A stretch of 64,000 nt of DNA from Aeromicrobium sp. (GTDB lineage Bacteria > Actinomycetota > Coriobacteriia > Anaerosomatales > Anaerosomataceae), in NCBI GenBank assembly GCA_015351705.1, contig JADIIM010000034.1, positions 1-64,000 of the forward strand. Direction: 5' to 3'. The notes beneath the pieces are model-generated. The model was not told the origin of the DNA and made no database searches. It saw only the letters and a list, made by a program, of their open reading frames with translations. Each line of letters begins with the position of its first letter. Position 1 is the stretch's first letter. Position numbers and translations under genes: made by a program. Of the stretch, positions 1 to 64,000 are shown one piece after another.

Positions 1-1
1 G

Positions 2-742
2 GTCGCCGCGCTCGCGCCGCCGCGGGTGGTGTGGGTGATGGTGCCGGCCGGCGAGCCCACCGAGGACATGCTCTTCGGCGAAGGCGGGCTGGTGGGCCTG
101 CTCGAGCCCGGCGACGTGGTGATCGACGGCGGCAACTCGTTCTGGCGTGACACGCTCGAGCGGGCGCCGCGGATCGTCTCGGCGGGGGTGCGGTTCCTGG
201 ACGTCGGCACGTCCGGCGGGCCGGGCGGCGCGCGGCACGGCGCGTGCCTGATGGTGGGTGGTCAGCGCGAGGACTTCGAGCGGCTCACGCACCTGTGGCG
301 CGACATCTCGGTTCCCGGCGGCTACGCGTTCTTCGAGGGCCACGGGGCGGGCCACTTCGTGAAGATGGTGCACAACGGCATCGAGTACGGCATGATGCAG
401 GCCATCGCCGAGGGCTTCACCGTGCTTCGTGCATCCGAGTACGGGATAGACCTCGGGCGTGCCGCCGGCATCTACAACCGCGGCAGCGTGATCGAGTCGC
501 GCCTGATCGGGTGGCTCGCCGAGGGACTCGAGGTGTTCGGCGAGGCGCTGGATGACGTCTCGGGCAGCGTGGGCCACACAGGCGAGGGCGCGTGGACGGT
601 CCAGACCGCCCGGGAACTCGGCGTTGAGCACCGCGCCATCCGCGACTCACTCGAGTTCAGGGTCGAGTCTGAGAGTTCCCCCAGCTACACGGGCAGGTTG
701 CTGCAGGCGATGCGCAACCGCTTCGGCGGGCACGCGCTGTAG
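2..742 (+). CDS. gnd: 6-phosphogluconate dehydrogenase (decarboxylating), 3' part
   Basis: The reading frame is open at the left edge, so the start codon and the Rossmann glycine motif lie outside the window. The product oxidatively decarboxylates 6-phosphogluconate to ribulose 5-phosphate in the cytosolic pentose phosphate pathway. Visible signatures are LAPPRVVWVMVPAGEPTE, the substrate loop GGNSFW, DVGTSGG, and the catalytic KMVHNGIEYG segment encoded near 360-392. The C-terminal helical part is short, which fits the compact, roughly 300-residue GndA/YqeC class rather than the 470-residue enzyme. A strong GC hairpin follows the stop. Cofactor preference cannot be judged because the N-terminus is missing. 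Confidence 0.93.
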   Translation, partial: VAALAPPRVVWVMVPAGEPTEDMLFGEGGLVGLLEPGDVVIDGGNSFWRDTLERAPRIVSAGVRFLDVGTSGGPGGARHGACLMVGGQREDFERLTHLWRDISVPGGYAFFEGHGAGHFVKMVHNGIEYGMMQAIAEGFTVLRASEYGIDLGRAAGIYNRGSVIESRLIGWLAEGLEVFGEALDDVSGSVGHTGEGAWTVQTARELGVEHRAIRDSLEFRVESESSPSYTGRLLQAMRNRFGGHAL

Positions 743-778
743 CCACGTTCACGCCGGGACCGCTGACGCGACGTGCGT

Positions 779-811
779 GGAGGGCGGGAGCCCTGGAAAC
801 CCCCGCCCTCC
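779..811. terminator. hairpin between convergent genes
   Basis: A 10-bp perfect stem (GGAGGGCGGG paired with CCCGCCCTCC, 13-nt loop) lies 37 nt after the gnd stop and 17 nt beyond the 3' end of the convergent four-cysteine gene. There is no T tract on either side. It is probably a bidirectional terminator or a 3'-end stabilising structure. Confidence 0.6.
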
Positions 812-827
812 GAATGAAGAAGACCCT

Positions 828-1052
828 CTACGCACCGCCCACGAGGCGCACCACACGCTCCGATTCGGCAGGGAAGAGGTTGTCCGGGACCACGGCGGGT
901 CCGAGTCGAGATGCGAGCATGTACCGCGCGCACGCCGCATACGCTCCCCGGCACCATGTCGTTCGCATGGCCCGGACGAACTCGGGCGAGTAGCCCGCAT
1001 CATCACGTGCGAGCGCGCATGTCCCCAGGTATCTGCAGGCGTGAACAGCCAC
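828..1052 (-). CDS. small conserved four-cysteine protein
   Basis: This encodes 74 residues from a GTG start with GGGGGA just upstream. Four cysteines (C6, C12, C34, C41) are arranged as CRYLGTC near the N-terminus and WCRGAYAACARY in the middle, followed by a VPDNLFP motif. From memory this resembles a family of very small cytoplasmic proteins of anaerobic bacteria with a C-x5-C, YC-x6-CARY, VPxDLxP pattern and no assigned function. The cysteines suggest a metal or Fe-S site, which is inference. It is a lone minus-strand gene with its own upstream region carrying a palindrome at 1074-1091. Other frames across this stretch look like shadows. Confidence 0.6.
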   Translation of the reverse strand: MAVHACRYLGTCALARDDAGYSPEFVRAMRTTWCRGAYAACARYMLASRLGPAVVPDNLFPAESERVVRLVGGA

Positions 1053-1073
1053 AAGTCCCCCGTGTCGTACTTA

Positions 1074-1091
1074 GTTCGTTGACGAACGAAC
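1074..1091. promoter_or_regulatory. palindrome upstream of the four-cysteine gene
   Basis: GTTCGTT and AACGAAC form a perfect 7-bp inverted repeat around GACG. The centre is about 30 nt upstream of the GTG at 1052, in the position of the minus-strand promoter and past the 3' end of the propeller gene. The size and symmetry suit a dimeric repressor such as a TetR-type regulator. No cognate regulator is adjacent. Confidence 0.5.
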
Positions 1092-1143
1092 GATACACCC
1101 GTCGGCGTGGTGACGCAACGTTCACCGTGCAGGAGGGGCGCAC

Positions 1144-2874
1144 CTACTTCTTGATCCCGGCGAAGTGCGCGTCATAACGCCCGCCTCCGCCTGCGGCGAA
1201 CTCCTCGTACGGGGGGATCTCGTAGACACGCAGGCGGTCGTCCAGGAAGTCGCTGAAGATCAGCATCGTGCCGTCGTCGCTCACATCGAGGGCGGTGGGC
1301 TGGTTGCCGGCGATCAGCGCGTCGAGCGGACGACCGTCTGCCGTGTCGAACACGAGGATCGACCCCCACTCGGGCCCCGGCAGGTAGTACGACTTTGCGT
1401 TGTTCTCGCCTCGGCAGCTCACGAAGAGCATGCGGCCGTCCGGCGTGAGGTCGATCGTGTTGGGCTTCTTGTCGGTGTCCACGAACTTCTTGGTCGTGCC
1501 CGTAGCCATGTCATGTACCCACACGAGGTCTTTGGACATGTCCGAGATGAACAGGCGCCCGGTCTTCTCATCACCGACGATGTGCCTGAGCGCGCCGCCG
1601 TCCTTGAAGACCGCGGTGACCTCCCCGGTGACCAGATCGATGCGGTCCAGGTAGCCGCTGTCGAATCCGGCGACGTACAGGGCGGTCCCGTCGGCAGTGG
1701 CGTACATCCCGCGCGGTGTCTGCGAGACGCGGATGCGCTTGACGAGGTCTCCGGATGCAAGGTCGATGACGGACACGTCATGGCCGGACCAGTTGCTGGC
1801 GTAGAGTGTCTTCTCGTCCGGCGAGAGTGCCACCCACTTGGTCCACGAGCTCTGTGTATCGAACTCGCGGAGCACCGCCCGGGTCTTCACATCGATCTCA
1901 AAGCACTTGGCGGTCTCCATCTGCGACGTGTAGGCGAGCGTGCCCGCTTTGTTGAAGATGACCTCCACCGCGCCGTGTTCGCCGATGTCCACGCCGCCGA
2001 GTATCGCCCCGGTGCGGGGGTCGAAGATCTGGATCGACGGCGGTCCGTTCAGGATGCTCGTCCACGCCTCGCTTCCGTCATGGGTGACTGAGACGCCCTT
2101 TGGTGCGCCCTGCGTGGTGATCAGCCCGAGCCCGTGGAGCACCTGCCCCTCGGGATCGAGGTAGTACTCGAGTGCCAGCGCCGAGTCGCAGAACATCTCG
2201 CGTTCGAACGTGTTGTAGCCGGCCAGTGAGAGCGACAGCGTCATCGGGCCGGCGGGGACCTCCTGCTCGAAGGGCGTCGTGCCGGTGAGCGTCTCCCCGC
2301 TGGCGAGCGTGACAACGCACGATGCGCCTTCGGGGTGGGTCGTGACGGAGAGCTGTTGGGGCAGCGGGGTAAGGGCGATCTCGAGCCTGGATGTGCGGCC
2401 GCGCTTGACCTCGATCGTCGTATCGAGCGGCTCGAAGCCCGTGCGCTCGGCGTGAACCGCGTAGGTGCCCGGGTCGAGGTCCTCGAGCTCAAGCGACCCG
2501 CTGCCTGTGGTCGCGCCATCGAACAGGATCATCGCGTCGGCAGGCACGGCCGCGAGCGCGACCGAGCCGGGGCGCGTCAGCAGGAAGGCGCCCAGTGCGA
2601 CCGCGGCGATCGTCACGCCGATCAACGCCGCTAGGACGACCCCACGCCGCCTTTGGGCCGAGCGGGGACGCGGGCCTCTGCCGCCGCGTTGCCGGTGGGC
2701 GGGCCGGGCGACGTACTGGGCGCGGGACGAGCGGCTGCGCGAGCGCGGCGGTGCATGGCGGCGGTCCCGTCCGGACCGCGTCCCGGCGCTACGGGCGGGG
2801 TCGAGCGTCTCGTACGAGCCGTGGAACGTCTTTCCCGACCCGCGTTTCCGGCTCCGGTACTGCTCCACCGTCAC
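1144..2874 (-). CDS. membrane-anchored PEGA / YVTN beta-propeller protein
   Basis: This encodes 576 residues. Residues 1-78 are a basic, Arg/Ser-rich cytoplasmic region. Residues 79-101 form one transmembrane helix (GVVLAALIGVTIAAVALGAF). Two PEGA-like domains follow (about 102-165 and 172-245, with DLDPGTYAVHAERTGFEPL and VPAGPMTLSLSLAGYNTF). Residues 255-560 form a YVTN/WD40-like propeller with repeats such as LSPDEKTLYASN, TADGTALYVAG and LTPDGRMLFVSC. PEGA domains bind or present surface structures and propellers mediate protein contacts, so an outward-facing surface protein is likely. The GTG start has only a poor G-rich RBS, so the exact start is uncertain. The function is unknown. Confidence 0.85.
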   Translation of the reverse strand: MTVEQYRSRKRGSGKTFHGSYETLDPARSAGTRSGRDRRHAPPRSRSRSSRAQYVARPAHRQRGGRGPRPRSAQRRRGVVLAALIGVTIAAVALGAFLLTRPGSVALAAVPADAMILFDGATTGSGSLELEDLDPGTYAVHAERTGFEPLDTTIEVKRGRTSRLEIALTPLPQQLSVTTHPEGASCVVTLASGETLTGTTPFEQEVPAGPMTLSLSLAGYNTFEREMFCDSALALEYYLDPEGQVLHGLGLITTQGAPKGVSVTHDGSEAWTSILNGPPSIQIFDPRTGAILGGVDIGEHGAVEVIFNKAGTLAYTSQMETAKCFEIDVKTRAVLREFDTQSSWTKWVALSPDEKTLYASNWSGHDVSVIDLASGDLVKRIRVSQTPRGMYATADGTALYVAGFDSGYLDRIDLVTGEVTAVFKDGGALRHIVGDEKTGRLFISDMSKDLVWVHDMATGTTKKFVDTDKKPNTIDLTPDGRMLFVSCRGENNAKSYYLPGPEWGSILVFDTADGRPLDALIAGNQPTALDVSDDGTMLIFSDFLDDRLRVYEIPPYEEFAAGGGGRYDAHFAGIKK

Positions 2875-2905
2875 CCCCGGTCGTCTGCCCGGTCGCCTTA
2901 CGCGA

Positions 2906-2930
2906 AGGCGGCCCCGGTCCGGGGCCGCCT
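2906..2930 (-). terminator. GC-rich hairpin between SIMPL and propeller genes
   Basis: AGGCGGCCCCGG and its complement form a stem of at least 10 bp with a tiny loop. It sits 46 nt after the stop of the upstream minus-strand SIMPL gene and 31 nt before the start of the propeller gene. There is no clear T tract. It could be a terminator or an attenuator between the two genes. Confidence 0.5.
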
Positions 2931-2976
2931 GGCGTGCTCGGTGTGAACGGCTGCGCCGGGCGCCCCCGGCGCCATC

Positions 2977-3696
2977 TTACTTGAGCTCGAACACGACCGT
3001 CACGTTCGCGGTGACGTCGAGCTGCCCCGGCTCGATGGGCACGCCCGCTCCATCGGCGGCAGCTCGCGCCTCAACGCCGTGGTAGATCGGCGGGATGCTC
3101 ACACCCGTCTCGGCCACGCTCACGATGGCGCCAAGCGATTTGCCGGTCGCCTTGGCCATCGTCTCGGCCCGGCGGCGTGCATCAGCGATCGCGTCGGTGA
3201 TCGCCTCGTCCTGGGCCCCGGCGTCATCGTCGAGCATGAAGCTCGGGCCGCCGATCTCGTTGGCGCCGGCACCGCTGGCGGCGGCGATCACGTCGCCGAG
3301 TGTGCCGAGGTCGCGGACCTTCACGCGTACCTGGACGCTCGCGCGGTAGCCGGAGATCTGCGGCGTGCCGTCGTCGTAGCCGGAGTACTCGGGGTAGACG
3401 CTCACGTTGGCGGTCTGGATATCGTCGGCTGACACGCCGGCCTTCTTCACCGCCTCGGTGATCGAGGCGGCGGCTGCAGAGACCTTCTCGAGCGCGACGT
3501 CCGCCTCGGGCTCAAGCGCGCTCACGCCAAAGGTCATCTCGGCCATGTCGGGCGCTGCGAGCGTCCGCCCGGTGCCTGTTGCCGTCGCCGTGTTCAGTGG
3601 CGTGACGCTATCGCTGGTAACGACTTTGGTGGTGCAGCCACCGAGCACGAGAAGTGCGGCAAGCACCACCGCTGCGGACAGGGCTCGCGTTCTCAT
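2977..3696 (-). CDS. SIMPL domain (DUF541) lipoprotein
   Basis: This encodes 239 residues. The N-terminus MRTRALSAAVVLAALLVLGGC is a lipoprotein signal with an LGGC lipobox, so the mature protein should be anchored outside the membrane at Cys21. The rest is a SIMPL/DUF541 domain (ATGTGRTLAAPDMAEMTFGV, then the conserved DIQTANVSVYPEY and ending VTANVTVVFELK). Family members are periplasmic or extracellular proteins of unknown biochemical role, some linked to oxidative stress or adhesion. AAAGGAC precedes the ATG. It is a single gene located after the tRNA pair on the same strand. Confidence 0.92.
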   Translation of the reverse strand: MRTRALSAAVVLAALLVLGGCTTKVVTSDSVTPLNTATATGTGRTLAAPDMAEMTFGVSALEPEADVALEKVSAAAASITEAVKKAGVSADDIQTANVSVYPEYSGYDDGTPQISGYRASVQVRVKVRDLGTLGDVIAAASGAGANEIGGPSFMLDDDAGAQDEAITDAIADARRRAETMAKATGKSLGAIVSVAETGVSIPPIYHGVEARAAADGAGVPIEPGQLDVTANVTVVFELK

Positions 3697-3917
3697 CGGG
3701 TGTCCTTTCGTAGGCGCGACCGGGCGTGACCCGGCGCTGTGGGTGTCACATCCCTACGACGCACACGGCGGGCGTGCGGTTCTCGGCACGGCGATTGGAC
3801 GTGCGTCGTCCAGGGAGACTGTCAGCGTCTACTCGGACACCGGCGGCGAGGACCGCGATGTAAGCGAAACGAGAAGAAGGTGAGAGCCGAGGACCGACTC
3901 CCACCTTCACAGGTTCG

Positions 3918-3994
3918 TGGCGCGCCCTGAGAGATTCGAACTCCCGACCTTCTGATTCGTAGTCAGACGCTCTATCCGGCTGAGCTAAGGGCGC
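3918..3994 (-). tRNA. tRNA-Arg(ACG)
   Basis: A full cloverleaf is visible on the minus strand: acceptor GCGCCCT/AGGGCGC, D-arm TAGCTCAGCCGGATAGAGC, anticodon stem CTGACTACGAATCAG with anticodon ACG (complement at 3958-3960), and T-arm GTTCGAATC. The CCA end is encoded (3918-3920). A34 of this tRNA is the substrate of the TadA deaminase encoded at 17007-17513, giving inosine to read CGU/CGC/CGA. Confidence 0.97.
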
Positions 3995-4045
3995 GTATAT
4001 GCGCGAGGCTTTCGTATCCTGCCCTCTCGCGCGAGAGATGTCAAA

Positions 4046-4139
4046 TGGCGGAGAGTGAGGGATTCGAACCCTCGAAGGGGCTATTAGCCCCTTACTCGCT
4101 TAGCAGGCGAGCGCCTTCAGCCGACTCGGCCAACTCTCC
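4046..4139 (-). tRNA. tRNA-Ser(GCT)
   Basis: A type II tRNA with long variable arm (GGGGCTAATAGCCCC), acceptor GGAGAGT/ACTCTCC, anticodon loop CTGCTAA giving GCT, and encoded CCA at 4046-4048. It reads AGC/AGU. It lies 51 nt upstream of tRNA-Arg(ACG) on the same strand, so the two are probably cotranscribed. The spacer holds a CTCTCGCGCGAGAG palindrome that could act in processing. Confidence 0.97.
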
Positions 4140-4298
4140 GCGTGGGGTGATGCGGAAGCGATTATACACGGCAGGCATCCGTGGGGCGACAGCGGTCGTC
4201 CGGGTATAGCCTCAAGCAGGGCGTGTCGGGCGGACCGAGCGTGTCCGGGGCACCGGGACTGCCGTGCGCGTCGGACGGATCGAGCGGAAGGAGCGGCC

Positions 4299-5384
4299 GT
4301 GTCGCAGCGCATCATGAAGGCGATCCTCAAACCCTCGGCAGGACCCGGCGTGTCGCTTGAGGAGGTGCCGGTGCCCGTTGCCGGCCCGGGCGAGCTCAGG
4401 GTCCTCATCGAGAAGGTCGCCATCTGCGGCACCGACGTCCACATCTACGAGTGGAACCCGTGGGCCGAGCACACCGTCCGCCCGCCGCAGATCCTCGGGC
4501 ACGAGTTCGTAGGCCGCGTCGACTCGATCGGCGAGGGGGTCAGCGGTTTCGCGCTCGGCGAGCGCGTCTCGGGCGAGGGGCACATCGTGTGCGGTGTCTG
4601 CCGGAGCTGCCGGGCGGGTCGGCGGCACCTGTGTCTGAACACCGTCGGTGTGGGCGTGAACCGCGACGGGTGCTTTGCCGAGTATGTCGTCATCCCCGCC
4701 GCGAACGCGTGGCATCTCGCCGACTCGATCCCGTCGCGCATCGCCGCGATCTTCGACCCGTACGGGAACGCGACGCACGCGGCCCTCAGCTTCGACCTGG
4801 TGGGCGAGGACGTGCTCATCACCGGCGCGGGCCCCATCGGCATCATGTCGGTGGCGATCGCGAGACACGTGGGCGCGCGCAACGTGGTGATCAGCGACGT
4901 CAACGACTACCGACTCGCGCTTGCGGCGCGCATGGGGGCCACGCGTACGGTCAACGTGACGCGGGAGACGATCGCCGGGGCGATGGACGAGCTCGGCATG
5001 GTGGGGTTCGACGTGGGGCTGGAGATGAGCGGGAGCGGGGACGCGTTCGAGACGATGCTCGAGAGCATGTATCACGGCGGGCGGATCGCGCTGCTCGGCA
5101 TCGCACCGGGACCGGTCCGGATCGATTGGGACGAAGTGGTCTTCCGTGGCCTGACGATCAAGGGCATCTACGGCCGCGAGATATGGGAGACCTGGTACAA
5201 GATGCAGACGATGCTGGAGAGCGGGCTCGATATCTCGCCGGTGATCACCCACGAGCTGCCCTTCGCCGAGTACGAGGCGGGGTTCGAGGCGACGATCAGC
5301 GGCCGGAGTGGCAAGGTCATACTCGAGCTCGAGCTCGAGCTCGAGCCGGAGCCCGGCCCCGGCCACGGTGAGGGGAGGGCCTGA
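4299..5384 (+). CDS. tdh: L-threonine 3-dehydrogenase
   Basis: This encodes 361 residues of a zinc-dependent medium-chain dehydrogenase that oxidises L-threonine to 2-amino-3-ketobutyrate with NAD+. Visible are the catalytic zinc segment [11 protein letters not shown] (C43) and GHEF (H68, E69), four structural zinc cysteines C98, C101, C104 and C112, and the nucleotide-binding GAGPIGIMS. The GTG start is chosen for GGAAGGAG six nt upstream. The C-terminus carries an unusual [14 protein letters not shown] tail encoded by a hexamer repeat, beyond the usual end of the family. The stop overlaps the start of kbl (TGATG), so the two are translationally coupled and together split threonine to glycine and acetyl-CoA. 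Confidence 0.95.
5322..5345. repeat. four-copy CTCGAG hexamer microsatellite inside tdh
   Basis: Four perfect tandem copies of CTCGAG lie in frame at the 3' end of tdh and encode alternating Leu-Glu. The unit is self-complementary, so the tract can also fold. Hexamer slippage would change length without shifting frame. Confidence 0.9.
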
Positions 5385-6586
5385 TGATCGGAAGCATGCG
5401 TGAGGCGCTGCGCGCCAAGATCGCCGGCCTGCGCGATGCCGGTCTGTATAAGCCCGAGCGCGTCATCGAGTCACCACAAGGGCCGGTGATCCGCGTCGCC
5501 GCGTCGGATGGTGGCGAGCGCGAGGTGCTGAACTTCTGCGCGAACAACTACCTCGGCCTGGCCGGTGATCCGCGCGTGGTGGCCGCCGCGCACGAGGCGC
5601 TCGACCGGTGGGGGTTCGGCACGTCGTCGGTGCGCTTCATCTGTGGGACGTTCGGCGTACACAAGGACCTCGAACGGCGGCTGAGCGAGTTCCTCGGCAC
5701 GGAGGACACGATCCTGTACTCGTCGTGCTTCGATGCCAACGGCGGGTTCTTCGAGCCGTTCCTGGGGCCGGAGGACGCGATTCTCGCCGACGCGCTCAAC
5801 CACGCAAGCGTGATCGATGGCGTGCGGCTCACCAAGGCCAGGCGGCTGATCTACGCGCACTCGGACATGGACGACCTGCGCGCGAAGCTGGAGGAGGCGC
5901 GGGATGCGCGATTCCGCGTGATCGCCACCGACGGGGTCTTCTCGATGGACGGCGACATCGCCGACCTCGCGGCCATCTGTGACCTCGCCGAGCGCTACGA
6001 CGCGCTCGTGATGGTGGACGACAGCCACGCCACGGGGTTCGTAGGGCCCACGGGCCGCGGCACGCCCGAGCTCTGTGGTGTGGCCGAGCGCGTCGACGTG
6101 ATCACCACCACCTTCGGCAAAGCGCTCGGCGGGGCGTCGGGGGGATGCACGAGCGGGCGCGCCGAGATCATCGAGTGGCTCCGGCAGAAGAGCCGGCCGT
6201 ACCTGTTCTCCAACACGCTCGCACCGGTGGTAGCGGCCACCACCGTCGCCGTGCTCGACCTGCTCTCCGAGACCACCGCGTTGCGTGACCGGCTGGAGAC
6301 GAGCGCGCGGCGCTTCCGTGCCGACATGACCGCGGCCGGCTTTGACATCCGCCCGGGCGAGCACCCCATTGTGCCGGTGATGCTCTACGACGAGGCGCTC
6401 GCGCACCGCATGGCCGAGGCGCTTCTCGCCGAGGGCATCTATGTGATCGGCTTCAGCTACCCCGTCGTGCCCAAGGGCGCCGCGCGAATCCGCGTCCAGC
6501 TTTCTGCGGCGCATACCGACGAGCAGATCGACCGCGCGGTGGTGGCCTTCACGCGCGTGGGCGAGGAGATGGGCGTTCTCGGCTAG
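5384..6586 (+). CDS. kbl: glycine C-acetyltransferase (2-amino-3-ketobutyrate CoA ligase)
   Basis: This encodes 400 residues of a PLP-dependent alpha-oxoamine synthase family enzyme. It cleaves 2-amino-3-ketobutyrate with CoA to glycine and acetyl-CoA, the second step after Tdh. Visible signatures are [14 protein letters not shown] near the N-terminus, [19 protein letters not shown], the cofactor-contacting [11 protein letters not shown] and the PLP-lysine motif [14 protein letters not shown]. Length matches the family. The ATG overlaps the tdh stop by one base. The gene context separates it from the close relatives BioF and HemA. Confidence 0.96.
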
Positions 6587-6595
6587 GAGGCGACG

Positions 6596-7240
6596 ATGCC
6601 GGACGGGAAGCGGCGCGGGCGGGCCGGACGGCCGGGCGCGGGACCGCTGGTACGCGCGACGGCGCTCCTGGCACTCGGCGGAGCGTGCACCGAGGGCGCG
6701 AGCTGGTTCCTGCAGTGGCGCTACCCAGACCGGCCGGTCGCGCCCGATCTGCTGTTGGACGCGCTTCCGTACATCGAACCCGCCCGTCTCCTCACGAGCG
6801 TGGCCATCTTCGCCGCGGTCGTGCTGTTCGCCATCCACGCCTGGCGCCACGAGCCGCAGCGCATCCCGGACTTCGTGGCCATGCTCGCGGTGATGTATCT
6901 CATGCGGTCGGTCCTGCTGGTGCTCACGCCGCTTGCGAACGCGCGCGATGGTCTGCCCGCTCAGTTCCCGCTGTTCCAGTACGGCATGTTCCCCTCGGGG
7001 CACACCGCGGTGGTGGTCCTGTGCGCCATGTGGGTCGACCGCAGGACGGCTCCCGGCGTCAAACGCGTCGCCGTCTCGCTTGCGCTCGTCGTATGCCTCG
7101 GCTTGCTGCTGGCGCACAGCCACTACGCGATCGACATCGCCGGAGGGGCACTGCTGGCCTACTTCGTGGACCGTGAGTGGCGGCGGGGGTGGTTACTCGA
7201 GCCAGTGAAGCGACTCGTGGCGCCCGGCGAGAGCACCTGA
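6596..7240 (+). CDS. PAP2-family membrane phosphatase
   Basis: This encodes 214 residues with about five or six transmembrane helices. The PAP2/sphingomyelin-synthase-like signatures are FPSGHTAVVV in the middle and HSHYAIDIAGGALLAYF near the C-terminus, supplying the catalytic histidines and aspartate. Such enzymes hydrolyse lipid phosphates or transfer phospho-head groups at the membrane. GGAGG stands five nt before the ATG, and the gene starts ten nt after kbl, so it is likely in the same transcript although no metabolic link to threonine breakdown is evident. Substrate unknown. Confidence 0.85.
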   Translation: MPDGKRRGRAGRPGAGPLVRATALLALGGACTEGASWFLQWRYPDRPVAPDLLLDALPYIEPARLLTSVAIFAAVVLFAIHAWRHEPQRIPDFVAMLAVMYLMRSVLLVLTPLANARDGLPAQFPLFQYGMFPSGHTAVVVLCAMWVDRRTAPGVKRVAVSLALVVCLGLLLAHSHYAIDIAGGALLAYFVDREWRRGWLLEPVKRLVAPGEST

Positions 7241-7269
7241 GGGGAATGCGGGACCGTCACGGAGCGCGG

Positions 7270-7357
7270 TGGCGGAGGGGGTGGGATTCGAACCCACGGA
7301 CCCTTGCGGGTCAGCGGTTTTCAAGACCGCCGCAATCGACCACTCTGCCACCCCTCC
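7270..7357 (-). tRNA. tRNA-Ser(TGA)
   Basis: Type II tRNA on the minus strand: acceptor GGAGGGG/CCCCTCC, anticodon stem-loop CGGTCTTGAAAACCG with anticodon TGA, long variable arm (GACCCGCAAGGGTC), T-loop GGGTTCGAATCCC, and encoded CCA at 7270-7272. It reads UCA/UCG codons. It is convergent with the PAP2 gene, 29 nt from its stop. Confidence 0.97.
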
Positions 7358-7419
7358 GCGCAGGTGGATTATAGCCCGAAGGCAGGTGATCGGCGGCGCG
7401 CGCCAGAGAACCGGGCGGT

Positions 7420-9201
7420 TCAGTCGGTGGGCACCCAGCCTGCGTACGCCTTGATGAGGTCCTGCTTCGTGACGACGCCGGTCACCGCCCCCGGGTCGGA
7501 ACCGTCGACCACGACCACCCGGCCGATGCCGTGTGTCTCGATGAGGTCGAGGGCCCGGCGTGCGGGCTCGTCCGGTGTCACCGTGATCACGGGCGTGCTC
7601 ATGACCGCCGAGACCGGTGTGGTCTCGCGCTCGGCATGCGGTACCCGCTGCGCGTCCTTCCAGCTGACCACGCCTACGAGGCGCCCCTCGGCATCGAGGA
7701 CCGGGAAGCCGTGATGCCGGGTCCGCCCCACGAGGCGCAGGAGCTCGATGACCATCATCTCCGCAGGGGCGGTCACCGGATCGGTCGTGCACACGCGTCC
7801 GACCGGCACCCGGCGCAGTATGTCCTGCTGCTCGCGTGTGGCGCTCGCGTGCTGGCTCTCGTAGATGGTGTGGTCGCCGGAGGCGAGCGAGGCGGCCGTG
7901 TTCGCGAGGACGAGTGGGATGATCAGCGTGAAGTTGCGCGTGCTCTCGCACAGCAGGATCGCCGTGGCGAGCGGGACCTTGGCGACCGAGGCGTACAACG
8001 CGCCCATCCCCGCGATCACGTACAGGGCGGGGTTCTGTGCCGCGTCGGGAAACAGGTGGGTGGCCAGCGTGCCCACCAGTCCGCCGAGTACCGCGCCGAT
8101 GAACAGTGAAGGCGCCATGTCGCCGCCGGCGCCCCCGGAGCCGATCGTGAGCGAGGTCGCGACGATCTTGCCCGCCAGCAGGAACGCGAGCAGTCCGGCC
8201 GTGAGGCGGTAGTCGATGATGTCCTGGATCGTCCCGTAGCCCATGCCGAGCACCCTCGGCAGGAGCAGGCCGAGCATGCCGAGGGCCAGTCCGCCGAGGG
8301 CTGGCTTGGCCCATGCGGGCGCGGTGAGCCGGGTGAACCGCGCGAAGACCGCATAGAACACGCGGATATGCACGATGCCCACCAGGCTCGCCAGCGCGCC
8401 GATCACGAGCATGACGGCCACGTCGAACAGACTGAACTCCCAGGCCAGCGGCGCGGAGAACATCGGCTCGAAGCCGAAGAACAGGGAGAAGACGAGGTAA
8501 GCGGTGAGCGAGCTCACGAGGGCGGGCAGCATGTGGTCGTACTCCATGCCGTAGATGTACAGCACGCTCACGGCGAACAGCGCCGCGCCCACCGGCGCCC
8601 TGAACACCGCGCCGAGACCGGCGGCGATGCCGCAGATCGCCAGGATGCGCGCGTCGCGCTCCTCGAAGGAGAACGACAGTCGGCGGGGGAGGTCCAGCAG
8701 CCGGACCCAGCGCGCCACGAGTGAGCCGATCGCGGCGCCGATGAGCACCGTGGGGCCCTCTCGGCCGGCACTTCCGCCGCTGGCGAGCGTGATCGCCGAG
8801 GTGAGCATCGTGAACGGCGCCGTCCTGCGTGGCAGGCGGCCCCCATCGGCATGGATCGCGTCGATCGCACGGTCGGTCGACCCCGGGCTGGTGCCGGAAT
8901 CGGGGCTCCATGTGGCCCGAAGGACGCCGACGGCCAGCCCGCCCAGGGCGGGTACGAGCGGGAGGAGCCACCAGGCCGGAAGAGCATCGACGAGACGCGC
9001 CGCGCCGGTATCGAGGGTTTCGAGCAGCCAGACGAACGCCGCGGCCGCGAGTCCGCCCACCACACCCGTGGAGCCGCCCAGGATCGACCACTTGTAGAGT
9101 TGCTGCCAGCTGCGCAGGTGGTACGCGCGGGCCCGCAGGGCCTCCACGGTGTCCTTGACGAGGTCGGGCCTGCGCTGCGGCGCAGGCTGTCGGTCGGTCA
9201 T
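7420..9201 (-). CDS. ClC-family chloride channel/transporter with CBS pair
   Basis: This encodes 593 residues. A ClC core of about ten or more membrane helices contains the gating glutamate motif GSAGREGPTVLIG and the later GSGGAGGDMAPSLFIGA segment. A C-terminal pair of CBS domains (about 460-590, VCTTDPVTAPAEMMV and VMSTPVITVTPDEPA) likely regulates it by adenine nucleotide binding. The start is ATG at 9201, with GAGGAG eight nt upstream and only four nt after the upstream stop; a longer open frame reaching 9618 is rejected because it overlaps the antiporter. It moves chloride, possibly in exchange for protons, and is cotranscribed with the antiporter. Confidence 0.93.
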   Translation of the reverse strand: MTDRQPAPQRRPDLVKDTVEALRARAYHLRSWQQLYKWSILGGSTGVVGGLAAAAFVWLLETLDTGAARLVDALPAWWLLPLVPALGGLAVGVLRATWSPDSGTSPGSTDRAIDAIHADGGRLPRRTAPFTMLTSAITLASGGSAGREGPTVLIGAAIGSLVARWVRLLDLPRRLSFSFEERDARILAICGIAAGLGAVFRAPVGAALFAVSVLYIYGMEYDHMLPALVSSLTAYLVFSLFFGFEPMFSAPLAWEFSLFDVAVMLVIGALASLVGIVHIRVFYAVFARFTRLTAPAWAKPALGGLALGMLGLLLPRVLGMGYGTIQDIIDYRLTAGLLAFLLAGKIVATSLTIGSGGAGGDMAPSLFIGAVLGGLVGTLATHLFPDAAQNPALYVIAGMGALYASVAKVPLATAILLCESTRNFTLIIPLVLANTAASLASGDHTIYESQHASATREQQDILRRVPVGRVCTTDPVTAPAEMMVIELLRLVGRTRHHGFPVLDAEGRLVGVVSWKDAQRVPHAERETTPVSAVMSTPVITVTPDEPARRALDLIETHGIGRVVVVDGSDPGAVTGVVTKQDLIKAYAGWVPTD

Positions 9202-9205
9202 GCCT

Positions 9206-10870
9206 TCACTCCTCAGAGGCGTCCTGCTCGGGTAGCGGGACGATGAGCACTGGTACGTCCAACGAGTCGAGCACCCGATGGTGCGCTGTCCGCAGCGGCG
9301 AGAGGCCGGGGCCGCTGCGCGACCCCCGGAGCGGCGCTCCCATGGCCACCAGATGCACGTCGCGTTCGCGCACGATGCGCGCGATCCCGCGGTCGAGCGA
9401 CCGGGCCGTCCGCACGGTCGTGTCGACATCGTACCCCTGTGCGCGGACCGTCGCCGCGAGTCCGGCGAGGTGGCGTTCGGCGATGCGGAAGGCGTCGCCG
9501 GAACTGATGGCGCGACCCGGCACGATGATGTGGGCGAGGAGCACTGCGGGTCGGCAACCGTCGGTTCCACGTCCTGCAGCAGCAAGCGTGTTGAGCAGGC
9601 GCTCGGCGGGCAGCGCACCGCTGACGGGCATCAGGACCGTCCGAGAGTCGCACGTCTCGGCTTCGCCGGGGCCTCCCGGCGTGTTGACAGGCTCCAGCGT
9701 GCACGTGACGGCACGCTTGGTCAGGACCGGTCCGACGACCTCGAAGAACACGAGCGCAGCGAGCACGACCGCGTTGACGGTGGCGCCGGACTCGGGGAAG
9801 GCCTGCGCCGCGGCGAGGGCGAGGCCCACGGCAACGCCCGCCTGCGGAAGCATGCCGAGGCCGACCCAGGCCGCCTGCTTCGTCGTGTACCCGGCGGCAA
9901 GCGCGCCGGCCATGCCTGCGACGAACTTGCCGGTGCTGCGGGCGGTGATGTAGGCGACGGCCACGAGTCCTGCGGCGAGCGCGGCCGCGAGCTCGAGGTG
10001 GGCTCCCGCCAGCGTGAAGAAGATGATGTAGACCGGGTACTCGACCGTGCGCAGCGAGCGGAACACACGGCCGGGGTCGCCGCGCCGGCCCTCGGCGGTG
10101 GCGGTGGTGATGCCGGCGACGAGCGGCGCGAGCAGCGCGGAGAACCCGAGCACCTGCGCGGCGGCGACAACAAGCAGGACCGTTACCAGGCCGAGGGCGA
10201 GGAGCTCTCCTTCGCGGAAGACGTGTCGCAGCACCCGGCTCAGCACAAGGCCTGCCAGCAGCCCGAGGACGAGTGCGCCGCCCACCTGCTGGGCCGTGTG
10301 GAACATCGCTTCGCCTACGGTCTCGTGGATCTTGAGCGACAGCATGAGGAACGGCGCGGCGGCCGCGTACAGCACCACCGTCACGATCGAGTCGAGTGCG
10401 GAGCTTCCGAGCAGCGTGTCACAGGCGCGGCTCTTCGCCCGCATCTCGGAGATGATCGCCATCACCGTTGCGGGCGCGCCCGAGACCGCGATGATCGCCA
10501 GCAGCCATACGGTGACCGGGTCGCCGGGCGCAACGAGGTGGACGGCGAGGGCGACGAGCACGCCGGGCAGGACGATGTCGAGGACCGACGTCAGCCAGAA
10601 CGAGCGGTGGTGCGTGGCCAGCACCTCTCGGGTCAGCTGCTGGCCGATGAGGAACACGATCACGCCGAGTGCCAGCGGCTCGGCGAACCCGAGCGTGGCC
10701 ATCAGGTCCTCGGAGAGAAGACCGAGACCGTGGGGGCCCGCGACGATGCCCACCAACAGGAAGCCGGTGACCGAGGGCAGCCGTAGCCGGGAGGTGAGGC
10801 GGGCACCCAGGTAGCCGAGGCCGATGAGCGTGCCGACGACCAGGAGGTCGAGCCAGACGGCGTGGTCCAC
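9206..10870 (-). CDS. CPA2 cation/proton antiporter fused to a universal stress domain
   Basis: This encodes 554 residues. Residues 1 to about 390 are a multi-helix CPA2 (KefB/NhaS-like) exchanger with SVTGFLLVGIVAGPHGLGLL near the N-terminus and an SALDSIVTVVLYAAAA segment. After a linker, residues 415-550 form a UspA-like domain (VLMPVSGALPAERLL, then HLVAMGAPLRGSRSGPG, ending DVPVLIVPLP), which may bind ATP. The GTG start at 10870 is preferred because AAGGAG lies four nt upstream and it begins directly before the first membrane helix; an upstream start would add 26 residues. Ion specificity (Na+ or K+) cannot be told. It forms a two-gene operon with the ClC gene. Confidence 0.9.
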   Translation of the reverse strand: MDHAVWLDLLVVGTLIGLGYLGARLTSRLRLPSVTGFLLVGIVAGPHGLGLLSEDLMATLGFAEPLALGVIVFLIGQQLTREVLATHHRSFWLTSVLDIVLPGVLVALAVHLVAPGDPVTVWLLAIIAVSGAPATVMAIISEMRAKSRACDTLLGSSALDSIVTVVLYAAAAPFLMLSLKIHETVGEAMFHTAQQVGGALVLGLLAGLVLSRVLRHVFREGELLALGLVTVLLVVAAAQVLGFSALLAPLVAGITTATAEGRRGDPGRVFRSLRTVEYPVYIIFFTLAGAHLELAAALAAGLVAVAYITARSTGKFVAGMAGALAAGYTTKQAAWVGLGMLPQAGVAVGLALAAAQAFPESGATVNAVVLAALVFFEVVGPVLTKRAVTCTLEPVNTPGGPGEAETCDSRTVLMPVSGALPAERLLNTLAAAGRGTDGCRPAVLLAHIIVPGRAISSGDAFRIAERHLAGLAATVRAQGYDVDTTVRTARSLDRGIARIVRERDVHLVAMGAPLRGSRSGPGLSPLRTAHHRVLDSLDVPVLIVPLPEQDASEE

Positions 10871-11270
10871 GAAACTCCTTCCGGTAGCGTGAAGGCGAAG
10901 TCCGGAGTCTACCCCAGGGTAACGCACGGCCCGCGGCGCTGGCATCATGAGGCTGATTCTGGTAAGTTATCAGGGTTGGTTCGGAAACGGACCACCGGCG
11001 TCATGCACGGTAGAGCGCGCGTTCCTCGTGTGTTCCCGTGCGTGATATCCCAGCGGGGACCGCTGCCGTCCGGGCACGGACCGCCTCGCGCCAGCGCCGC
11101 TTCTGCGCGAACCGCCGCGCGGAGCGACAGACACAGACAACACGATGATAGAGCCACAACGACCGCCACGCGACCTGGCAGCAGGTGCGCGAGCTGTGCT
11201 TTTCATTCACGCGACCCGAAGAGCGCCGACTCACGTCCCGCCGCCTGTGTGGCACACAGGGAGGTGTTCG
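10871..11270. other. 400-bp divergent intergenic region
   Basis: This lies between the divergently transcribed antiporter operon and betaine transporter operon and must hold both promoters. I see no convincing coding frame; the short frames here lack RBSs and protein-like composition. A GGTTGGTTC/GGACCACC hairpin-like stretch is near 10975-11000. No known riboswitch pattern was recognised, although both flanking operons are osmotic or ion-stress genes. Confidence 0.6.
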
Positions 11271-12533
11271 ATGAGCGCAGTCGACGTCCAAGGCGTCTAC
11301 AAGGTGTTCGGTCACAAGGCTGACGCCGCCGTCGAGATGCTCAGGCAGGGGCGCGCGCGTGACGAGGTCGCCGAGGCCACCAACACGGTCCCGGCGGTGA
11401 TCGACGCGTCGTTCTCCATCGAGCGCGGCGAGATCTTCGTCGTTATGGGCCTGTCAGGCTCGGGCAAGTCGACGCTGGTCCGGTGCCTCAACCTGATGCA
11501 CCCGCCCACGGCAGGCACGGTATCCATCGACGGTCGCGACCTCATGTCGCTCTCGGCCCAGGAACTCAGGCGGATGCGTGCCGAGAAGATCAGCATGGTC
11601 TTCCAGCACTTCGGCCTGTTCCCGCATCGCACGGTGCTGGAGAACGCCGGCTGGGGCCTCGAGGTCCGCAAGGTGGACCTCGTAGAGCGCAACCGGCGTG
11701 CGGCCGAGGCACTCGAGCTCGTCGGCCTGAAGGGGTGGGAGTCGTCATACCCAGGCGAGCTCTCCGGCGGCATGCAGCAGCGCGTGGGACTCGCACGAGC
11801 GCTCGCGACCGATGCCGACGTGCTGCTGATGGACGAGGCGTTCTCGGCGCTCGACCCGCTCATCCGCAGCGAGATGCAGGAGCAGCTCGTCAGCTTGCAG
11901 CAGGACCTGCAGAAGACGATCGTCTTCATCACGCACGACCTGAACGAAGCGATGTTCCTTGGCGACCGGATCGCCATCATGAAGGACGGCCGGATCGTTC
12001 AGATCGGCACCACCGAAGACATCCTGCAGGCTCCCGCGGACGACTACGTGCGCTCCTTCGTCCAGGACGTCGATCGCTCGCGGGTGCTCACCGCCGGGTC
12101 GGTCATGGAAGAACCGCTTGCGAAGATCCTTGTACGGGAGGGCCCGAAGGCCGCCCTGCGGCACATGCGGGAACGCCAGACGAGCGGGCTGCTTGTCGTG
12201 GACAAGAAGCGCCGCCTGGTGGGCGCTGCGCTCGATGACGACGTGATCGCCGCCATCCAGCGTGGCGAGCACAGCCTGGACAGCATCGTCTCCACCGGGG
12301 TGGCCACGGTCTCCCCGGAGACACCGCTTGCTGACTGCCTGATCCCCTCGGCCGAGAGCCGGCTGCCGCTTGCGGTCGTGGAGGACGGCAAGCTGCTCGG
12401 CGTCATCCCGCGCGTGACGCTCCTCACCGCGCTGGGGCGCCCGAACGGCAACAGCGAGGACGGCGCGGCGGCCTCATCGGCCGCGGCTGAGGACACACCC
12501 GCAACTGACGATACGACCGGGACGGAGGTGTAG
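11271..12533 (+). CDS. proV: glycine betaine/proline ABC transporter ATP-binding protein with CBS domains
   Basis: This encodes 420 residues of the OpuAA/ProV type. The ATPase domain (about 1-275) shows the typical N-terminal extension KVFGHKADAAVEMLRQG, Walker A GLSGSGKST, signature LSGGMQQRVGLARAL and Walker B VLLMDEAFSALDP. Two C-terminal CBS domains (about 280-400) follow and in this family sense ionic strength or c-di-AMP. It energises uptake of compatible solutes. The ATG at 11271 has GGGAGG seven nt upstream; a longer frame upstream has no RBS. It is followed by proW after two nt and then proX. Confidence 0.95.
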   Translation: MSAVDVQGVYKVFGHKADAAVEMLRQGRARDEVAEATNTVPAVIDASFSIERGEIFVVMGLSGSGKSTLVRCLNLMHPPTAGTVSIDGRDLMSLSAQELRRMRAEKISMVFQHFGLFPHRTVLENAGWGLEVRKVDLVERNRRAAEALELVGLKGWESSYPGELSGGMQQRVGLARALATDADVLLMDEAFSALDPLIRSEMQEQLVSLQQDLQKTIVFITHDLNEAMFLGDRIAIMKDGRIVQIGTTEDILQAPADDYVRSFVQDVDRSRVLTAGSVMEEPLAKILVREGPKAALRHMRERQTSGLLVVDKKRRLVGAALDDDVIAAIQRGEHSLDSIVSTGVATVSPETPLADCLIPSAESRLPLAVVEDGKLLGVIPRVTLLTALGRPNGNSEDGAAASSAAAEDTPATDDTTGTEV

Positions 12534-12535
12534 CC

Positions 12536-13387
12536 ATGCCACTCGAGACGTACCGTATCCCCGTGGGCACCTGGGTCGACACCGCCGTCGACTGGATGAC
12601 CGACAACCTCGAGTGGCTGTTCGACGCCATCTCGTCGTTCCTCTCGGCGCTCATCAGCACCCTCGAATCCGTACTGCTGTGGCCGCCGGCGTTCGTGCTG
12701 GTGCTCATCGTGGCCGCGATCGCCTTCGCGGTGAAGGGCTGGCGCTTCGGCCTGTTCACGGCCGTGTCCTTCTCGCTCATCGCGATGATGGGCCTGTGGC
12801 GCGAGGCGATGTCCACCCTCTCGCTCGTGCTGGTGGCGAGCTTCGTGGCCGTCGTGATCGGCGTGCCGCTCGGCATCCTCGCCGCACGCAACGAGCGGTT
12901 CAGTTCGATGATGAGGCCGGTGCTCGACCTTATGCAGACGATGCCGTCACTGGTCTACCTGATCCCCGCGATCGTCTTCTTCGGCATCGGCAAGGTGCCG
13001 GGCGTGGTGGCCACGGTGGTCTTCGCCATGCCCCCGGCCGTGCGTCTGACCGAACTGGGTCTGCGCCAGGTGGATGCCGAGGTCGTTGAAGCGGGCGAGG
13101 CGTTCGGCGCACCGCCGCTCAAGATCCTCACCCGTGTACAGGTCCCCCTCGCCTTGCCGACCATCATGGCGGGCGTCAACCAGGTCATCATGCTCGCGCT
13201 TTCGATGGTCGTCATCGCGGGCATGGTCGGCGCAGGCGGCCTCGGCGCCGTGGTGTTCCGCGGCGTCACGCGTCTCGACGTGGGCCTGGGCTTTGAAGGG
13301 GGGCTGAGCGTCGTGATCATGGCGGTGTTCCTGGACCGCGTCACGGCGGCGTTCGGCCAGAAGGCATCCAAGCGGGTGTCGCACTAA
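12536..13387 (+). CDS. proW: glycine betaine/proline ABC transporter permease
   Basis: This encodes 283 residues with about six or seven membrane helices. The EAA coupling loop is seen as EAGEAFGAPPLKILTRVQVPLALPTIMAGVNQ (read in two parts), and LMQTMPSLVYLIPAIVFFGIG is the typical ProW/OpuAB transmembrane segment. It forms the membrane channel for the ProV ATPase and receives substrate from the ProX lipoprotein. It begins two nt after proV with GGAGGTGTAGCC as RBS. An amphipathic N-terminal stretch (TAVDWMTDNLEWLFDAIS) precedes the first helix, as is common in this family. Confidence 0.95.
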   Translation: MPLETYRIPVGTWVDTAVDWMTDNLEWLFDAISSFLSALISTLESVLLWPPAFVLVLIVAAIAFAVKGWRFGLFTAVSFSLIAMMGLWREAMSTLSLVLVASFVAVVIGVPLGILAARNERFSSMMRPVLDLMQTMPSLVYLIPAIVFFGIGKVPGVVATVVFAMPPAVRLTELGLRQVDAEVVEAGEAFGAPPLKILTRVQVPLALPTIMAGVNQVIMLALSMVVIAGMVGAGGLGAVVFRGVTRLDVGLGFEGGLSVVIMAVFLDRVTAAFGQKASKRVSH

Positions 13388-13432
13388 GGCCGGGCGCAAG
13401 GAATGTCCGAGCACGATGAAGGGAGTGTTCCT

Positions 13433-14365
13433 ATGATAGGAATGCGGAAGCGACATGGGCGGCTGTTCGCCGCTCTGGGCGTGGCGCTCGTTCTGGCGCT
13501 TGCCGGTATCGCCGGTGTCGGCTGCGCGGCCGATGACGGCGCGGACACCGGTGGCGACAACGGCGCCGCGGCTGGCGGGACGATCCGGATCGGCTGGATC
13601 CCGTGGGACGAGGACATCGCCGTCACGTACCTGTGGAAGCACATCCTCGAAGAAGAAGGCTACTCCGTGGAGCTGACCCAGCTCGACGTCGCGCCGGTGT
13701 TCGAGGGCGTTGCCAGCGGCGATCTGGACCTGTTCCTGGACGCGTGGTTGCCGTCCACCCACTCAGACTACTGGGCCGAGTACGGTGACCGGCTGGAGAG
13801 CCTGTCGGTGTGGTACGACAACGGCCTGCTCACCTGGGCGGTGCCCGAGTACCTCGATATCGACAGCATCGCCGACCTTGCCGGTCGCGCTGACGAGTTC
13901 GACGGCCGCATCGTCGGCATCGAGCCGGGCGCCGGCCTGACGCGCGTTTCGCGCGAGGACGTCATGCCCGGGTACGGTCTCGATGACTACGAGCTCGTCG
14001 AGGGCTCGACGCCTGCCATGCTCGCCGAGCTCGATCGCGCCACCAAGAACGAGGCGCCGATCGTCGTGACGCTCTGGCGTCCGCACTGGGCTTACAGCGT
14101 CTTCCCGATCAAGGACCTTGCCGACCCCGAGGGCCTTCTCGGCGAGGCCGAGGAGATCCACACCGTGGCGCGCCTTGGCTTTGCCGATGACTTCCCCGAG
14201 GTCGCTGGCTGGCTCGAGGCGTTCCTGATGGACGACGACCAGCTTGCGGGCCTCGAGGACCTCGTTCTCAACGAGTACGGTGCGGGCCAGGAAGAGGCGG
14301 CCGTTGAAGAGTGGCTGACCGACCCGGCCCACCGTGCGCTCGTGGACGGATGGCTCGGCAGGTAG
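13433..14365 (+). CDS. proX: glycine betaine-binding lipoprotein
   Basis: This encodes 310 residues. A lipoprotein signal (LAGIAGVGC lipobox) anchors it to the outer face of the membrane. The mature part is an OpuAC-type solute-binding domain beginning IRIGWIPWDEDIAVTYLWK, with DLFLDAWLPSTHSDYW and PIVVTLWRPHWAYS supplying the aromatic cage residues expected for quaternary amines. The start at 13433 is chosen because GGGAG lies seven nt upstream; an earlier ATG at 13403 would place 10 extra residues before the signal. It ends the operon, followed by a strong terminator. Confidence 0.95.
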   Translation: MIGMRKRHGRLFAALGVALVLALAGIAGVGCAADDGADTGGDNGAAAGGTIRIGWIPWDEDIAVTYLWKHILEEEGYSVELTQLDVAPVFEGVASGDLDLFLDAWLPSTHSDYWAEYGDRLESLSVWYDNGLLTWAVPEYLDIDSIADLAGRADEFDGRIVGIEPGAGLTRVSREDVMPGYGLDDYELVEGSTPAMLAELDRATKNEAPIVVTLWRPHWAYSVFPIKDLADPEGLLGEAEEIHTVARLGFADDFPEVAGWLEAFLMDDDQLAGLEDLVLNEYGAGQEEAAVEEWLTDPAHRALVDGWLGR

Positions 14366-14389
14366 CCGAGGACACCCTGCGGGAAACGA

Positions 14390-14422
14390 ACGGCCCCCTG
14401 TCCCGTGCGGACAGGGGGCCGT
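14390..14422. terminator. strong hairpin terminator between convergent operons
   Basis: A 14-bp perfect stem (ACGGCCCCCTGTCC and its complement) with a five-nt loop lies 25 nt after proX. It is convergent with the operon ending at 14479, so it may serve both. No long T tract follows. Confidence 0.8.
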
Positions 14423-14478
14423 CGTGTCGCATGGCCGGTGCGCGTAGTGCAACGACCGTCCCGGTCTGCCGCGTCCGC

Positions 14479-14769
14479 TCAGGCCTGCACGGGCACTGCG
14501 GCGTCGGGGCGGGGCACTGTACCACGCTTGATCTTCGAGAAGACCATGAAGAAGTACGGGATCGCCGCGATGTTCGCGAACAGGATGAGCAGCACCCAGA
14601 GCAGCCGGTTGTTGCTCGTGGGAGTGGCGTTCGGGTACTCCCACTCCTCGCGCAGCACCGAGTCGATCAGCATCCAGAGCCACAGCACCGGCGCCGCAAG
14701 CGTGAGCAGCCCGATCGCAAGGCCGAGCGAGCCCATGCTCATGCCGAAAAGCCAGCCGAACAGTTCCAT
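14479..14769 (-). CDS. small PLDc_N-type membrane protein
   Basis: This encodes 96 residues with two or three membrane helices. The segment LWLWMLIDSVLREEWEYP followed by NNRLLWVLLILFANIAAIPYFF matches the pattern of the PLDc_N domain, the membrane part found before some phospholipase D/cardiolipin synthase enzymes and as stand-alone small proteins. AAAGGA lies eleven nt before the ATG. It is the last gene of the minus-strand PadR operon, 58 nt after the lipoprotein gene, so a role in envelope homeostasis is plausible. No catalytic domain is present. Confidence 0.82.
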   Translation of the reverse strand: MELFGWLFGMSMGSLGLAIGLLTLAAPVLWLWMLIDSVLREEWEYPNATPTSNNRLLWVLLILFANIAAIPYFFMVFSKIKRGTVPRPDAAVPVQA

Positions 14770-14827
14770 CGCCGTGCACGTCCTTTCCGTTCTGTCGAGC
14801 AGACCGTTCTCCGGCCCGCGGGTCGTC

Positions 14828-15574
14828 CTATTCCACTGTCTCCACGGTCACGTCGCCGATGCCGCGCCGCAGCGTGATCTCGAAGCGAACATCCGCGTCA
14901 TCGTACGCGCGGTTGACCAGCGCGCCACCGTCCTGGATGAATCCGTCGGCCTGGTAGCTGCCGAGCCCGTCCTGGTGCCCGACGATCCGCACGCCCACAT
15001 CTGCAGGGACCCTCAATGTGAACGCGCCTGCGCCGCCGTTGATGTCGGCCACCATGTCGTGGGTGGGCTCTCCGCCCGAGAGGTCGATCGTGGAGTCTCC
15101 CGCGCCCATGTTCACCTGGAGGCGCCTGAGGTCGAGCGTGCCGAGGTCGAGTCGACTCTCACCGGCGCCCATGTTGATGGACAGGTCGAGCGGCATGTCG
15201 TCGGGCAGTGCGATGTCCCATGCGTACCGCATCTGACCGGTGAGGTTCAGGCCGAAGGTGGGCCCGCTGGGGGTGCGGACCGCGAGCCGTCCTTCGCCAC
15301 CGCTCACCTCATAGCTCACCTGAGGCCGCCACCTTTCGTCGCTGAACTCGAAGTCCGCGTCCATGACGTCGGCAGCGCCGCCCGAAACGCTGAGCTGTCC
15401 CGCGCCCATGTCGATCGTGGCCACGAGCTCGGTCGCGCCGTCCCGGGGGATCGTGTCGGTGTCCGACGTGTACTCGGGAGCAGGCATCTCCACGCGGACG
15501 CAGCCGCTGGCCGCGATGAGCGCGGCGGCGAGCAGTCCTGCCGCGAGGACACGGGGGGTGATGCTGGTCGTCAT
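14828..15574 (-). CDS. lipoprotein with LiaF/DUF4097-like beta domain
   Basis: This encodes 248 residues. The N-terminus has a lipoprotein signal (AALIAASGC). The mature domain is a beta-solenoid-like adhesin/toastrack fold with repeating INMGAGES, VNMGAGDS and INGGAGAF turns, as in DUF2154/DUF4097 and LiaF-type proteins that sense or respond to envelope stress. The start at 15574 is favoured by GAAGGAGA nine nt upstream; an ATG at 15601 that overlaps the preceding stop would give 257 residues and translational coupling. Exact function unknown. Confidence 0.86.
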   Translation of the reverse strand: MTTSITPRVLAAGLLAAALIAASGCVRVEMPAPEYTSDTDTIPRDGATELVATIDMGAGQLSVSGGAADVMDADFEFSDERWRPQVSYEVSGGEGRLAVRTPSGPTFGLNLTGQMRYAWDIALPDDMPLDLSINMGAGESRLDLGTLDLRRLQVNMGAGDSTIDLSGGEPTHDMVADINGGAGAFTLRVPADVGVRIVGHQDGLGSYQADGFIQDGGALVNRAYDDADVRFEITLRRGIGDVTVETVE

Positions 15575-15600
15575 TGTGGTTCTCTCCTTCAGGGTCGTCA

Positions 15601-16485
15601 TCACTGGTTCGTGTCGGCGTACCGGCCGACGAGGAGTGCTTTGGCGTATGTGGCGTGCATCGCGCCGATACCTCGGCATAGGTGCAGGGTGAGCACGAAG
15701 CCGAGCAGACCGAGAGCGATCACCGGGACGGTCGCCCATGGCTCGAGCACGTAGCCGTATCCGCCCCACTGGATCAGGGGATAGTCGGTCAACGCCTGGG
15801 CCACCGGCAGCGCGACAGTCGTGGCCGACAGCGTGGCGGCGACCGTCACGATCGTGAAGTACACGATTCCGAGCGGGAGCTGGAGCACCATGTACAGGAT
15901 GCTCGTCCACGTCCGCCAATCGGTGAGCCAGTGCTTCACGCGGGTGAACACGTCGCCCTCGGTGAGCGCGCTTCGCGGTCGCCGGGGCATGCGCACGCCG
16001 AGGAGCACCTCGATCAGTCGTCCCTCGGCGAGCGAGAGTGCGCGCACGATGGCGAAGAAGAGCAGCAGCACGAGCACGCCCACACCGATCGGCAGAAGGC
16101 CGAGGCCGGTGGGCAGCAGCGCCGCCACGATCGTGAAGTACGCGATGCCGGTGAGCAGCGACAGAACGAGGTAGAACAGCGCGCCGTAGCTGCGCGCATC
16201 GGTGACCACGCCGAAGAACCTCGCCGCCGGACCACGCTCGACCGCAGGTCGCGGAGTGTGCAGGGCCTGGGCCACCGTGATCTCGGTCTCCAGGTAGGCC
16301 GCAGCGACCTCCTCGGGCGTTCCGTAGCGCTCCACGATCTCGGCGAAGCACTCCTCGTCTCCCTCAGGACACGAGGCCATCTCCGAGCGGAGGTACTCCT
16401 CGGCGTCGTACAGTGCGTCGTGCACGAGTGCGGGGTCGGCCCCGGAAAGCGCCGCCTTGAGCCCCTGCAGGTATCCGTCGATCAT
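15601..16485 (-). CDS. HAAS domain plus putative sensor domain membrane protein
   Basis: This encodes 294 residues. Residues 1-70 form a HAAS/DUF1700-like helical domain (ALYDAEEYLRSEMAS, then EIVERYGTPEEVAAAYL). Residues 85-285 are a membrane 'putative sensor' domain with paired hydrophobic hairpins (SLLTGIAYFTIVAALLPTG, LQLPLGIVYFTIVTVAATL). HAAS proteins are typically encoded with PadR regulators, exactly as here: the ATG is one nt after the PadR stop. The likely role is a membrane sensor or modulator of the envelope response. There is no kinase domain. Confidence 0.88.
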   Translation of the reverse strand: MIDGYLQGLKAALSGADPALVHDALYDAEEYLRSEMASCPEGDEECFAEIVERYGTPEEVAAAYLETEITVAQALHTPRPAVERGPAARFFGVVTDARSYGALFYLVLSLLTGIAYFTIVAALLPTGLGLLPIGVGVLVLLLFFAIVRALSLAEGRLIEVLLGVRMPRRPRSALTEGDVFTRVKHWLTDWRTWTSILYMVLQLPLGIVYFTIVTVAATLSATTVALPVAQALTDYPLIQWGGYGYVLEPWATVPVIALGLLGFVLTLHLCRGIGAMHATYAKALLVGRYADTNQ

Positions 16486-16486
16486 C

Positions 16487-16855
16487 TCAGCCCCGACCCC
16501 CTTCCAGTGTCGCGTCCACGAACGTTCTCATCCGGTCCCATACGTCGGTCCACGCAGTGAGCACCGCCTCGCCCTCGGCGGTGATCGTGTAGTACTTCCG
16601 GGGCGGCCCGCTCACCGACGGTTCCACTCTGCTGGCGAGCAGCCCCTGTCCTTCGAGCGAGCGGAGCACCGGATACAGCGTGCCCTGCTTGACGGCCATG
16701 CCCTCTGCCGAGGCGGCTTCGAGCAGCTTGGCGATCTGGTAGCCGTACAGCGGTTCGCCCGAGCGCTTGAGCACCGCGAGCAGGACGAGCGCCACGGTGC
16801 CGGCGTTGAGCTCCTTCTGGAACTTGCGTACGGCGATGTCCGCGCTCTCGGTCAC
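16487..16855 (-). CDS. PadR-family transcriptional repressor
   Basis: This encodes 122 residues. A winged helix of PadR type is clear (LLAVLKRSGEPLYGYQIAKL, then AVKQGTLYPVLRSLEGQGLL and the wing RKYYTITAEGEA), with a short C-terminal dimerisation helix. It starts at GTG with AAGGAGGTG upstream. It heads a minus-strand operon with the HAAS, toastrack lipoprotein and PLDc_N genes. The promoter region carries repeated palindromic elements, so autorepression of the operon, relieved by an envelope or chemical signal, is the likely mode. Confidence 0.94.
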   Translation of the reverse strand: MTESADIAVRKFQKELNAGTVALVLLAVLKRSGEPLYGYQIAKLLEAASAEGMAVKQGTLYPVLRSLEGQGLLASRVEPSVSGPPRKYYTITAEGEAVLTAWTDVWDRMRTFVDATLEGGRG

Positions 16856-16892
16856 CGGGCTCCACCTCCTTCGGTCTCCTCGACGCTATTAA

Positions 16893-19366
<2,474 letters not shown>

Positions 19367-19456
19367 CCGTTCGTCGCGCGTTAACGCCCATTCAACTCAA
19401 GTATCGGACCGAACGTCCCGATGTTCTCCCTGTATGGATGGTAGAGTCCCGGCGGG

Positions 19457-19474
19457 CCCGGCAGGCCTGCCGGG
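19457..19474. terminator. palindromic hairpin after DUF2207 gene
   Basis: CCCGGCAGG followed directly by its complement CCTGCCGGG gives a nine-bp palindrome about 90 nt after the DUF2207 stop and 37 nt before the next ATG. It may be a terminator or a leader structure of the next gene. Confidence 0.45.
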
Positions 19475-19510
19475 TTCCGCACTCACGTGAGACGACCGGG
19501 AGGCCTGAGG

Positions 19511-19984
19511 ATGCATCGACGCATCGTCCCCATCGGTATCATGGCCGCACTCGTGGTGCCCGCACCCGCGTTCGCCGCGTCCGGCGACGTCCCACCGGTG
19601 CTGAGCACCGGTGCTGGCGTGGTCACGCTCGCGGCTGCCGCAGGACTTCTGGTCGTCATGCTCTCGTTGCGCTCGCTTGCGCAGGGCGCGGCCATCGCCG
19701 AGAACATCACGTATGCCGTGCTCGCGGTGGTGTGCCTCTCGGCGTCCGTGCTCGTCGGGTGGTTGGGACGCGCGGGCATCGAGGCGCTCTCGGCGGAGCA
19801 GGCCCGGCTTGCCGCAGACCTGCTCGGTCTAGCGGCGATGGTGCTCTTCGGGGTCTACTTCTTCCGCGTCAGGCAGGCGATGTCCCGGTTTCTGAAGCGT
19901 CTGGACGGCGAGTCGCAGATGCTCGCCACCGTGCTCGACCCCGATGTCACCGACCAGCAGATGGACTCGCGAACGGATGGGTGA
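19511..19984 (+). CDS. small membrane protein of unknown function
   Basis: This encodes 157 residues. An N-terminal signal or signal anchor (IMAALVVPAPAFAASG) is followed by three hydrophobic segments (about 33-55, 65-88 and 100-122), then a hydrophilic tail (RVRQAMSRFLKRLDGESQM). GGGAGG lies seven nt before the ATG at 19511. I do not recognise the family. It overlaps or abuts the next small gene, suggesting a two-gene unit. Confidence 0.72.
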   Translation: MHRRIVPIGIMAALVVPAPAFAASGDVPPVLSTGAGVVTLAAAAGLLVVMLSLRSLAQGAAIAENITYAVLAVVCLSASVLVGWLGRAGIEALSAEQARLAADLLGLAAMVLFGVYFFRVRQAMSRFLKRLDGESQMLATVLDPDVTDQQMDSRTDG

Positions 19985-19988
19985 CCTG

Positions 19989-20219
19989 ATGGGCAATCCA
20001 CTCGCACAGCGCATGGAAGAGGTGCTGCGCCCGCTCGTGGGCGTGGTGCTCGCGAGCGTGTCGGTGGATCTGGAGTCCCGGCGCATCGGCAAGGACCCCG
20101 ACACCATCACCTACGGGGACGTGGACCTGATAGCCGAGAACCTCTCCGAGCAGCTGCGATTGCTGCTCGGCAAGGACGTCGCCGAGGCGGCCGCACGCAA
20201 GGTCCGCGCGTTGATGTGA
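19989..20219 (+). CDS. small soluble hypothetical protein
   Basis: This encodes 76 residues (MGNPLAQRMEEVL start). It is mostly helical with no signal or membrane segment (LRPLVGVVLASVSVDLESRRIG, IAENLSEQLRLLLGKDVAEAAA, split here). The start could also be the in-frame ATG at 19977 inside the end of the preceding gene. It lies between that membrane protein and tRNA-Ser(GGA). No family is recognised. Confidence 0.7.
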   Translation: MGNPLAQRMEEVLRPLVGVVLASVSVDLESRRIGKDPDTITYGDVDLIAENLSEQLRLLLGKDVAEAAARKVRALM

Positions 20220-20297
20220 GCCCGCGCTCGCGTTGCCCCGCGGGGGTCCGGCCGCTATACTCGCCTTTGCCGCGCCGCCGGAAGGTGGGCGCGATCC

Positions 20298-20390
20298 GGA
20301 GAGCTGACCGAGTGGTTGAAGGTGCACGACTGGAAATCGTGTGTGCGGCGTTGAGCCGTACCCAGGGTTCGAATCCCTGGCTCTCCGCCA
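20298..20390 (+). tRNA. tRNA-Ser(GGA)
   Basis: Type II tRNA with acceptor GGAGAGC/GCTCTCC, anticodon stem-loop ACGACTGGAAATCGT giving GGA, long variable arm (GTGCGGCGTTGAGCCGTAC), T-loop GGGTTCGAATCCC and encoded CCA. It reads UCC/UCU. It stands 78 nt after the preceding gene and is followed by a terminator-like hairpin. Confidence 0.97.
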
Positions 20391-20400
20391 GAGACTGACG

Positions 20401-20425
20401 TGGGCCGCCCTCCATGGGCGGCTCA
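20401..20425 (+). terminator. hairpin after tRNA-Ser(GGA)
   Basis: GCCGCCC and GGGCGGC form a seven-bp stem with a five-nt loop, extendable with one mismatch to ten pairs, eleven nt after the tRNA. It is the probable tRNA terminator, ahead of the thymidine kinase gene. Confidence 0.6.
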
Positions 20426-20471
20426 CGCGTATCATAGGGACATACGCAGGTGCGCGTCGGGAGGCGATGTG

Positions 20472-21038
20472 ATGGCTCGGGCCGGTCGGTTGCACGTGAT
20501 CGCGGGATGCATGAGCAGCGGCAAGACCGGAGAGCTCATCCGTCTGCTGTCACGACACGCGGTCACCGGCGACTCGATCGTCATCTACAAGCACGCCGTC
20601 GACTCGCGCGACGGCTGCATGGCCCGCTCCCGTCTCGGCACGGAGATGGAAGCGCGTGTGGTGGAGGACCCCGCCGAGATCATCGCCGACGGCTGCCGCG
20701 TGGTGGCGGTCGAAGAGGGCCAGTTCTTCGGCGACGGCCTCGTCCCCGTCGTGCGCCGACTGCTCGCCGAGGGCGCGCTCGTCTATGTCACCGGGCTCAA
20801 CCAGGACTTCCGGGGCGAGCCGTTCGGCGTGATGCCGACGCTCATGGCCCTCGCTGACGAGCTCACGCTCCTCACCGCGATCTGTCAGACGTGCCACGGG
20901 GTGGGCACGCGCACCCAGCGCATCATCGATGGCCGACCTGCGCTGTGGGACTCGCCGCTCATCCTGGTGGGAGGCGGCGACTTCTACGAGGCGCGTTGCC
21001 CGGACTGCCACGAGGTGCCGGGACGCCCGGAGGCCTAG
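20472..21038 (+). CDS. tdk: thymidine kinase (type II)
   Basis: This encodes 188 residues. It phosphorylates thymidine to dTMP in pyrimidine salvage. Visible are the P-loop GCMSSGKTGELIR, VVAVEEGQFFGDGL (catalytic Glu region), the lasso DFRGEPFGVMPTLMALADE and the zinc cysteines CQTC and CPDC near the C-terminus. The ATG at 20472 has GGGAGG eight nt upstream and begins just before the first beta strand (RLHVIAGCM). Length is normal for the family. Confidence 0.95.
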   Translation: MARAGRLHVIAGCMSSGKTGELIRLLSRHAVTGDSIVIYKHAVDSRDGCMARSRLGTEMEARVVEDPAEIIADGCRVVAVEEGQFFGDGLVPVVRRLLAEGALVYVTGLNQDFRGEPFGVMPTLMALADELTLLTAICQTCHGVGTRTQRIIDGRPALWDSPLILVGGGDFYEARCPDCHEVPGRPEA

Positions 21039-21054
21039 CGCGCGCCTACGGAGG

Positions 21055-22017
21055 CTACCGCTCCCACGGCCGCGCACGGCGCTCGACGGCCACCGTGCTG
21101 CCGGACTGGCTGCGCGCGTAGGTGAGCAGCTCCTGGCCGATGTCGGTCAGCGTGATCACGGAGTCCGGGAACTCGTCGGTCAGCAGCATGACCGCCGCCG
21201 AGATGGTCATCGGACCGTGCTTCACCGCGGTGCCCGACCGTGACGTGAGCATGAAGTAGCCGCGCTCCCGGTCCTCGTCTTCGTAGTAGTCCATCACGTC
21301 GAGGTCGAACGCCCGCACGATCTGGCGCGCTACCTCCTCGGCCTTGTCCGGTTCGCAGAGCACCACGAAGTCGTCGGCGCCGAGGTGTCCCGTGAACGCG
21401 TCCTCGCACTCGGCATAGCGCACCGACTCCGAGATGAGCTCGGCCACGTGGTGGAGCAGGAGGTCGCCACGGGAGAAGCCGTAGCGCTTGTTGAATGCGC
21501 GGAAGCCGTCGATGTCGATGAAGATGGCGCCGAACGGCCGCTTGCGCGTCAGGCGGAAGGCGATGTGCTCCTCAGTGAGTGCGTTGGCCGGCAGTCCGGT
21601 GAGGGCGTTTGAGAAGCGCTCGCGGCGCATCCGACGCACGATCATCTGGATGCGTGCATCGAGCACGAGCGGGTCGACGGGCTTGGCCACGAAGTCGTCG
21701 GCGCCCGCCTCGATCGCCATGATCTCAAAGCCCGACTCACCGAGGCTCGTCATGACGAGGATCGGGATGTTGCGGCTACGCGAGTCGGCTTTCATGCGTT
21801 TGCAGACCTCGAAGCCGTCGATGTCGGGCAGGTTGAGGTCGAGCAGGATAGCGTCGGGGGTGATCTCGGCGAGTGCGTGCAGGCCGGTGATCCCGTCCGG
21901 AGCGGACGTCACCAGGTAGCCACGCTCCTGGAGCGACATGGTGATCATCTGTCTCAGCGTGGCCGAGTCCTCCACCACCAAGACGGTGTACTTCTCCCCG
22001 TTGGGCCGCTGACTCAT
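21055..22017 (-). CDS. response regulator with degenerate GGDEF domain
   Basis: This encodes 320 residues. A receiver domain (10-128) has E16/D17, phospho-acceptor D60 in LLDLNLPD and K112. A GGDEF-type domain (about 135-318) follows, but the active-site motif reads GADDF (213-217) instead of GGDEF, and no RxxD inhibitory site precedes it. Phosphorylation by an unlinked kinase may therefore control a domain that binds GTP or partners rather than makes c-di-GMP; residual activity cannot be excluded. The ATG at 22017 follows a GGGGGG RBS. It is convergent with tdk, 16 nt away. Confidence 0.88.
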   Translation of the reverse strand: MSQRPNGEKYTVLVVEDSATLRQMITMSLQERGYLVTSAPDGITGLHALAEITPDAILLDLNLPDIDGFEVCKRMKADSRSRNIPILVMTSLGESGFEIMAIEAGADDFVAKPVDPLVLDARIQMIVRRMRRERFSNALTGLPANALTEEHIAFRLTRKRPFGAIFIDIDGFRAFNKRYGFSRGDLLLHHVAELISESVRYAECEDAFTGHLGADDFVVLCEPDKAEEVARQIVRAFDLDVMDYYEDEDRERGYFMLTSRSGTAVKHGPMTISAAVMLLTDEFPDSVITLTDIGQELLTYARSQSGSTVAVERRARPWER

Positions 22018-22136
22018 GGTGCCCCCCTTGCTTCGCGCCTCACCCAGGGTACCGCGAACCGCCGAGTGATGGTAGCGGTGGAGCGGCGTGCTTCTTGCTT
22101 GCCCAGAGACGCACGACACGCATGAAGGGAGCGCTT

Positions 22137-22457
22137 ATGGCCTCACACGATCCACATCGCGCCGCGCCCGCAACGGTGCGGATGCTCGCATTCCTGCACA
22201 CCCACCGCAGAGAGCGGGGACTGCCGACCACGGTCGCGCTGGAACTGCCCGCCCCCGGTGCGAGCGTTGCGGATCTTGCGCGCACGCTCGAGTTGCCGCT
22301 CGACCTCGTCGAAGGCGCGTTCGTCAACGGCGAGCTCGTGGGACTCGGGGCGACGGTCCGCCCGGGCGATCGCGTCGCCATGGTCCCGCCAGGCACGCCC
22401 GCGTCGCACCCGGCGTTCTTCGGCAGGCGGGGCATCGAGGCGCATGCGGTCATCTGA
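22137..22457 (+). CDS. MoaD/ThiS-like beta-grasp protein without C-terminal Gly-Gly
   Basis: This encodes 106 residues. Residues 14-85 resemble a ubiquitin-like sulfur carrier: LELPAPGASVADLARTLELP, VEGAFVNGELVGLGATV and RPGDRVAMVPPGTP. However the chain continues through HPAFFGRRGIEAHAVI and lacks the terminal GG that MoaD and ThiS need for adenylation and thiocarboxylation. It may be a regulatory or binding member of the family, like the Ub-Mut7C group. AAGGGAG lies five nt before the ATG. It is divergent from the response regulator and convergent with pntB. Function unknown. Confidence 0.72.
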   Translation: MASHDPHRAAPATVRMLAFLHTHRRERGLPTTVALELPAPGASVADLARTLELPLDLVEGAFVNGELVGLGATVRPGDRVAMVPPGTPASHPAFFGRRGIEAHAVI

Positions 22458-22538
22458 CGGCGTGTTGTGCGGACCGCGCGGCGTACGGACGGCGCGCCGT
22501 CACTAGGCTTGGCGCCGCGCTGCTCTGGCTACCCGGAC

Positions 22539-23963
22539 TCAGCCCCCGTTGCGGCCCCACAGCTGAGGGACCGTCTCCTTGGCATCGCCGAGCATCAAGA
22601 TGGTGTCCGGGTCGTCGTACAGCGGGTTGGGGACACCGGAGTAGCCCGGTTTCTCATCGAGGTTGCAGACGATCACGGCGCCGGCCTCGTGGGCGCGCAG
22701 GATCGGCATGCCCGAGATGGGCGTCCCCTCGACCGTGATCGCGGCGGGGTTCACCACGTCGCACGCTCCCACGATGATCGCCACATCGGTAGTGGCGAAG
22801 TCGTCGTTGATGTCGTCCATCTCGAAGAGCTTGTCGTACTCGACCTCGGCCTCGGCGAGCAGGACGTGCATGTGACCGGGCATCCGTCCCGCCACGGGGT
22901 GGACGGCGAAGCGCACGAGCTTGCCGCCCGCCTCGAGCTTGGACGCCAGCGTCGCGACCTCTCCCTGGGCCTGTGCGACGGCCATGCCGTAGCCCGGCAC
23001 GATGATGACCGAGGTGGCACCCGCAAGCGCGCGGCGTGCGCGGACGGCCGGGTCGTCGAAGACCGGTGCCGGCGCGTTCTCGGCCGCCTGCGCGGGACTC
23101 GGGTCAGCAGCCGGCTCTGATTCGGCGGGCGCCACCGGCGCGCCCTCGGCCAGCTGGCTGCCCACCAGGATGCTTCCCACGCGGCGGTTCATCGCGCGTG
23201 CCATCACCATCGTGAGGATGAAGCCCGACGAGCCGACCATCGCGCCGGCGGCGATCAGCATCTGGTTGCCGAGGGCGACGCCGACGAAGGCGGCGGCCAG
23301 TCCGGAGAACGTGTTGAGGAACGAGATGAGCACCGGCATGTCCGCGCCGCCCACGCGGACGGCGAAGAGCGCGCCAAGGGCGAGCGAGGCAGCGGCGACC
23401 CCTGCAACAGGCAGCGTGGCGGCCGACTCCCCGGCCGGACCGGCGAGCACCGCGAGGGCCGCGCCGCCCGCGAGCAGCACGAAGAGAAGCAGGTTGTGCG
23501 CGGGCAGCGCGGTCGGACGCTGTCGGAACCAGCCGGCGAGCTTCCCGCCGGCCACGATACTTCCCGCAAGCGTCGCCCCGCCGACCACGAGGCCCACGTA
23601 GCCGAACACCTGGTTGACCGCTGCAAGCTCGGCGCCTTCGCGTGTGAGCTCCACGAACGAGACCAGGCATGCCGCGCCGCCACCCGCGCCGTTCTGGAAG
23701 GCCACGAGCGCCGGGATGCGCGTCATGTCGACGCGCGCCGACACGACGTAGCCGACGCCGCCGCCCAGCAGGAACGCCACGACCACCACGGCGGTGTCGC
23801 CGATGGTGTTGCGGTAGACGAGCAAGGCGAGTGCGATGGCGAAGGCAAGCGCCGCGGTGAGGTTCCCCCGTCGCGCGCCTATCGGGGTCCTGAACTGAGC
23901 GATGCCGCCGACGAAGATGGCGATCACCGCGAGGTCGATCAGAAGCTCCTGCCAGGAGGTCAT
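22539..23963 (-). CDS. pntB: NAD(P) transhydrogenase subunit beta
   Basis: This encodes 474 residues. About nine membrane helices (residues 1-285) form part of the proton channel. A linker rich in Ala/Pro/Glu follows, then the NADP(H)-binding domain III (about 310-474) with VIIVPGYGMAVAQAQ, EAEVEYDKLFEMDDINDDF and VNPAAITVEGTPISGMP. With PntAA and PntAB it couples proton flow to hydride transfer between NADH and NADP+, supplying NADPH. It is the last gene of a three-gene minus-strand operon. Confidence 0.97.
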   Translation of the reverse strand: MTSWQELLIDLAVIAIFVGGIAQFRTPIGARRGNLTAALAFAIALALLVYRNTIGDTAVVVVAFLLGGGVGYVVSARVDMTRIPALVAFQNGAGGGAACLVSFVELTREGAELAAVNQVFGYVGLVVGGATLAGSIVAGGKLAGWFRQRPTALPAHNLLLFVLLAGGAALAVLAGPAGESAATLPVAGVAAASLALGALFAVRVGGADMPVLISFLNTFSGLAAAFVGVALGNQMLIAAGAMVGSSGFILTMVMARAMNRRVGSILVGSQLAEGAPVAPAESEPAADPSPAQAAENAPAPVFDDPAVRARRALAGATSVIIVPGYGMAVAQAQGEVATLASKLEAGGKLVRFAVHPVAGRMPGHMHVLLAEAEVEYDKLFEMDDINDDFATTDVAIIVGACDVVNPAAITVEGTPISGMPILRAHEAGAVIVCNLDEKPGYSGVPNPLYDDPDTILMLGDAKETVPQLWGRNGG

Positions 23964-23982
23964 CGTCGCTCCGTTCGGAAGG

Positions 23983-24285
23983 CTAGCGCTTGAACATGCC
24001 GGTCATGCGGTCGGTCACGGCGAACCCGCCGACGAGGTTGAACGCGCCGAGGACGATCGCGGCCGCCCCGAGGCCGATCTCGATGGCGGTCGGCCTGGGC
24101 GCGAAGCCGACCGCCGAGGTGGCCGGCGAGAACAGCAGCAGGGCACCGAGTACGGTGACCGCCGAGATGGCGTTGGTGAACGACATCAGCGGCGTGTGCA
24201 GCCGCTGCGGAACGCGGGAGATGAGCGCGTAGCTCACCACCGAGGTCACCGCGAAGATCCCGAGCATGAGCGCGATCTCGTTCAT
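23983..24285 (-). CDS. pntAB: NAD(P) transhydrogenase subunit alpha, membrane part
   Basis: This encodes 100 residues with three membrane helices (NEIALMLGIFAVTSVVSYAL, then AISAVTVLGALLLF and the last over AAAIVLGAFNLVGGF). It ends VTDRMTGMFKR, the usual PntAB C-terminus. The separate reading frame shows that the alpha subunit is split, as in many actinobacteria and alphaproteobacteria. It starts three nt after pntAA and ends 19 nt before pntB. Confidence 0.96.
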   Translation of the reverse strand: MNEIALMLGIFAVTSVVSYALISRVPQRLHTPLMSFTNAISAVTVLGALLLFSPATSAVGFAPRPTAIEIGLGAAAIVLGAFNLVGGFAVTDRMTGMFKR

Positions 24286-24288
24286 CGG

Positions 24289-25452
24289 CTACTCCTGTCC
24301 GCCCATAGCGTGCAGCGCGCCGGTGTGCACGATCCGCCCGTCACGGGTCACGAGCGTGTGCTGGACGATCTCGTCGTCCCAGTCGGGTGCGTCGATGCCC
24401 TTCTTGAAGAGGTTCTTCACGAACGCGAGCATGTTCTTGCCGTAGAGCCAACTCGCGTGCACCGGCACCGAGCCCGGGATGTTCACGTAGCCCATCACGT
24501 TGACGCCGTGCATGACCGTCTCCTGCGCGGGCACGGTCACCTCGCAGTTGCCGCCCTGGTCGACGGCCACGTCCACCACGACCGACCCCGCCTTGACCGG
24601 CTCGAGCATCTCCTTGGTGATGAGGACCGGCGCGACCTCACCGGGTACCAGCGCGCTTGCGATGATCACGTCGGCCGCGGCCACGAGCGGCGCGAGTGCC
24701 TCGCGCTCCCGCGCGAGCCACTCCTCGGGCAGCGCACCGGCGTACCCGCCTTCACCGATGGCGAACTCGTCAGGCGCCTCGAAGCCGACGACCTTCGCGC
24801 CGAGGCTCGCCGCCTCCTCACGTGCGGCCGCGCGGATGTCGACGGCCTTGACGATCCCGCCGAGGCGCTTGGCCGTGGCGATCGCCTGCAGGCCTACCAC
24901 ACCCGCGCCTATGATGAGGAACTCGGCGGGCTTGGTGGCCCCGATCGCGGTGCCGATCATCGGCACGAAGCGGGGGAGAGCCGCGGCGGCCATGATGACC
25001 GATTTGTAGCCGGTGACCGTGGACATCGACGAGAGTGCATCCATGCCCTGCGCGCGCGAGATGCGGGGGATGCCGTCCATCGTGAGCGACGTCACGCGGC
25101 GGTCGCGCAGCGTGCGCACGATGTCGTGGTTGGCGGGCGCCGCCGGATGCAGGAACGTGATGAGCATCGCGCCTTCCCGAACCAGGTCGGCCTCGTGGAT
25201 GCCGAGCGCGGCGTTCATGTGGGGCTGCTTGACCTTGAGCACGACATCGGCCGCGGCGAAGAGTTCACGCGTGTCGGTGACGATGCGCGCACCGGCGGCC
25301 TGGTACTCGTCGTCTGTGTGGAGCGATCCCTCACCGGCACCCGTCTCGACGTGCACATCGAAGCCCATCTGCACGTAGGCCGCGACCTCCTCGGGGAGTG
25401 CCGCGACCCGGTGCTCGCGCTCGAGTATCTCCTTCGGGATGCCGATGATCAT
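24289..25452 (-). CDS. pntAA: NAD(P) transhydrogenase subunit alpha, NAD-binding part
   Basis: This encodes 387 residues of the soluble NAD(H)-binding domain I, related to alanine dehydrogenase. Signatures are IGIPKEILEREHRVAALPEEV at the N-terminus, the central Rossmann motif GAGVVGLQAIATAKRLGG and VVDVAVDQGGNCEVT. It delivers hydride to NADP+ on PntB. AGGAGG precedes the ATG at 25452, and this gene opens the pnt operon; the promoter must lie in the 126 nt upstream. Confidence 0.97.
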   Translation of the reverse strand: MIIGIPKEILEREHRVAALPEEVAAYVQMGFDVHVETGAGEGSLHTDDEYQAAGARIVTDTRELFAAADVVLKVKQPHMNAALGIHEADLVREGAMLITFLHPAAPANHDIVRTLRDRRVTSLTMDGIPRISRAQGMDALSSMSTVTGYKSVIMAAAALPRFVPMIGTAIGATKPAEFLIIGAGVVGLQAIATAKRLGGIVKAVDIRAAAREEAASLGAKVVGFEAPDEFAIGEGGYAGALPEEWLAREREALAPLVAAADVIIASALVPGEVAPVLITKEMLEPVKAGSVVVDVAVDQGGNCEVTVPAQETVMHGVNVMGYVNIPGSVPVHASWLYGKNMLAFVKNLFKKGIDAPDWDDEIVQHTLVTRDGRIVHTGALHAMGGQE

Positions 25453-25578
25453 GGTTCCTCCTGGTCCTCAGGGCTGCCAGCCGATGCATAAGCCGCGCAG
25501 CGGACTGCATCAAGCGCGGCGTCGTCGGGTCCATCGTCTATCTTCCCATACGGCGCGGGGAAGACCACCCCGAACCGA

Positions 25579-27108
25579 TCACCGCACGCGAATGGCGTTG
25601 CGCCCCGCGTCCTTCGCCTCGTAGAGCGCCTGGTCAGCGCGTGCCAGCATCGGGTCGATGCCGTCGTCGGCGGGCCCGGCCGAGGTCACCCCGATGCTTG
25701 CGGTCACGTGAAGCGGCGTGTCGCCTGCCGCCATGGGCGCCTGTTCGATCGCGAGGCGGATGCGCTCGGCAAGGCCGATCGCGCCATCGTGGTCCGTTGA
25801 CGGGGCGAGTACCAGGAACTCCTCGCCCCCCATCCGCGCCGCGAGGTCGTAGTCCCGCACCGTCGATCGGATACGCTCGGCGATGTCGACGAGCACCGCA
25901 TCACCCACCGCGTGACCGTGCGCGTCGTTGACGTTCTTGAAGTGGTCGAGGTCGAGCATCATCACGGACAGCGGCGCGCCAGTGCGGCGGAAGCGGGCGA
26001 ACTCCTCCGTGAGGCGTTGGATGGCCTTGCGCCGGTTGGCCAGCCCGGTGAGCTCGTCGGTGACCGTCAGGCGCTCAAGGTCGTCGCGGTAGCGATCGAG
26101 CGCCTGCTCCACACGGCGGCGCGAGGTGATGTCACGCAGGGTGATCAGGTTCCCCGTGAGAGCGCCATGGTCCCGGAGCGGGGCCCAGCGGACCTCAAGG
26201 ACGAGGTCGTTGACGTGCTCGAACGTGGCCTCGCGCGCATGCTCAGAGACCGGATGGCCCTCGGCGTGTGCGCACCAGTCGGGGAGCGCATCACAGGCGA
26301 CGCGACCGATCGCGTCTCCGGTGAGTCCGGTCAACTCCTGAGCCGCCGGGTTGATGTCCACGATGCGGGCGTGTGCGTCGAGCACGATGACCCCTTCGGC
26401 CATATGCTCCACGAGCCGGTCGCGGGCCATGGGGACGATGTCGAGCATCCCGTAGCGGAACAGCGCGAAGGCGATGAGCCAGCCGGTCGCGGTGAACACC
26501 ATGGGCGTCAGATCCAGGTCGGGGACCGGGCTCACGCCGAGCAGACTGGCGATGTTGATAAGCCACGGCAGCGACACGCCCAGCAGCGCTACGCCCGCCT
26601 GCCGGCGGTAGAGCGCCTGCGTGCGCACGAACGACTGGGCAAGCAGCACGAGAGTCACGAGGAGAAGCGCGTACGAGTAGACAGCGTTCACCCAGAACCA
26701 CGGACCGCCGCTGAGGATCGAGCCGGTCGTGCGGTGGCCGCCGTAGAACCACCCGTGGAGCGGGTCGGTCCACAAGATGATGAGCGTGAGGGCCGGGACG
26801 ACCGCGATCAGCGCGAGGTTGCGCCAGGTGAGGAGACGTGAGCGGCTCGTGAACTCGAGGGCGAAGGTGAGGATCGCGGCGGGGACGACCACCACGCCGA
26901 AGTAGGTCGCGTCGAGCCAGAAGGTGGCGACTCCGGGGTCGGCGGACAGCCAGCGGAGCGCGTACGTTGCGGCCCAGACCGACATGGCGCCCGTTGCGAC
27001 CGCCAGGCTCGTCGCGCCGGGCGCGGCACGGCGCCGCCAACTCGCCACCGCGACGACCGCGGAGGCGATGGCCGAGATGATGAGGGCAACCGCATAGCCG
27101 GTGTTCAT
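25579..27108 (-). CDS. 7TM-PAS-GGDEF diguanylate cyclase
   Basis: This encodes 509 residues. Residues 1-220 are seven membrane helices resembling the N-terminal 7TM region of histidine kinases. A PAS domain (about 225-335, GVIVLDAHARIVDINPAAQEL) follows, then a GGDEF domain with DELTGLANRR, the metal site MLDLDHFKNVND and an intact AARMGGEEF. RxxD (RDYD) lies five residues before GGEEF, so product inhibition by c-di-GMP is expected. AAGGAG lies nine nt before the ATG at 27108. It should make c-di-GMP in response to a membrane or PAS ligand signal. Confidence 0.92.
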   Translation of the reverse strand: MNTGYAVALIISAIASAVVAVASWRRRAAPGATSLAVATGAMSVWAATYALRWLSADPGVATFWLDATYFGVVVVPAAILTFALEFTSRSRLLTWRNLALIAVVPALTLIILWTDPLHGWFYGGHRTTGSILSGGPWFWVNAVYSYALLLVTLVLLAQSFVRTQALYRRQAGVALLGVSLPWLINIASLLGVSPVPDLDLTPMVFTATGWLIAFALFRYGMLDIVPMARDRLVEHMAEGVIVLDAHARIVDINPAAQELTGLTGDAIGRVACDALPDWCAHAEGHPVSEHAREATFEHVNDLVLEVRWAPLRDHGALTGNLITLRDITSRRRVEQALDRYRDDLERLTVTDELTGLANRRKAIQRLTEEFARFRRTGAPLSVMMLDLDHFKNVNDAHGHAVGDAVLVDIAERIRSTVRDYDLAARMGGEEFLVLAPSTDHDGAIGLAERIRLAIEQAPMAAGDTPLHVTASIGVTSAGPADDGIDPMLARADQALYEAKDAGRNAIRVR

Positions 27109-27256
27109 CGCGCGCGTCTCCTTGCCTGCATATCCGGCTTTCGTGAGTGTATCGGGAACCGCGGGTGCGCGCTTGACTGGATACCTGGTGCGTTGCCCCG
27201 GCATCGGAGCCTCGGTATACTGCGCTACGCCGCCTTCGCGCAGGCGGCACCCCTGC

Positions 27257-27349
27257 GGAGGGGTGGCAGAGTGGTTGAATGCGGCGGTCTCGAAAACCGT
27301 TAGGCGGGTTTCCCCCGTCTCGAGGGTTCGAATCCCTCCCCCTCCGCCA
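27257..27349 (+). tRNA. tRNA-Ser(CGA)
   Basis: Type II tRNA with acceptor GGAGGGG/CCCCTCC, anticodon stem-loop CGGTCTCGAAAACCG giving CGA, long variable arm, T-arm GAGGGTTCGAATCCCTC and encoded CCA at 27347-27349. It reads UCG. Its 3' part is duplicated about 0.94 kb downstream (28255-28278), the pattern expected when a tRNA end serves as an integration site. Confidence 0.97.
27313..27336 (+). repeat. att-like direct repeat, tRNA copy
   Basis: A 24-nt stretch of the tRNA-Ser(CGA) variable arm and T-arm (starting CCCCGTCTCGAGGG) that recurs exactly at 28255-28278. The tRNA-side copy is part of the functional gene. Confidence 0.65.
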
Positions 27350-27365
27350 GTACGACACAGAAGAG

Positions 27366-27397
27366 CCCCGTTCGCCGAGTGAGGCGAGCGGGGCTGT
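27366..27397 (+). terminator. terminator after tRNA-Ser(CGA)
   Basis: A 13-bp stem with one G-T wobble (AGCCCCGTTCGCC with GGCGAGCGGGGCT, six-nt loop) begins 17 nt after the tRNA and is followed by GTCGTCTTGTC. This is a good intrinsic terminator candidate. Confidence 0.75.
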
Positions 27398-27730
27398 CGT
27401 CTTGTCGACCACGACGAATCGTGTGTTCTCCTCATCAGGTCTGGCAGCAGAGGTCGTCGCCTCCGGCGATACCATCGGATCATGACCGAGCGGAGAGGTA
27501 GCTGTCCTGGCGCTCTACATACTGCTGGCACAGGGGCTCTCGTCCGTTTGCCTGACAGCCGAAGCGGCATCACACCTTCCTACACGGAAAGTGCGTGCGA
27601 TGCGCAGCCCCAGCGTGTGGAACTTCGCAAGCGCTTGCGTCAGGACAACGTGGGTCGGTCTGTTCCCAGCCGTCATGACGCTGGCAGCAGCACAACGGCC
27701 CGCTCCCGTTGTGATGGGGCGTACACCTGC
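27398..27730. other. low-coding stretch inside the tRNA-flanked segment
   Basis: About 330 nt with visibly lower GC than the surroundings. Short frames exist on both strands: an ATG-started minus-strand frame of 54 codons around 27500-27660, and a plus-strand hydrophobic frame that lacks a start codon at its N-terminal end. Neither has a convincing RBS or recognisable homology. It may be decayed coding DNA carried with the flanked lipoprotein gene. Confidence 0.5.
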
Positions 27731-28117
27731 CTATTCGCTGGAGCCAGTGTCCGCTGGCAGCACGACCTTGCCGTCGGCCACCACAGCAGCCCGCTGCGTC
27801 CCACTCGCATCCTTGAACTCAACCAGATACACGGTCTTGTAGGTCGAGAGATCGGACTCCATGCCGTTGCCCATCAGAATCATCGAAGCCATGATGCTGT
27901 GGCTCTCGCTCAGCTGGTCTCGCGGGATGTCCTTGACCTCTGTTGCCGACTCTCCCGTCGCATCGCTCCATGCTTTGAAGACATCCGTCCTGTACTGCTC
28001 CCTGTCGGCGTCCTCGCTTCTCTCCCAGTCATCCTTCGCCTGTTGGCATCCCGCAACCGAGACAACTGCCAACGATGCGATCAGCAGCACAAGGACCAAC
28101 CGGAATCTGGACAACAC
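27731..28117 (-). CDS. small lipoprotein of unknown function
   Basis: This encodes 128 residues from a GTG start with GAGGAG seven nt upstream. The signal LLIASLAVVSVAGCQQ has an AGC lipobox. The mature part is charged (KDDWERSEDADREQYRTDVF) and ends with a strand-rich segment (YKTVYLVEFKDASGTQRAAVV, VADGKVVLPADTGSSE). I do not recognise the family. Its base composition is lower in GC than neighbours and it lies between tRNA-Ser(CGA) and the partial tRNA copy, so recent acquisition is plausible. Confidence 0.8.
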   Translation of the reverse strand: MLSRFRLVLVLLIASLAVVSVAGCQQAKDDWERSEDADREQYRTDVFKAWSDATGESATEVKDIPRDQLSESHSIMASMILMGNGMESDLSTYKTVYLVEFKDASGTQRAAVVADGKVVLPADTGSSE

Positions 28118-28254
28118 GATCACACTCCTCGCATAGAGCGGCCAGAGCCGACACGCGTACTGCCAGTCTACACGGACTCCGGAACCATCGGCGTCAGGCA
28201 GACGGCGGGACTTTCTCCCGGGTAGCATCTTCTCGGCGCAAGCCGTTGCGGGTT

Positions 28255-28278
28255 CCCCGTCTCGAGGGTTCGAATCCC
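28255..28278 (+). repeat. att-like direct repeat, partial tRNA-Ser copy
   Basis: An exact 24-nt copy of 27313-27336 with a further GCGGGTT just upstream that also matches the tRNA. The T-stem is broken after the repeat (CCCCCGCCACTT) and no acceptor or anticodon arm is present, so this is a fragment, not a tRNA gene. Confidence 0.7.
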
Positions 28279-28299
28279 CCCGCCACTTGAGATGAAGAG

Positions 28300-28336
28300 G
28301 TGGCCCCGACAGCCCATCGCGGGAGGTCGGGGCCAC
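28300..28336. terminator. hairpin terminator downstream of nitroreductase-like gene
   Basis: An 11-bp perfect stem (GTGGCCCCGAC with GTCGGGGCCAC) and 15-nt loop lie 20 nt beyond the 3' end of the minus-strand gene ending at 28356. It probably terminates that gene. Confidence 0.65.
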
Positions 28337-28355
28337 GTGCGTCAGTGCCTCAGCC

Positions 28356-29150
28356 CTACGACCCGGGTACGAACCGGGCCACCTCGGCACCGTCTCCGAC
28401 CACCCATCTTCCGGTGACGCCTGCGTGCGCAGCGCCGAGCTCGGCGTGCAGCACCGCGATCCCGAAGTCGAGCGTGGCCGTCCAGTAGAGCTTCTCCGCT
28501 TTCGTGATGACCAGCGCATCGCCATCGATGCGCAGCCTCCAGGGTTGCCTGTTGCCGCCCGACGGGGCGAGGCGAACGGCGCTCGCGGCCTCACGCGCCC
28601 ACTCCGGCCAGCCCGCGTGCCCTGGAGCAATCGTGTCGAGCGGCAGCCGATGCCGGGCGCGGACCATCGCCCGCATGAGGCGCTCGCCCGAGCCGATGCG
28701 CTTCGCCGCATGGCCGAGTGCGGCGATTGCGTGGACACGCTCGCCATCGCGCAGGTCGGCGAGTCGGCCTGCGCGCTGTGCGTCGAAGGCGGCCGCTATC
28801 CAGACCGAGTCGAGACCGGCGGCCGTCGCCTGGAGCACCACGCCCTCGCCGACGTACCCGACCTCAAGGCCCGCGTCCTCCGGGCCGATGAACGCCGCGA
28901 GCGCCGGAGCCCCCTCGATCTTCCCGTAGCTGCCGACCAGGCCCGTGAAGACCTCCGGCGGCGCCTCGCGAACGAGGACGGCGCGTGCGTGGTCAGCGGA
29001 GGCGCTCAGGCGCTGAGAGGTCCACTCGAGCCGGTCGAGCACCTCGGGGGCGGGCCGCACGCCATCGAACCTGCGGCTCGAGATCCGCTGCGGTATCGCA
29101 TCGAACCACTCGGCGGCCAGGTCATCGGGAAGATCCATGTTCGTAAGCAC
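28356..29150 (-). CDS. nitroreductase-like FMN enzyme
   Basis: This encodes 264 residues. The pattern RISSRRFDGVRPAPEVLDRL at the N-terminus, EVGYVGEGVVLQATAAGLDSVWI in two helices, and APSGGNRQPWRL match the nitroreductase fold, in particular the group (TM1586-like) with two half-domains in one chain. Such enzymes reduce nitro or quinone substrates or have unknown redox roles, with FMN bound at the dimer interface. The GTG start at 29150 is chosen because AGGGAG lies six nt upstream; the internal ATG at 29138 lacks an RBS. Substrate unknown. Confidence 0.82.
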   Translation of the reverse strand: MLTNMDLPDDLAAEWFDAIPQRISSRRFDGVRPAPEVLDRLEWTSQRLSASADHARAVLVREAPPEVFTGLVGSYGKIEGAPALAAFIGPEDAGLEVGYVGEGVVLQATAAGLDSVWIAAAFDAQRAGRLADLRDGERVHAIAALGHAAKRIGSGERLMRAMVRARHRLPLDTIAPGHAGWPEWAREAASAVRLAPSGGNRQPWRLRIDGDALVITKAEKLYWTATLDFGIAVLHAELGAAHAGVTGRWVVGDGAEVARFVPGS

Positions 29151-29342
29151 CGCAGTCTCCCTGCCTTCAAGTCGTCGTGCGGACGCGCGCATCAAGAATG
29201 TACCTGATGCGGGCGCCGCGACCCACCACGTCACGAAGCGTCGGCTCTCGCAGCGGAGTCCCGGCCGTGACGGTAGACAGAGGCACGGTCCCCCCGTCAG
29301 ACTCGGGCGTGTCCACCTGCAACGCGGAGAGAGGCCCGCACG

Positions 29343-30266
29343 ATGCGATCCGAGGACTTACGGCGCTACGTCAGGAACACCGAGAAGACGGTCGTGCCGA
29401 GCACGGTGGCGATGCGTGTCCAGGGCATGGGCGTTCTGCGCAAGCTGCCGCGCTGGCTCCAGAACCGCATCGTCGAGTATGGGTCCCGCACCGATCCGTA
29501 CATGAGCTTCATCGTCGAGCCGTACGCGGTCTTCCTTGCCTTCGAGGTCACCGATCCAGGCGCGGCCGAGCAACTCCTGCCGCCCGGCTACCGCTTGCAT
29601 CCCTCGGCGATGTTCGAGGGCACGCCCGCGCGGCCGTGCGCGATCGTGAGCGCGTTCAACGTGCACACCAACGTGTTCTGGGGCAGCCGGGTCGAGTTCT
29701 ACCTGATGGCCGAGAACGCAGAGACCGGCCTCCTCTCGTGGATCATCGAGGAGTACGAGAGCAACGCCCCGAGCTACGATCCGGCAAGCGGCTTCGCACT
29801 GCCGAGCACGTCGCATTCCGTGGTCTCCACCTCGTATCGTGGTGAGGTCATCGTGGAGATGTCGAGCGAGCGGTCCGGCAACGGCCTCTCACTCGTCGCG
29901 GACATCACGCGCGGCGTGCGCACCCCGCTTGACCAGCGCGTGTGGGTGGAGGGCAACCTCTCGGTGGACTACGGCAGCGACCTGCAGAAGTCCACCAAGC
30001 CCTTCGGCCTCATCTTCGATCCGGGCGAGATGGCCGAGGCGCTCAAGCTGCCGCTCGAGGACATCGCGCTGTGCGCCAACAGCTTCGGGCGCGGCATGCT
30101 CGACCCGAAGCCGTTTGAGGCGGCGGTCTTCCCGTACGCGCAGCACTTCGTCACAACCACGTACCCGACGGCGACCTCGATGCGCACCGCCGAGGACCTT
30201 GAGCGCGCAGTGAGCGAGATGAACGACAGGCTCGGGGCAGCTGGTGAGGGTGCGTGCGACGCGTGA
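29343..30266 (+). CDS. conserved protein, possibly acetoacetate decarboxylase-like fold
   Basis: This encodes 307 residues, soluble, with no signal peptide. A segment FLAFEVTDPGAAEQLLPPGYRL followed by AIVSAFNVHTNVFW recalls acetoacetate decarboxylase-like proteins, but I cannot point to the Schiff-base lysine, so the assignment is weak. GAGAGAGG precedes the ATG by about eight nt. The stop overlaps the start region of the following SGNH hydrolase, so the two genes are coupled. Function unknown. Confidence 0.8.
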   Translation: MRSEDLRRYVRNTEKTVVPSTVAMRVQGMGVLRKLPRWLQNRIVEYGSRTDPYMSFIVEPYAVFLAFEVTDPGAAEQLLPPGYRLHPSAMFEGTPARPCAIVSAFNVHTNVFWGSRVEFYLMAENAETGLLSWIIEEYESNAPSYDPASGFALPSTSHSVVSTSYRGEVIVEMSSERSGNGLSLVADITRGVRTPLDQRVWVEGNLSVDYGSDLQKSTKPFGLIFDPGEMAEALKLPLEDIALCANSFGRGMLDPKPFEAAVFPYAQHFVTTTYPTATSMRTAEDLERAVSEMNDRLGAAGEGACDA

Positions 30267-30883
30267 AGGTCGCCTGCGTCGGTGACAGCATCACGCGCGG
30301 GACGTTCGTGCTGCACCGGAGGCGCAACGCCTATCCCGCGCAGCTTCAGGCGATGCTCGGGGACGGCTTCTCCGTGGGCGACTTCGGCGTGAACGGCCAC
30401 GCGGCGCAGCGGACAGCCGACCGTCCGTACTGGACCAGCGAGGCCTTCGCCGAGAGCACGGCCTTCGAGCCGGACATCGTGCTCATCATGCTCGGCACGA
30501 ACGACTCCCGGGGCGACAACTGGAAAGGCCTGAGTGCGTTCGCCGACGACTACCGGGACCTGGCGTTGCACTACCGATCGCTGGCGTCGCGTCCAGCTGT
30601 ATGGCTGCTGACGCCCCCCGCGCTGTTCCGGCTTGGTCAGAGCGCGAAGGTCCGCTACGGCATGGACGAGCAGGCGCTGGCAGAGATGTGCGGTGCGATC
30701 GCGGACATCGCGCGCGACCTTGGCTGCGGTCTCATCGACATCAACACCGTGACCGCTCAGCATCCCGAGGCGTTCCGGTTCGACGGGGTGCATCCCGGCG
30801 CGTCAGGTGCGCTGCTGATCGCCCGAACCGTGTACCACGCGCTCAGTGTTGGCACGGACATTGCCGTTCCTCGCACACGATGA
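30254..30883 (+). CDS. SGNH/GDSL hydrolase
   Basis: This encodes 209 residues. Catalytic blocks are GDSITRG (Ser12, block I), FGVNGHAAQ (block II Gly), IMLGTNDSR (block III Asn) and DGVHPGASG (block V Asp/His). It is an esterase/lipase-type hydrolase of the cytoplasm (no signal peptide seen). The GTG at 30254 follows GAGGG closely and overlaps the preceding stop by 13 nt; a second GTG at 30263 is an alternative. Substrate unknown. Confidence 0.9.
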   Translation: MRRVKVACVGDSITRGTFVLHRRRNAYPAQLQAMLGDGFSVGDFGVNGHAAQRTADRPYWTSEAFAESTAFEPDIVLIMLGTNDSRGDNWKGLSAFADDYRDLALHYRSLASRPAVWLLTPPALFRLGQSAKVRYGMDEQALAEMCGAIADIARDLGCGLIDINTVTAQHPEAFRFDGVHPGASGALLIARTVYHALSVGTDIAVPRTR

Positions 30884-30929
30884 TGGAACACACGCATGCC
30901 GGTGAGTGCCGGCGAAAGGGGAGTCTCAG

Positions 30930-31619
30930 ATGTTCTTCGGCCCGCAGGGTTGGCTTATCTTCATCGTCGCGATCGTGCTCGGCATGGCGACCCAGGGGTA
31001 TGTGAACAGCGCGTATCGGAAGAACAGCCGAGTGGCGTTGCCGTCGGGCCTGAGCGGTGCTCAGGTAGCGCGCCGGATGCTGGACTCGCAGGGACTCCAG
31101 CACGTGCGCATCGAGATGGTGCCCGGGACGCTCACCGACCATTACGATCCGCGCGCCGATGTGCTCCGGCTCTCGACCGATGTGCACAACGGTGTCCATA
31201 TCGCCGCTGCTGGTGTGGCGGCGCACGAGGCGGGTCACGCGGCCCAGCACGCCGCCGGGTATCTGCCCGGGCGCCTGCGGATGTCGCTCGTGCCGGTGGC
31301 CAACATCGGCTCGCAGGGCGGGCCGCTGCTCGTGATGCTCGGGCTGCTCCTCGGCTACGGCACTGGGTTCTCGTCACTGTTCATCGACCTCGGCATCGCC
31401 CTGTTCGCGGCGGCCGTGCTCTTCCAGGTGGTGACGCTGCCGGTGGAGTTCGACGCGTCCCGCCGGGCGCTCGCGGCACTCACGACCACCGGTGCCGTGT
31501 TCCCGGGCCAGGAGTCCGGCGCGCGAAGCGTGCTCACCGCGGCTGCGCTCACCTACGTGGCGTCCGCGCTCATCTCGGTGCTCTATCTGCTGCAGTTCAT
31601 CGGCCTCAGGCGGGACTAG
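30930..31619 (+). CDS. zinc metallopeptidase, YugP type
   Basis: This encodes 229 residues with an N-terminal membrane helix, the HEAGHAAQHA zinc motif (HExxH) after ADVLRLSTDVHNG, and two or three further membrane segments, ending LYLLQFIGLRRD. This is the Zn_peptidase_2 (DUF/YugP) pattern, a membrane protease of unknown substrate. The third ligand is probably the Glu in LPVEFDAS. GGGGAG lies seven nt before the ATG at 30930. Confidence 0.92.
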   Translation: MFFGPQGWLIFIVAIVLGMATQGYVNSAYRKNSRVALPSGLSGAQVARRMLDSQGLQHVRIEMVPGTLTDHYDPRADVLRLSTDVHNGVHIAAAGVAAHEAGHAAQHAAGYLPGRLRMSLVPVANIGSQGGPLLVMLGLLLGYGTGFSSLFIDLGIALFAAAVLFQVVTLPVEFDASRRALAALTTTGAVFPGQESGARSVLTAAALTYVASALISVLYLLQFIGLRRD

Positions 31620-31729
31620 GACGGCACAGCCTGGTGTGCGTCTAACGCGGGGGCGAACCGCAGCGCAGGTGGACCGGTGAATCACACAAGTGGTTGCGTC
31701 TTGGACGTCAAGGTACTACTGTTGCCCCC

Positions 31730-31823
31730 TCGAAGGGGAGTAGCCCGTGCGGTGTTCACCGCGCAGCGCGTTCGTCATCACGGACCTTGGTCCCGGGCGC
31801 GCTCTCGGCGGCGAGACCTTCGA
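31730..31823 (+). ncRNA. yybP-ykoY (Mn2+) riboswitch
   Basis: The hallmark GGGGAGTAGC is at 31735-31744 and the 3' GCGAGACCTTCGA is at 31811-31823. The closing helix P1 pairs TCGAAGG (31730-31736) perfectly with CCTTCGA (31817-31823), and internal GC helices fill the middle. These are the conserved parts of the manganese-sensing yybP-ykoY family. It lies 70 nt upstream of a CaCA-type cation exchanger, a known target class, suggesting Mn2+-induced expression of an exporter. Confidence 0.88.
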
Positions 31824-31893
31824 CACCCACCGCCCGGTCGAGCGAATCGATCAGGCGCGAACCGGTCATGGTGTCGAAGGGAAGCGTGACTCG

Positions 31894-32841
31894 ATGGTGA
31901 TGTATCTGTCGGCGGCCGCCGGTCTCGTCCTGCTGTTCGGCGGCGGCGAGTTCCTTGTCCGCGGAGCGGTCTTGGTCTCGCGGCGCCTGGGCCTCTCTCC
32001 ACTCTTGATCGGCATGACCGTGGTCGCGTGGTGCACCTCGGCGCCGGAGCTGGTCGTCAGCCTCGGGGCGGCGCTCGAGGGTCGGTCGGACATCGCCGTC
32101 GGCAACGTGGTGGGAAGCAACATCTTCAACATCCTCGGGGTGTTGGGCGCGGCTGCCCTCATCACGCCCATCGTGGTCGATCCGAGGGCGATGAGACGCG
32201 ACACGGTGGTCATGATCGTGTCTGCCGCGGCGCTGGTCTTCGTCGCCGCCACCGGCGAGATCACCCGCGTCCCCGCCGCGGCACTGCTGATCGCGCTTCT
32301 GGCTTACGTCGTCATCTCGTATCGCTCCGAGGCTCGTCGGCCCTCGCTGCCGTCGGCGACGTTGCACGAGAACGAGTCCGCCGAGATCGAGGTCAGCGGC
32401 TCGGTGATCTCAGGCGTCGCCTACCTGCTCGGCGGTCTGGCCGCACTCGTGATCGGGTCGCGGCTGCTGGTCGTCGGAGCCTCCGACATCGCGCGCACGT
32501 TCGGCGTGTCCGAGGCTGTGATCGGTCTCAGCCTGGTCGCCGTGGGCACGTCGCTCCCGGAGCTCGCGACGAGCATCATCGCTGCGCTGCGCAAGCACGC
32601 GGACGTCGCAGTGGGCAACGTGGTGGGCAGCAACATCTTCAACATCCTCGGCATCCTCGGTGTCACCGCGCTCGTGAAGCCGATCGGCATCGCCGAGCAG
32701 ATCGCCTCGGTGGATGTCTGGATCATGCTCGCCGCGTCGCTCGCGCTCGTGCCGATGCTCCTGTGGCGTGGGCGGCTCGGCCGATCGACGGGCGGCATGC
32801 TGCTGCTCGGGTACGCCGCCTACCTGGCCGTACTGTTCTGA
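31894..32841 (+). CDS. CaCA-family calcium/cation exchanger (YrbG-like)
   Basis: This encodes 315 residues. Two homologous halves each carry the alpha-repeat motif: APELVVSLGAAL with GNVVGSNIFNILGVLG, and LPELATSIIAAL with GNVVGSNIFNILGILG. About ten membrane helices are expected, with a hydrophilic loop (RSEARRPSLPSATLHENES) between halves. The family exports Ca2+ or related cations against Na+ or H+. The Mn2+ riboswitch upstream argues that Mn2+ is a physiological substrate here. The ATG at 31894 is used; ATG 31900 is an alternative. Confidence 0.93.
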   Translation: MVMYLSAAAGLVLLFGGGEFLVRGAVLVSRRLGLSPLLIGMTVVAWCTSAPELVVSLGAALEGRSDIAVGNVVGSNIFNILGVLGAAALITPIVVDPRAMRRDTVVMIVSAAALVFVAATGEITRVPAAALLIALLAYVVISYRSEARRPSLPSATLHENESAEIEVSGSVISGVAYLLGGLAALVIGSRLLVVGASDIARTFGVSEAVIGLSLVAVGTSLPELATSIIAALRKHADVAVGNVVGSNIFNILGILGVTALVKPIGIAEQIASVDVWIMLAASLALVPMLLWRGRLGRSTGGMLLLGYAAYLAVLF

Positions 32842-32941
32842 GCACGCACGGGTTCGCGCTCCCTGTGTTGTTCGGGTAGGCTCAGGATACCGGGTCAGGC
32901 CACGGCGTTGGGTGGCAGAGGGCAGACGTCTGGGGGAGCGG

Positions 32942-33904
32942 ATGAGGATCGTCAAGGTCATCGGAGGGGTTCTTCTCGGCCTCGTCGTTCTGGTGGTGAT
33001 CGGCGTGACGGTGCTGGCGTTCTATCACCGTCAGCAGCTACGCGAAGAGGCTGAGGAGTACCCGCCGCCGGGCCGGATCGTCGACGTCGACGGCCAGGGG
33101 CTTCACGTTTACGCCGAGGGTGATGGCGAGCAGACCCTCGTGTTCATGGCGGGTCACGGGACGAGCTGCCCCTCGCTCGACTTCAAGCCGCTGTGGAGCC
33201 GGGTGGTGGATGAGTACCGGATCGTGGTGGTCGAAAAGGCGGGCTATGGATGGAGCGAGGCCTCCGGAAGCCCCAGGGACCTCGACACCATCCTGGACGA
33301 GACGCGGCAGGCCCTCGACTCGGCAGGGGAGACCGGGCCGTTCGTGCTGGTCCCGCACTCGATGTCCGGGCTGGAGGCCGTCTACTGGGCTCAGAAGTAC
33401 CCCGAGGAGGTCGTCGCGATCATCGGGCTGGACCCGCTGACCCCGGCGGCCGTCGCGGCCCTTCCCGAGCCGTCCATGGCCGAGTTGAACGTGACGCACT
33501 TCGTCTCGCGGATCGGGCTCTCCCGGCTGATGCCCGAGGAGGACCTCGGCACGGTCATCCCACTTCTGGCGCTCGATGAGCTTGACGATGCTGAGCGGCG
33601 GCAGTACGTGGCGGTGTTCTTCCGGAGTGCCGTGACCACGCCGATGCTCGACGAGGTCCGGCATCTCAACACGAACGCACAACTGGTCGCAGAGCGTGAG
33701 GTCCCTGCGGGCACCCCGACGTACTTCTTCACTTCGAGCGAGCAGGAGGCGGTGGCTCCGGGGTGGCTGGACGCGCTCACGGGCTACCTCGGGCAGGCGA
33801 AGACCGGGAGGCATCTCCACCTTGAGACGGGCCACTACGTCCACTACGAGGAGGCGGACGTGATCGCCGGGGAGATCAAGGCCTTCCTGCGCGACATCGA
33901 CTAG
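32942..33904 (+). CDS. membrane-anchored alpha/beta hydrolase
   Basis: This encodes 320 residues. One N-terminal membrane helix (VIGGVLLGLVVLVVIGVTVLAF) is followed by an alpha/beta-hydrolase domain. The oxyanion region is MAGHGTSCPSLDF, the nucleophile elbow reads VPHSMSG (serine with Pro in place of the usual Gly before His) and the catalytic His is in ETGHYVHYE. It probably acts outside the membrane on an ester or small lipid. GGGGGAG stands six nt before the ATG. Substrate unknown. Confidence 0.9.
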   Translation: MRIVKVIGGVLLGLVVLVVIGVTVLAFYHRQQLREEAEEYPPPGRIVDVDGQGLHVYAEGDGEQTLVFMAGHGTSCPSLDFKPLWSRVVDEYRIVVVEKAGYGWSEASGSPRDLDTILDETRQALDSAGETGPFVLVPHSMSGLEAVYWAQKYPEEVVAIIGLDPLTPAAVAALPEPSMAELNVTHFVSRIGLSRLMPEEDLGTVIPLLALDELDDAERRQYVAVFFRSAVTTPMLDEVRHLNTNAQLVAEREVPAGTPTYFFTSSEQEAVAPGWLDALTGYLGQAKTGRHLHLETGHYVHYEEADVIAGEIKAFLRDID

Positions 33905-33965
33905 ACAGAGGCAGGCCCGACCCGTACACGAGGTGCATGCCCGCATCCGATCAACAGATGCCAGG

Positions 33966-33985
33966 GGCCGCGCGGTGCCGCGGCC
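33966..33985 (+). terminator. GC hairpin before GNAT gene
   Basis: GGCCGCG and CGCGGCC form a seven-bp stem with a six-nt loop, 61 nt after the hydrolase stop and 26 nt before the GNAT start. Terminator or leader structure; no T tract. Confidence 0.4.
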
Positions 33986-34011
33986 TGCATGACGACCATG
34001 AAGGTGTACCC

Positions 34012-34611
34012 ATGGAGATCACGATCGAGCGGTTCGATCCCGCGCGTCACGACGTCCAGGATGTCGCCCGGCTCATCTACCAGGCCGACCCCTCGCTGAT
34101 GCGGTTCGTGTTCGGTGATGAGGAGACCGCCGTGCCCACGATCGCACGGCTGGTGGGCATGGAGCACAACGACTACGCGGGCCGGCGCGTGCTGTGCGCG
34201 TGTGCTGGAAGTCGCGTCGTGGGCGTCCTCGCCGGTCTGACCGGGGCGGAGCGCGAGGCGTCGCAGAAGGCGGCCGGCGCCGAGTGGGGCCGGGCGCTCG
34301 GCGCACGGGGGATGCTCCGGGCGCTGCGATGGGGCCCGAAGCTCGAGAGCACGGCCACGCGCGAGGTGGCTCCGGAGGAGTACTACATCTCCGCGCTCAC
34401 GGTGGACGAGTCGTGCCGTGGGCAGGGGGTGGGCTCGCTCCTGCTCGCCGAGGTCTTCCGCGACCACCCCGTGGTGGTCACCGACGTGAACATCACCAAG
34501 GACGACGCGATCCGCTTCTACGAGCGCCACGGCTTCACGCTCGGCGAGAAGATGACCTTCACCCACAAAGGCGCCGAGCTCGGCAACTACCAGATACGGC
34601 GACAGGGGTAG
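34012..34611 (+). CDS. GNAT-family N-acetyltransferase
   Basis: This encodes 199 residues. The acetyl-CoA binding motif A is ISALTVDESCRGQGVGSLLL and motif B includes DDAIRFYERHGFTLGEKM. The N-terminal half is an acceptor-binding region with LIYQADPSLMRFVFG. The start at 34012 follows AAGGTG and gives the natural beginning EITIERFDP. It is a cytoplasmic acetyltransferase of unknown substrate, convergent with the MFS gene 24 nt downstream. Confidence 0.9.
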   Translation: MEITIERFDPARHDVQDVARLIYQADPSLMRFVFGDEETAVPTIARLVGMEHNDYAGRRVLCACAGSRVVGVLAGLTGAEREASQKAAGAEWGRALGARGMLRALRWGPKLESTATREVAPEEYYISALTVDESCRGQGVGSLLLAEVFRDHPVVVTDVNITKDDAIRFYERHGFTLGEKMTFTHKGAELGNYQIRRQG

Positions 34612-34635
34612 GGCCCCGATCGGCGTGAGCCCGGC

Positions 34636-35958
34636 TCAGCGCTCGTCGGACTCCGGCGGCGGCACCGGCATGCGCGGGTCGGGTGCCGATGACACGTGCG
34701 GCGCGATGTCGAGCTCGGCGGCGTAGCGCCCGGGCTCGTCGAACAGCCGGAGCGCCTTCATCGGCACGGTGGCGGTTGCCGCGACCAGGATCAGCACGCC
34801 GAGCGCGGTGAAGGTCGCCTCGGCGCCGAACCGCTCGATGGCAAGCCCCGCTCCCATGTAGCCGAGCGGCCCTGCCGCGTAGTACGAGGCCATCAGCACA
34901 CCGAGTACGCGTCCACGACGCGCGGGATCGGTTCGCGTCTGCATCGCGAGGTTGATGAGCGGGTCCACGGGGCCCCAGAAGAGCCCGGCGAGCGCGGCGG
35001 CGCCCACGAGGAGCGCGTAGGTGGGCGCGAGCGCCATCGCGAGTATCGAGACCGAGGCGAGCACGACCGCTCCCGCGAAGACCGGGTAGCGCCGGACGCG
35101 GGGGCCGATCGCCGCGTAGGCAAGCGCGCCCACCAGTCCGCCGGCCGAGAGCGCGGTCAACACGAGCCCGAGTGCGGCAGGGCGGCCCTGCTGCTGGAAG
35201 ATGTAGGGGAGGACCACGCCCTCGATGGGCAGGTAGACCGCGACGATAAGCATGCTGATCAGCGTGGTCATGCGCAGCAGCGGGTCGCGCCACACGAGGC
35301 GGACGCCCTCGGCCGAGCCGGTGAGCACCGTCTTCGGGCGGTCTGCACGCTCGGGCGAGCCCACGCCCGGGGCCCGGATGAACATGACGGCGGCGCCCGA
35401 GAACACGAACCCCACGGCGGTGGCCCACAGGGTGGTCACCGGTCCGATCGTGGCGATCAGCACACCGCCGACGGCCGGGCCGATGAGGTAAGACACGCCC
35501 CAGGTGGCCTCGTGGATCGCGTTCGTCCTCGGCAGCGGCCAGCGCGCCTCCCTGCCGAGCTCGGGGATCATCGCCTCGCGCGCGGTGGCGCCGGCCGGGT
35601 CGAAGACCGCGCCAAGCACCACGAGCGCCAGGATGAGCGTCATGTCCAGGCCGAGCCAGCGGTCCACGAGCGGGATCGCCGCCACCGAGAGCGCCGAGCA
35701 GGCGTCGGAGAACACGGCCGTCCGCTTGCGGCCCAGGGTGTCCACGATCGATCCGGAGAAGAGCGCGGAGATCAGCAGCGGTATCGCGGTAGCGGCTCCT
35801 ACGAGCCCTGCCGAGGTCGCCAGGCCCGTGCGCTCGAGCACGAGCCACGGGATGGTGACCACCGCGATGCCGTTGCCGATCCCCGAGACGAGCACCGCGC
35901 TCTCCAGCAGCGCGAGCGGTCCGAGGCGGCGGGGCGCGTTTGGCGCCTCGCCTGTCAC
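34636..35958 (-). CDS. MFS transporter, likely drug or metabolite exporter
   Basis: This encodes 440 residues with about 12 membrane helices. The MFS loop motif SGSIVDTLGRKRTAVFSD (motif A) and PAGATAREAMIPELG are typical of the MFS_3/enterobactin-exporter-like group. It ends with a long hydrophilic tail (PDPRMPVPPPESDER). The GTG start at 35958 overlaps the stop of a 53-residue gene by one base (TAGTG), and has only a weak RBS of its own, so its translation probably depends on the small gene. Substrate unknown. Confidence 0.9.
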   Translation of the reverse strand: MTGEAPNAPRRLGPLALLESAVLVSGIGNGIAVVTIPWLVLERTGLATSAGLVGAATAIPLLISALFSGSIVDTLGRKRTAVFSDACSALSVAAIPLVDRWLGLDMTLILALVVLGAVFDPAGATAREAMIPELGREARWPLPRTNAIHEATWGVSYLIGPAVGGVLIATIGPVTTLWATAVGFVFSGAAVMFIRAPGVGSPERADRPKTVLTGSAEGVRLVWRDPLLRMTTLISMLIVAVYLPIEGVVLPYIFQQQGRPAALGLVLTALSAGGLVGALAYAAIGPRVRRYPVFAGAVVLASVSILAMALAPTYALLVGAAALAGLFWGPVDPLINLAMQTRTDPARRGRVLGVLMASYYAAGPLGYMGAGLAIERFGAEATFTALGVLILVAATATVPMKALRLFDEPGRYAAELDIAPHVSSAPDPRMPVPPPESDER

Positions 35959-36119
35959 TACCTGACCGCCACGCCGAGGCAGTAGGGCCAGATGATGAGC
36001 CCGAGCACCGCGGTCCAGAACGTCAGCTTGGCGTAGGCGATGGTGAACAGCCACCCGATGAACCAGATGATGCCCATGCCGGTGTCCACGCGTATCCTCT
36101 GCGTTCCTTGCCCTGCCAT
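35958..36119 (-). CDS. 53-residue membrane protein coupled to MFS exporter
   Basis: This short gene has a strong GGAGG five nt before its ATG. The product begins MAGQGTQRIRVDTGMG and contains one or two hydrophobic stretches (IIWFIGWLFTIAYAKL and WTAVLGLIIWPYCLGV). Its stop TAG overlaps the GTG start of the MFS gene, so it either opens ribosome access for the transporter, encodes a small partner subunit, or both. No family is recognised. Confidence 0.82.
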   Translation of the reverse strand: MAGQGTQRIRVDTGMGIIWFIGWLFTIAYAKLTFWTAVLGLIIWPYCLGVAVR

Positions 36120-36170
36120 CACAACCTCCTCAGTCCAGCGGCCGCCGGCCGCCGCCGTTGTCTGATCGTC

Positions 36171-36611
36171 TCACGCGCAGAAGACGCGGATGTTGTCGCC
36201 GTCGGCCGAGTGCACGTTGATCTCCATCTCGCGGAGACTCTGGATGAGCTCCTCGATGTCCTCCGGCTTCAGGTTGTTGAAGTCGATCGACATGCCGTGC
36301 TCACCCATCGACTCGCTGATCTGGTCCATCGCCTGCGGCGGGATCAATGACGTCAGCTTCAGGCCGGCGCGCAGCAGGCCGAGCGGCACCTTGACGTCCA
36401 CCGTGTCCTTACCCGTGACCTTCACGTACAGGAACTTCGGGGTGCCGGTGGCCGAAGGTCCGGTGGGCCAGTCGTCAGACGGCATCGGCTCGCGAGACGG
36501 CGTCGCCTCTGACGCCGGCGTGCCGAGCGAGTCCAGGAGCAGGTCGGCCTCCTCGGCGGTGATCTTGCCCTCGGCCAGCATGCCGAGGATGCGCTTGCGG
36601 TCTTCGCTCAT
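36171..36611 (-). CDS. SHOCT-like domain protein (DUF2089 operon)
   Basis: This encodes 146 residues. Residues 1-30 form a SHOCT-like helical hairpin (RKRILGMLAEGKITAEEADLL). A Pro/Ser-rich linker (about 31-56) leads to a C-terminal domain with FLYVKVTGKDTVDVKVPLGL and ELIQSLREMEINVHS, resembling the cytoplasmic domains of LiaX/YvlB-like envelope-stress proteins. It is the third gene of a minus-strand operon led by a DUF2089 regulator. Probably cytoplasmic; function inferred only from context. Confidence 0.82.
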   Translation of the reverse strand: MSEDRKRILGMLAEGKITAEEADLLLDSLGTPASEATPSREPMPSDDWPTGPSATGTPKFLYVKVTGKDTVDVKVPLGLLRAGLKLTSLIPPQAMDQISESMGEHGMSIDFNNLKPEDIEELIQSLREMEINVHSADGDNIRVFCA

Positions 36612-36630
36612 GGTGGTGACTTCCTTTCTG

Positions 36631-36921
36631 TCAGTAGATGTCGACTTTGACGAAGCTGTCTTCGGTCACCGCGTCCACATGGGTACCGCGGACCTCGGCA
36701 AGGACGCGCAGTGAGCCGAGAACGAGTCGCGTGTAGTGGTGGTACCGCGCGCCCGACGCAAGGAGCGCAAGATCGACGAGCAGCGTGACGATGAGCGTCA
36801 GCACGAGCAGCGGGAGCAGCAGCGGCCACAGCAGCACGATCGGCAGCCACAGGCGGAACCCTCTCGCGCCGGCCTCGCGAACGCGCACGCGGATCATGAG
36901 CGGGGGCAGGTAGGCGTTCAT
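36631..36921 (-). CDS. small membrane protein (DUF2089 operon)
   Basis: This encodes 96 residues. A basic N-terminus (MIRVRVREAGARGFRLW) is followed by one long or two short membrane helices (LPIVLLWPLLLPLLVLTLIV and TLLVDLALLASGA) and a soluble tail ending SFVKVDIY. The ATG overlaps the stop of the DUF2089 gene (ATGA). It probably works with the DUF2089 and SHOCT-like proteins in an envelope-related response. No precise family recognised. Confidence 0.8.
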   Translation of the reverse strand: MNAYLPPLMIRVRVREAGARGFRLWLPIVLLWPLLLPLLVLTLIVTLLVDLALLASGARYHHYTRLVLGSLRVLAEVRGTHVDAVTEDSFVKVDIY

Positions 36922-37289
36922 CGCCGCATCCTCTTCGCAGCTTCGCTCGCGCTGATCTCGCCACGCTCCAGCAGGTCCAGCACCTCATCGCGCGGCTCCG
37001 GTGTGGGCTCGATCTCGACCTCGACGAGCGCGAGGCGCGCGGCGATGCGGTTGAGCCGGTTCTTGATCGTGGGGTAGCTCACGCCGAACGCCTTCTCCAT
37101 CTGCTTGATCGAGCCGTGGGACCGCACGAACTCTCCGACGAAGACCTGGTCCTCATAGCGGAGCCGCGCCAGCGGCGGGAGGTCGAACTCGCCGTCGATG
37201 CCGATGTCCGTCTCCTTCAGGCGAATACCGGTGACGACGAAGTCGCGGTCTCCGGTGAGGTCGGTCAGGTCGTGCCAATCACGTGCCAT
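36918..37289 (-). CDS. DUF2089-family transcriptional regulator
   Basis: This encodes 123 residues. The central part is a helix-turn-helix (FVRSHGSIKQMEKAFGVSYP, then TIKNRLNRI) as in DUF2089 proteins. The last 28 residues (RDEVLDLLERGEISASEAAKRM) repeat the SHOCT-like hairpin seen at the start of the 36171-36611 product. Its N-terminus lacks the zinc ribbon found in longer members. AAGGGAG precedes the ATG at 37289. It heads the operon and probably binds the duplicated sites over its own promoter. Confidence 0.88.
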   Translation of the reverse strand: MARDWHDLTDLTGDRDFVVTGIRLKETDIGIDGEFDLPPLARLRYEDQVFVGEFVRSHGSIKQMEKAFGVSYPTIKNRLNRIAARLALVEVEIEPTPEPRDEVLDLLERGEISASEAAKRMRR

Positions 37290-37318
37290 GGTCTCACTCC
37301 CTTTCAGCAATCATGAGC

Positions 37319-37368
37319 ATAGTGTACCCAGAGATTGAGAAAGTCAAGCGTGAGATTGAGAAAATCAA
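37319..37368 (-). promoter_or_regulatory. DUF2089 operon promoter with tandem operator repeats
   Basis: On the minus strand TTGACT (37342-37347) and CACTAT (37319-37324) are 17 nt apart. Two 17-nt direct repeats with one mismatch lie at 37331-37347 and 37352-37368, exactly 21 bp apart (two helical turns), each holding TTGA-N5-TCAA dyad symmetry. One covers the -35 and spacer, the other lies just upstream. The stretch is markedly AT-rich. Autoregulation is inferred. Confidence 0.78.
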
Positions 37369-37448
37369 CTATTGCGTCGATCAGGGAACAGTTCTCGCGC
37401 GGAGCCCTGTTCGGGGACCAGTGACCTGCGGCAAGGGCGAGGCGCGGC

Positions 37449-38249
37449 CTACCAGCTGGTGGTATCGCTTTCTCGTGCGACCGGCAGCTCGAACCAGAAC
37501 GTAGAGCCGACGCCCATCGCGCTCTCGGCATGAAGTCGTCCGCCGAGTCGCTCGATGACGGCCCGGCTGATCGTGAGCCCGACTCCGGCGCCGGGACTCT
37601 TGGCGATGTCAGGCTGCGGCAGCTGGCGGAACTCATCGAAGATCCCGGGCAGGTTCCCCTCGGGGATGCCCCGGCCGTTGTCGGAGACGGCGAAGCGGAC
37701 GCGGTCTTCTCCGGCCGAGGCGCCGATAGTCACCGTTCCGCCGACGTCGGTGAACTTGATCGCGTTCCCGATCAGGCGGACGAGCGTCTGGCGCAGTCGC
37801 CGTGAGTCGGTCCGGAGGAGCGGGAGCCCGCCGCTGACCGTGCTCGACACCGTGACCCCCTTCTCGCGAGCGATCGGCGTCACCTGCTCGACGGCAGCGC
37901 CGACGACCTCGGCAGGATGCACGTGGTCATCGGATAGCCGGAGCGTGTCCGAGCGCAACGAGGCGAGATCAAGGATGTCCTGTGCCATCGCGTACAGGTA
38001 CCTTCCCGCGTCGCGGACGGCGGTCAGCTGCCTGCGCTGATCGTCGTTGAGGCCGTCGGCGAGGTCGAGCAGCAGCAGGTCGGAGAACCCGATGATGTGG
38101 TTCAAGGGGGTGTAGAACTCGTGGCTCATGGCCCCGAGGAAGTCGTCGCGAGAGCGTTGGCCCGCGACCAGCTCTTCCTCGAGCTGACGGATGCGAGCGA
38201 GCGACTCCTCGAGCTGGCGCCTGATGTGGGCGGTCTCGTCGTGCGTCAT
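37449..38249 (-). CDS. sensor histidine kinase, third gene of B12-light operon
   Basis: This encodes 266 residues, soluble. A short coiled-coil (RRQLEESLARIRQLEEELVA) precedes the HisKA domain whose H-box reads MSHEFYTPLNHIIGF instead of the usual SHELRTPLN. The ATPase domain has the N-box LIGNAIKFT, G1 DNGRGIPEG and G2 GAGVGLTIS. It has no sensor domain of its own, so input probably comes from the proteins encoded upstream. The ATG overlaps the preceding stop by four bases (ATGA). No adjacent response regulator; the nearest is at 21055-22017. Confidence 0.92.
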   Translation of the reverse strand: MTHDETAHIRRQLEESLARIRQLEEELVAGQRSRDDFLGAMSHEFYTPLNHIIGFSDLLLLDLADGLNDDQRRQLTAVRDAGRYLYAMAQDILDLASLRSDTLRLSDDHVHPAEVVGAAVEQVTPIAREKGVTVSSTVSGGLPLLRTDSRRLRQTLVRLIGNAIKFTDVGGTVTIGASAGEDRVRFAVSDNGRGIPEGNLPGIFDEFRQLPQPDIAKSPGAGVGLTISRAVIERLGGRLHAESAMGVGSTFWFELPVARESDTTSW

Positions 38250-39622
38250 CGGGGGTCGCTGGACCGCCGCGCGGTCTTGTCGGCGTACATGGCCTCGTCC
38301 GCTTCCGCGACGAGCCGGTGCAGGTCATCGAGACCGGCGGCCGTCCCGAGCGCAGTGCCGACCGACGCGACGAGCGGGCGACCGGCCGGGCCGACGGATC
38401 CGGAGAGCTCCGTGCGCAGGCGTTCGACCAAGGCGGCGAGGCCCGTCTGAGCGCCCTCCGTCATCAGGACCACGAACTCGTCACCGCCGATGCGCGCGAT
38501 GATGTCCGAGCGTCTGGCGCAACGGCGAAGCGTGTCCGCGAAGATTCGAAGCACCTCGTCGCCTGCTGCGTGTCCAAGCTCATCGTTGACTGCCTTGAAC
38601 CCGTCAAGGTCGGTGAACAGGACGCCAGATGGCTCATCGGCCCGCGCCGCGCGCTCGAGTGCGACCGTCGCAAGGAACTCGAATCCCCGTTTGTTGTTAA
38701 GCCCGGTGAGCTGGTCCTCGAGTGCGAGCTCGCGTAGGCGTTCTGTCGCCGCGCGTTGCTCGGTCACATCTTCCGCGGCTCCGATGATCTGCGACACGCG
38801 CCCGTCCGGGAGTCGTGCGAACACGGTCTCCCGCGTATGAAGGATGCGCCAGGTGCCGTCGGCGGCCCGCGCACGGATGTCCCATTCCACCAGGTCGTCG
38901 TCGGCCGCGTCCGCGATCTCAAGGAGCGTCCGCTCGCGCAGACGTCGTGACGGCTCATCCAGGTAGGACTCGAACAGGTCGCGAAACGCGTCGGCTCCGG
39001 TGGCCTGCGTGTAGCCGAGTATGTTCTGTACGCCTCGGCTCGCGAAGACCACGCTGTGCGAGGGGAGGTCGAAGATGTAGATGATCGTGGGCGCGATGTC
39101 GATGATGCTGTTGACCAGGCGACGGCTGCGCTCCAGCTCAGCGTTCTTGCGTGCGAGCTCGCGCTGAAGGCCCACGAGTTCGTTGTTGAGCCTGCTCAAG
39201 TGCGTCAACTCGTCGGGCGTGTCGGAGGTCGCCCCGCCGGCCTGCTGCGCCTTGTGCATCCCGCGAACGTGCGTGACGAGCTCCGAGTTGATGCGGACGA
39301 CCTCGGCGAGCATCTCGAGCGCCTCGGTGTCCGACGGCGAGCCGATCACGAGGACGCCCGAGCTGGTGACGACAGCGTTGAGATTGACTCCCAGCGGCAC
39401 GTGGCAGGCATCGATCGTGATCGCCCACCCGAATGCGCTTCCTTCTGTCCGGAGCGCCTCGAAGAGGAGCCGCGTCTTGTCCGCATCGCTCGCGACCGCG
39501 AGGTCGGAAAGGTGGGTGCCCGCCGAGAGGGTCGGCGTTGCGCACAGGTTGTCCACCAGCACATCGTCGATGCGCCCAGTCTCGTCGCAGACGACGACGA
39601 ACCCGGAGTTGCGTGCAGGCAT
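38246..39622 (-). CDS. PAS-GGDEF diguanylate cyclase, second gene of B12-light operon
   Basis: This encodes 458 residues, soluble. Residues 1-120 form an unrecognised PAS-sized domain (SGFVVVCDETGRIDDVLVDN...). A coiled coil (about 137-168) leads to a PAS domain (170-290, IYIFDLPSHSVVFASRGVQN). The GGDEF domain (295-455) has the metal site FTDLDGF, intact GGDEF at 379-383 and an inhibitory RxxD at 370-373. It should synthesise c-di-GMP under control of its N-terminal domains. It starts 12 nt after the B12-binding gene and overlaps the kinase gene. Confidence 0.93.
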   Translation of the reverse strand: MPARNSGFVVVCDETGRIDDVLVDNLCATPTLSAGTHLSDLAVASDADKTRLLFEALRTEGSAFGWAITIDACHVPLGVNLNAVVTSSGVLVIGSPSDTEALEMLAEVVRINSELVTHVRGMHKAQQAGGATSDTPDELTHLSRLNNELVGLQRELARKNAELERSRRLVNSIIDIAPTIIYIFDLPSHSVVFASRGVQNILGYTQATGADAFRDLFESYLDEPSRRLRERTLLEIADAADDDLVEWDIRARAADGTWRILHTRETVFARLPDGRVSQIIGAAEDVTEQRAATERLRELALEDQLTGLNNKRGFEFLATVALERAARADEPSGVLFTDLDGFKAVNDELGHAAGDEVLRIFADTLRRCARRSDIIARIGGDEFVVLMTEGAQTGLAALVERLRTELSGSVGPAGRPLVASVGTALGTAAGLDDLHRLVAEADEAMYADKTARRSSDPR

Positions 39623-39634
39623 GTGCGCTCCTGT

Positions 39635-40693
39635 CTACGTGCCGACCAGCGTGGCCGCGGTCTCGACCGCCCTCCGGGCATCGGGCGCGTAGGCATCGGC
39701 CCCCACTCGCTCGAAAAGGCCGGGCGCCAGGTTGAACGGGTAGCCGCCGACGATGATCGGCACCCCGGCGATCCGCTCGTCGGCCTTGAGGGCTCCGACG
39801 ACAGCGGCGACCTCGGGCACGTGGTAGGGCATCGTGGCCGAGAGTGCGATGACGTCGGCCTTGCGCTGTGCTGCGGCATCGACGATCGTCGCGGTGGGGG
39901 TGTTCGCGCCGATGAAGTGCGTGTCCCATCCCGCCATCTCGAAGTGGTCGGTCACCATCCGCAGCCCCAACTCGTGGAGCTCGTCGCCGACACACGCTGC
40001 CACCAGGACGCCCTCGGTATGCTCGCCCGTGAACATGTAGCGGTACAACTGCGCCATCACCATCTGGGTGACGGCGGTCGCGTAGTGCTCCTGGGCGACG
40101 GTGATCTTGTTGAGATGCCAGAGCCTGCCGAGCTCGAGTTGCGCTCGCTCAAGCACGTGGCGGTACACATCACCGATGGCAACACCCCCCTCGACCGCGT
40201 CGATGATCGCCTGCACCGCGGTGGTGCGGTCTCCGCCGAGCACCGCACCCAGATAGCGGACGGCCAGGCCGGCCAGCGGCTGAGCCGGGTCCATGTTCGA
40301 CGGTGGCTCGCCCGAGAGCCCGTCGAGCCTGCCGAGAGACGTGTCGATGACGGATGCGGCGTCGTGCGCTACTGCCGGGGTCACCACGTCGCCGACCGCG
40401 TCCCTGACGTCGGCGAGGCTGCCGGTGAGCCACTCCACGGGAAGGCCGAGGTTCTCGAACAGCACGCGTACCCAGCGCACGTAGTCGTCGAAGATGATCT
40501 GCTCATCGGCCCACAGCGCCGTGGCCACGAAGCTCACGTGGTAGCCCGTGTCCTTGATCGTGTTCTGCATCTGTGACGCAGAGAAGGAGTCGAACAGCCC
40601 GGGCCATCGATGGTTCTGCCGGTCCAGGGCGGCGCGCACGATCGGGTCTACGTTCGCCCGCAGTTCCTCGGCAGCGTGCCTCCGTGCATCCAT
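39635..40693 (-). CDS. CarH-like cobalamin-binding photosensor protein without DNA-binding domain
   Basis: This encodes 352 residues. Residues 1-120 are an unassigned helical domain (DTGYHVSFVATALWADEQI). Residues 135-220 are a B12-binding four-helix cap, and 226-350 a Rossmann-like B12 domain with VAACVGDELHELGLRMV (H240, likely lower cobalt ligand) and the glycine-rich GGYPFN. The cap carries W192-H193-x8-E202-H203, the Wx9EH pattern of CarH/LitR photoreceptors in which Trp caps the adenosyl group and the adjacent His binds cobalt after light. Metabolic B12 proteins normally lack it. It leads an operon with a cyclase and a kinase. Confidence 0.9.
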   Translation of the reverse strand: MDARRHAAEELRANVDPIVRAALDRQNHRWPGLFDSFSASQMQNTIKDTGYHVSFVATALWADEQIIFDDYVRWVRVLFENLGLPVEWLTGSLADVRDAVGDVVTPAVAHDAASVIDTSLGRLDGLSGEPPSNMDPAQPLAGLAVRYLGAVLGGDRTTAVQAIIDAVEGGVAIGDVYRHVLERAQLELGRLWHLNKITVAQEHYATAVTQMVMAQLYRYMFTGEHTEGVLVAACVGDELHELGLRMVTDHFEMAGWDTHFIGANTPTATIVDAAAQRKADVIALSATMPYHVPEVAAVVGALKADERIAGVPIIVGGYPFNLAPGLFERVGADAYAPDARRAVETAATLVGT

Positions 40694-40838
40694 GGGTGCC
40701 TCCGGTCGGCGTTTGTGATCTTGCGGCTATGGTACCCGTTCGGACACACGGCAGCGTCGCTCGAGTACCGCGGGGCCCTTGGTGAGCGATTTGCTACGAT
40801 GACCGCTGATCCGCACGCCCGATGCGAGATGAGATGCC

Positions 40839-41111
40839 GTGACGCGCGCGCTGTCCAAGACACCTCTGCTGGTCATAGCCGTTCTGGCCGTCAGCCTGAT
40901 CGCCCTGCAGTGTCCTGTGCCTACGTGCACCGGGTGTGCGGGTGATGAGGTCGTCGTGAAGCAGGCGGGCGTCGTGTCGTTCGCCACCGCGTTCGCCGCC
41001 ATCACTTCCGCAGTCCAGCTCGCGGACGCGGGACGCTTGTCGCTCGCTGTGTCAGCCACGCCGGACGTGTCCAGCGATCTGGCGTTCATGTGCTCTCGCT
41101 TGATCATCTGA
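40839..41111 (+). CDS. small exported or membrane-anchored cysteine-containing protein
   Basis: This encodes 90 residues from a GTG start. A hydrophobic N-terminal helix (LLVIAVLAVSLIALQ) is followed by CPVPTCTGCAGD, three closely spaced cysteines that would face outside, and a second moderately hydrophobic stretch (VVSFATAFAAITSAVQLADA). The RBS is weak. It is divergent from the B12 operon and lies 140 nt before a lipoprotein/ABC cluster. No family recognised; whether it belongs to either neighbour is unclear. Confidence 0.6.
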   Translation: MTRALSKTPLLVIAVLAVSLIALQCPVPTCTGCAGDEVVVKQAGVVSFATAFAAITSAVQLADAGRLSLAVSATPDVSSDLAFMCSRLII

Positions 41112-41251
41112 GATGACGAGGCCGCTGTACGGCCTGATGATCATCGTCCCTGCTCGGCGCGAGCTCCGTTCGCGCACCGCTTGCCGCTTGCGGTGAGGCG
41201 GTGCGCGGCGCTACGCGGAGCACCCGCGCCCCTTCGACAAGGAGCACCCTC

Positions 41252-41695
41252 ATGTCAACAGTCCTCACGCGCGCAACGCGCGTCATCGCGGTCGCCGCAT
41301 CGGCCGTCGCTCTCATCCTGACCATAGGCTGTGGTGGCGGAGCCGACGCCATCGGGGTCAACGCTCTCGCGGCCGACCCCATGGCCTTCTCGGGCACCGT
41401 CACGGTCAAAGGCGTCGTCCAGGACGTCGACGCCGCGGGCCAGTTCGTCGTGATCATCGACGAAGACGAGTACGCGACGTGCGGCCTCTATCCATGCGCC
41501 GGTGCGGGCATCGTGCCGCTGCACGTGCCCGTCGACGGCTCGTCGTCATCGGCAGGCACGGTCTACAGCGGGAGCATGCCGAACATCGAGGACTTCGTTG
41601 TGGTGGTGGGCGAAGTGAAGTCCCTTCCGCAGGGACTCGTCTTCGACGTCCATCGCATGGAGCGCGGTGGCGCCACGCTCCTCGCCCGGCAGTAG
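41252..41695 (+). CDS. lipoprotein with OB-fold-like domain, ABC cluster
   Basis: This encodes 147 residues. The signal ASAVALILTIGC has a lipobox and is followed by GGGAD. The mature part (MAFSGTVTVKGVVQDVDAAG, FVVIIDEDEYATC, VVVVGEVKSLPQGLVFDV) has the strand pattern of a small OB-fold. AAGGAG lies seven nt before the ATG at 41252. It ends nine nt before an FtsX-type permease gene, so it is probably the extracytoplasmic partner of that ABC system. Confidence 0.83.
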   Translation: MSTVLTRATRVIAVAASAVALILTIGCGGGADAIGVNALAADPMAFSGTVTVKGVVQDVDAAGQFVVIIDEDEYATCGLYPCAGAGIVPLHVPVDGSSSSAGTVYSGSMPNIEDFVVVVGEVKSLPQGLVFDVHRMERGGATLLARQ

Positions 41696-41704
41696 GGGCG
41701 GAGC

Positions 41705-42865
41705 ATGAACGACTACCGTCTTGTCCTGCGGAACCTCTTCGGCAGCCGCAGTAGGTTCGCGCTCACGCTCACCGGCATTACCGTCGGTATCACCGCGCTG
41801 GTGGTGATGATGAGCCTCGGCGGCGGCCTGCGGGCGCAGATCGAGCGGCAGGCCACGGACCTCGGCGCCAACCTGATCGTCACCCCGAAGGGCTGGTGCG
41901 CCTACGAGCAGGTCAAGGTGCTCTCGGGCAATCAGCTCCCCGACGCCATCCCGCCTGATGAAGTGGCGGCGATCGAGGCCATCGACGGCGTGACGGTCCT
42001 GCCGTACCTCACCGTGGGGTCGGCCATCGACAACGAGCCGGTGCCGGTCACCGGCGTACGCGTGGCCGAGACCGTCGCCGCCAAGCGCTGGTCCGTGGCC
42101 GAAGGCGAGATCCCTGCCGCGGGCGAGCATGGCGTACTGGCCGGCGCGGCCATCGCCGAGTCGTTCGCCCTGGCGCCGGGCGACTCGCTCACGCTGCGTG
42201 GCACCCCGTTCACCGTGCGCGGCGTCATGGCGTCCACCGGGACCGGCGACGATGGTGTGCTCTTCATCCCGCTCGATGTGGCGCAGGAGGTGTACGAGAC
42301 CAGCGGCCGGGTGTCGTTCCTGGCCGTCAGCGTGGCGGACCTGAGCGCGGTCGATCTGTACGCGCAGCGCATCACCGACGCCGCCAACGTCGCGGTCATC
42401 TCCGACCGGCAGCTGCTGGCGTCGGTGCTGAGCGTCGTGGACAGTGTCGGCACGACGCTCACCGTGATCGCCGCGGTCGCCGTGCTCACGGCGGCGTTCG
42501 GCATCATCAACACGATGCTGATGGCAACGCTCGAGCGTCGCAGGGAGATCGGCATCCTCAAGTCACTCGGCAGCACCAACGCTCGTGTCTTCCGGGTGTT
42601 CATGCTCGAGGCGGCCGCCTACGGGGTGATCGGTGGCGTGGTCGGCCTGGTGGTCGGCACCGCCGCATCCCACATCATCACGCCGCTGATCGCGGCGAAC
42701 GAGTTCACGGCCTTCGTCGGCGGCGCGCGTGTCTCGGCGCTGCCACCGCTTTCAGACATGTTGGCGATCCTGATCGGCGCCGTGGCCGTGTCGACGGCCT
42801 CGGGCCTGTATCCCGCCTGGCGCGCAGCGCGCCTGGCGCCTGTGGAGGCGATCAGCTATGAGTGA
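41705..42865 (+). CDS. MacB/FtsX-type ABC transporter permease
   Basis: This encodes 386 residues. An N-terminal membrane helix (FALTLTGITVGITALVVMMS), a large extracytoplasmic MacB-PCD-like domain (about 45-245) and three C-terminal helices with the FtsX region (RRREIGILKSLGSTNARVFR after the second helix) define the type VII ABC exporter/mechanotransmission family. Such permeases extrude or extract substrates outside the membrane without a channel. The stop overlaps the ATPase gene by eight bases. Confidence 0.93.
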   Translation: MNDYRLVLRNLFGSRSRFALTLTGITVGITALVVMMSLGGGLRAQIERQATDLGANLIVTPKGWCAYEQVKVLSGNQLPDAIPPDEVAAIEAIDGVTVLPYLTVGSAIDNEPVPVTGVRVAETVAAKRWSVAEGEIPAAGEHGVLAGAAIAESFALAPGDSLTLRGTPFTVRGVMASTGTGDDGVLFIPLDVAQEVYETSGRVSFLAVSVADLSAVDLYAQRITDAANVAVISDRQLLASVLSVVDSVGTTLTVIAAVAVLTAAFGIINTMLMATLERRREIGILKSLGSTNARVFRVFMLEAAAYGVIGGVVGLVVGTAASHIITPLIAANEFTAFVGGARVSALPPLSDMLAILIGAVAVSTASGLYPAWRAARLAPVEAISYE

Positions 42866-43526
42866 TGCGCTCATCGTGCGTGGCGTTCACAAGACCTACA
42901 ACGGGAGGAGTGTGCCCACGCCCGCGCTCCGGGGCGTCGACCTTGAGATCGAGGCGGGTACGTTCACGTGCATCGTCGGGCCGTCGGGCCACGGGAAGAG
43001 CACACTGCTCCACCTGCTGGGCGGACTCGACAGGCCCTCGGCCGGTGCGGTGCATGCGTTCGGGGAGGACCTGTCGAAGATGTCCGACGCCCGGCTGGCC
43101 CGCTTCCGCGCCGAGCGCGTCGGCTTCGTATTCCAGTTCTTCAACCTGCTCAAAGGGCTCGATGTGACCGAGAACGTGTCGATGCCGATGATGCTCGCGG
43201 GGCGCTCTCCTCGCGAGCAGCGCGACCGCGCGGCGGACCTGCTGGCGTCGGTGGGACTCTCGGAGAAGGCGCACGCGCGTCCGTCCGAGCTGTCAGGCGG
43301 TCAGATGCAGCGGGTGGCCATCGCGCGGGCGCTCGCGAACGACCCCGAGGCGCTGATGCTTGACGAGCCCACCGGCAACCTGGACTCTGTCTCGGAAGCC
43401 GAGGTGCTCGCGATCCTGGACGAGCTTCACTCGGCGGGCAGGACGATCGTGATGGTCACCCACAGTCCCGAGATCGCGGCGCGAGCCGAGCGGGTGGTGG
43501 AGGTGCGCGACGGCCTGATCGCCTGA
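42858..43526 (+). CDS. LolD/MacB-type ABC transporter ATP-binding protein
   Basis: This encodes 222 residues. Walker A reads GPSGHGKST (His in a variable position), Q-loop FVFQFFNLLKGLDV, signature [15 protein letters not shown] and Walker B LMLDEPTGNLD. It powers the MacB/FtsX-type permease encoded just upstream, overlapping it by eight bases. The complex with the lipoprotein of 41252-41695 likely handles a lipoprotein, peptide or envelope substrate. Confidence 0.95.
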   Translation: MSDALIVRGVHKTYNGRSVPTPALRGVDLEIEAGTFTCIVGPSGHGKSTLLHLLGGLDRPSAGAVHAFGEDLSKMSDARLARFRAERVGFVFQFFNLLKGLDVTENVSMPMMLAGRSPREQRDRAADLLASVGLSEKAHARPSELSGGQMQRVAIARALANDPEALMLDEPTGNLDSVSEAEVLAILDELHSAGRTIVMVTHSPEIAARAERVVEVRDGLIA

Positions 43527-43544
43527 GACGATGGGGGCCGGTTC

Positions 43545-45008
43545 ATGATCGCAGGACGCAGCGGGTCGAAGGCGTGTCGCCGGGTGACGGCGGTCCTCTC
43601 CGTCACGCTTGCGGTCTGTCTCTGGGCGGGCGCCGGGACGGCCACCGCCTCCGGACTGACGGGAGCGGACGGGGCCCCGGCGGTCCTATCCCTCGGCCCG
43701 GGCGACGACATCCCGACGAGCGGTCCGGCACCCGAGTGGAGGCTCGAGGGCACCCTCGGCCCCGACGGGTCCCAGCACGTGTTCTCGGTCGAGTTGGCCG
43801 AGGGCGACTTCCTTGCGGTCGACCTGTACGAGGCCTTCCCGGGCATCGAGGTCCGTCTGTTCCAACCTCACGTGACGACGGTCCACGGCCCTGACCGCCC
43901 GCGTGTCGTGAGCCGGTCCGCCGGTGGGGAGCGCCTGAAGCTGCTCTATCAGTGTCCTCCCGGCGGCGCTGGCACGTACTACTACGCGCTTGTGAACACG
44001 TCCGGGCGTACGGGGTCGTACTGGGGAGACTGGGGCCACCAGCGGTACCTCACGGGCGAGTGGATCGAGCGTGCCGCGGGGAAGGACCGCTACGAGACGT
44101 CCTACGAGCTCAGCCGCCGGAGCTTCTACGCGAGCGATGCGGCGGTCCTCGTGTCGGGCACCGAGTTCCCCGACGCTCTGAGCGCATCGGCACTTGCGGG
44201 GCACCTCGCGTGCCCGATCCTTCTCGCGCCGCCCGTCACGAACAGGCAGAGCGTCGAGGCGCTCGTGGGCGAACTGCGTGGGCTCGGGGTCGAGCGACTC
44301 TACGTGGTAGGCGGCGCGGCCGCAGTGTCAGGTGAGCTCGTGGCCACTGTGGCAAGGCGTCTTGGCGTCGAAGCGACCCGGGTGGCGGGAAGCGACCGGT
44401 ACGGCACCGCTATCGCCGTGGCCAGGCAGCTTGAGGCGCTTTCCGGCACCACACCTGACCGCGCCTTCCTGGTATCGGGCGCCGAGTTCGCCGATGGTAT
44501 GTCCGTGGGGCCGTACGCGTACGTCACCGGAGCTCCGGTTCTGCTCACACGACCCGCGGCCCTCCCCGGAGATCTGAGCAGCTACCTCTCGGCCCGCCCA
44601 GGCATCGCGCTTGACATCGTCGGCGGTGCGGCGGCCGTCTCATCTGATCTCGAGGCCGGGATCCGACGGACCCGGCCAGCGGGCTGCATGCGCATCGCGG
44701 GCGGCGACCGCTATCAGACGGCGGTTGCACTGGCCGCCGAGATGGTCGACCGGCGTGCCGTCGGCTCCTGGCACCGGGTGGGCGTCGCCAGCGGCCTGTC
44801 GTTCGCCGACGCGCTCAGCGGGGCGCCCGCGTGCGGCGTGTGGGGGTCGCCGATGCTGCTGACCAAGACGGCCTCCCTGCCTCGGCCCACCGCTGACATG
44901 ATCCGCGCGCGACGTGGGCCCATCTACTCGGTCGTCGTCATGGGCGGACCTGCGGCCGTGAGCGACGAGGTGGTCTACGACAGGATCGCGCAGGCCCTGT
45001 GGTACTGA
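43545..45008 (+). CDS. secreted protein with three cell wall-binding repeats (CWB2)
   Basis: This encodes 487 residues. A signal peptide ([18 protein letters not shown]) is followed by a beta-rich domain (about 50-165) resembling a pre-peptidase C-terminal type fold ([19 protein letters not shown]). Three CWB2 repeats (about 180-280, 280-380, 380-487) show the family pattern: [26 protein letters not shown] and [13 protein letters not shown], each followed by FADAL/FPDAL and a VVGGAAAVS-type segment. CWB2 anchors proteins to wall-associated anionic polymer. It starts 18 nt after the ABC genes and may be cotranscribed with them. Confidence 0.93.
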
Positions 45009-45102
45009 TCCACGAGCGTCTCCTCGCCGTGAGAACGGTCACCGGGACTCGGGCGGAGTGCGCTACGCTTGGCGCATCGATCGGACGACACGCGGAGCGC
45101 AC

Positions 45103-46011
45103 GTGGCACACGAGGTCTGGATAGCGTTCGGGCTCACGCTTGTGGCGGGCATGGCCACGGGCATCGGCAGCCTGATCGCGTTCACCGCCAAGCGCACCGA
45201 CTACCGCTTCCTCTCGATCGCGACCGGCTTCTCGGCCGGCGTGATGCTCTACGTCGCGTTCATCGAGATCCTGCCCGAGGGTGCCGAGGCGCTCACCGTG
45301 CGCTATGGCGAGGCGCTCGGGCCGTGGGTGAACGCCGCGGCATTCTTCGGCGGTATCGCGGCCATCGCGCTCATCGACAACCTGATCCCCGAGGCCACCA
45401 ACCCGCACGAGATCCACTCGGAGGCCGAGACCGGCCAGCTGCGCGAGGCGGCGGGGGGGCCTGCGCATGGGGCCGGGCCACATCGTCCGTTTGAGGCCGA
45501 GGATGCGCCCGAGCGAGCCACGCATCCGCACGGGTCGTACGGACTGCTCAGAGCGGGGCTGTTCACCGCGCTCGCGATCACCATCCACAACCTGCCCGAG
45601 GGGCTCGCCACTTTCCTCGCCGCGCTCGAGGACCCGGCGCTCGGCGTGGCGATAGCCGTGGCGATCGCACTCCACAACATCCCCGAGGGCGTGAGCGTGT
45701 CGGTGCCCATCTACTACGCGACCGGTGACCGCAAGAAGGCGTTCTGGTACTCGATGTTCAGCGGTCTTGCGGAGCCGGCGGGCGCGGTCATCGCGTACCT
45801 GGCGCTGGTCGTGCTCTCGCCGGGTACGGCCATGTCGGTGCCGCCCGAGGTCATGGGGATCGCGTTCGCCGGAGTCGCGGGCGTGATGGTCTACATCAGC
45901 ATCGACGAGCTGTTGCCCACGAGCCGCGCGTATGGCAGGGGACACGACAGTATCCTCGGCGTGATGGCGGGGATGCTCGTCATGGCACTCACCCTGCTGC
46001 TGATGCGCTAG
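45103..46011 (+). CDS. zupT: ZIP-family metal transporter
   Basis: This encodes 302 residues with about eight membrane helices. The metal-binding helices carry HNLPEG and HNIPEG, the ZupT signatures for zinc and other divalent metals. A His/Glu-rich cytoplasmic loop ([10 protein letters not shown]...THPHGS) lies between helices III and IV. The GTG at 45103 with GGAG five nt upstream is chosen because it begins right at the first helix; an upstream start at 45058 would add 15 basic residues. It imports divalent cations down their gradient. Confidence 0.92.
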
Positions 46012-46101
46012 GGGACGGTTCAAGACCGGCGTGCCCGATGCCGATAGACGGTCAGAAGCCGCCTATGAGCGGCAGCGCTGTCTCTCGGACGAAAGGCGAT
46101 C

Positions 46102-48042
46102 GTGTCATCCACTCAGATGACTGAGCAGCCCGACGGATCACCCATCTTCACCCGGCGACGTGAGCGCATCGGCGCGGCACGAGCAGCCGTGCGCATGACG
46201 CGTCCGGTGGGCGTACTCGCCCTACTCGTCGCGGCCGTGCCGATCTGGCTCGACGCCCCTGCCTGGCCGGTCTCGGCGGCGGTCAGCGCCGTGCTCGTAG
46301 GTCTCGCTCTCGTACTCGTACGAGGTCTCGGTGCCATGGAGGCTCGGCTCGGAGACACCGCTCGCACCATCGCGCTCGCCGAGCGCCTCTACGGGTCCAC
46401 GAACGACGGCGTTGTGATCACCTCGGCCGACGGGACGATCGTCGACGTCAACGACGCGTACTGTAGGCTTCACGGCCACCCGCGCGAGGCGGTGCTCGGC
46501 CAGAACCCGAGGATGATGAAGTCCGGCCGGCATCCGCGCGAGTTCTACGAGGAGATGTGGCGCTCGATCACGAGCGATGGTCACTGGGAAGGTGAGATAT
46601 GGGACCGTCGTGCCGACGATCAGCTCATCGTGAAGTGGCTGTCCATCACCGCGGTCCGTGACGAGCGCGGCGCTGCCGCCGAGTACGTCGGCGTGTTCAC
46701 CGACCTCACGCCCCTTCGCGAGAGCGAGGAGCGGGCCGAGTGGGTCGCCACCCACGATCCGCTGACCGGTCTGCCCGATCGCAGACTGCTCGCAAGCCGC
46801 TACGAGGCGCTCGTTGCGCACTCGCATCGGCACGAGGGCCTGGTCGCGGTCCTGCTCGTGGACCTCGACCGCTTCGGCGAGGTGAACGACGCGTTCGGTC
46901 ACGTCTGCGGCGACGAGGTGCTCGCCGAGACGGCACGCAGGTGTGAGGCGGCCCTGCGCGAGGAGGACATACTGGGACGAGTGGGAGGTGACACGTTCCT
47001 CGTCGTGCTGTCGGATGTCTCCGGTTCGCGTGACGTCGACGTGGTCGCCGACCGGCTGCTCTCGGAGATCTCCGAGCCGATCGCCGTGAGAGATCGCACC
47101 GCGCACCTGACCGCGAGCATCGGGGTAGCGCTGAGCAACGGGGACACGCGTCTGGAGGACCTCGCACGCAACGCCGAGACGGCAACTGCCCGGGCGAAGA
47201 GCGCGGGCGGCTCCCGTTACGAGTACTTCAGCCCTGACATGCAGGCCGAGTCCTCGCGCCGTCATGCGGTCGAGCGGGAGCTGCGGTTCGCGCTCTCGCA
47301 CGGGGGGCTGCGTCTTGAGTACCAGCCGCAGGTGGACCTGCGGACCGGTGACATCGGCGGTCTGGAGGCGCTCGTTCGGCTGACCACGCCGGACGGCGAC
47401 ACGATCATGCCCGGGGAGGTCGTCCCGGTCGCCGAGCGCACCGGGCTCGCCATCGACCTTGGCGCGTGGGTCCTCGGCCAGGCGTGTGACGATCTGGTCG
47501 TCCTGCGCGAGCGCGGGTACGCCGGGAGGGTCTCGGTGAACTTCTCGGCGCACGAGTTCTCGCGCGAGTCGCTGGTCGATGAGGTCCTCGCGGCGGTGGG
47601 TTCACGGGGCCTGTCTCCGCAGGACCTGGAGATCGAGATCACCGAGTCCGCGATGATCTCTCAGGCCGATGTGGCCGAGGCCCACGTGCGCCGGCTGCGC
47701 AGGGAAGGCTTCGGCATCGCGCTCGACGACTTCGGCACGGGCTACGCCTCCGTGTCCTACGTGCAGCGGTTCCGGCCCACCACCATCAAAGTCGACCGCA
47801 CCTTCATCCAGGGCCTGCCCGCCGAGTCCAGCGCGAGCGCGATCGTGCTCGCGACCCTGGTCCTCGCAAAGGGCACGGGCGCTGCGGTCGTGGCCGAAGG
47901 CCCTGAGACAGAAGAGCAGGTCCGCTTCCTCCGGAAGAACCGGTACACCTACGCGCAGGGGTACTACTTCAGCCGGCCTGCGCCGCTCGACGCCGTGTTC
48001 GACCTGCTGGACAACGCGCCGTTCGAGCTGCCGGGCGACTGA
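46102..48042 (+). CDS. PAS-GGDEF-EAL c-di-GMP phosphodiesterase
   Basis: This encodes 646 residues. Two membrane helices (about 36-75), a PAS domain (95-205), a GGDEF domain whose active site reads GGDTF (295-299), and an EAL domain (395-640). The EAL set is complete: E422 in LEALVR, N480, E515 (ITES), D542/D543 in LDDFGTGY, K563, E599 and E602. The cyclase half has lost its catalytic Glu (E to T) but keeps RxxD just upstream, so it is expected to hydrolyse c-di-GMP, with the GGDEF part acting as a GTP or c-di-GMP sensor. The GTG start follows AAAGG. Confidence 0.93.
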   Translation: MSSTQMTEQPDGSPIFTRRRERIGAARAAVRMTRPVGVLALLVAAVPIWLDAPAWPVSAAVSAVLVGLALVLVRGLGAMEARLGDTARTIALAERLYGSTNDGVVITSADGTIVDVNDAYCRLHGHPREAVLGQNPRMMKSGRHPREFYEEMWRSITSDGHWEGEIWDRRADDQLIVKWLSITAVRDERGAAAEYVGVFTDLTPLRESEERAEWVATHDPLTGLPDRRLLASRYEALVAHSHRHEGLVAVLLVDLDRFGEVNDAFGHVCGDEVLAETARRCEAALREEDILGRVGGDTFLVVLSDVSGSRDVDVVADRLLSEISEPIAVRDRTAHLTASIGVALSNGDTRLEDLARNAETATARAKSAGGSRYEYFSPDMQAESSRRHAVERELRFALSHGGLRLEYQPQVDLRTGDIGGLEALVRLTTPDGDTIMPGEVVPVAERTGLAIDLGAWVLGQACDDLVVLRERGYAGRVSVNFSAHEFSRESLVDEVLAAVGSRGLSPQDLEIEITESAMISQADVAEAHVRRLRREGFGIALDDFGTGYASVSYVQRFRPTTIKVDRTFIQGLPAESSASAIVLATLVLAKGTGAAVVAEGPETEEQVRFLRKNRYTYAQGYYFSRPAPLDAVFDLLDNAPFELPGD

Positions 48043-48063
48043 GGACGCCGCGGATACAGGGGA

Positions 48064-48118
48064 CCCGAGGGCGCCAGGCGGGCCGTATCGTGCACGGCAG
48101 CGGGTCGGCGCCCCCGGG
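48064..48118. terminator. long hairpin between convergent genes
   Basis: CCCGAGGGCGCC and GGCGCCCCCGGG pair over 12 bp with one mismatch around a 31-nt loop. It sits between the stops of the EAL protein gene and the convergent secreted-protein gene. Modest terminator candidate. Confidence 0.4.
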
Positions 48119-48124
48119 CAGCAC

Positions 48125-49327
48125 TCACTTCTTGGAGTTCGGTTTCTTCACGAGCACGTCGATGAAGACGCTGTTCCCGATCACGCCGCTCGATGCGGTC
48201 TTGTTGGGGGCGAGCTCCTCGGCCATGCAACCGCTCCACATGACGTAGTGCTCGTCGTTGTTGACGATCGCGCCCCCAAGGCTGATGAGCGGGTCTGTCA
48301 CGTGCAGCCAGATGCGGTGGGTCCCGGTCATCCGGGGGATCCAGCCCCCGGAGGCCGAGGCGAAGTTCATCTTGCCGCTCGGTCCGATCCCCGGCCCCAG
48401 ATCGATGCGCTCGATCGTTCCGTCGGGGTTCCAGATCTCGGCGATGAAGCGGTTGGTGAGCACCGTGGCGTAGTAGCAGTCGAACGTGTGCAGGCCGTTG
48501 AAGGGCGCTGGCGCCCGTGACGTGCCGAACAGCTCGATCTTCGAGCTCGGGTACTCGAGGCACGCCATCTTGAACGCGGTCATCGGCTCGGCGAGCTTCG
48601 TGTGGAGCGTGACTTCGACGGGGAAGCGGTAGCCGACAAGCGGGTAGGTGTTCTCAAGCGGGTTGCCCCAGTCGATGAAGTCGACAAGGACCGGCTCGTC
48701 GACGTGTGCCCAGTCGGCTTGCCAGCTGTTGGTGTAGTCCGACACGAACGCGGTGTTCCACACGTCGTTCGGGTCGGTGCTCGTGGTCACGCGGGGCTGT
48801 GGGTACCACGGCTCGGCCGCCTGAAGCCACTCGGTCATTAGGATCGGGTCGGTCAGGTCGGCGATCCCGTCTGGCACCGGATCCCCGGTCGTGTTGTTGA
48901 CGAGGTCCACGGCGCAGCCGTTCTCATCAAGCACGTACGTCGTGAACACCGTGACGCTGCCATCGGGCTCGACCTGTCCGGGGAACGAACCGGTGTACGT
49001 GTCCGAGATGTCCTCGGCGACCACGATCGGGATGGGCGCCCCGACCTCATCCAGCGTGAGGATCCGCTCGTTGCCGTCTTCGACACCGTCTCCATCGAGG
49101 TCGACCCAGGTCGTCTGATAGAACGTGGTGATGGTGTCGGTCATGACGACGGGGAAGGAGAGATTGGGGAGCGCAGCGTACGGATCCTGGTTCCCGGTGC
49201 CTTCATCAGGGCCGGGCTTGGGTTGCGGCGGGACGTCCCCCTTGGCGCCGAGCGCCGGAGACAGCGGCGCCGCCAGTGCCAGCACGATCATCAACACCAG
49301 TACGCGCGCGATCCGTGATCCCCTCAT
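48125..49327 (-). CDS. secreted protein of unknown function with Ca-binding-like loop
   Basis: This encodes 400 residues with a signal peptide (VLVLMIVLALAAPLSPALGA). The mature protein starts with a Pro-rich linker and contains TWVDLDGDGVEDGNERI, an acidic loop like thrombospondin type 3/dockerin calcium sites, followed by beta-rich sequence with several aromatic residues (WLQAAEPWYPQPR, NSWQADWAHVDEP). Four cysteines could form disulfides. No enzymatic motif is visible and no family is recognised. GAGGAGGGG lies six nt before the ATG. Confidence 0.82.
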   Translation of the reverse strand: MRGSRIARVLVLMIVLALAAPLSPALGAKGDVPPQPKPGPDEGTGNQDPYAALPNLSFPVVMTDTITTFYQTTWVDLDGDGVEDGNERILTLDEVGAPIPIVVAEDISDTYTGSFPGQVEPDGSVTVFTTYVLDENGCAVDLVNNTTGDPVPDGIADLTDPILMTEWLQAAEPWYPQPRVTTSTDPNDVWNTAFVSDYTNSWQADWAHVDEPVLVDFIDWGNPLENTYPLVGYRFPVEVTLHTKLAEPMTAFKMACLEYPSSKIELFGTSRAPAPFNGLHTFDCYYATVLTNRFIAEIWNPDGTIERIDLGPGIGPSGKMNFASASGGWIPRMTGTHRIWLHVTDPLISLGGAIVNNDEHYVMWSGCMAEELAPNKTASSGVIGNSVFIDVLVKKPNSKK

Positions 49328-49553
49328 GACGCACCCCTCCTCGATGTCCCGTGCGCGTCAACGCACACGTTCGCAGGCGCGGCGGGCGGATCGGGCACTC
49401 GGCGGCGATTCGCGGCCGCACGACCCCGGCTCCGACCGGAAGAGGGAGGGCCATCACGCTCATACCCCTCGTGGGCGCACGGAGGCAGGCGCGGACGCTA
49501 AGGAACGGGTGACATTGCTGTCGTTGTCTGAGCCGATGTGAAGCGAGGAGCGA

Positions 49554-50432
49554 TCAGCGTCCAGGCCGCCGCAACCGCGGGACGAGCACGGGCGTGGCGC
49601 GCTTGTACGCCTCGTAGTCTTCCTGTCCGCCCCAGGTGGCGTCCGCCTTCCTCTCCAGCAGCGGCACGCCGCTCACCCGCGTCAGCAGCAGGTACACGAA
49701 CAGCGGGGAGACGAGTGTCAGCAGTCGCCAGCCCTCGAGCACCGGCAGCGCGATGAGCGCGACGCCGGTCCACAGCACGATCTCCCCGAAGTAGTTCGGG
49801 TGGCGTGAGCGCGACCATAGGCCGGACGATACGAAGGCGCCCTTGTTCGCGGGATCGGAGCGGAACCGGCTCTTCTGAGCGTCGGCGACCGCCTCGATGC
49901 CGAATCCGATGGCCCATGTCATCGCGCCCAGCACGGCCAGTGCGTCGATCGGGGGCTTCTCGGCGGCGGTTACCGCACCGAGAGCGGCCGCCAGCGTGAG
50001 GCTCACCCACAGTCCCTGCAGGGTCCACGTGGTCAGGAACCGCACGAACGAGTGCTTGATCCCGTCGAAGCGGTCGTCCTTGCCCGCCCGGCGCACCCGG
50101 CGGAACAGGAACGGTCCGAGGCGCCCTGCCCAGATGATGACGAGTGCGAGCAGGAGAAGCGACCGCGCGTCGCGGGCCTGACTCAGCGCCACTGCGAGCG
50201 TCATGACCGCGACGTACGTGAAGCTGCCCGTGAGGTCGAAGTACTTCTCGGTCCGCAGGAGGTACGCGGGAACGAAGGCGACCCACTGCACGAGGTACGC
50301 CGTCGCGATGGCGATCGCAAAGACCGGCAGGCCGCCTACGGACACGCCACCCTGTGAGCCGGCCCACGCCATGCCGGCGCCGACCAGTGTCACGACCAGA
50401 GGCGCCGCGGCACTCCGTGTACGCTCGGCCAT
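49554..50432 (-). CDS. DUF1295 family membrane reductase-like protein
   Basis: This encodes 292 residues with about seven membrane helices. The DUF1295/steroid 5-alpha-reductase C-terminal signature is clear: RFRSDPANKGAFVSSGLWS followed by RHPNYFGEIVLWTGVAL. The family reduces double bonds of lipids or acts as a membrane methyltransferase-like fold; the substrate here is unknown. The ATG at 50432 has AGGAG six nt upstream; a longer upstream frame lacks an RBS. Single minus-strand gene. Confidence 0.9.
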   Translation of the reverse strand: MAERTRSAAAPLVVTLVGAGMAWAGSQGGVSVGGLPVFAIAIATAYLVQWVAFVPAYLLRTEKYFDLTGSFTYVAVMTLAVALSQARDARSLLLLALVIIWAGRLGPFLFRRVRRAGKDDRFDGIKHSFVRFLTTWTLQGLWVSLTLAAALGAVTAAEKPPIDALAVLGAMTWAIGFGIEAVADAQKSRFRSDPANKGAFVSSGLWSRSRHPNYFGEIVLWTGVALIALPVLEGWRLLTLVSPLFVYLLLTRVSGVPLLERKADATWGGQEDYEAYKRATPVLVPRLRRPGR

Positions 50433-50559
50433 CGCGCGCTCCTGTCGTCCAGCGGTATCCGGGGAGGGTAGAATCGTTATGGATTCATCATGATGATAGG
50501 GCGGCCCATCCGCCACCTGCAACGTCACCCACGACGAACCGGAAGCAAAGGAGCGGGCC

Positions 50560-51417
50560 ATGGCAGTGCGCGTCGTCACCGACTCGGCCAGCAGCATCAG
50601 CGATGCGGACCGTTCCCGGCTGGGGCTCACCGTCGTGCCGCTGCCGATCTCCGAAGGCGGCCGCGCGATCTCCGAGGACGAACTCGCGGCTCCCGGCTTC
50701 TATGAGCGCCTCGCAGCTATGCCCGCGCCTCCCACCACCTCACAGCCCACGCCCGAGGCGTTCGCTACGGCGTTCCGAGCGCTCGCCGGTGACGGGCACG
50801 ACGTGCTTGCCGTGCTCATCTCGGGGGACATGAGCGGGACGGTGGCGTCCGCCGAGGCCGCGGCGGCGGAGGTGCGCACGGACAAGGGGTCGCGCGTGGA
50901 GGTCCTCGACAGCCGCTCGAACAGTCTCGAGGAAGGGTTCGCGGTGCTGTCCGCCGCTGAGGCCGCGCACGCGGGCGCGGGCATCGCCGAGTGCCGCCGC
51001 CTGGCCGAGGAGACGATGCGGCGCACGCGGTTCCTGTTCACGCCGCACAGCCTTGAGTACCTGCGGCGGGGCGGCCGCATCTCACGGGCTGGGGCGCTCG
51101 CCGGCGTCGTCCTCAAGATCGCACCGGTCCTCACCGCCGAGAACGGCTCGACAGGCATAGCCGGGGTTGCGCGCAGCGTCCGCGCCGCACGGGCGAAGAT
51201 CGCGGCGCTGATGCGCACCGACGTGGAGCGCCACGGCCTGCGTCGGGCGGCCGTGCAGTACGCCGCCGACGTCGATGAGGCGAACCGCTTCGCCGCCGAG
51301 GTGATCGAGCCGATCGTCGGCGATGCGGTCCCCGTGGTGCCGATCCACCCCGTGGTCGGTCTGCACGTGGGTCCGGCGGTGGGTGTCGTGTATGAGACGG
51401 AGCAGCCGCTAAGGTAG
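50560..51417 (+). CDS. DegV family fatty acid-binding protein
   Basis: This encodes 285 residues. The N-terminus VRVVTDSASSISDADRSRLG and the central LISGDMSGTVASAEAAA with VLDSRSNSLEEGF are DegV signatures; RFLFTPHSLEYLRRGGRIS and VVPIHPVVGLHVGPAVGVVY complete the family. DegV/FakB proteins hold a fatty acid for phosphorylation by FakA; no FakA gene is seen here. AAAGGAG lies seven nt before the ATG. Confidence 0.95.
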   Translation: MAVRVVTDSASSISDADRSRLGLTVVPLPISEGGRAISEDELAAPGFYERLAAMPAPPTTSQPTPEAFATAFRALAGDGHDVLAVLISGDMSGTVASAEAAAAEVRTDKGSRVEVLDSRSNSLEEGFAVLSAAEAAHAGAGIAECRRLAEETMRRTRFLFTPHSLEYLRRGGRISRAGALAGVVLKIAPVLTAENGSTGIAGVARSVRAARAKIAALMRTDVERHGLRRAAVQYAADVDEANRFAAEVIEPIVGDAVPVVPIHPVVGLHVGPAVGVVYETEQPLR

Positions 51418-51604
51418 CGCCCGGCATCGGATGACGTGGGGAAGGCTGAGGCCTGCAACGGGGCATGTGCTCTGGTCATTCGGCCACTTACTGGTATCCT
51501 GTCTCCACGCTAGAACGTGACATCTTGGTAACGCCGCTGAATAGACAGAGCGTTTCCCTGCATCATCAGCCGCCGTTCGAGCGGCTTGCGGCAAAGGAGC
51601 GACG

Positions 51605-52330
<726 letters not shown>

Positions 52331-52358
52331 CGCGTCCCCGCGCCATCTGAGGCTGGTC

Positions 52359-52376
52359 GAGACCGGATCCGGTCTC
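52359..52376 (+). promoter_or_regulatory. palindrome between glnQ and glnH
   Basis: GAGACCGGA followed by its complement TCCGGTCTC forms an 18-nt perfect palindrome 29 nt after glnQ and 65 nt before glnH. It probably forms an mRNA hairpin that partially terminates or protects transcripts, as often seen before abundant binding-protein genes. Confidence 0.5.
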
Positions 52377-52440
52377 TGGGAATCGTCAGCACCACCAGCG
52401 AGTCGTGTCATCCGGGCAAGGCCCGGGAGAAGGAGGAAGC

Positions 52441-53274
52441 ATGAAGAGAACAGTACTGTCATTGGTCCTCGCGCTTGCGCTCGTGTTCGGCGCCTTCGGC
52501 CTGGTCGGCTGTGGCTCCGACGAGCCTGCCGACAACGGTGGCGCCGAGGAGCCCGCGGCCGGCGATCTGCCCGCCGGCGTGCAGGCGATCAAGGACTCTG
52601 GCAAGCTGCGCGTGGGCGTCAAGGCCGACGTGCCCAACTTCGGCCTGCAGGATGCGGCCACCGGTGAGTTCTCCGGCATGGAGATCGACCTGGCCTACGC
52701 GCTGGCCGAGCGCATCGGCCTGACCGCCGATGACGTGGAGTTCGAGGCCGTCACGGCCAAGACCCGCGGCCCGCTGCTCGACAACGGCCAGCTCGACGTG
52801 GTCATCGCCACCTTCACGATCAAGCCCGAGCGTCTCGAGCAGTGGAACTTCTCCGACGCGTACTACCAGGACGAGGTCGGCCTGCTCGTGAAGAAGGACT
52901 CCGGTATCGAGAGCCTTGCGGACCTTGACGGCAAGACCATCGGCGTCGCCCAGGGCGCGACCACCCGCGACGCGGTCCAGGTCGAGGCGGATGCCGCCGG
53001 TATCACGGTGAGCTTCCTCGAGTTCGCGACCTACCCCGAGATCAACGCCGCCCTTGAGTCGGGCCGCGTGGACGCGTTCTCGGTGGACAAGTCGATCCTC
53101 TCCGGCTACGTGACCGACGACTCGGTCATCCTCCCGGACGGGTTCTCGCCGCAGGACTACGGCGTTGCGAGCAAGCTGGGCACCGACGAGCTCCGCGACT
53201 TCATCAACGAGATGCTCGCCGAGATGGAAGCCAACGGCGAGATGGCGGCTCTCCTCGAGAAGTGGGGACTCTGA
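52441..53274 (+). CDS. glnH: amino acid ABC transporter substrate-binding lipoprotein
   Basis: This encodes 277 residues. A lipoprotein signal (GAFGLVGC) is followed by an acidic linker and a bacterial extracellular solute-binding family 3 domain: SGKLRVGVKADVPNFG, MEIDLAYALAERIG and VVIATFTIKPERLEQW. AAGGAGG precedes the ATG. It captures a polar amino acid, likely glutamate, glutamine or aspartate, for the permeases encoded downstream. Ligand cannot be fixed from sequence alone. Confidence 0.95.
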   Translation: MKRTVLSLVLALALVFGAFGLVGCGSDEPADNGGAEEPAAGDLPAGVQAIKDSGKLRVGVKADVPNFGLQDAATGEFSGMEIDLAYALAERIGLTADDVEFEAVTAKTRGPLLDNGQLDVVIATFTIKPERLEQWNFSDAYYQDEVGLLVKKDSGIESLADLDGKTIGVAQGATTRDAVQVEADAAGITVSFLEFATYPEINAALESGRVDAFSVDKSILSGYVTDDSVILPDGFSPQDYGVASKLGTDELRDFINEMLAEMEANGEMAALLEKWGL

Positions 53275-53300
53275 TCCTTTGTGATCAGGACTAGACGGGC

Positions 53301-54008
53301 ATGTCCGAGCTCATCGCGCGCATAGGCTTCTTGCAGCAGGGACCGTTCTCGGTACCGCGCTGGGAAGCGCTGTTCGCCAACATGGATGTGCTCTGGCAGG
53401 GCGTGCTCGTGACACTGCTGGTGGCGTCCCTGGGGCTGGCGCTCGCGCTGGCCCTGGGGACGGTCATCGGCGTGATGTCCGCCTCGCATGCGAGGATCCC
53501 CAAAGGCATCGCCCGCGCGTACGTGGAGTTCTATCAGAACACCCCGCTCCTCATTCAGGTGTTCATGATCTTCAACGCGCTCCCGATGATCCTCCCGGGC
53601 ATGTTCATCCCGGTCATCTCGATCGGCATCATCGGCGTGGGCATGTACCACGGCGCGTATATCGGTGAGGTCGTCCGTGCGGGCATCCAGTCCATCGGCC
53701 GAGGCCAGCTCGAGGCGGCCCTCTCGCAGGGCTTCACGTACATCGGCGCGATGCGCTACATCATCATCCCGCAGGCGATGCGCGTGGTGCTGCCGCCGCT
53801 CACCAACCAGGCGGTCAGCCTGATCAAGAACACCTCGGTCATCGCTATCATCGCCGGTGGCGACCTGATGTACGCCGGCGACTCGTTCGCCGGCCGCTAC
53901 GGTCACTACGGACCGACGTACGTCGTCGTCGGTCTGCTGTACTTCCTGATGTGCTTCCCGCTCGCGCGCCTGGCGCGCCGGCTCGAGTCGCGGGCGAGGG
54001 AAGCCTGA
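53301..54008 (+). CDS. amino acid ABC transporter permease, first subunit
   Basis: This encodes 235 residues of the HisM/GlnP permease family with about five membrane helices. It shows AYVEFYQNTPLLIQVFMIFN and the EAA-loop region LEAALSQGFTYIGAMRYIIIP. It pairs with the second permease to form the heterodimeric channel energised by GlnQ. Its stop overlaps the next ATG (TGATG). Confidence 0.95.
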   Translation: MSELIARIGFLQQGPFSVPRWEALFANMDVLWQGVLVTLLVASLGLALALALGTVIGVMSASHARIPKGIARAYVEFYQNTPLLIQVFMIFNALPMILPGMFIPVISIGIIGVGMYHGAYIGEVVRAGIQSIGRGQLEAALSQGFTYIGAMRYIIIPQAMRVVLPPLTNQAVSLIKNTSVIAIIAGGDLMYAGDSFAGRYGHYGPTYVVVGLLYFLMCFPLARLARRLESRAREA

Positions 54009-54694
54009 TGGACGCGATCATGAACAGCCCCGTCATGCAGATGCTCTCCGATCCGGTGCTGTACATCGGGCTCGGCCAGGGCCTCCTGCTCACGCTGCAG
54101 ATCGCCGGCACCTCGATCGTGCTCAGCTTCGTGTTCGGCACGATCATCGGCGCGATGCGCTACTCGGGCTTCCCCGGCATCAGCCATCTCGCCACGACCT
54201 ATATCGAGGTCGTCCGCAACCTGCCGCAGCTGCTGCTGATCCTGGTGAGCTACTTCGTGCTCGGGCTCCCGGCGATGTGGGCCGCCACGATCGGTCTGAC
54301 CATCTACACGGCGGCAATCATCGCCGAGGTCATCCGTGGCGGCCTGAACTCGGTGCCCACTGGTCAGTGGGAGGCGGCACGCTCACAGGGATTCTCGTTC
54401 CTGCAGGCCATGCGGCACGTCGTTCTGCCGCCGGCGGTGGTCAAGATGATCCCGCCGATCGTGTCGCAGTTCGTCACGGTCATCAAGGACTCGTCGTTCG
54501 CGATGGCCATCGGCGCCTACGAGCTGATGTTCAAGGGCACCATCCTCGCGGCGAAGTACTGGCGCCCGTCGCAGATCATCACGATCTATATCGTGATCTC
54601 ACTCATCTACTTCGCGGTGAACTTCGCCATCTCGCTGGTGGCCCGGCGTCTGCAGACCAGGCTGTCGGTGGGCCGGGGGTCCATCGGCGACTGA
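54008..54694 (+). CDS. amino acid ABC transporter permease, second subunit
   Basis: This encodes 228 residues. It carries TYIEVVRNLPQLLLILVSYF and the EAA loop WEAARSQGFSFLQAMRHVVLP, with about five membrane helices. The ATG overlaps the stop of the first permease by one base. It ends the four-gene operon, 20 nt from a convergent DUF2510 gene. Confidence 0.95.
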   Translation: MDAIMNSPVMQMLSDPVLYIGLGQGLLLTLQIAGTSIVLSFVFGTIIGAMRYSGFPGISHLATTYIEVVRNLPQLLLILVSYFVLGLPAMWAATIGLTIYTAAIIAEVIRGGLNSVPTGQWEAARSQGFSFLQAMRHVVLPPAVVKMIPPIVSQFVTVIKDSSFAMAIGAYELMFKGTILAAKYWRPSQIITIYIVISLIYFAVNFAISLVARRLQTRLSVGRGSIGD

Positions 54695-54714
54695 GCCGAG
54701 TGACGGTTGCCCTG

Positions 54715-55203
54715 TCAGGCCGAGGGGAGCGGATCGGCCGACTGCACGCCGTTGTCGGACACGTGCTCGGTCCACCTCTGCCCGTCCCAGTACCGCAACT
54801 CATGGCCGCCTACAGGGTCGGGGTACCAGTCCGCCGGCGTGCTCGTTGCCGCCGTGACCGCCGGCGAGCCGCCCAGGCGCCGCTCGAGCTCGATGACGCG
54901 TGGCTTGAGGGCCGCCTTGACCGCCGCCCCGTACACGCCGTGCATCGGATCGATCTCCCCGCCGTAGACACCGGGCAGTAGCGAGACGCCGGCCGTCCAC
55001 GCCTCCACCAGGACCGCACCGCCCTCGCCCGGCTCGGCCTTGATGAACTGCGGGTTCACCAGTGCACCGACGCCCTTGCGCCATACCATCTCACCGCGCT
55101 CTTCGCGGTACTCGAATCCCTCGCCCCGCATGTACTGGTCGATGATCCCCTGCGCCTGCTCCCGCGTAAGCCCCGTCTGCAGCGTGTTCGAATAGCGAGA
55201 CAT
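54715..55203 (-). CDS. DUF2510 domain protein
   Basis: This encodes 162 residues. Residues 1-105 are an unassigned domain (TREQAQGIIDQYMRGEGFEY...). The C-terminal 40 residues form a DUF2510 motif (PADWYPDPVGGHELRYWDGQ followed by RWTEHV), common in actinobacterial proteins. No membrane segment is obvious. AAGGGGGAGG lies just before the ATG. Function unknown. Confidence 0.88.
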   Translation of the reverse strand: MSRYSNTLQTGLTREQAQGIIDQYMRGEGFEYREERGEMVWRKGVGALVNPQFIKAEPGEGGAVLVEAWTAGVSLLPGVYGGEIDPMHGVYGAAVKAALKPRVIELERRLGGSPAVTAATSTPADWYPDPVGGHELRYWDGQRWTEHVSDNGVQSADPLPSA

Positions 55204-55347
55204 GCCTCCCCCTTCCGCTGTGGCGCTGTGTGCATACCCGCTTACAGGGCGCCAGAATCCGTACTGCTCTGAGGCGCCAGGGCGTCCCCCCGTCCGGGCG
55301 CCGCGCGGGCGTATGGTACGGTAGGGGTATCCGAATACGCTCCTGGG

Positions 55348-55376
55348 CGCAGCTTTGCTGCGACCGGAGTTCGGTC
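55348..55376 (+). promoter_or_regulatory. two adjacent hairpins in leader of surface-protein gene
   Basis: CGCAGC-TTT-GCTGCG (55348-55362) is immediately followed by GACCG-N5-CGGTC (55362-55376), 36 nt before the ATG of the CWB2/YCF48-like gene. They would form in the mRNA leader. No known riboswitch class was matched. Confidence 0.4.
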
Positions 55377-55411
55377 ACACCGAGTGATCGAGGCCTGGAG
55401 GAGGAGATACC

Positions 55412-57427
55412 ATGCTACCCCTCAGACCTGCACATCCTCGCAAACGAACGGCACCCGCACGGCGATCGGCCCCTGGCGTTCCTGCGCTTCTTGTCGCGTG
55501 CGCCGTCGCAGTGTCACCGTGGGCGGCGGCGCCTGCCTCCGCTGACATCGGGCAGGTTGAGGCGCTGACCACCTCGGCAGATGGGATCTGGACCGCACGA
55601 GAATCCGGGGTCACGCTCAACCTGGACGATGTGTTCTTCATCGACGAGAGCATCGGCTGGGTGTCCGGCGAGAACGGGGCGCTGCTCAAGACCACTGATG
55701 GCGGAGCGACGTGGGCTGCGATGAACGCCGGCACTACCGTGACACTCGCCGGTCTCCACTTCATCGACGAGAACACCGGGTGGGTCGTGGGCGACAGCGG
55801 TGTCATCAGGAAGACCACTGACGGTGGCCAGACCTGGACAGCGCAGGTCTCGAACACGACCAAGAACCTCTGGAACGTTCAGTTCATCGACGAGAACGTC
55901 GGCTTCGCGCAGGGGATCGCCGGAGGGTACGGTCCGCCTCCGCCCGGCGAGTACAGCCCTGTGTTGAGGACCGTCGACGGCGGCCAGACCTGGATCGCCG
56001 ACGAGAGTCACGAGATGCACTTCAACTCGATCTTCTTCGTCGATGCGGACACCGGGTGGGCGTCGGGGAACGGGTATCTTGCCAAGACCACTGACGGCGC
56101 TGAGACCTGGGTGGACATCCTGCCCGATTCCCCGGGTTCTGACGCCCTGTACTGGTCGATACACTTCATCGACGCTGATACCGGATGGCTCGTGGGCCTG
56201 GACTATGGTGCCGGGGGTCTCATCATGAAGACCACCGACGGCGGAGCGAACTGGACGCGGCAGGATCCGAGCCGTGACGTCGAGCTCATCGATGTGTTCT
56301 TCACAGACGCGCAGACCGGGTGGGTGTCCGGGAACAACGGCGTGATCCTGCACACCGCCGACGGTGGTGATACCTGGACCACTGAGGCATCCGGCGGCAG
56401 CCGTTACGTCCGCAGACTTCACTTCACGGATGCCGATGCCGGCTGGGCGGTCGGACACGCCGGATGGTTGTACTCCTACGGCCCGCTGCCACCGGTCATG
56501 CCTATCGAGGGTTCGGACCGCTTCGCTACCGCGGTGAGCGCGTCGAAGAGCGCGTATCCCACCGGGGCGGACACCGTGGTCATCGCCACGGGCATGAACT
56601 GGCCGGACGCGCTCGGCGGGGCCGCACTTGCCGGCGCCCTCGGGGGCCCGATCCTGCTCGTGGGCTACGACGCGCTCCCGTCGGCGGTCAGCGCCGAGAT
56701 CGACCGCCTCGGAGCGGACTCGGCCGTGATAGTCGGCGGCCCGAACGCCGTGAGCACCGGTGTCGAGACCGCACTGGAGGGTCTGTTCGATGACGCCGAC
56801 AAGGTGACCCGTATCAAGGGCGATGATCGCTATAAGACCGCCGATGCGGTCGCGGCAGCCGTAGTCGAAGCCGGCGGCGGTGCGGCGTTCGACGGCGCGG
56901 CTCTGGTGGCGACCGGCGGTGACTTCCCGGACGCGCTGGCGGCTGCTCCTCTTGCGGCGGCCCAGGGCTGGCCGCTTGTTCTCGCCAACCCGCGCACGGG
57001 GCTGTCCGCGGCAAGCAAAGCGGTGATCTCGGACGCCGGCGATGTCTACATCCTGGGCGGCGAGGCCGCTGTCTCGGCTGCCGTGGAGAGCGACCTCAAG
57101 AAGTCGTTCACGGTGGACCGCCTTGATGGCACCGATCGCTATGCGACCGCTGCCGTGATCTCGGCGTTCGCGGTCGACGAGGCCGGGCACACGTGGGACC
57201 GTGTCGGGATCACGACGGGACTCAACTTCCCCGATGCGCTGGCGGGCGGGGTGCTCCAGGGCAGGGCAGGCAGCGTCATGCTGCTCACGCGGCCCGATCT
57301 GCTCAGTCCGGCGACGGCTACGAGGCTCTCGTCCAACAAGGCCGAGATAGAGACAGTCACCTTCTTCGGCGGGGCGAACGCGGTGAGCCCTGCGGTTCGC
57401 GTCTCGGTGGACCAGATGCTGCAGTAG
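55412..57427 (+). CDS. surface protein with YCF48-like propeller and three CWB2 repeats
   Basis: This encodes 671 residues. A signal peptide (CAVAVSPWAAAPASA) leads to a propeller (about 45-365) of six or seven repeats resembling YCF48/BNR units, for example FIDENTGWVVGDSGVIRKT, TDGGQTWTA and FTDAQTGWVSGNNGVI. Residues 368-671 are three CWB2 repeats (EGSDRFATAVSAS, KGDDRYKTADAVA, DGTDRYATAAVIS). The protein should be bound to wall polymers and display the propeller outward. GGAGGAG lies five nt before the ATG. It is followed by a strong terminator. Confidence 0.94.
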   Translation: MLPLRPAHPRKRTAPARRSAPGVPALLVACAVAVSPWAAAPASADIGQVEALTTSADGIWTARESGVTLNLDDVFFIDESIGWVSGENGALLKTTDGGATWAAMNAGTTVTLAGLHFIDENTGWVVGDSGVIRKTTDGGQTWTAQVSNTTKNLWNVQFIDENVGFAQGIAGGYGPPPPGEYSPVLRTVDGGQTWIADESHEMHFNSIFFVDADTGWASGNGYLAKTTDGAETWVDILPDSPGSDALYWSIHFIDADTGWLVGLDYGAGGLIMKTTDGGANWTRQDPSRDVELIDVFFTDAQTGWVSGNNGVILHTADGGDTWTTEASGGSRYVRRLHFTDADAGWAVGHAGWLYSYGPLPPVMPIEGSDRFATAVSASKSAYPTGADTVVIATGMNWPDALGGAALAGALGGPILLVGYDALPSAVSAEIDRLGADSAVIVGGPNAVSTGVETALEGLFDDADKVTRIKGDDRYKTADAVAAAVVEAGGGAAFDGAALVATGGDFPDALAAAPLAAAQGWPLVLANPRTGLSAASKAVISDAGDVYILGGEAAVSAAVESDLKKSFTVDRLDGTDRYATAAVISAFAVDEAGHTWDRVGITTGLNFPDALAGGVLQGRAGSVMLLTRPDLLSPATATRLSSNKAEIETVTFFGGANAVSPAVRVSVDQMLQ

Positions 57428-57459
57428 CGCGCCAGTCACGGTGCGCGGCCGATGCGAAA

Positions 57460-57491
57460 CGAGGGCCCTCCAGTACGCGGGAGGGCCCTCG
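57460..57491. terminator. strong bidirectional terminator
   Basis: A 12-bp perfect stem (CGAGGGCCCTCC with its complement) and eight-nt loop lie between the stops of the CWB2 surface gene and the convergent LTA-synthase-like gene. Confidence 0.8.
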
Positions 57492-57515
57492 GCCGTTGTG
57501 TGTCCGGCAACGCGC

Positions 57516-59567
57516 TTACGGGTCCGGCGTCTCCGTGGACACGGTCTCGCGATTGGGGATGATCGCATCTCCCAGCGCACGATCCGCGTCCGCGCGCACC
57601 GGGAGCCCGTCGGTGTACTCGCTGGCCAGCCGCAGCAGCTCGGTCATCAGGTCGTAGTCCGCCCGGTCCGCTGCGACGGTGGCTGTCGGCTCGCCGGTCC
57701 TGACGTCGAAGGCCGTGCCGTCCTCGAACCCGAGTCCCGGCTGGAAGAGCACCCGCTCGTTGAGCATCGAGCCGAACGGGATCAGTCCGCGCATCCCGAT
57801 CAGGCCGTCCCCTCCTGCGAACGCGCTCCGCCCGAACTGCGGGACGTGCGTGAGATCGAGCCCGAGCGGGTCGGCGAGCGTGGCGAAGATGTCCACCTGC
57901 CCGAGCGTGGTGTCCACCACGCGCCCATCGGTCTGGCCTGGCAGATGGACCATGAGCGGGACGCGCAGGTAGTCCACGTCGGTGTATGGATGGCCGAGAA
58001 GCTCCTCGAGCAGCGCCGCCTCCTCGGCTGTGCTCGGCCGGAGCAGCCCGAAGTGGTCGCCGTAGAACACGACGATGGACTCGTCCCACAGCCCGTCGCG
58101 CTTCAGCGCGTCCACGAACTCGCCGATGACGCGGTCGGTGTAGCTCACCGACGACATGTACGCGCCCACCGGTGTGCCGGCGAACGGCTCGCCCGGCTTG
58201 AACGGGCGGTACTCCTCGGGCGGGTGATGGAACGGGAAGTGGGAGGTCATCGTGATGATCTGCGCGTAGAACGGGCGCTCCTCGGCGCGCAGATCGCTCA
58301 TGGCCGAGTGCGCGACGTCGAACAGGACGCTGTCCGGCGCGCCCCACTGCCACCATGGATCGGGCGGGACCTCCGAGCGGTCGTACCAGCGGTCGAAACC
58401 CAGCGCGGGGTAGAGATTCGTGCGGTTCCAGAAGCGCGCCTCGTTCTGGTGCAGGGTGAGCGAGTAGTAGCCGTGCTCGCCGAGCACGCGGGGCAGCGCG
58501 GGGACCTCCTTCGCGCCCCAGCGGACCGATGCCGCCTGGTTGGGCGGCGGGTACAGTCCGCTGTTCATCACGAACTCGGCATCCGAGGTGTTGCCGCGCG
58601 CAAGCTGCGCGTGCGTACGCGGGAAGTACCAGCTCTCAGCGGCGATCTTGTTGAGCTCGGGCGTGACCTCGACACCGTCCACCTCAAGGTCGATCAGGAG
58701 CGTCTGGAGTGCCTCGACCTGGACGACGATGAGGTTCGCACCCTCGTACGTGCCGGGCTGGAAGTCGGCGATTCGCGGACCGGTGCGACCGGCCCGCAGC
58801 CTGGCGATGGTGGCGGCGAGTTCGCGAGACGCCGCCTCATCCACGGCGACGACGTCGGGTTCACCGGCGACGACCAAGCGCAGGCTGGCGAGCTGGTACG
58901 CCGCGATCCCGTGCCGTCCGGCGGCGGCTATGCTGTTGGCGGGCTGCGGGACGTTCCAGGCTCCCACGAGTGCCGCGGCACTGCCGAGCACCAGGGCTGC
59001 GAGCATGACGACCACGGCACGCGTCTGCACGTGCGGCGTGACCGGGGGCCGCCAGCGCATGAGTGACGCGGGCAGCAGCGCGACTACGAGGAGCACCGGC
59101 AGGTCGATGACGTACAGCGCGTGGACCGGACGGAGCAGCTCACCGATGCTGTCGGTCACCTCGGTCGCCTGTCCGGCAAGCCCCAGCATGTCGAACGTCA
59201 GCAGCTGGCCGAAGTAGGTCGCGTAGACCGCGGTGGCGAGCAGCGAGACGGAGACGACGGTATCAAGCGCGAGCAGCGCCGCGGTGTGGAGTGGTCTTCG
59301 CGTCCGCGTGAGGGCGTGCACGGCCCAGACGAGAAGGAGCAGCAAGGGGGCTTCGAGGAGCAGTGTCCGCCCCAGTCCGGGATCGCCGAGCGCAAGGCTG
59401 CGGGTGAGCGCGGCCTTGGCGATGAGCGCTATCGCCATGAGTGCCGGCAGCAGGACGCGGTGGGCGCCCGTGGGGGCGCTGGGCGCGCTCAGGTCTCCGC
59501 CACCCTCTGCGGGGGCACCGAGCGGTCCGGGTCTTGTTGTCGTGTCGTTGCGTGCCACTAAGGTCAT
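57516..59567 (-). CDS. LTA synthase-like sulfatase-family membrane enzyme
   Basis: This encodes 683 residues. Five membrane helices (about 42-60, 66-86, 93-118, 148-170, 185-208) precede an extracellular sulfatase-fold domain: IVVQVEALQTLLIDLEVDG (metal Glu), ARGNTSDAEF (catalytic Thr), ARFWNRTNLYPALGFDRWY and FYGDHFG (metal Asp/His). This matches LtaS-type phosphoglycerol transferases that build glycerophosphate polymers on the surface. Start is ATG at 59567 (GTG 59570 is alternative); no strong RBS is visible. It lies between two CWB2 surface genes whose repeats bind anionic wall polymer. Confidence 0.92.
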   Translation of the reverse strand: MTLVARNDTTTRPGPLGAPAEGGGDLSAPSAPTGAHRVLLPALMAIALIAKAALTRSLALGDPGLGRTLLLEAPLLLLLVWAVHALTRTRRPLHTAALLALDTVVSVSLLATAVYATYFGQLLTFDMLGLAGQATEVTDSIGELLRPVHALYVIDLPVLLVVALLPASLMRWRPPVTPHVQTRAVVVMLAALVLGSAAALVGAWNVPQPANSIAAAGRHGIAAYQLASLRLVVAGEPDVVAVDEAASRELAATIARLRAGRTGPRIADFQPGTYEGANLIVVQVEALQTLLIDLEVDGVEVTPELNKIAAESWYFPRTHAQLARGNTSDAEFVMNSGLYPPPNQAASVRWGAKEVPALPRVLGEHGYYSLTLHQNEARFWNRTNLYPALGFDRWYDRSEVPPDPWWQWGAPDSVLFDVAHSAMSDLRAEERPFYAQIITMTSHFPFHHPPEEYRPFKPGEPFAGTPVGAYMSSVSYTDRVIGEFVDALKRDGLWDESIVVFYGDHFGLLRPSTAEEAALLEELLGHPYTDVDYLRVPLMVHLPGQTDGRVVDTTLGQVDIFATLADPLGLDLTHVPQFGRSAFAGGDGLIGMRGLIPFGSMLNERVLFQPGLGFEDGTAFDVRTGEPTATVAADRADYDLMTELLRLASEYTDGLPVRADADRALGDAIIPNRETVSTETPDP

Positions 59568-59744
59568 CACCCATGCAGAAGTCGCGCTTCACGAACGTGT
59601 CACACACGCCATCCTAGCGAAGTCACCTCCCGGTGCCGAGTGTGAGGCGCCGATAAGGGGAATGACTGTCTAGCAGGCGACTCATGGGCTTGTTCGAGTG
59701 AGAAGCGTCCCTGCGTTCGGTCACCACGTGTGAAGGGGGTAGTT

Positions 59745-62069
59745 ATGGACGGTGGTTCAGCACGGACAGGACGGCACAGGAGGCGGCGTGCTGCGGTGGC
59801 CGTAGTTGTGGCTGCCGCTATGGCGCTCGCTCTGGTGCCGGGTACGGCGTTCGCTGGCTGGTGGCGCTACGTCGAGCCGGAGCTCGTGAGCGTGGGCGAT
59901 TTCGGCACGCCGGGCGATGGCAACAGCTATCAGCCGAGCATCAGCTATGACGGGCGCTACGTGGCGTTCGACTCGTACGCGGACAACCTGTCGCCTGATG
60001 ACGCGAACACCGGCGGCGACGGCAGCCGGGACGTGTTCATGCGTGACCGGCTCGACTCGGCCACACACCTTGTCAGCGTCACACCGGATGATGCGGTCGA
60101 GCCCGACCGGGGAGCACGCAGTCCGTCGGTGAGCGACTGCGGACGCTACGTCGCGTTCATCACCGGCCGCGACCTGGTGCCGGAGGACGACAACGGCGGG
60201 CAGGACGTCTACGTCAGGGACATGCAGACCGGTGAGTACGCGTGGCTGGACACGGACGGATACGCCGACTACATCTGGAACCTGCAGATCAGCGGCAACG
60301 GCGAGCATGTGGTCTTCGACATCTACTCTGTCAGCCTCCTGCCGGAGGACACGAACACCAGGTACGACGTGTACCTGTGGTCGTGGGTGGAAGACGAGTT
60401 CATCCTGGTGAGCGAGACGCCGGATGGAGCCAGCGTCACGGATCGTGGCGCGCAGTCTGGTGGTATCAGCGATGACGGCCAGTACGTGGCATTCCTCACG
60501 GGCCGCGACTTCGTCCCCGAAGACGACAACGGCACGCAGGACCTCTACATCTGGGATGCAGCCACCGGTGACTTCCACTGGCAGGACGTCGCAGGCGACG
60601 GTTCTGGCGCGGGGTCTGGCGAGAAGGTCGCTATCAGCGGCAACGGCGAGTACGTCGTGATGACGATGGACAGCGGCCTTGTGCCCGATGACACGAACGG
60701 GCGCAAGGACGTCTACTGCTGGTCCGTGCTCGACGAGGAGCTCATCTGGGTGAGCGAGACGCCTGAATGGGCGAGCGAGACCGATCGTGGCGCCAACTGG
60801 GGCACGATCTCCGACGACGGCTCGACGATCGCGTTCTTCTCAGGCCGCGACTTCGTGCCGGACGACACCAATGATGAGTGGGACATCTACACGCGCGATA
60901 TGATCACGGGCGAGTTCACGAGGGTCGTCATCACGCCTGATGGTTCCTCACCCGGCAACGACGTGGACTACCTCGCCATCAGCGGCAACGGGCAGTGGCT
61001 CGCCTTCAACTGGGAGGCGTCGGACAGCATCAAGCTTGGCGCCCAGTACTACGACCCATCGGCGGATCCCGATGCCGTGGGTGCCCTTGAGGTTTACGAT
61101 TACGAGCAGGTCTACGTCATCAACCTCGGAAGCGTTCTCGCGCCCGGTGCGAGCCGCGTGAGCGGCACCGACCGGTTCCGCACGTCGGTGGCCATCTCCA
61201 AGTCCACCTTCCCCAACGGTGCTGACACGGTGGTCATCGCCACCGGCACCAACTGGCCCGATGCTCTCTGCGCCTCGGCGCTGTCGGGCGCTGTGGTGGG
61301 TCCGGTGCTGCTGACCAACCCCGACGCGCTTCCGTCGGCGGTGGCCGATGAGATCGACCGGCTCGGCGCGCAGCACGCATACATCGTGGGTGGCACCACG
61401 GCTGTGACCGAGAAGGTCGAAGACGAGCTCAACGACATGCTTCCCGGGTACGTGTTCCGCCTGTCCGGCGACGACCGCTACGGCACGTCGCGTGCGGTCG
61501 CCAACCGGGTCATCAACATCCTCGGGCCGACGTACTCGGGCATGGCGCTCGTGACCACCGGCAGCAACTACCCTGACGCGCTCGCGGGCGCGCCGCTGGC
61601 CGCCGGTCTCGACTGGCCGATCCTGCTTGCGAAGGTCGACGCAGGCACGGTCTACGTCCCGGCCGACACCGACGCCGTCATGATCCTCGGCGGCGAACTG
61701 GCGGTTCCGGCGGGCGTCGAGACGTTCCTCAAGGCCGAGCTTGGCGACGGCGCGGTCGACCGCGTAGGCGGCGCGACGCGCTACGACACCGCGGCGCAGG
61801 TCGCGCAGGCCGGCGTGGATGCCGGTCTGCTGTGGAACGGCGTGGGCATCGCCAGCGGCGAAGCGTACCCGGACGCGCTTGCAGGTGGCGCAGCGGTGGG
61901 CCTGCAGCGGTCGGTCATGCTGCTGACTCCCGCGGCATCGCTTGACGGCTACGCCAAGAACGCGCTTGAGGACAACCAGGCCGACATCGCTACGGTCCGC
62001 TTCTTCGGCGGCGCCAACGCGCTGAGCACCACCGTCGAGAATGCCGTGAAGGCCATCCTCGGCTTGTAG
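59745..62069 (+). CDS. surface protein with TolB/PD40-like propeller and three CWB2 repeats
   Basis: This encodes 774 residues. A signal peptide (AMALALVPGTAFAGWW) is followed by a propeller (about 40-465) with repeats such as SYDGRYVAFDSYADNLSPDD, SDDGQYVAFLTGRDFVPEDD and SGNGQWLAFNWEAS, resembling TolB-type PD40 units. Residues 470-774 are three CWB2 repeats (SGTDRFRTSVAIS, SGDDRYGTSRAVA, GGATRYDTAAQVA). AAGGGGG lies five nt before the ATG at 59745. It should sit on the cell surface. Ligand unknown. Confidence 0.93.
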   Translation: MDGGSARTGRHRRRRAAVAVVVAAAMALALVPGTAFAGWWRYVEPELVSVGDFGTPGDGNSYQPSISYDGRYVAFDSYADNLSPDDANTGGDGSRDVFMRDRLDSATHLVSVTPDDAVEPDRGARSPSVSDCGRYVAFITGRDLVPEDDNGGQDVYVRDMQTGEYAWLDTDGYADYIWNLQISGNGEHVVFDIYSVSLLPEDTNTRYDVYLWSWVEDEFILVSETPDGASVTDRGAQSGGISDDGQYVAFLTGRDFVPEDDNGTQDLYIWDAATGDFHWQDVAGDGSGAGSGEKVAISGNGEYVVMTMDSGLVPDDTNGRKDVYCWSVLDEELIWVSETPEWASETDRGANWGTISDDGSTIAFFSGRDFVPDDTNDEWDIYTRDMITGEFTRVVITPDGSSPGNDVDYLAISGNGQWLAFNWEASDSIKLGAQYYDPSADPDAVGALEVYDYEQVYVINLGSVLAPGASRVSGTDRFRTSVAISKSTFPNGADTVVIATGTNWPDALCASALSGAVVGPVLLTNPDALPSAVADEIDRLGAQHAYIVGGTTAVTEKVEDELNDMLPGYVFRLSGDDRYGTSRAVANRVINILGPTYSGMALVTTGSNYPDALAGAPLAAGLDWPILLAKVDAGTVYVPADTDAVMILGGELAVPAGVETFLKAELGDGAVDRVGGATRYDTAAQVAQAGVDAGLLWNGVGIASGEAYPDALAGGAAVGLQRSVMLLTPAASLDGYAKNALEDNQADIATVRFFGGANALSTTVENAVKAILGL

Positions 62070-62116
62070 GACCGGAGGTCAGGTGCCTGGCGGTCATCGC
62101 GGGCATCGGATGTGTG

Positions 62117-62148
62117 GAGGGCCCTGCCGCTTCGGCGGTGGGGCCCTC
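62117..62148 (+). terminator. terminator with TTCG tetraloop
   Basis: GAGGGCCC pairs with GGGCCCTC, continued by CCGC-TTCG-GCGG with weak pairs between, so the stem is about 14 bp with a stable UUCG tetraloop, 48 nt after the CWB2 gene. Confidence 0.75.
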
Positions 62149-62222
62149 GCGCGCGTACGGGGCAGAGTGCAGGTCGCCGAGAGGTGCAGAGTATGTGGTA
62201 AGTGCCGTATGCTTGTGATGCC

Positions 62223-64000
62223 ATGCACAACCGACTGCCGCCTGGAGGCAGGGTGTACCGGAGCCTCTTCGAGAACGACACGATCGTGATGCTCGTCGTC
62301 GACCCGCACCAGGACGTCATCGTGGACGCGAACCCGGCGGCTGTCCGCTTCTACGGGCGGACGCGGGACCAGCTTTGCGCGATGCGGCCTGCGGAGCTTC
62401 AGGTCTGTGCCGCGTGCGATGTCCACCGCCGCGCGGATGGCTCGGTGGCCACGGTCGAGGTGCATCGCGCGCCAGTGGACCACGACGGCCGGCCGCGGGA
62501 ACTCTGGGTCGTTCACGACGTGACCGAGCGTGAGGCCAGCCAGCGGACGCTCGAGAGCGAGGCGCTGACCCGCCGCATCATGGTCGAGCAGTCGCGGGAC
62601 GGCATCGTGGTGCTCGACGACCACGGCGGCGTCTACGAGGCGAACCGCGTCTTCGCCGAGATGATCGGCTACTCATTGGACGAGGTCAGGGGCCTGCACG
62701 TCTGGGACTGGGACCGCAGCGTCGACCGGGCGGGACTTGAGGAGATGATCGCTACGGTCGACGTGAGCGGCGATCACTTCGAGACCCGACACACCCGCAA
62801 GGACGGCACGGTGTTCGATGTGGAGATCAGCACGAACGCTGTCGTGGTGGACGGCCAGAAGCGCATCTTCTGCATCTGCCGCGACATCAGTGAGCGCACG
62901 GCAGCGCAGGCCGAGATCGCTCACCGTCACGATCTCATGCGTCACATCATCGAGCACAACCGCTCGGCCGTCGCGGTGCACGACCGTGACCTGCGTTACA
63001 TCTACGTCAGCCAGAGCTACCTGGAGCAGTATCGCGTCACCGAGTCCGATGTGATCGGCAGACATCACTATGAGGTGTTCCCCGACCTGCCGGAGAAGTG
63101 GCGCGAGGTGCACCGCAGAGCGCTCGCCGGCGAGGTCCTCGGCGCTGAAGACGACCCGTACGAGCGCGAAGACGGCACGGTCGACTGGACCACGTGGGAG
63201 TGCCGCCCGTGGTACGAGAGCGACGGGTCGGTAGGCGGGATCGTCATCTACACCGAGGTCGTGAACGAACGCAAGAAAGCGGAGATGCGGCTTCGTGAGA
63301 GCGAGGCGCGGCTTCGCACGCTGAGCGACAACATCCCCGACGGCTTCATCTATCAGCTCGAGGTGTCGCCAGACGGGAGCGAACGGCGCTTCACCTACGT
63401 CGGCGCGGGCATCGAGAAGCTGCGCGGCCTGACACAGGCCGAGGTGATGGCTGATGCGAGTGCCCTGTACAACCAGACGCATGAAGAGGACCGGGGCATG
63501 GTCGCGCGGCTGGAGGACGAGGCACTCGCACACCTCACCCGGTTCCGGGCGGAGATCCGCTATCGCGCCGCCGACGGCACGATCCGTTGGAGCCGGCTGT
63601 CTTCCGAGCCGCGGCGGCTCGGTGACGGCCGCATCGTCTGGGACGGCGTGGAGGTCGACATCACCGAGCGCAAGAACGCGGAGCTCGAACTCGCACGGCA
63701 CCGCACCGAACTCGAGTCGCTCGTCTCGGAGCGCACTCGCGAGCTCGAAGAGACCAACCTCGAGCTCGCCGAGGCCAGCCGCGCCAAGAGCGCATTCCTC
63801 GCCAACATGAGCCACGAGCTGCGCACCCCGTTGAACTCGATCATCGGTTTCTCCGGGGTGCTGCTGCAGGATCTCGCCGGTCCACTCGATGAGCGACAGC
63901 GGGCGCAGGTCGAGATGATCAACCGCAGCGGGCGGCACCTCCTCTCGCTCATCAACGATGTGCTCGACCTTGCCAAAGTGGAGTCCGGCAGTGTCGAGGT
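62223..64000 (+). CDS. multi-PAS sensor histidine kinase, 5' part
   Basis: The frame runs to the window end. It has no membrane helix at the N-terminus and starts directly with PAS-like domains: about residues 10-105 (VDPHQDVIVDANPAAVRFYG), 115-230 (VVLDDHGGVYEANRVFAEM), 238-355 (VHDRDLRYIYVSQSYLEQY) and 365-485 (a PAS_3-type fold with GAGIEKLRGLTQAEV). A coiled coil leads to HisKA with the standard MSHELRTPLNSIIGF H-box at about 63810-63850. The ATPase domain lies outside the window. The ATG at 62223 is used; GTG at 62202 is an alternative, and neither has a good RBS. Confidence 0.9.
   Translation, partial: MHNRLPPGGRVYRSLFENDTIVMLVVDPHQDVIVDANPAAVRFYGRTRDQLCAMRPAELQVCAACDVHRRADGSVATVEVHRAPVDHDGRPRELWVVHDVTEREASQRTLESEALTRRIMVEQSRDGIVVLDDHGGVYEANRVFAEMIGYSLDEVRGLHVWDWDRSVDRAGLEEMIATVDVSGDHFETRHTRKDGTVFDVEISTNAVVVDGQKRIFCICRDISERTAAQAEIAHRHDLMRHIIEHNRSAVAVHDRDLRYIYVSQSYLEQYRVTESDVIGRHHYEVFPDLPEKWREVHRRALAGEVLGAEDDPYEREDGTVDWTTWECRPWYESDGSVGGIVIYTEVVNERKKAEMRLRESEARLRTLSDNIPDGFIYQLEVSPDGSERRFTYVGAGIEKLRGLTQAEVMADASALYNQTHEEDRGMVARLEDEALAHLTRFRAEIRYRAADGTIRWSRLSSEPRRLGDGRIVWDGVEVDITERKNAELELARHRTELESLVSERTRELEETNLELAEASRAKSAFLANMSHELRTPLNSIIGFSGVLLQDLAGPLDERQRAQVEMINRSGRHLLSLINDVLDLAKVESGSVE

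Follow-up and report, generated by a model that had tools for sequence, protein, structure and literature searches.

A PadR/HAAS-Sensor operon with a predicted outward-facing toastrack lipoprotein as a candidate kinase-free membrane-to-DNA switch

Introduction

How might a signal pass from the membrane to a promoter when the operon concerned encodes a repressor and a membrane sensor and no kinase? The question is raised by four genes in the 64,000-nucleotide stretch of DNA analysed here (hereafter the window), which read on the minus strand from 16855 to 14479 in the order PadR, HAAS-Sensor protein, toastrack lipoprotein and 96-aa membrane protein (Table 1). A HAAS-PadR dyad with toastrack partners has been proposed as a substitute for two-component systems (PMC11237479, mSystems 2024), and the passages of that paper available to us describe the HAAS domain as always paired with PadR. 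We found no demonstrated mechanism for the dyad in the literature.

Table 1. Features of the operon and of a second cluster, in positions of the window.
Feature	Position	Strand	Evidence
padR: PadR-family winged-helix repressor, 122 aa	16487..16855	-	PF03551 E 7.9e-22 (Pfam)
HAAS-Sensor membrane protein, 294 aa	15601..16485	-	HAAS residues 5-63, PF13796 Sensor 105-285, four predicted membrane helices
Toastrack lipoprotein, 248 aa	14828..15574	-	PF17115 Toast_rack_N E 1.2e-17; structure model
Small PLDc_N-like membrane protein, 96 aa	14479..14769	-	PF13396 19.9 bits, cut-off 23.3
Candidate operator box 1, palindromic, within promoter	16918..16940	-	comparative footprint
Candidate operator box 2, 33 bp downstream of box 1	16885..16907	-	comparative footprint
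Promoter-like site TTGACT-16-TATTCT	16916..16943	-	one hit in 14340-17020, against 0.3 expected by shuffling
Codons of the sensor's predicted outer loop (residues 231-250; sliding window 230-249)	15736..15795	-	conserved in Coriobacteriia, not in Lysobacterales-type sequences
Lipobox cysteine codon, residue 25	15500..15502	-	invariant in 11/11 aligned sequences
Second cluster	36171-37310		DUF2089-type HTH protein (E 1.8e-17), 96-aa protein without family match, SHOCT-like protein

Gene Content and Conservation of the Operon

An earlier reading of the letters alone (the sequence-only reading) had delimited four genes at 14479-16855, and all four open reading frames are present on the minus strand with exactly those coordinates. 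They are closely packed, with padR ending at 16487 and the sensor gene starting at 16485, followed by gaps of 26 and 58 bp. No kinase gene lies within the four-gene operon, and together with the Pfam families this bears out the description of the locus as a kinase-free operon of repressor, membrane sensor and toastrack protein. The N-terminal domain of the membrane protein matches HAAS (PF22564, E 3.3e-7, 31.0 bits, cut-off 27) and is encoded beside a stand-alone PadR gene, which is the arrangement of the HAAS-PadR dyad; the remainder matches Sensor (PF13796) at E 1.7e-27. Between the convergent genes beyond the operon's end, inspection by eye shows a G+C-rich inverted repeat (14392-14420) whose 12-bp arms match perfectly around a 5-base loop; it has no T run, is absent from the output of the scan that gave the promoter-like site, and is perhaps a terminator for both genes.

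The last gene had been read as lipid-enzyme-like, and this part did not hold. PLDc_N is a non-catalytic segment, and the match to this membrane segment is weak and below the cut-off (a relative, L112, scores 27.6 bits, above it), while no HxK catalytic motif is seen by eye in the 96-aa protein. On these two grounds we rejected its assignment as a phospholipase D or cardiolipin synthase.

The HAAS-Sensor protein occurs in 30 of 61 genomes, the source genome included. PadR adjoins the sensor gene in 28 of the 29 relatives (E<=1e-3); in the other (G033) padR is partly N-masked and the match is to the PadR tail only. A toastrack gene is found in 24 of these relatives and a PLDc_N-like gene in 22, while in four (G039, G041, G050, G057) a DUF2807 lipoprotein occupies the toastrack slot and in one (G016) neither slot protein was found beside the sensor. 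The operon of G046 is divided between two contigs, and a stop interrupts the sensor gene of G044. The outer neighbour, tadA, is common to only 4 of the 29 relatives, so the four genes move as a unit rather than through general synteny. Conservation of the gene set far exceeds chance. Gene order is likewise kept in the relatives, a broken order being what the sequence-only reading had named as evidence against itself.

That reading had also pointed to a second, analogous repressor/membrane/LiaX-like cluster at 36.2-37.3 kb. The genes there are real, but they are only loosely analogous, lacking both PadR and toastrack; we rejected LiaX, which scores 10.6 bits against a cut-off of 350 (NCBIfam). 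The cluster resembles DUF2089 contexts shown in the accessible parts of PMC11237479, with the toastrack missing here. Elsewhere in the source genome, L096 (G000:C22):194-1514 holds a second PadR-HAAS pair, in which HAAS is fused to DUF5808 and DUF1648 and which is without the first pair's operator. A link to the PSP system via PspA was also rejected, as the source genome (96.75% complete) has no PspA match; 4 of the 61 genomes carry one.

A Candidate Operator Shared Across Phyla

Palindromes resembling ACTAGTGTGAASTTCACASTA are common to the padR upstream regions of the relatives, and in the window the footprint places a putative operator within the operon's own promoter, as in PadR-type autoregulated operons. 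The region has a single promoter-like site, and box 1 overlaps it. In 23 of 30 upstream regions the two boxes stand exactly 33 bp apart, and a separate look at G033, which the upstream-region search had missed, shows two boxes at this same distance.

The strict pattern ACTAGTGTGRANTT has 29 sites in the 61 genomes, 28 of which precede this operon. These sites are spread over 20 genomes, every one with the operon, and none falls in the 31 genomes that lack the sensor; the reversed-control pattern has no site in any of the 61. A looser pattern is present in all 30 genomes with HAAS-Sensor and in 1 of the 31 without (12 hits in total for its reversed control). We take that single site, in G032, as chance.

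An operator matrix was built from 28 of the 30 Coriobacteriia upstream regions and tested on loci outside this training set. Ahead of padR, 54 of 66 gammaproteobacterial-type loci score above the 99.9th percentile of 5,035 control windows, and 60 score above the 99th; most of the 66 bear the label Lysobacterales (Xanthomonas, Dyella, Rhodanobacter and others). In G063, a genome further removed within the phylum, the PadR is 57% identical and has a 25.9-bit site upstream. From these sequence scores, the operator code appears to be still readable between Actinomycetota and Gammaproteobacteria. In a mostly open-access literature, taken without supplements, we found no paper describing this operator, no PadR work of apparent relevance for Xanthomonas or Stenotrophomonas, and no paper that combines PadR with the operator letters.

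In the source genome no PadR target other than the operon itself is clear. Allowing <=3 mismatches returns three operon rows (one of which is box 1 on the opposite strand) and C59:19593, a weak 3-mismatch site that is the sole match outside the operon, and the matrix scan found no operator at the two other PadR gene loci. Across 16 Lysobacterales-type genomes, sites with <=2 mismatches are no commoner than in the reversed control, and 7 of these genomes have one 0-mismatch site each. Three relatives (G033, G046, G028) have an extra operator before an FtsX-type permease gene; the permeases of G028 and G033 share 66% identity, and that of G046 combines MacB_PCD and FtsX and is followed by an ABC ATPase. 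The strongest hint of a place for the switch in membrane or drug stress is the operator before exporter genes. The envelope-stress role that the sequence-only reading had in mind would be helped by these same MacB/FtsX genes.

The exporter genes of the three relatives also fit one-component drug sensing, in which PadR would bind a toxic compound directly and the membrane proteins, HAAS-Sensor included, would merely be regulated output. LmrR-type PadR proteins bind toxic compounds directly. Some PadR proteins answer antibiotics, as LftR does aurantimycin in the portion of that work available to us, and in Listeria the gene behind the phenotype encodes a membrane protein, according to the available part of PMC6624303. 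We nevertheless consider this account unlikely, given that HAAS is described as always occurring with PadR (PMC11237479, in part), that PF13796 is otherwise a kinase input module, and that no exporter gene of the source genome has the operator.

The Membrane Sensor as a Probable Input Module

The sensor protein has its HAAS domain at the N-terminus, followed by the four membrane helices (AlphaFold2 model, mean pLDDT 87.9). Basic residues gather in the loop 163-189, and neither outer loop has such a cluster, from which the N-terminus and HAAS are predicted to lie inside. Foldseek gave no match to this model at E<=0.001, and the best VIA-align Z was 5.7. The Sensor part looks like a possible internal duplication, with TGIAYFTIV and LGIVYFTIV as recurring segments of helices 1 and 3 (about residues 96-118 and 189-212).

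PF13796 is found at E<=0.001 in 9 of 60 sampled genomes of the phylum. Nine of the ten PF13796 proteins scanned also carry HisKA_3 (eight of these with PF13796 above its cut-off), and the tenth is of the HAAS type. Judged by domain architecture, PF13796 is one input module with two outputs, a kinase and HAAS, in agreement with the published proposal.

The Toastrack Lipoprotein and Its Side of the Membrane

The third protein is identified as a toastrack by its match to Toast_rack_N (64.3 bits, cut-off 22) together with its fold: the model (mean pLDDT 87.6) superimposes on PDB 4QRK with Z 29.9 and rmsd 1.6 over 211 residues, and a profile search also finds the 4QRK chain at E 4.7e-56. We rejected LiaF as its identity, the LiaF-like C-terminal model being below the cut-off in both Pfam (25.9 vs 29 bits) and NCBIfam (29 vs 57 bits).

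A lipobox cysteine stands behind a hydrophobic stretch in 26 of the relatives' 27 slot proteins with a readable N-terminus (23 toastrack and 4 DUF2807), as is characteristic of a lipoprotein; G056 is missing the cysteine and retains a hydrophobic N-terminal anchor. This supports the sequence-only reading's placement of the toastrack on a lipoprotein, hence outside. The toastrack here should accordingly be predicted to face outward, unlike the domain that the available passages of PMC11237479 argue to be intracellular, a view repeated in those of PMC12791056. By its sequence, the family appears to be a conserved exception to that view, and in mostly open-access literature we found no paper that places an outward-facing toastrack lipoprotein in an operon of this type. 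No ligand evidence was found either, including for the lipid II-targeting agents that had been suggested as its signal.

The published proposal (PMC11237479, in part) would instead keep the toastrack at the inner face of the membrane, where it would be an assembly platform beside HAAS and PadR. The other toastrack-like protein of the source genome, L097 (G000:C58):4336-6144, is in keeping with this, since it has N-terminal LiaF-type membrane helices before its toastrack-like C-terminal part and is encoded beside a PspC gene. With the lipobox cysteine so widely kept, and an anchor even in its one exception, we regard an inner-side location in this operon as very improbable. L097 matches the window's toastrack at E 1.4e-7, and there is no kinase gene among the open reading frames listed around it; both kinds of toastrack may therefore coexist in one genome.

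Two further proteins were observed at other loci. At L113:5978-7069 a toastrack lipoprotein has a long proline/alanine-rich C-terminal tail, as if spanning the wall. In a read-through translation of L091, downstream of 524, a repeat-rich frame resembling a bactofilin-type beta-solenoid comes after an HTH-like frame.

Does the lipoprotein contact the sensor? In sequence pairs chosen to be alike in overall identity (0.55 and 0.57, with gaps scored as mismatches), identity in the predicted outer loop is 0.39 in 29 Coriobacteriia vs 0.10 in 66 Lysobacterales-type sequences. The resulting ratio of 0.25 is the lowest among all sliding windows, for which the median is 1.07. All 67 Lysobacterales-type loci are without toastrack, DUF2807 or PLDc_N-like genes in their flanks (tblastn; some flanks end at contig ends). 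Conservation of the loop where the lipoprotein is encoded suggests that the two may be in contact, with the proviso that this is a single lineage contrast in which the differing envelopes of the two lineages are a confounder. Coriobacteriia and Lysobacterales-type lineages do have different envelopes.

The same 67 loci show that the lipoprotein is not a general part of the relay, the dyad being present there without it. They also lend themselves to an output-only account: the toastrack lipoprotein and its small membrane neighbour would be response products, such as a protective coat or a wall-membrane spacer, and would make no contact with a sensor acting alone. Both proteins are absent there while the operator is the same, and the toastrack slot can be exchanged for DUF2807. 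The conservation of the outer loop only where a lipoprotein is encoded speaks against this account, although one lineage contrast cannot settle the matter, and we see it as possible but on balance rather doubtful.

Proposed Mechanism

We lean slightly toward the operon being a self-contained, autoregulated and kinase-free switch from membrane to DNA. PadR dimers would bind the palindromic operator over the operon promoter, a site located by comparative footprint and usually duplicated about three helical turns apart, and would keep the promoter off. The four-helix membrane partner would take its input through PF13796 and give its output through a cytosolic HAAS domain, and upon membrane perturbation HAAS would act on PadR, as the published proposal for HAAS implies. 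Derepression would then yield more repressor and sensor, the outer-face toastrack lipoprotein and the small membrane protein. The lipoprotein might touch the sensor's outer loop and tune or shut off the signal, as loop conservation would have it, in addition to any protection it gives. A MacB-type exporter gene is also preceded by this operator in some relatives.

The gene set, the operator, the lipobox, the domain swap between kinase and HAAS, and the loop contrast are all features of the sequences themselves. Favouring the switch are an operon that is kept as its flanks change, the specificity of the operator, the PF13796-kinase fusions, a topology with HAAS inside, the lipobox, the loop contrast and derepression in Listeria. 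Counting against it are the Lysobacterales-type dyads without lipoprotein, a Listeria phenotype that comes from the membrane protein, and a loop contrast drawn from a single pair of lineages.

A more far-reaching idea, which we advance tentatively and think has rather less than an even chance, is that the outward beta-solenoid lipoprotein, whether toastrack or DUF2807, is an exchangeable co-receptor. It would dock on the outer loop of HAAS-Sensor in an envelope-spanning, kinase-free relay to PadR, with an operator code readable from Actinomycetota to Gammaproteobacteria. If this is true, toastracks would function at the inner and the outer face of the membrane alike. Already, the operon argues against a general statement of intracellular toastrack domains. 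It also makes the HAAS-PadR dyad testable, with a twin operator found across phyla, a sensor domain that exists in kinase and HAAS versions, and an outside lipoprotein whose presence goes along with conservation of a 20-residue outer loop.

Comparison with Known Systems

The closest counterpart is the dyad of PMC11237479, which in the passages available to us shares with this operon a PadR gene beside that of a HAAS-membrane protein, a toastrack gene, and the lack of both pspA and a kinase. It differs in that the toastrack is taken as intracellular there and is a conserved lipoprotein here; those passages do not mention the operator, the lipobox or PF13796.

The lltR-lmo0600-lmo0601 operon of Listeria monocytogenes likewise combines PadR, a membrane protein and an exoprotein in one autoregulated operon, according to the part of PMC6624303 at hand, but it has three genes, and its families are DUF1700 and DUF4097 as against PF13796 and Toast_rack_N here. 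In the same part of that paper, lmo0600 and lmo0601 are derepressed more than 100-fold in an lltR mutant, whose cold sensitivity is due to the membrane protein Lmo0600 and not to the toastrack-like protein. By analogy, these data support PadR repression in operons of this kind.

With the PF13796-HisKA_3 histidine kinases of Actinomycetota the operon shares the Sensor input; the two differ in output, a kinase in those proteins and HAAS in the operon. Toastrack proteins of the LiaF/VraT type have the same fold, and a weak LiaF_C match is seen here, whereas the operon's protein has a lipobox and no LiaF-type helices, and the operon contains no two-component pair. The putative cell adhesion protein CLOSPO_03726 (PDB 4QRK) matches the fold of the toastrack protein over nearly its whole length. 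This kind of operon has thus been published already, and the details that are new are the predicted outward lipoprotein and the widely conserved candidate operator.

Follow-up and report, generated by a model that had tools for sequence, protein, structure and literature searches.

A probable photocobilin-type sensor with globin-first domain order, encoded with a diguanylate cyclase and a histidine kinase

What signal could a B12-binding protein pass on when its gene directly precedes genes for a diguanylate cyclase and a histidine kinase? Three minus-strand genes raise this question in the window, the 64-kb stretch of DNA that we analyzed, which comes from a genome of 2.07 Mb (60 contigs, 96.75% complete). 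The sensor and cyclase genes are separated by 12 nt containing a GGAG sequence, while the cyclase and kinase genes share a 4-nt ATGA overlap (Table 1). These three genes, their spacings and the overlapping stop had been described in a sequence-only reading of this DNA, and our re-read coordinates bear out all of them. The genes form a real, well-formed operon. A consensus scan for promoters and terminators found nothing.

The window contains three more ORFs matching GGDEF (21055-22119, 25579-27573 and 46102-48042), which makes the region rich in c-di-GMP signalling genes. Just 3′ of the kinase gene, the minus strand at 36171-37310 encodes a DUF2089 helix-turn-helix protein (36918-37310), a small ORF and a SHOCT-like DUF2089-C protein (36171-36611).

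Table 1. Genes and domains of the operon, with positions in the window
Feature	Coordinates	Strand	Basis
Probable photocobilin-type sensor gene, 352 aa	39635..40693	-	ORF, domain matches, PDB relatives, model
Phycobilisome-like (photoglobin) domain, residues 3-118	40340..40687	-	PF00502, PDB matches, conserved D48/W74
B12-binding_2 four-helix bundle, residues 146-216, with W192 and E202-H203	40046..40258	-	PF02607, invariant residues
B12-binding Rossmann domain, residues 229-343, H240 at lower-ligand position	39665..40009	-	PF02310, best solved relative 8j2w
PAS-PAS-GGDEF diguanylate cyclase gene (P0002), 458 aa	38246..39622	-	Domain matches; starts 12 nt past sensor gene
N-terminal PAS-fold candidate partner domain, residues 1-165, with putative signalling helix LNNELVGLQREL	39128..39622	-	Also found in kinases and other outputs adjacent to photocobilin genes
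Second PAS domain (PAS_3), residues 192-282	38777..39049	-	Pfam
GGDEF domain, residues 301-454, intact GGDEF and RxxD	38261..38722	-	Sequence, Pfam
Soluble histidine kinase gene (P0003), 266 aa, no recognised sensor domain	37449..38249	-	Pfam; ATGA overlap with cyclase gene

A globin-first relative of photocobilins

The first gene had been read as encoding a CarH-like B12 protein lacking a MerR-type DNA-binding domain. The B12 assignment and the missing DNA-binding domain are both correct, as no helix-turn-helix family was found. What had been overlooked is that the N-terminal ~120 residues form a phycobiliprotein-like globin, which matches the Pfam Phycobilisome family with 33 bits (cut-off 22.2). 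When this domain alone was searched against PDB sequences, it matched the allophycocyanin-type protein ApcB3 (8imi, 4.9e-6), allophycocyanins and photocobilins. An AlphaFold2 model of the sensor (pLDDT 93.4, pTM 0.88) has an all-helical N-terminus.

The CarH comparison holds for the B12 signature but not for the closest family, since photocobilins come ahead in both sequence and model searches of the PDB. The best sequence relatives of the whole protein are the photocobilins 8j2w, 8j2x and 8j2y (1e-28 to 2e-29), with CarH at ~1e-6, and the protein scores below the CarH NCBIfam cut-off. Foldseek gave 8j2w as the best match of the model, at 34% identity and 1.8 Å over the B12 part only, in an alignment that runs in sequence order; against the CarH B12 domain, identity was ~23% at 3-4 Å. 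The order of the domains, globin and then B12, is the reverse of that in the solved photocobilins. The bilin-type globin at the N-terminus makes photocobilin, rather than CarH, the nearest known family, and the protein is probably a photocobilin-type light sensor (B12 plus bilin-type globin) whose two domains have changed places. The 2024 photocobilin paper (PMC10979010) mentions groups that carry the AdoCbl domain at one end of the chain or the other; its authors note the globin-first group without characterizing it in the passages covered.

The equivalents of two bilin contacts are conserved. In an ungapped phmmer alignment, D48 (present in 27/28 homologues) corresponds to Asp270 of the photocobilin SasPcob, which coordinates the bilin pyrroles, and W74 to Trp296, which touches both bilin and corrin (PMC10979010, same passages); Trp61 gave the offset of 6 between chain and published numbering, and Trp296 confirmed it. 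D48 further lines up with the Asp in the CxRD motif of phycobiliproteins. There is no attachment Cys, as T45 occupies that position. Across the family, eight of the 28 aligned homologues have a Cys there, which is absent from published photocobilins, and the globins of three swapped-order proteins (L048, L050 and L081) carry the full CxRD motif, attachment Cys included. At two other loci (L049 and L051), the photocobilin gene is broken across two frames, through assembly error or decay.

In the B12 part, the sensor carries W192-H193 and E202-H203 (W-x9-EH) and E238 with H240 (ExH), a set included in the signature published for light-responsive B12 domains (PMC11796333). Every residue named in the sequence-only reading is present, and W192, E202, H203 and H240, as well as G243, G262, P266 and W74, are identical in 28/28 homologues. 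H193 does not stand as a family feature: position 193 is Gln in 16 homologues and His in seven. CarH-like bis-His light chemistry is thus not to be assumed; the light end state of SasPcob has water or hydroxide on cobalt (PMC10979010, same passages). GxxW-x9-EH occurred in just one of seven other B12 proteins read in the host genome (an eighth, weak match was left out). Judged by this rarity and by the invariance of the four signature residues, the match is not due to chance.

In the one protein with this pattern (L078, 6133-7086 on G000:C39), no globin was recognised. It is possibly AerR-like, and similar B12 stretches are present in many genomes of the order.

The cyclase, the kinase and their counterparts in other genomes

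The cyclase gene was correctly read as encoding a PAS-GGDEF protein with an intact GGDEF motif and an inhibitory RxxD, here RRSD, five residues upstream (RRSDIIARIGGDEF); the match to PF00990 is 124.7 bits. No Pfam family matched residues 1-165 at the threshold applied. A model of this region has a PAS-like core and two long helices, with pLDDT mostly >90, and it matches PAS domains in the PDB. The domain, with a conserved LNNELVxLQRELxxKN helix, is common to many proteins encoded beside photocobilin genes. Two distinct kinase groups and the cyclases carry it, and it also lies near a phosphatase, from which we infer that it receives the sensor's signal; with its helix, it is probably a coupling module.

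The third product matches HisKA (PF00512) and HATPase (PF02518), with H43 in SHEFYTPLN as the phospho-accepting His and NAIKFT, DNGRGIP and GAGVGL as the N- and G-box motifs. It is a soluble histidine kinase that lacks its own sensor, as the sequence-only reading had it.

We read by hand the directly downstream gene in 30 readable homologous loci. Loci outside the order were found by sensor peptide patterns alone and were therefore not selected for their neighbours. In 21 of the 30, which span several phyla and include archaea, this gene encodes a signalling enzyme, in most cases a histidine kinase and in the others a GGDEF protein; in nine (G055, G017, G021, G012, L045, L056 and others) it does not. 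PAS-PAS-GGDEF proteins come next in G016, G030, G039, G042 and the window, and a PAS-GGDEF protein in a Clostridiales MAG (L049). PAS-kinases follow in G008 and several other phyla, and kinases in Bathyarchaeota (L053) and Methanolobus (L044). In Halanaerobacter (L052), a PAS domain with a SpoIIE phosphatase lies upstream. As far as gene order tells, photocobilins are repeatedly paired with signalling enzymes across a wide range of bacteria and archaea. The co-conservation that had been expected of all three genes holds for the sensor and a signalling gene; among the loci read, a separate kinase as third gene occurs only in the window and in G030, from another family of the order.

Direct coupling is backed independently by two fused proteins. 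In L081, globin, B12 domain, LNNEL linker and GGDEF domain lie in a single chain, and in L058 a B12 domain is fused to a kinase.

Signal, ligands and output

We consider it likely that this swapped-order photocobilin passes a light signal by contact to the PAS domain of the cyclase, with the kinase as a second output. In the dark, AdoCbl would sit between W192, E202/H203 and H240 in a head-to-tail sensor dimer. Green light would break the Co-C bond and alter the dimer, as would red light with a bilin in the globin. By direct contact, the sensor would hand this change to the neighbouring cyclase at its N-terminal PAS domain, and the signal would run along the LNNELVxLQREL helix to the GGDEF domain and change c-di-GMP output. 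The co-translated kinase would serve as a second output of the sensor or the cyclase complex, acting on some response regulator.

Precedent for such coupling to c-di-GMP, which is plausible here, comes from the covered passages of PMC10979010. Illumination of AdoCbl-bound AbDPcob, a fused photocobilin-diguanylate cyclase (DGC), raises DGC activity >10-fold, and standalone photocobilins change DGC activity in trans in vitro: activation of a cyclase by one of them is described, whereas SasPcob without biliverdin (BV) acted in the opposite sense. That light would activate the cyclase here is a guess by analogy with AbDPcob. The earlier proposal that the sensor is placed to act on the cyclase by contact gains from this precedent, from the conserved neighbour and from the L081 fusion. 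Its claim of novelty does not survive, since photocobilin-DGC coupling is already published (PMC10979010). A literature search for the exact operon returned nothing relevant.

The host genome encodes BtuR, which could supply AdoCbl, and ferrochelatase; a PduO-type adenosyltransferase is absent. No match to the heme oxygenase family PF01126 was found in the host or in 60 relatives of its order (61 genomes), so the globin may be empty. Among 20 genomes containing homologous loci, one has PF01126. The absence of a match to one Pfam model is not an absence of bilins, and bilin uptake is possible. G154, an apparently aerobic genome with COX1 and a SasPcob-order protein, also lacks PF01126, which makes a missing heme oxygenase less distinctive of anaerobes. 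As for an anaerobic bilin source, HutW/ChuW (TIGR04107) gave matches in 34/36 genomes, none over the cut-off. Since all 14 controls also match (one over the cut-off), these represent radical-SAM background.

No COX1 match was found in the host genome, which suggests anaerobic life. The host is one of 24/36 searched genomes without COX1, and among the carriers are methanogens, Bathyarchaeota and Clostridia, besides other probable anaerobes, which may or may not be exposed to light. These habits fit a sensor that reports AdoCbl supply or redox state instead of light, in which the CarH-type pocket merely holds AdoCbl, and AdoCbl binding, or its loss under oxidants, would switch the partner; AdoCbl binding alone lowers AbDPcob DGC activity relative to the apoprotein (PMC10979010, same passages). 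We regard this as rather unlikely, as the invariant W-x9-EH and ExH residues belong to the light-responsive signature (PMC11796333) and the conserved bilin contacts fit a light antenna best. A metabolic role, such as a corrinoid methyltransferase subunit with signalling genes beside it by chance, is very improbable: the similarity to MtbC and MtgC that might recommend it is weak and far under the NCBIfam cut-offs, on which grounds we rejected that identity, and it would leave the CarH-type signature, the globin, the recurring signalling partners and the fused relatives unaccounted for.

The kinase could instead be the main target, with a kinase output ancestral and the cyclase added in this order, alongside or downstream of the kinase. 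Outside the order, the neighbour is most often a kinase. P0003 clusters (98/86) with two others, the standalone kinase of G030 and the PAS-kinase encoded next to the photocobilin of G008, and in L047 the photocobilin gene is followed by genes for a PAS-kinase and then a REC-PAS-GGDEF protein. However, the closest relative (G016, 71% identity) keeps the sensor and cyclase with no kinase nearby, and the shared PAS domain is on the cyclase here, while the kinase lacks it. We therefore think a kinase-first arrangement unlikely and favor contact of the light sensor with the cyclase.

The sensor type is known and the main idea has published precedent; our analysis contributes the corrected family assignment, the conserved PAS partner, the fused relative and the question of the bilin source. 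The operon would provide a naturally occurring photocobilin-cyclase pair made of two proteins, with a candidate signal-receiving domain that can be named. More speculatively, and in our estimate doubtful, swapped-order photocobilins may form a large plug-in sensor family, with kinase, cyclase and phosphatase outputs joined through one PAS domain, using a bilin that does not come from a PF01126 enzyme. The bilin part of this idea follows from nearly all searched carriers lacking PF01126 yet keeping the bilin-binding Asp, some even with the CxRD attachment motif. Should the globin hold a bilin in hosts that lack heme oxygenase, one would have to ask directly where anaerobes obtain bilins; should it hold none, the conserved Asp requires another explanation.

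Comparison with known sensors

The closest known systems are SasPcob (8j2w/8j2x) and AbDPcob (8j2y), which likewise combine a CarH-type B12 domain bearing the Trp/Glu-His/His set with a phycobilisome-like globin. Like SasPcob, the sensor has the Asp and Trp bilin contacts and, like photocobilins, it lacks the attachment Cys, can stand alone and has a c-di-GMP output, here predicted. It differs from them in that the globin comes before the B12 domain, the cyclase is a protein of its own, encoded next to the sensor, with two PAS domains and followed by a kinase, and the host genome has no PF01126 heme oxygenase. A photoglobin-B12 survey by Schneider et al. (2022) reportedly linked the globin-B12 unit to prokaryotic signalling domains and gene neighbourhoods, and may include this operon.

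CarH (TtCarH, 5c8d) and CtMerR (8jbs) share the B12 domain with its Trp, Glu-His and lower His, but they have the MerR DNA-binding domain that is missing here, and similarity to them is lower than to photocobilins. To our knowledge, AerR has no globin domain. The sensor nonetheless resembles AerR and PpaA, antirepressors of CrtJ/PpsR, in being a B12 sensor without a DNA-binding domain that is proposed to contact a partner protein. AerR is a B12 photoreceptor that acts on CrtJ by contact (PMC6199135, in the part covered). Its target is a transcription factor, whereas the sensor described here adjoins a cyclase and a kinase.
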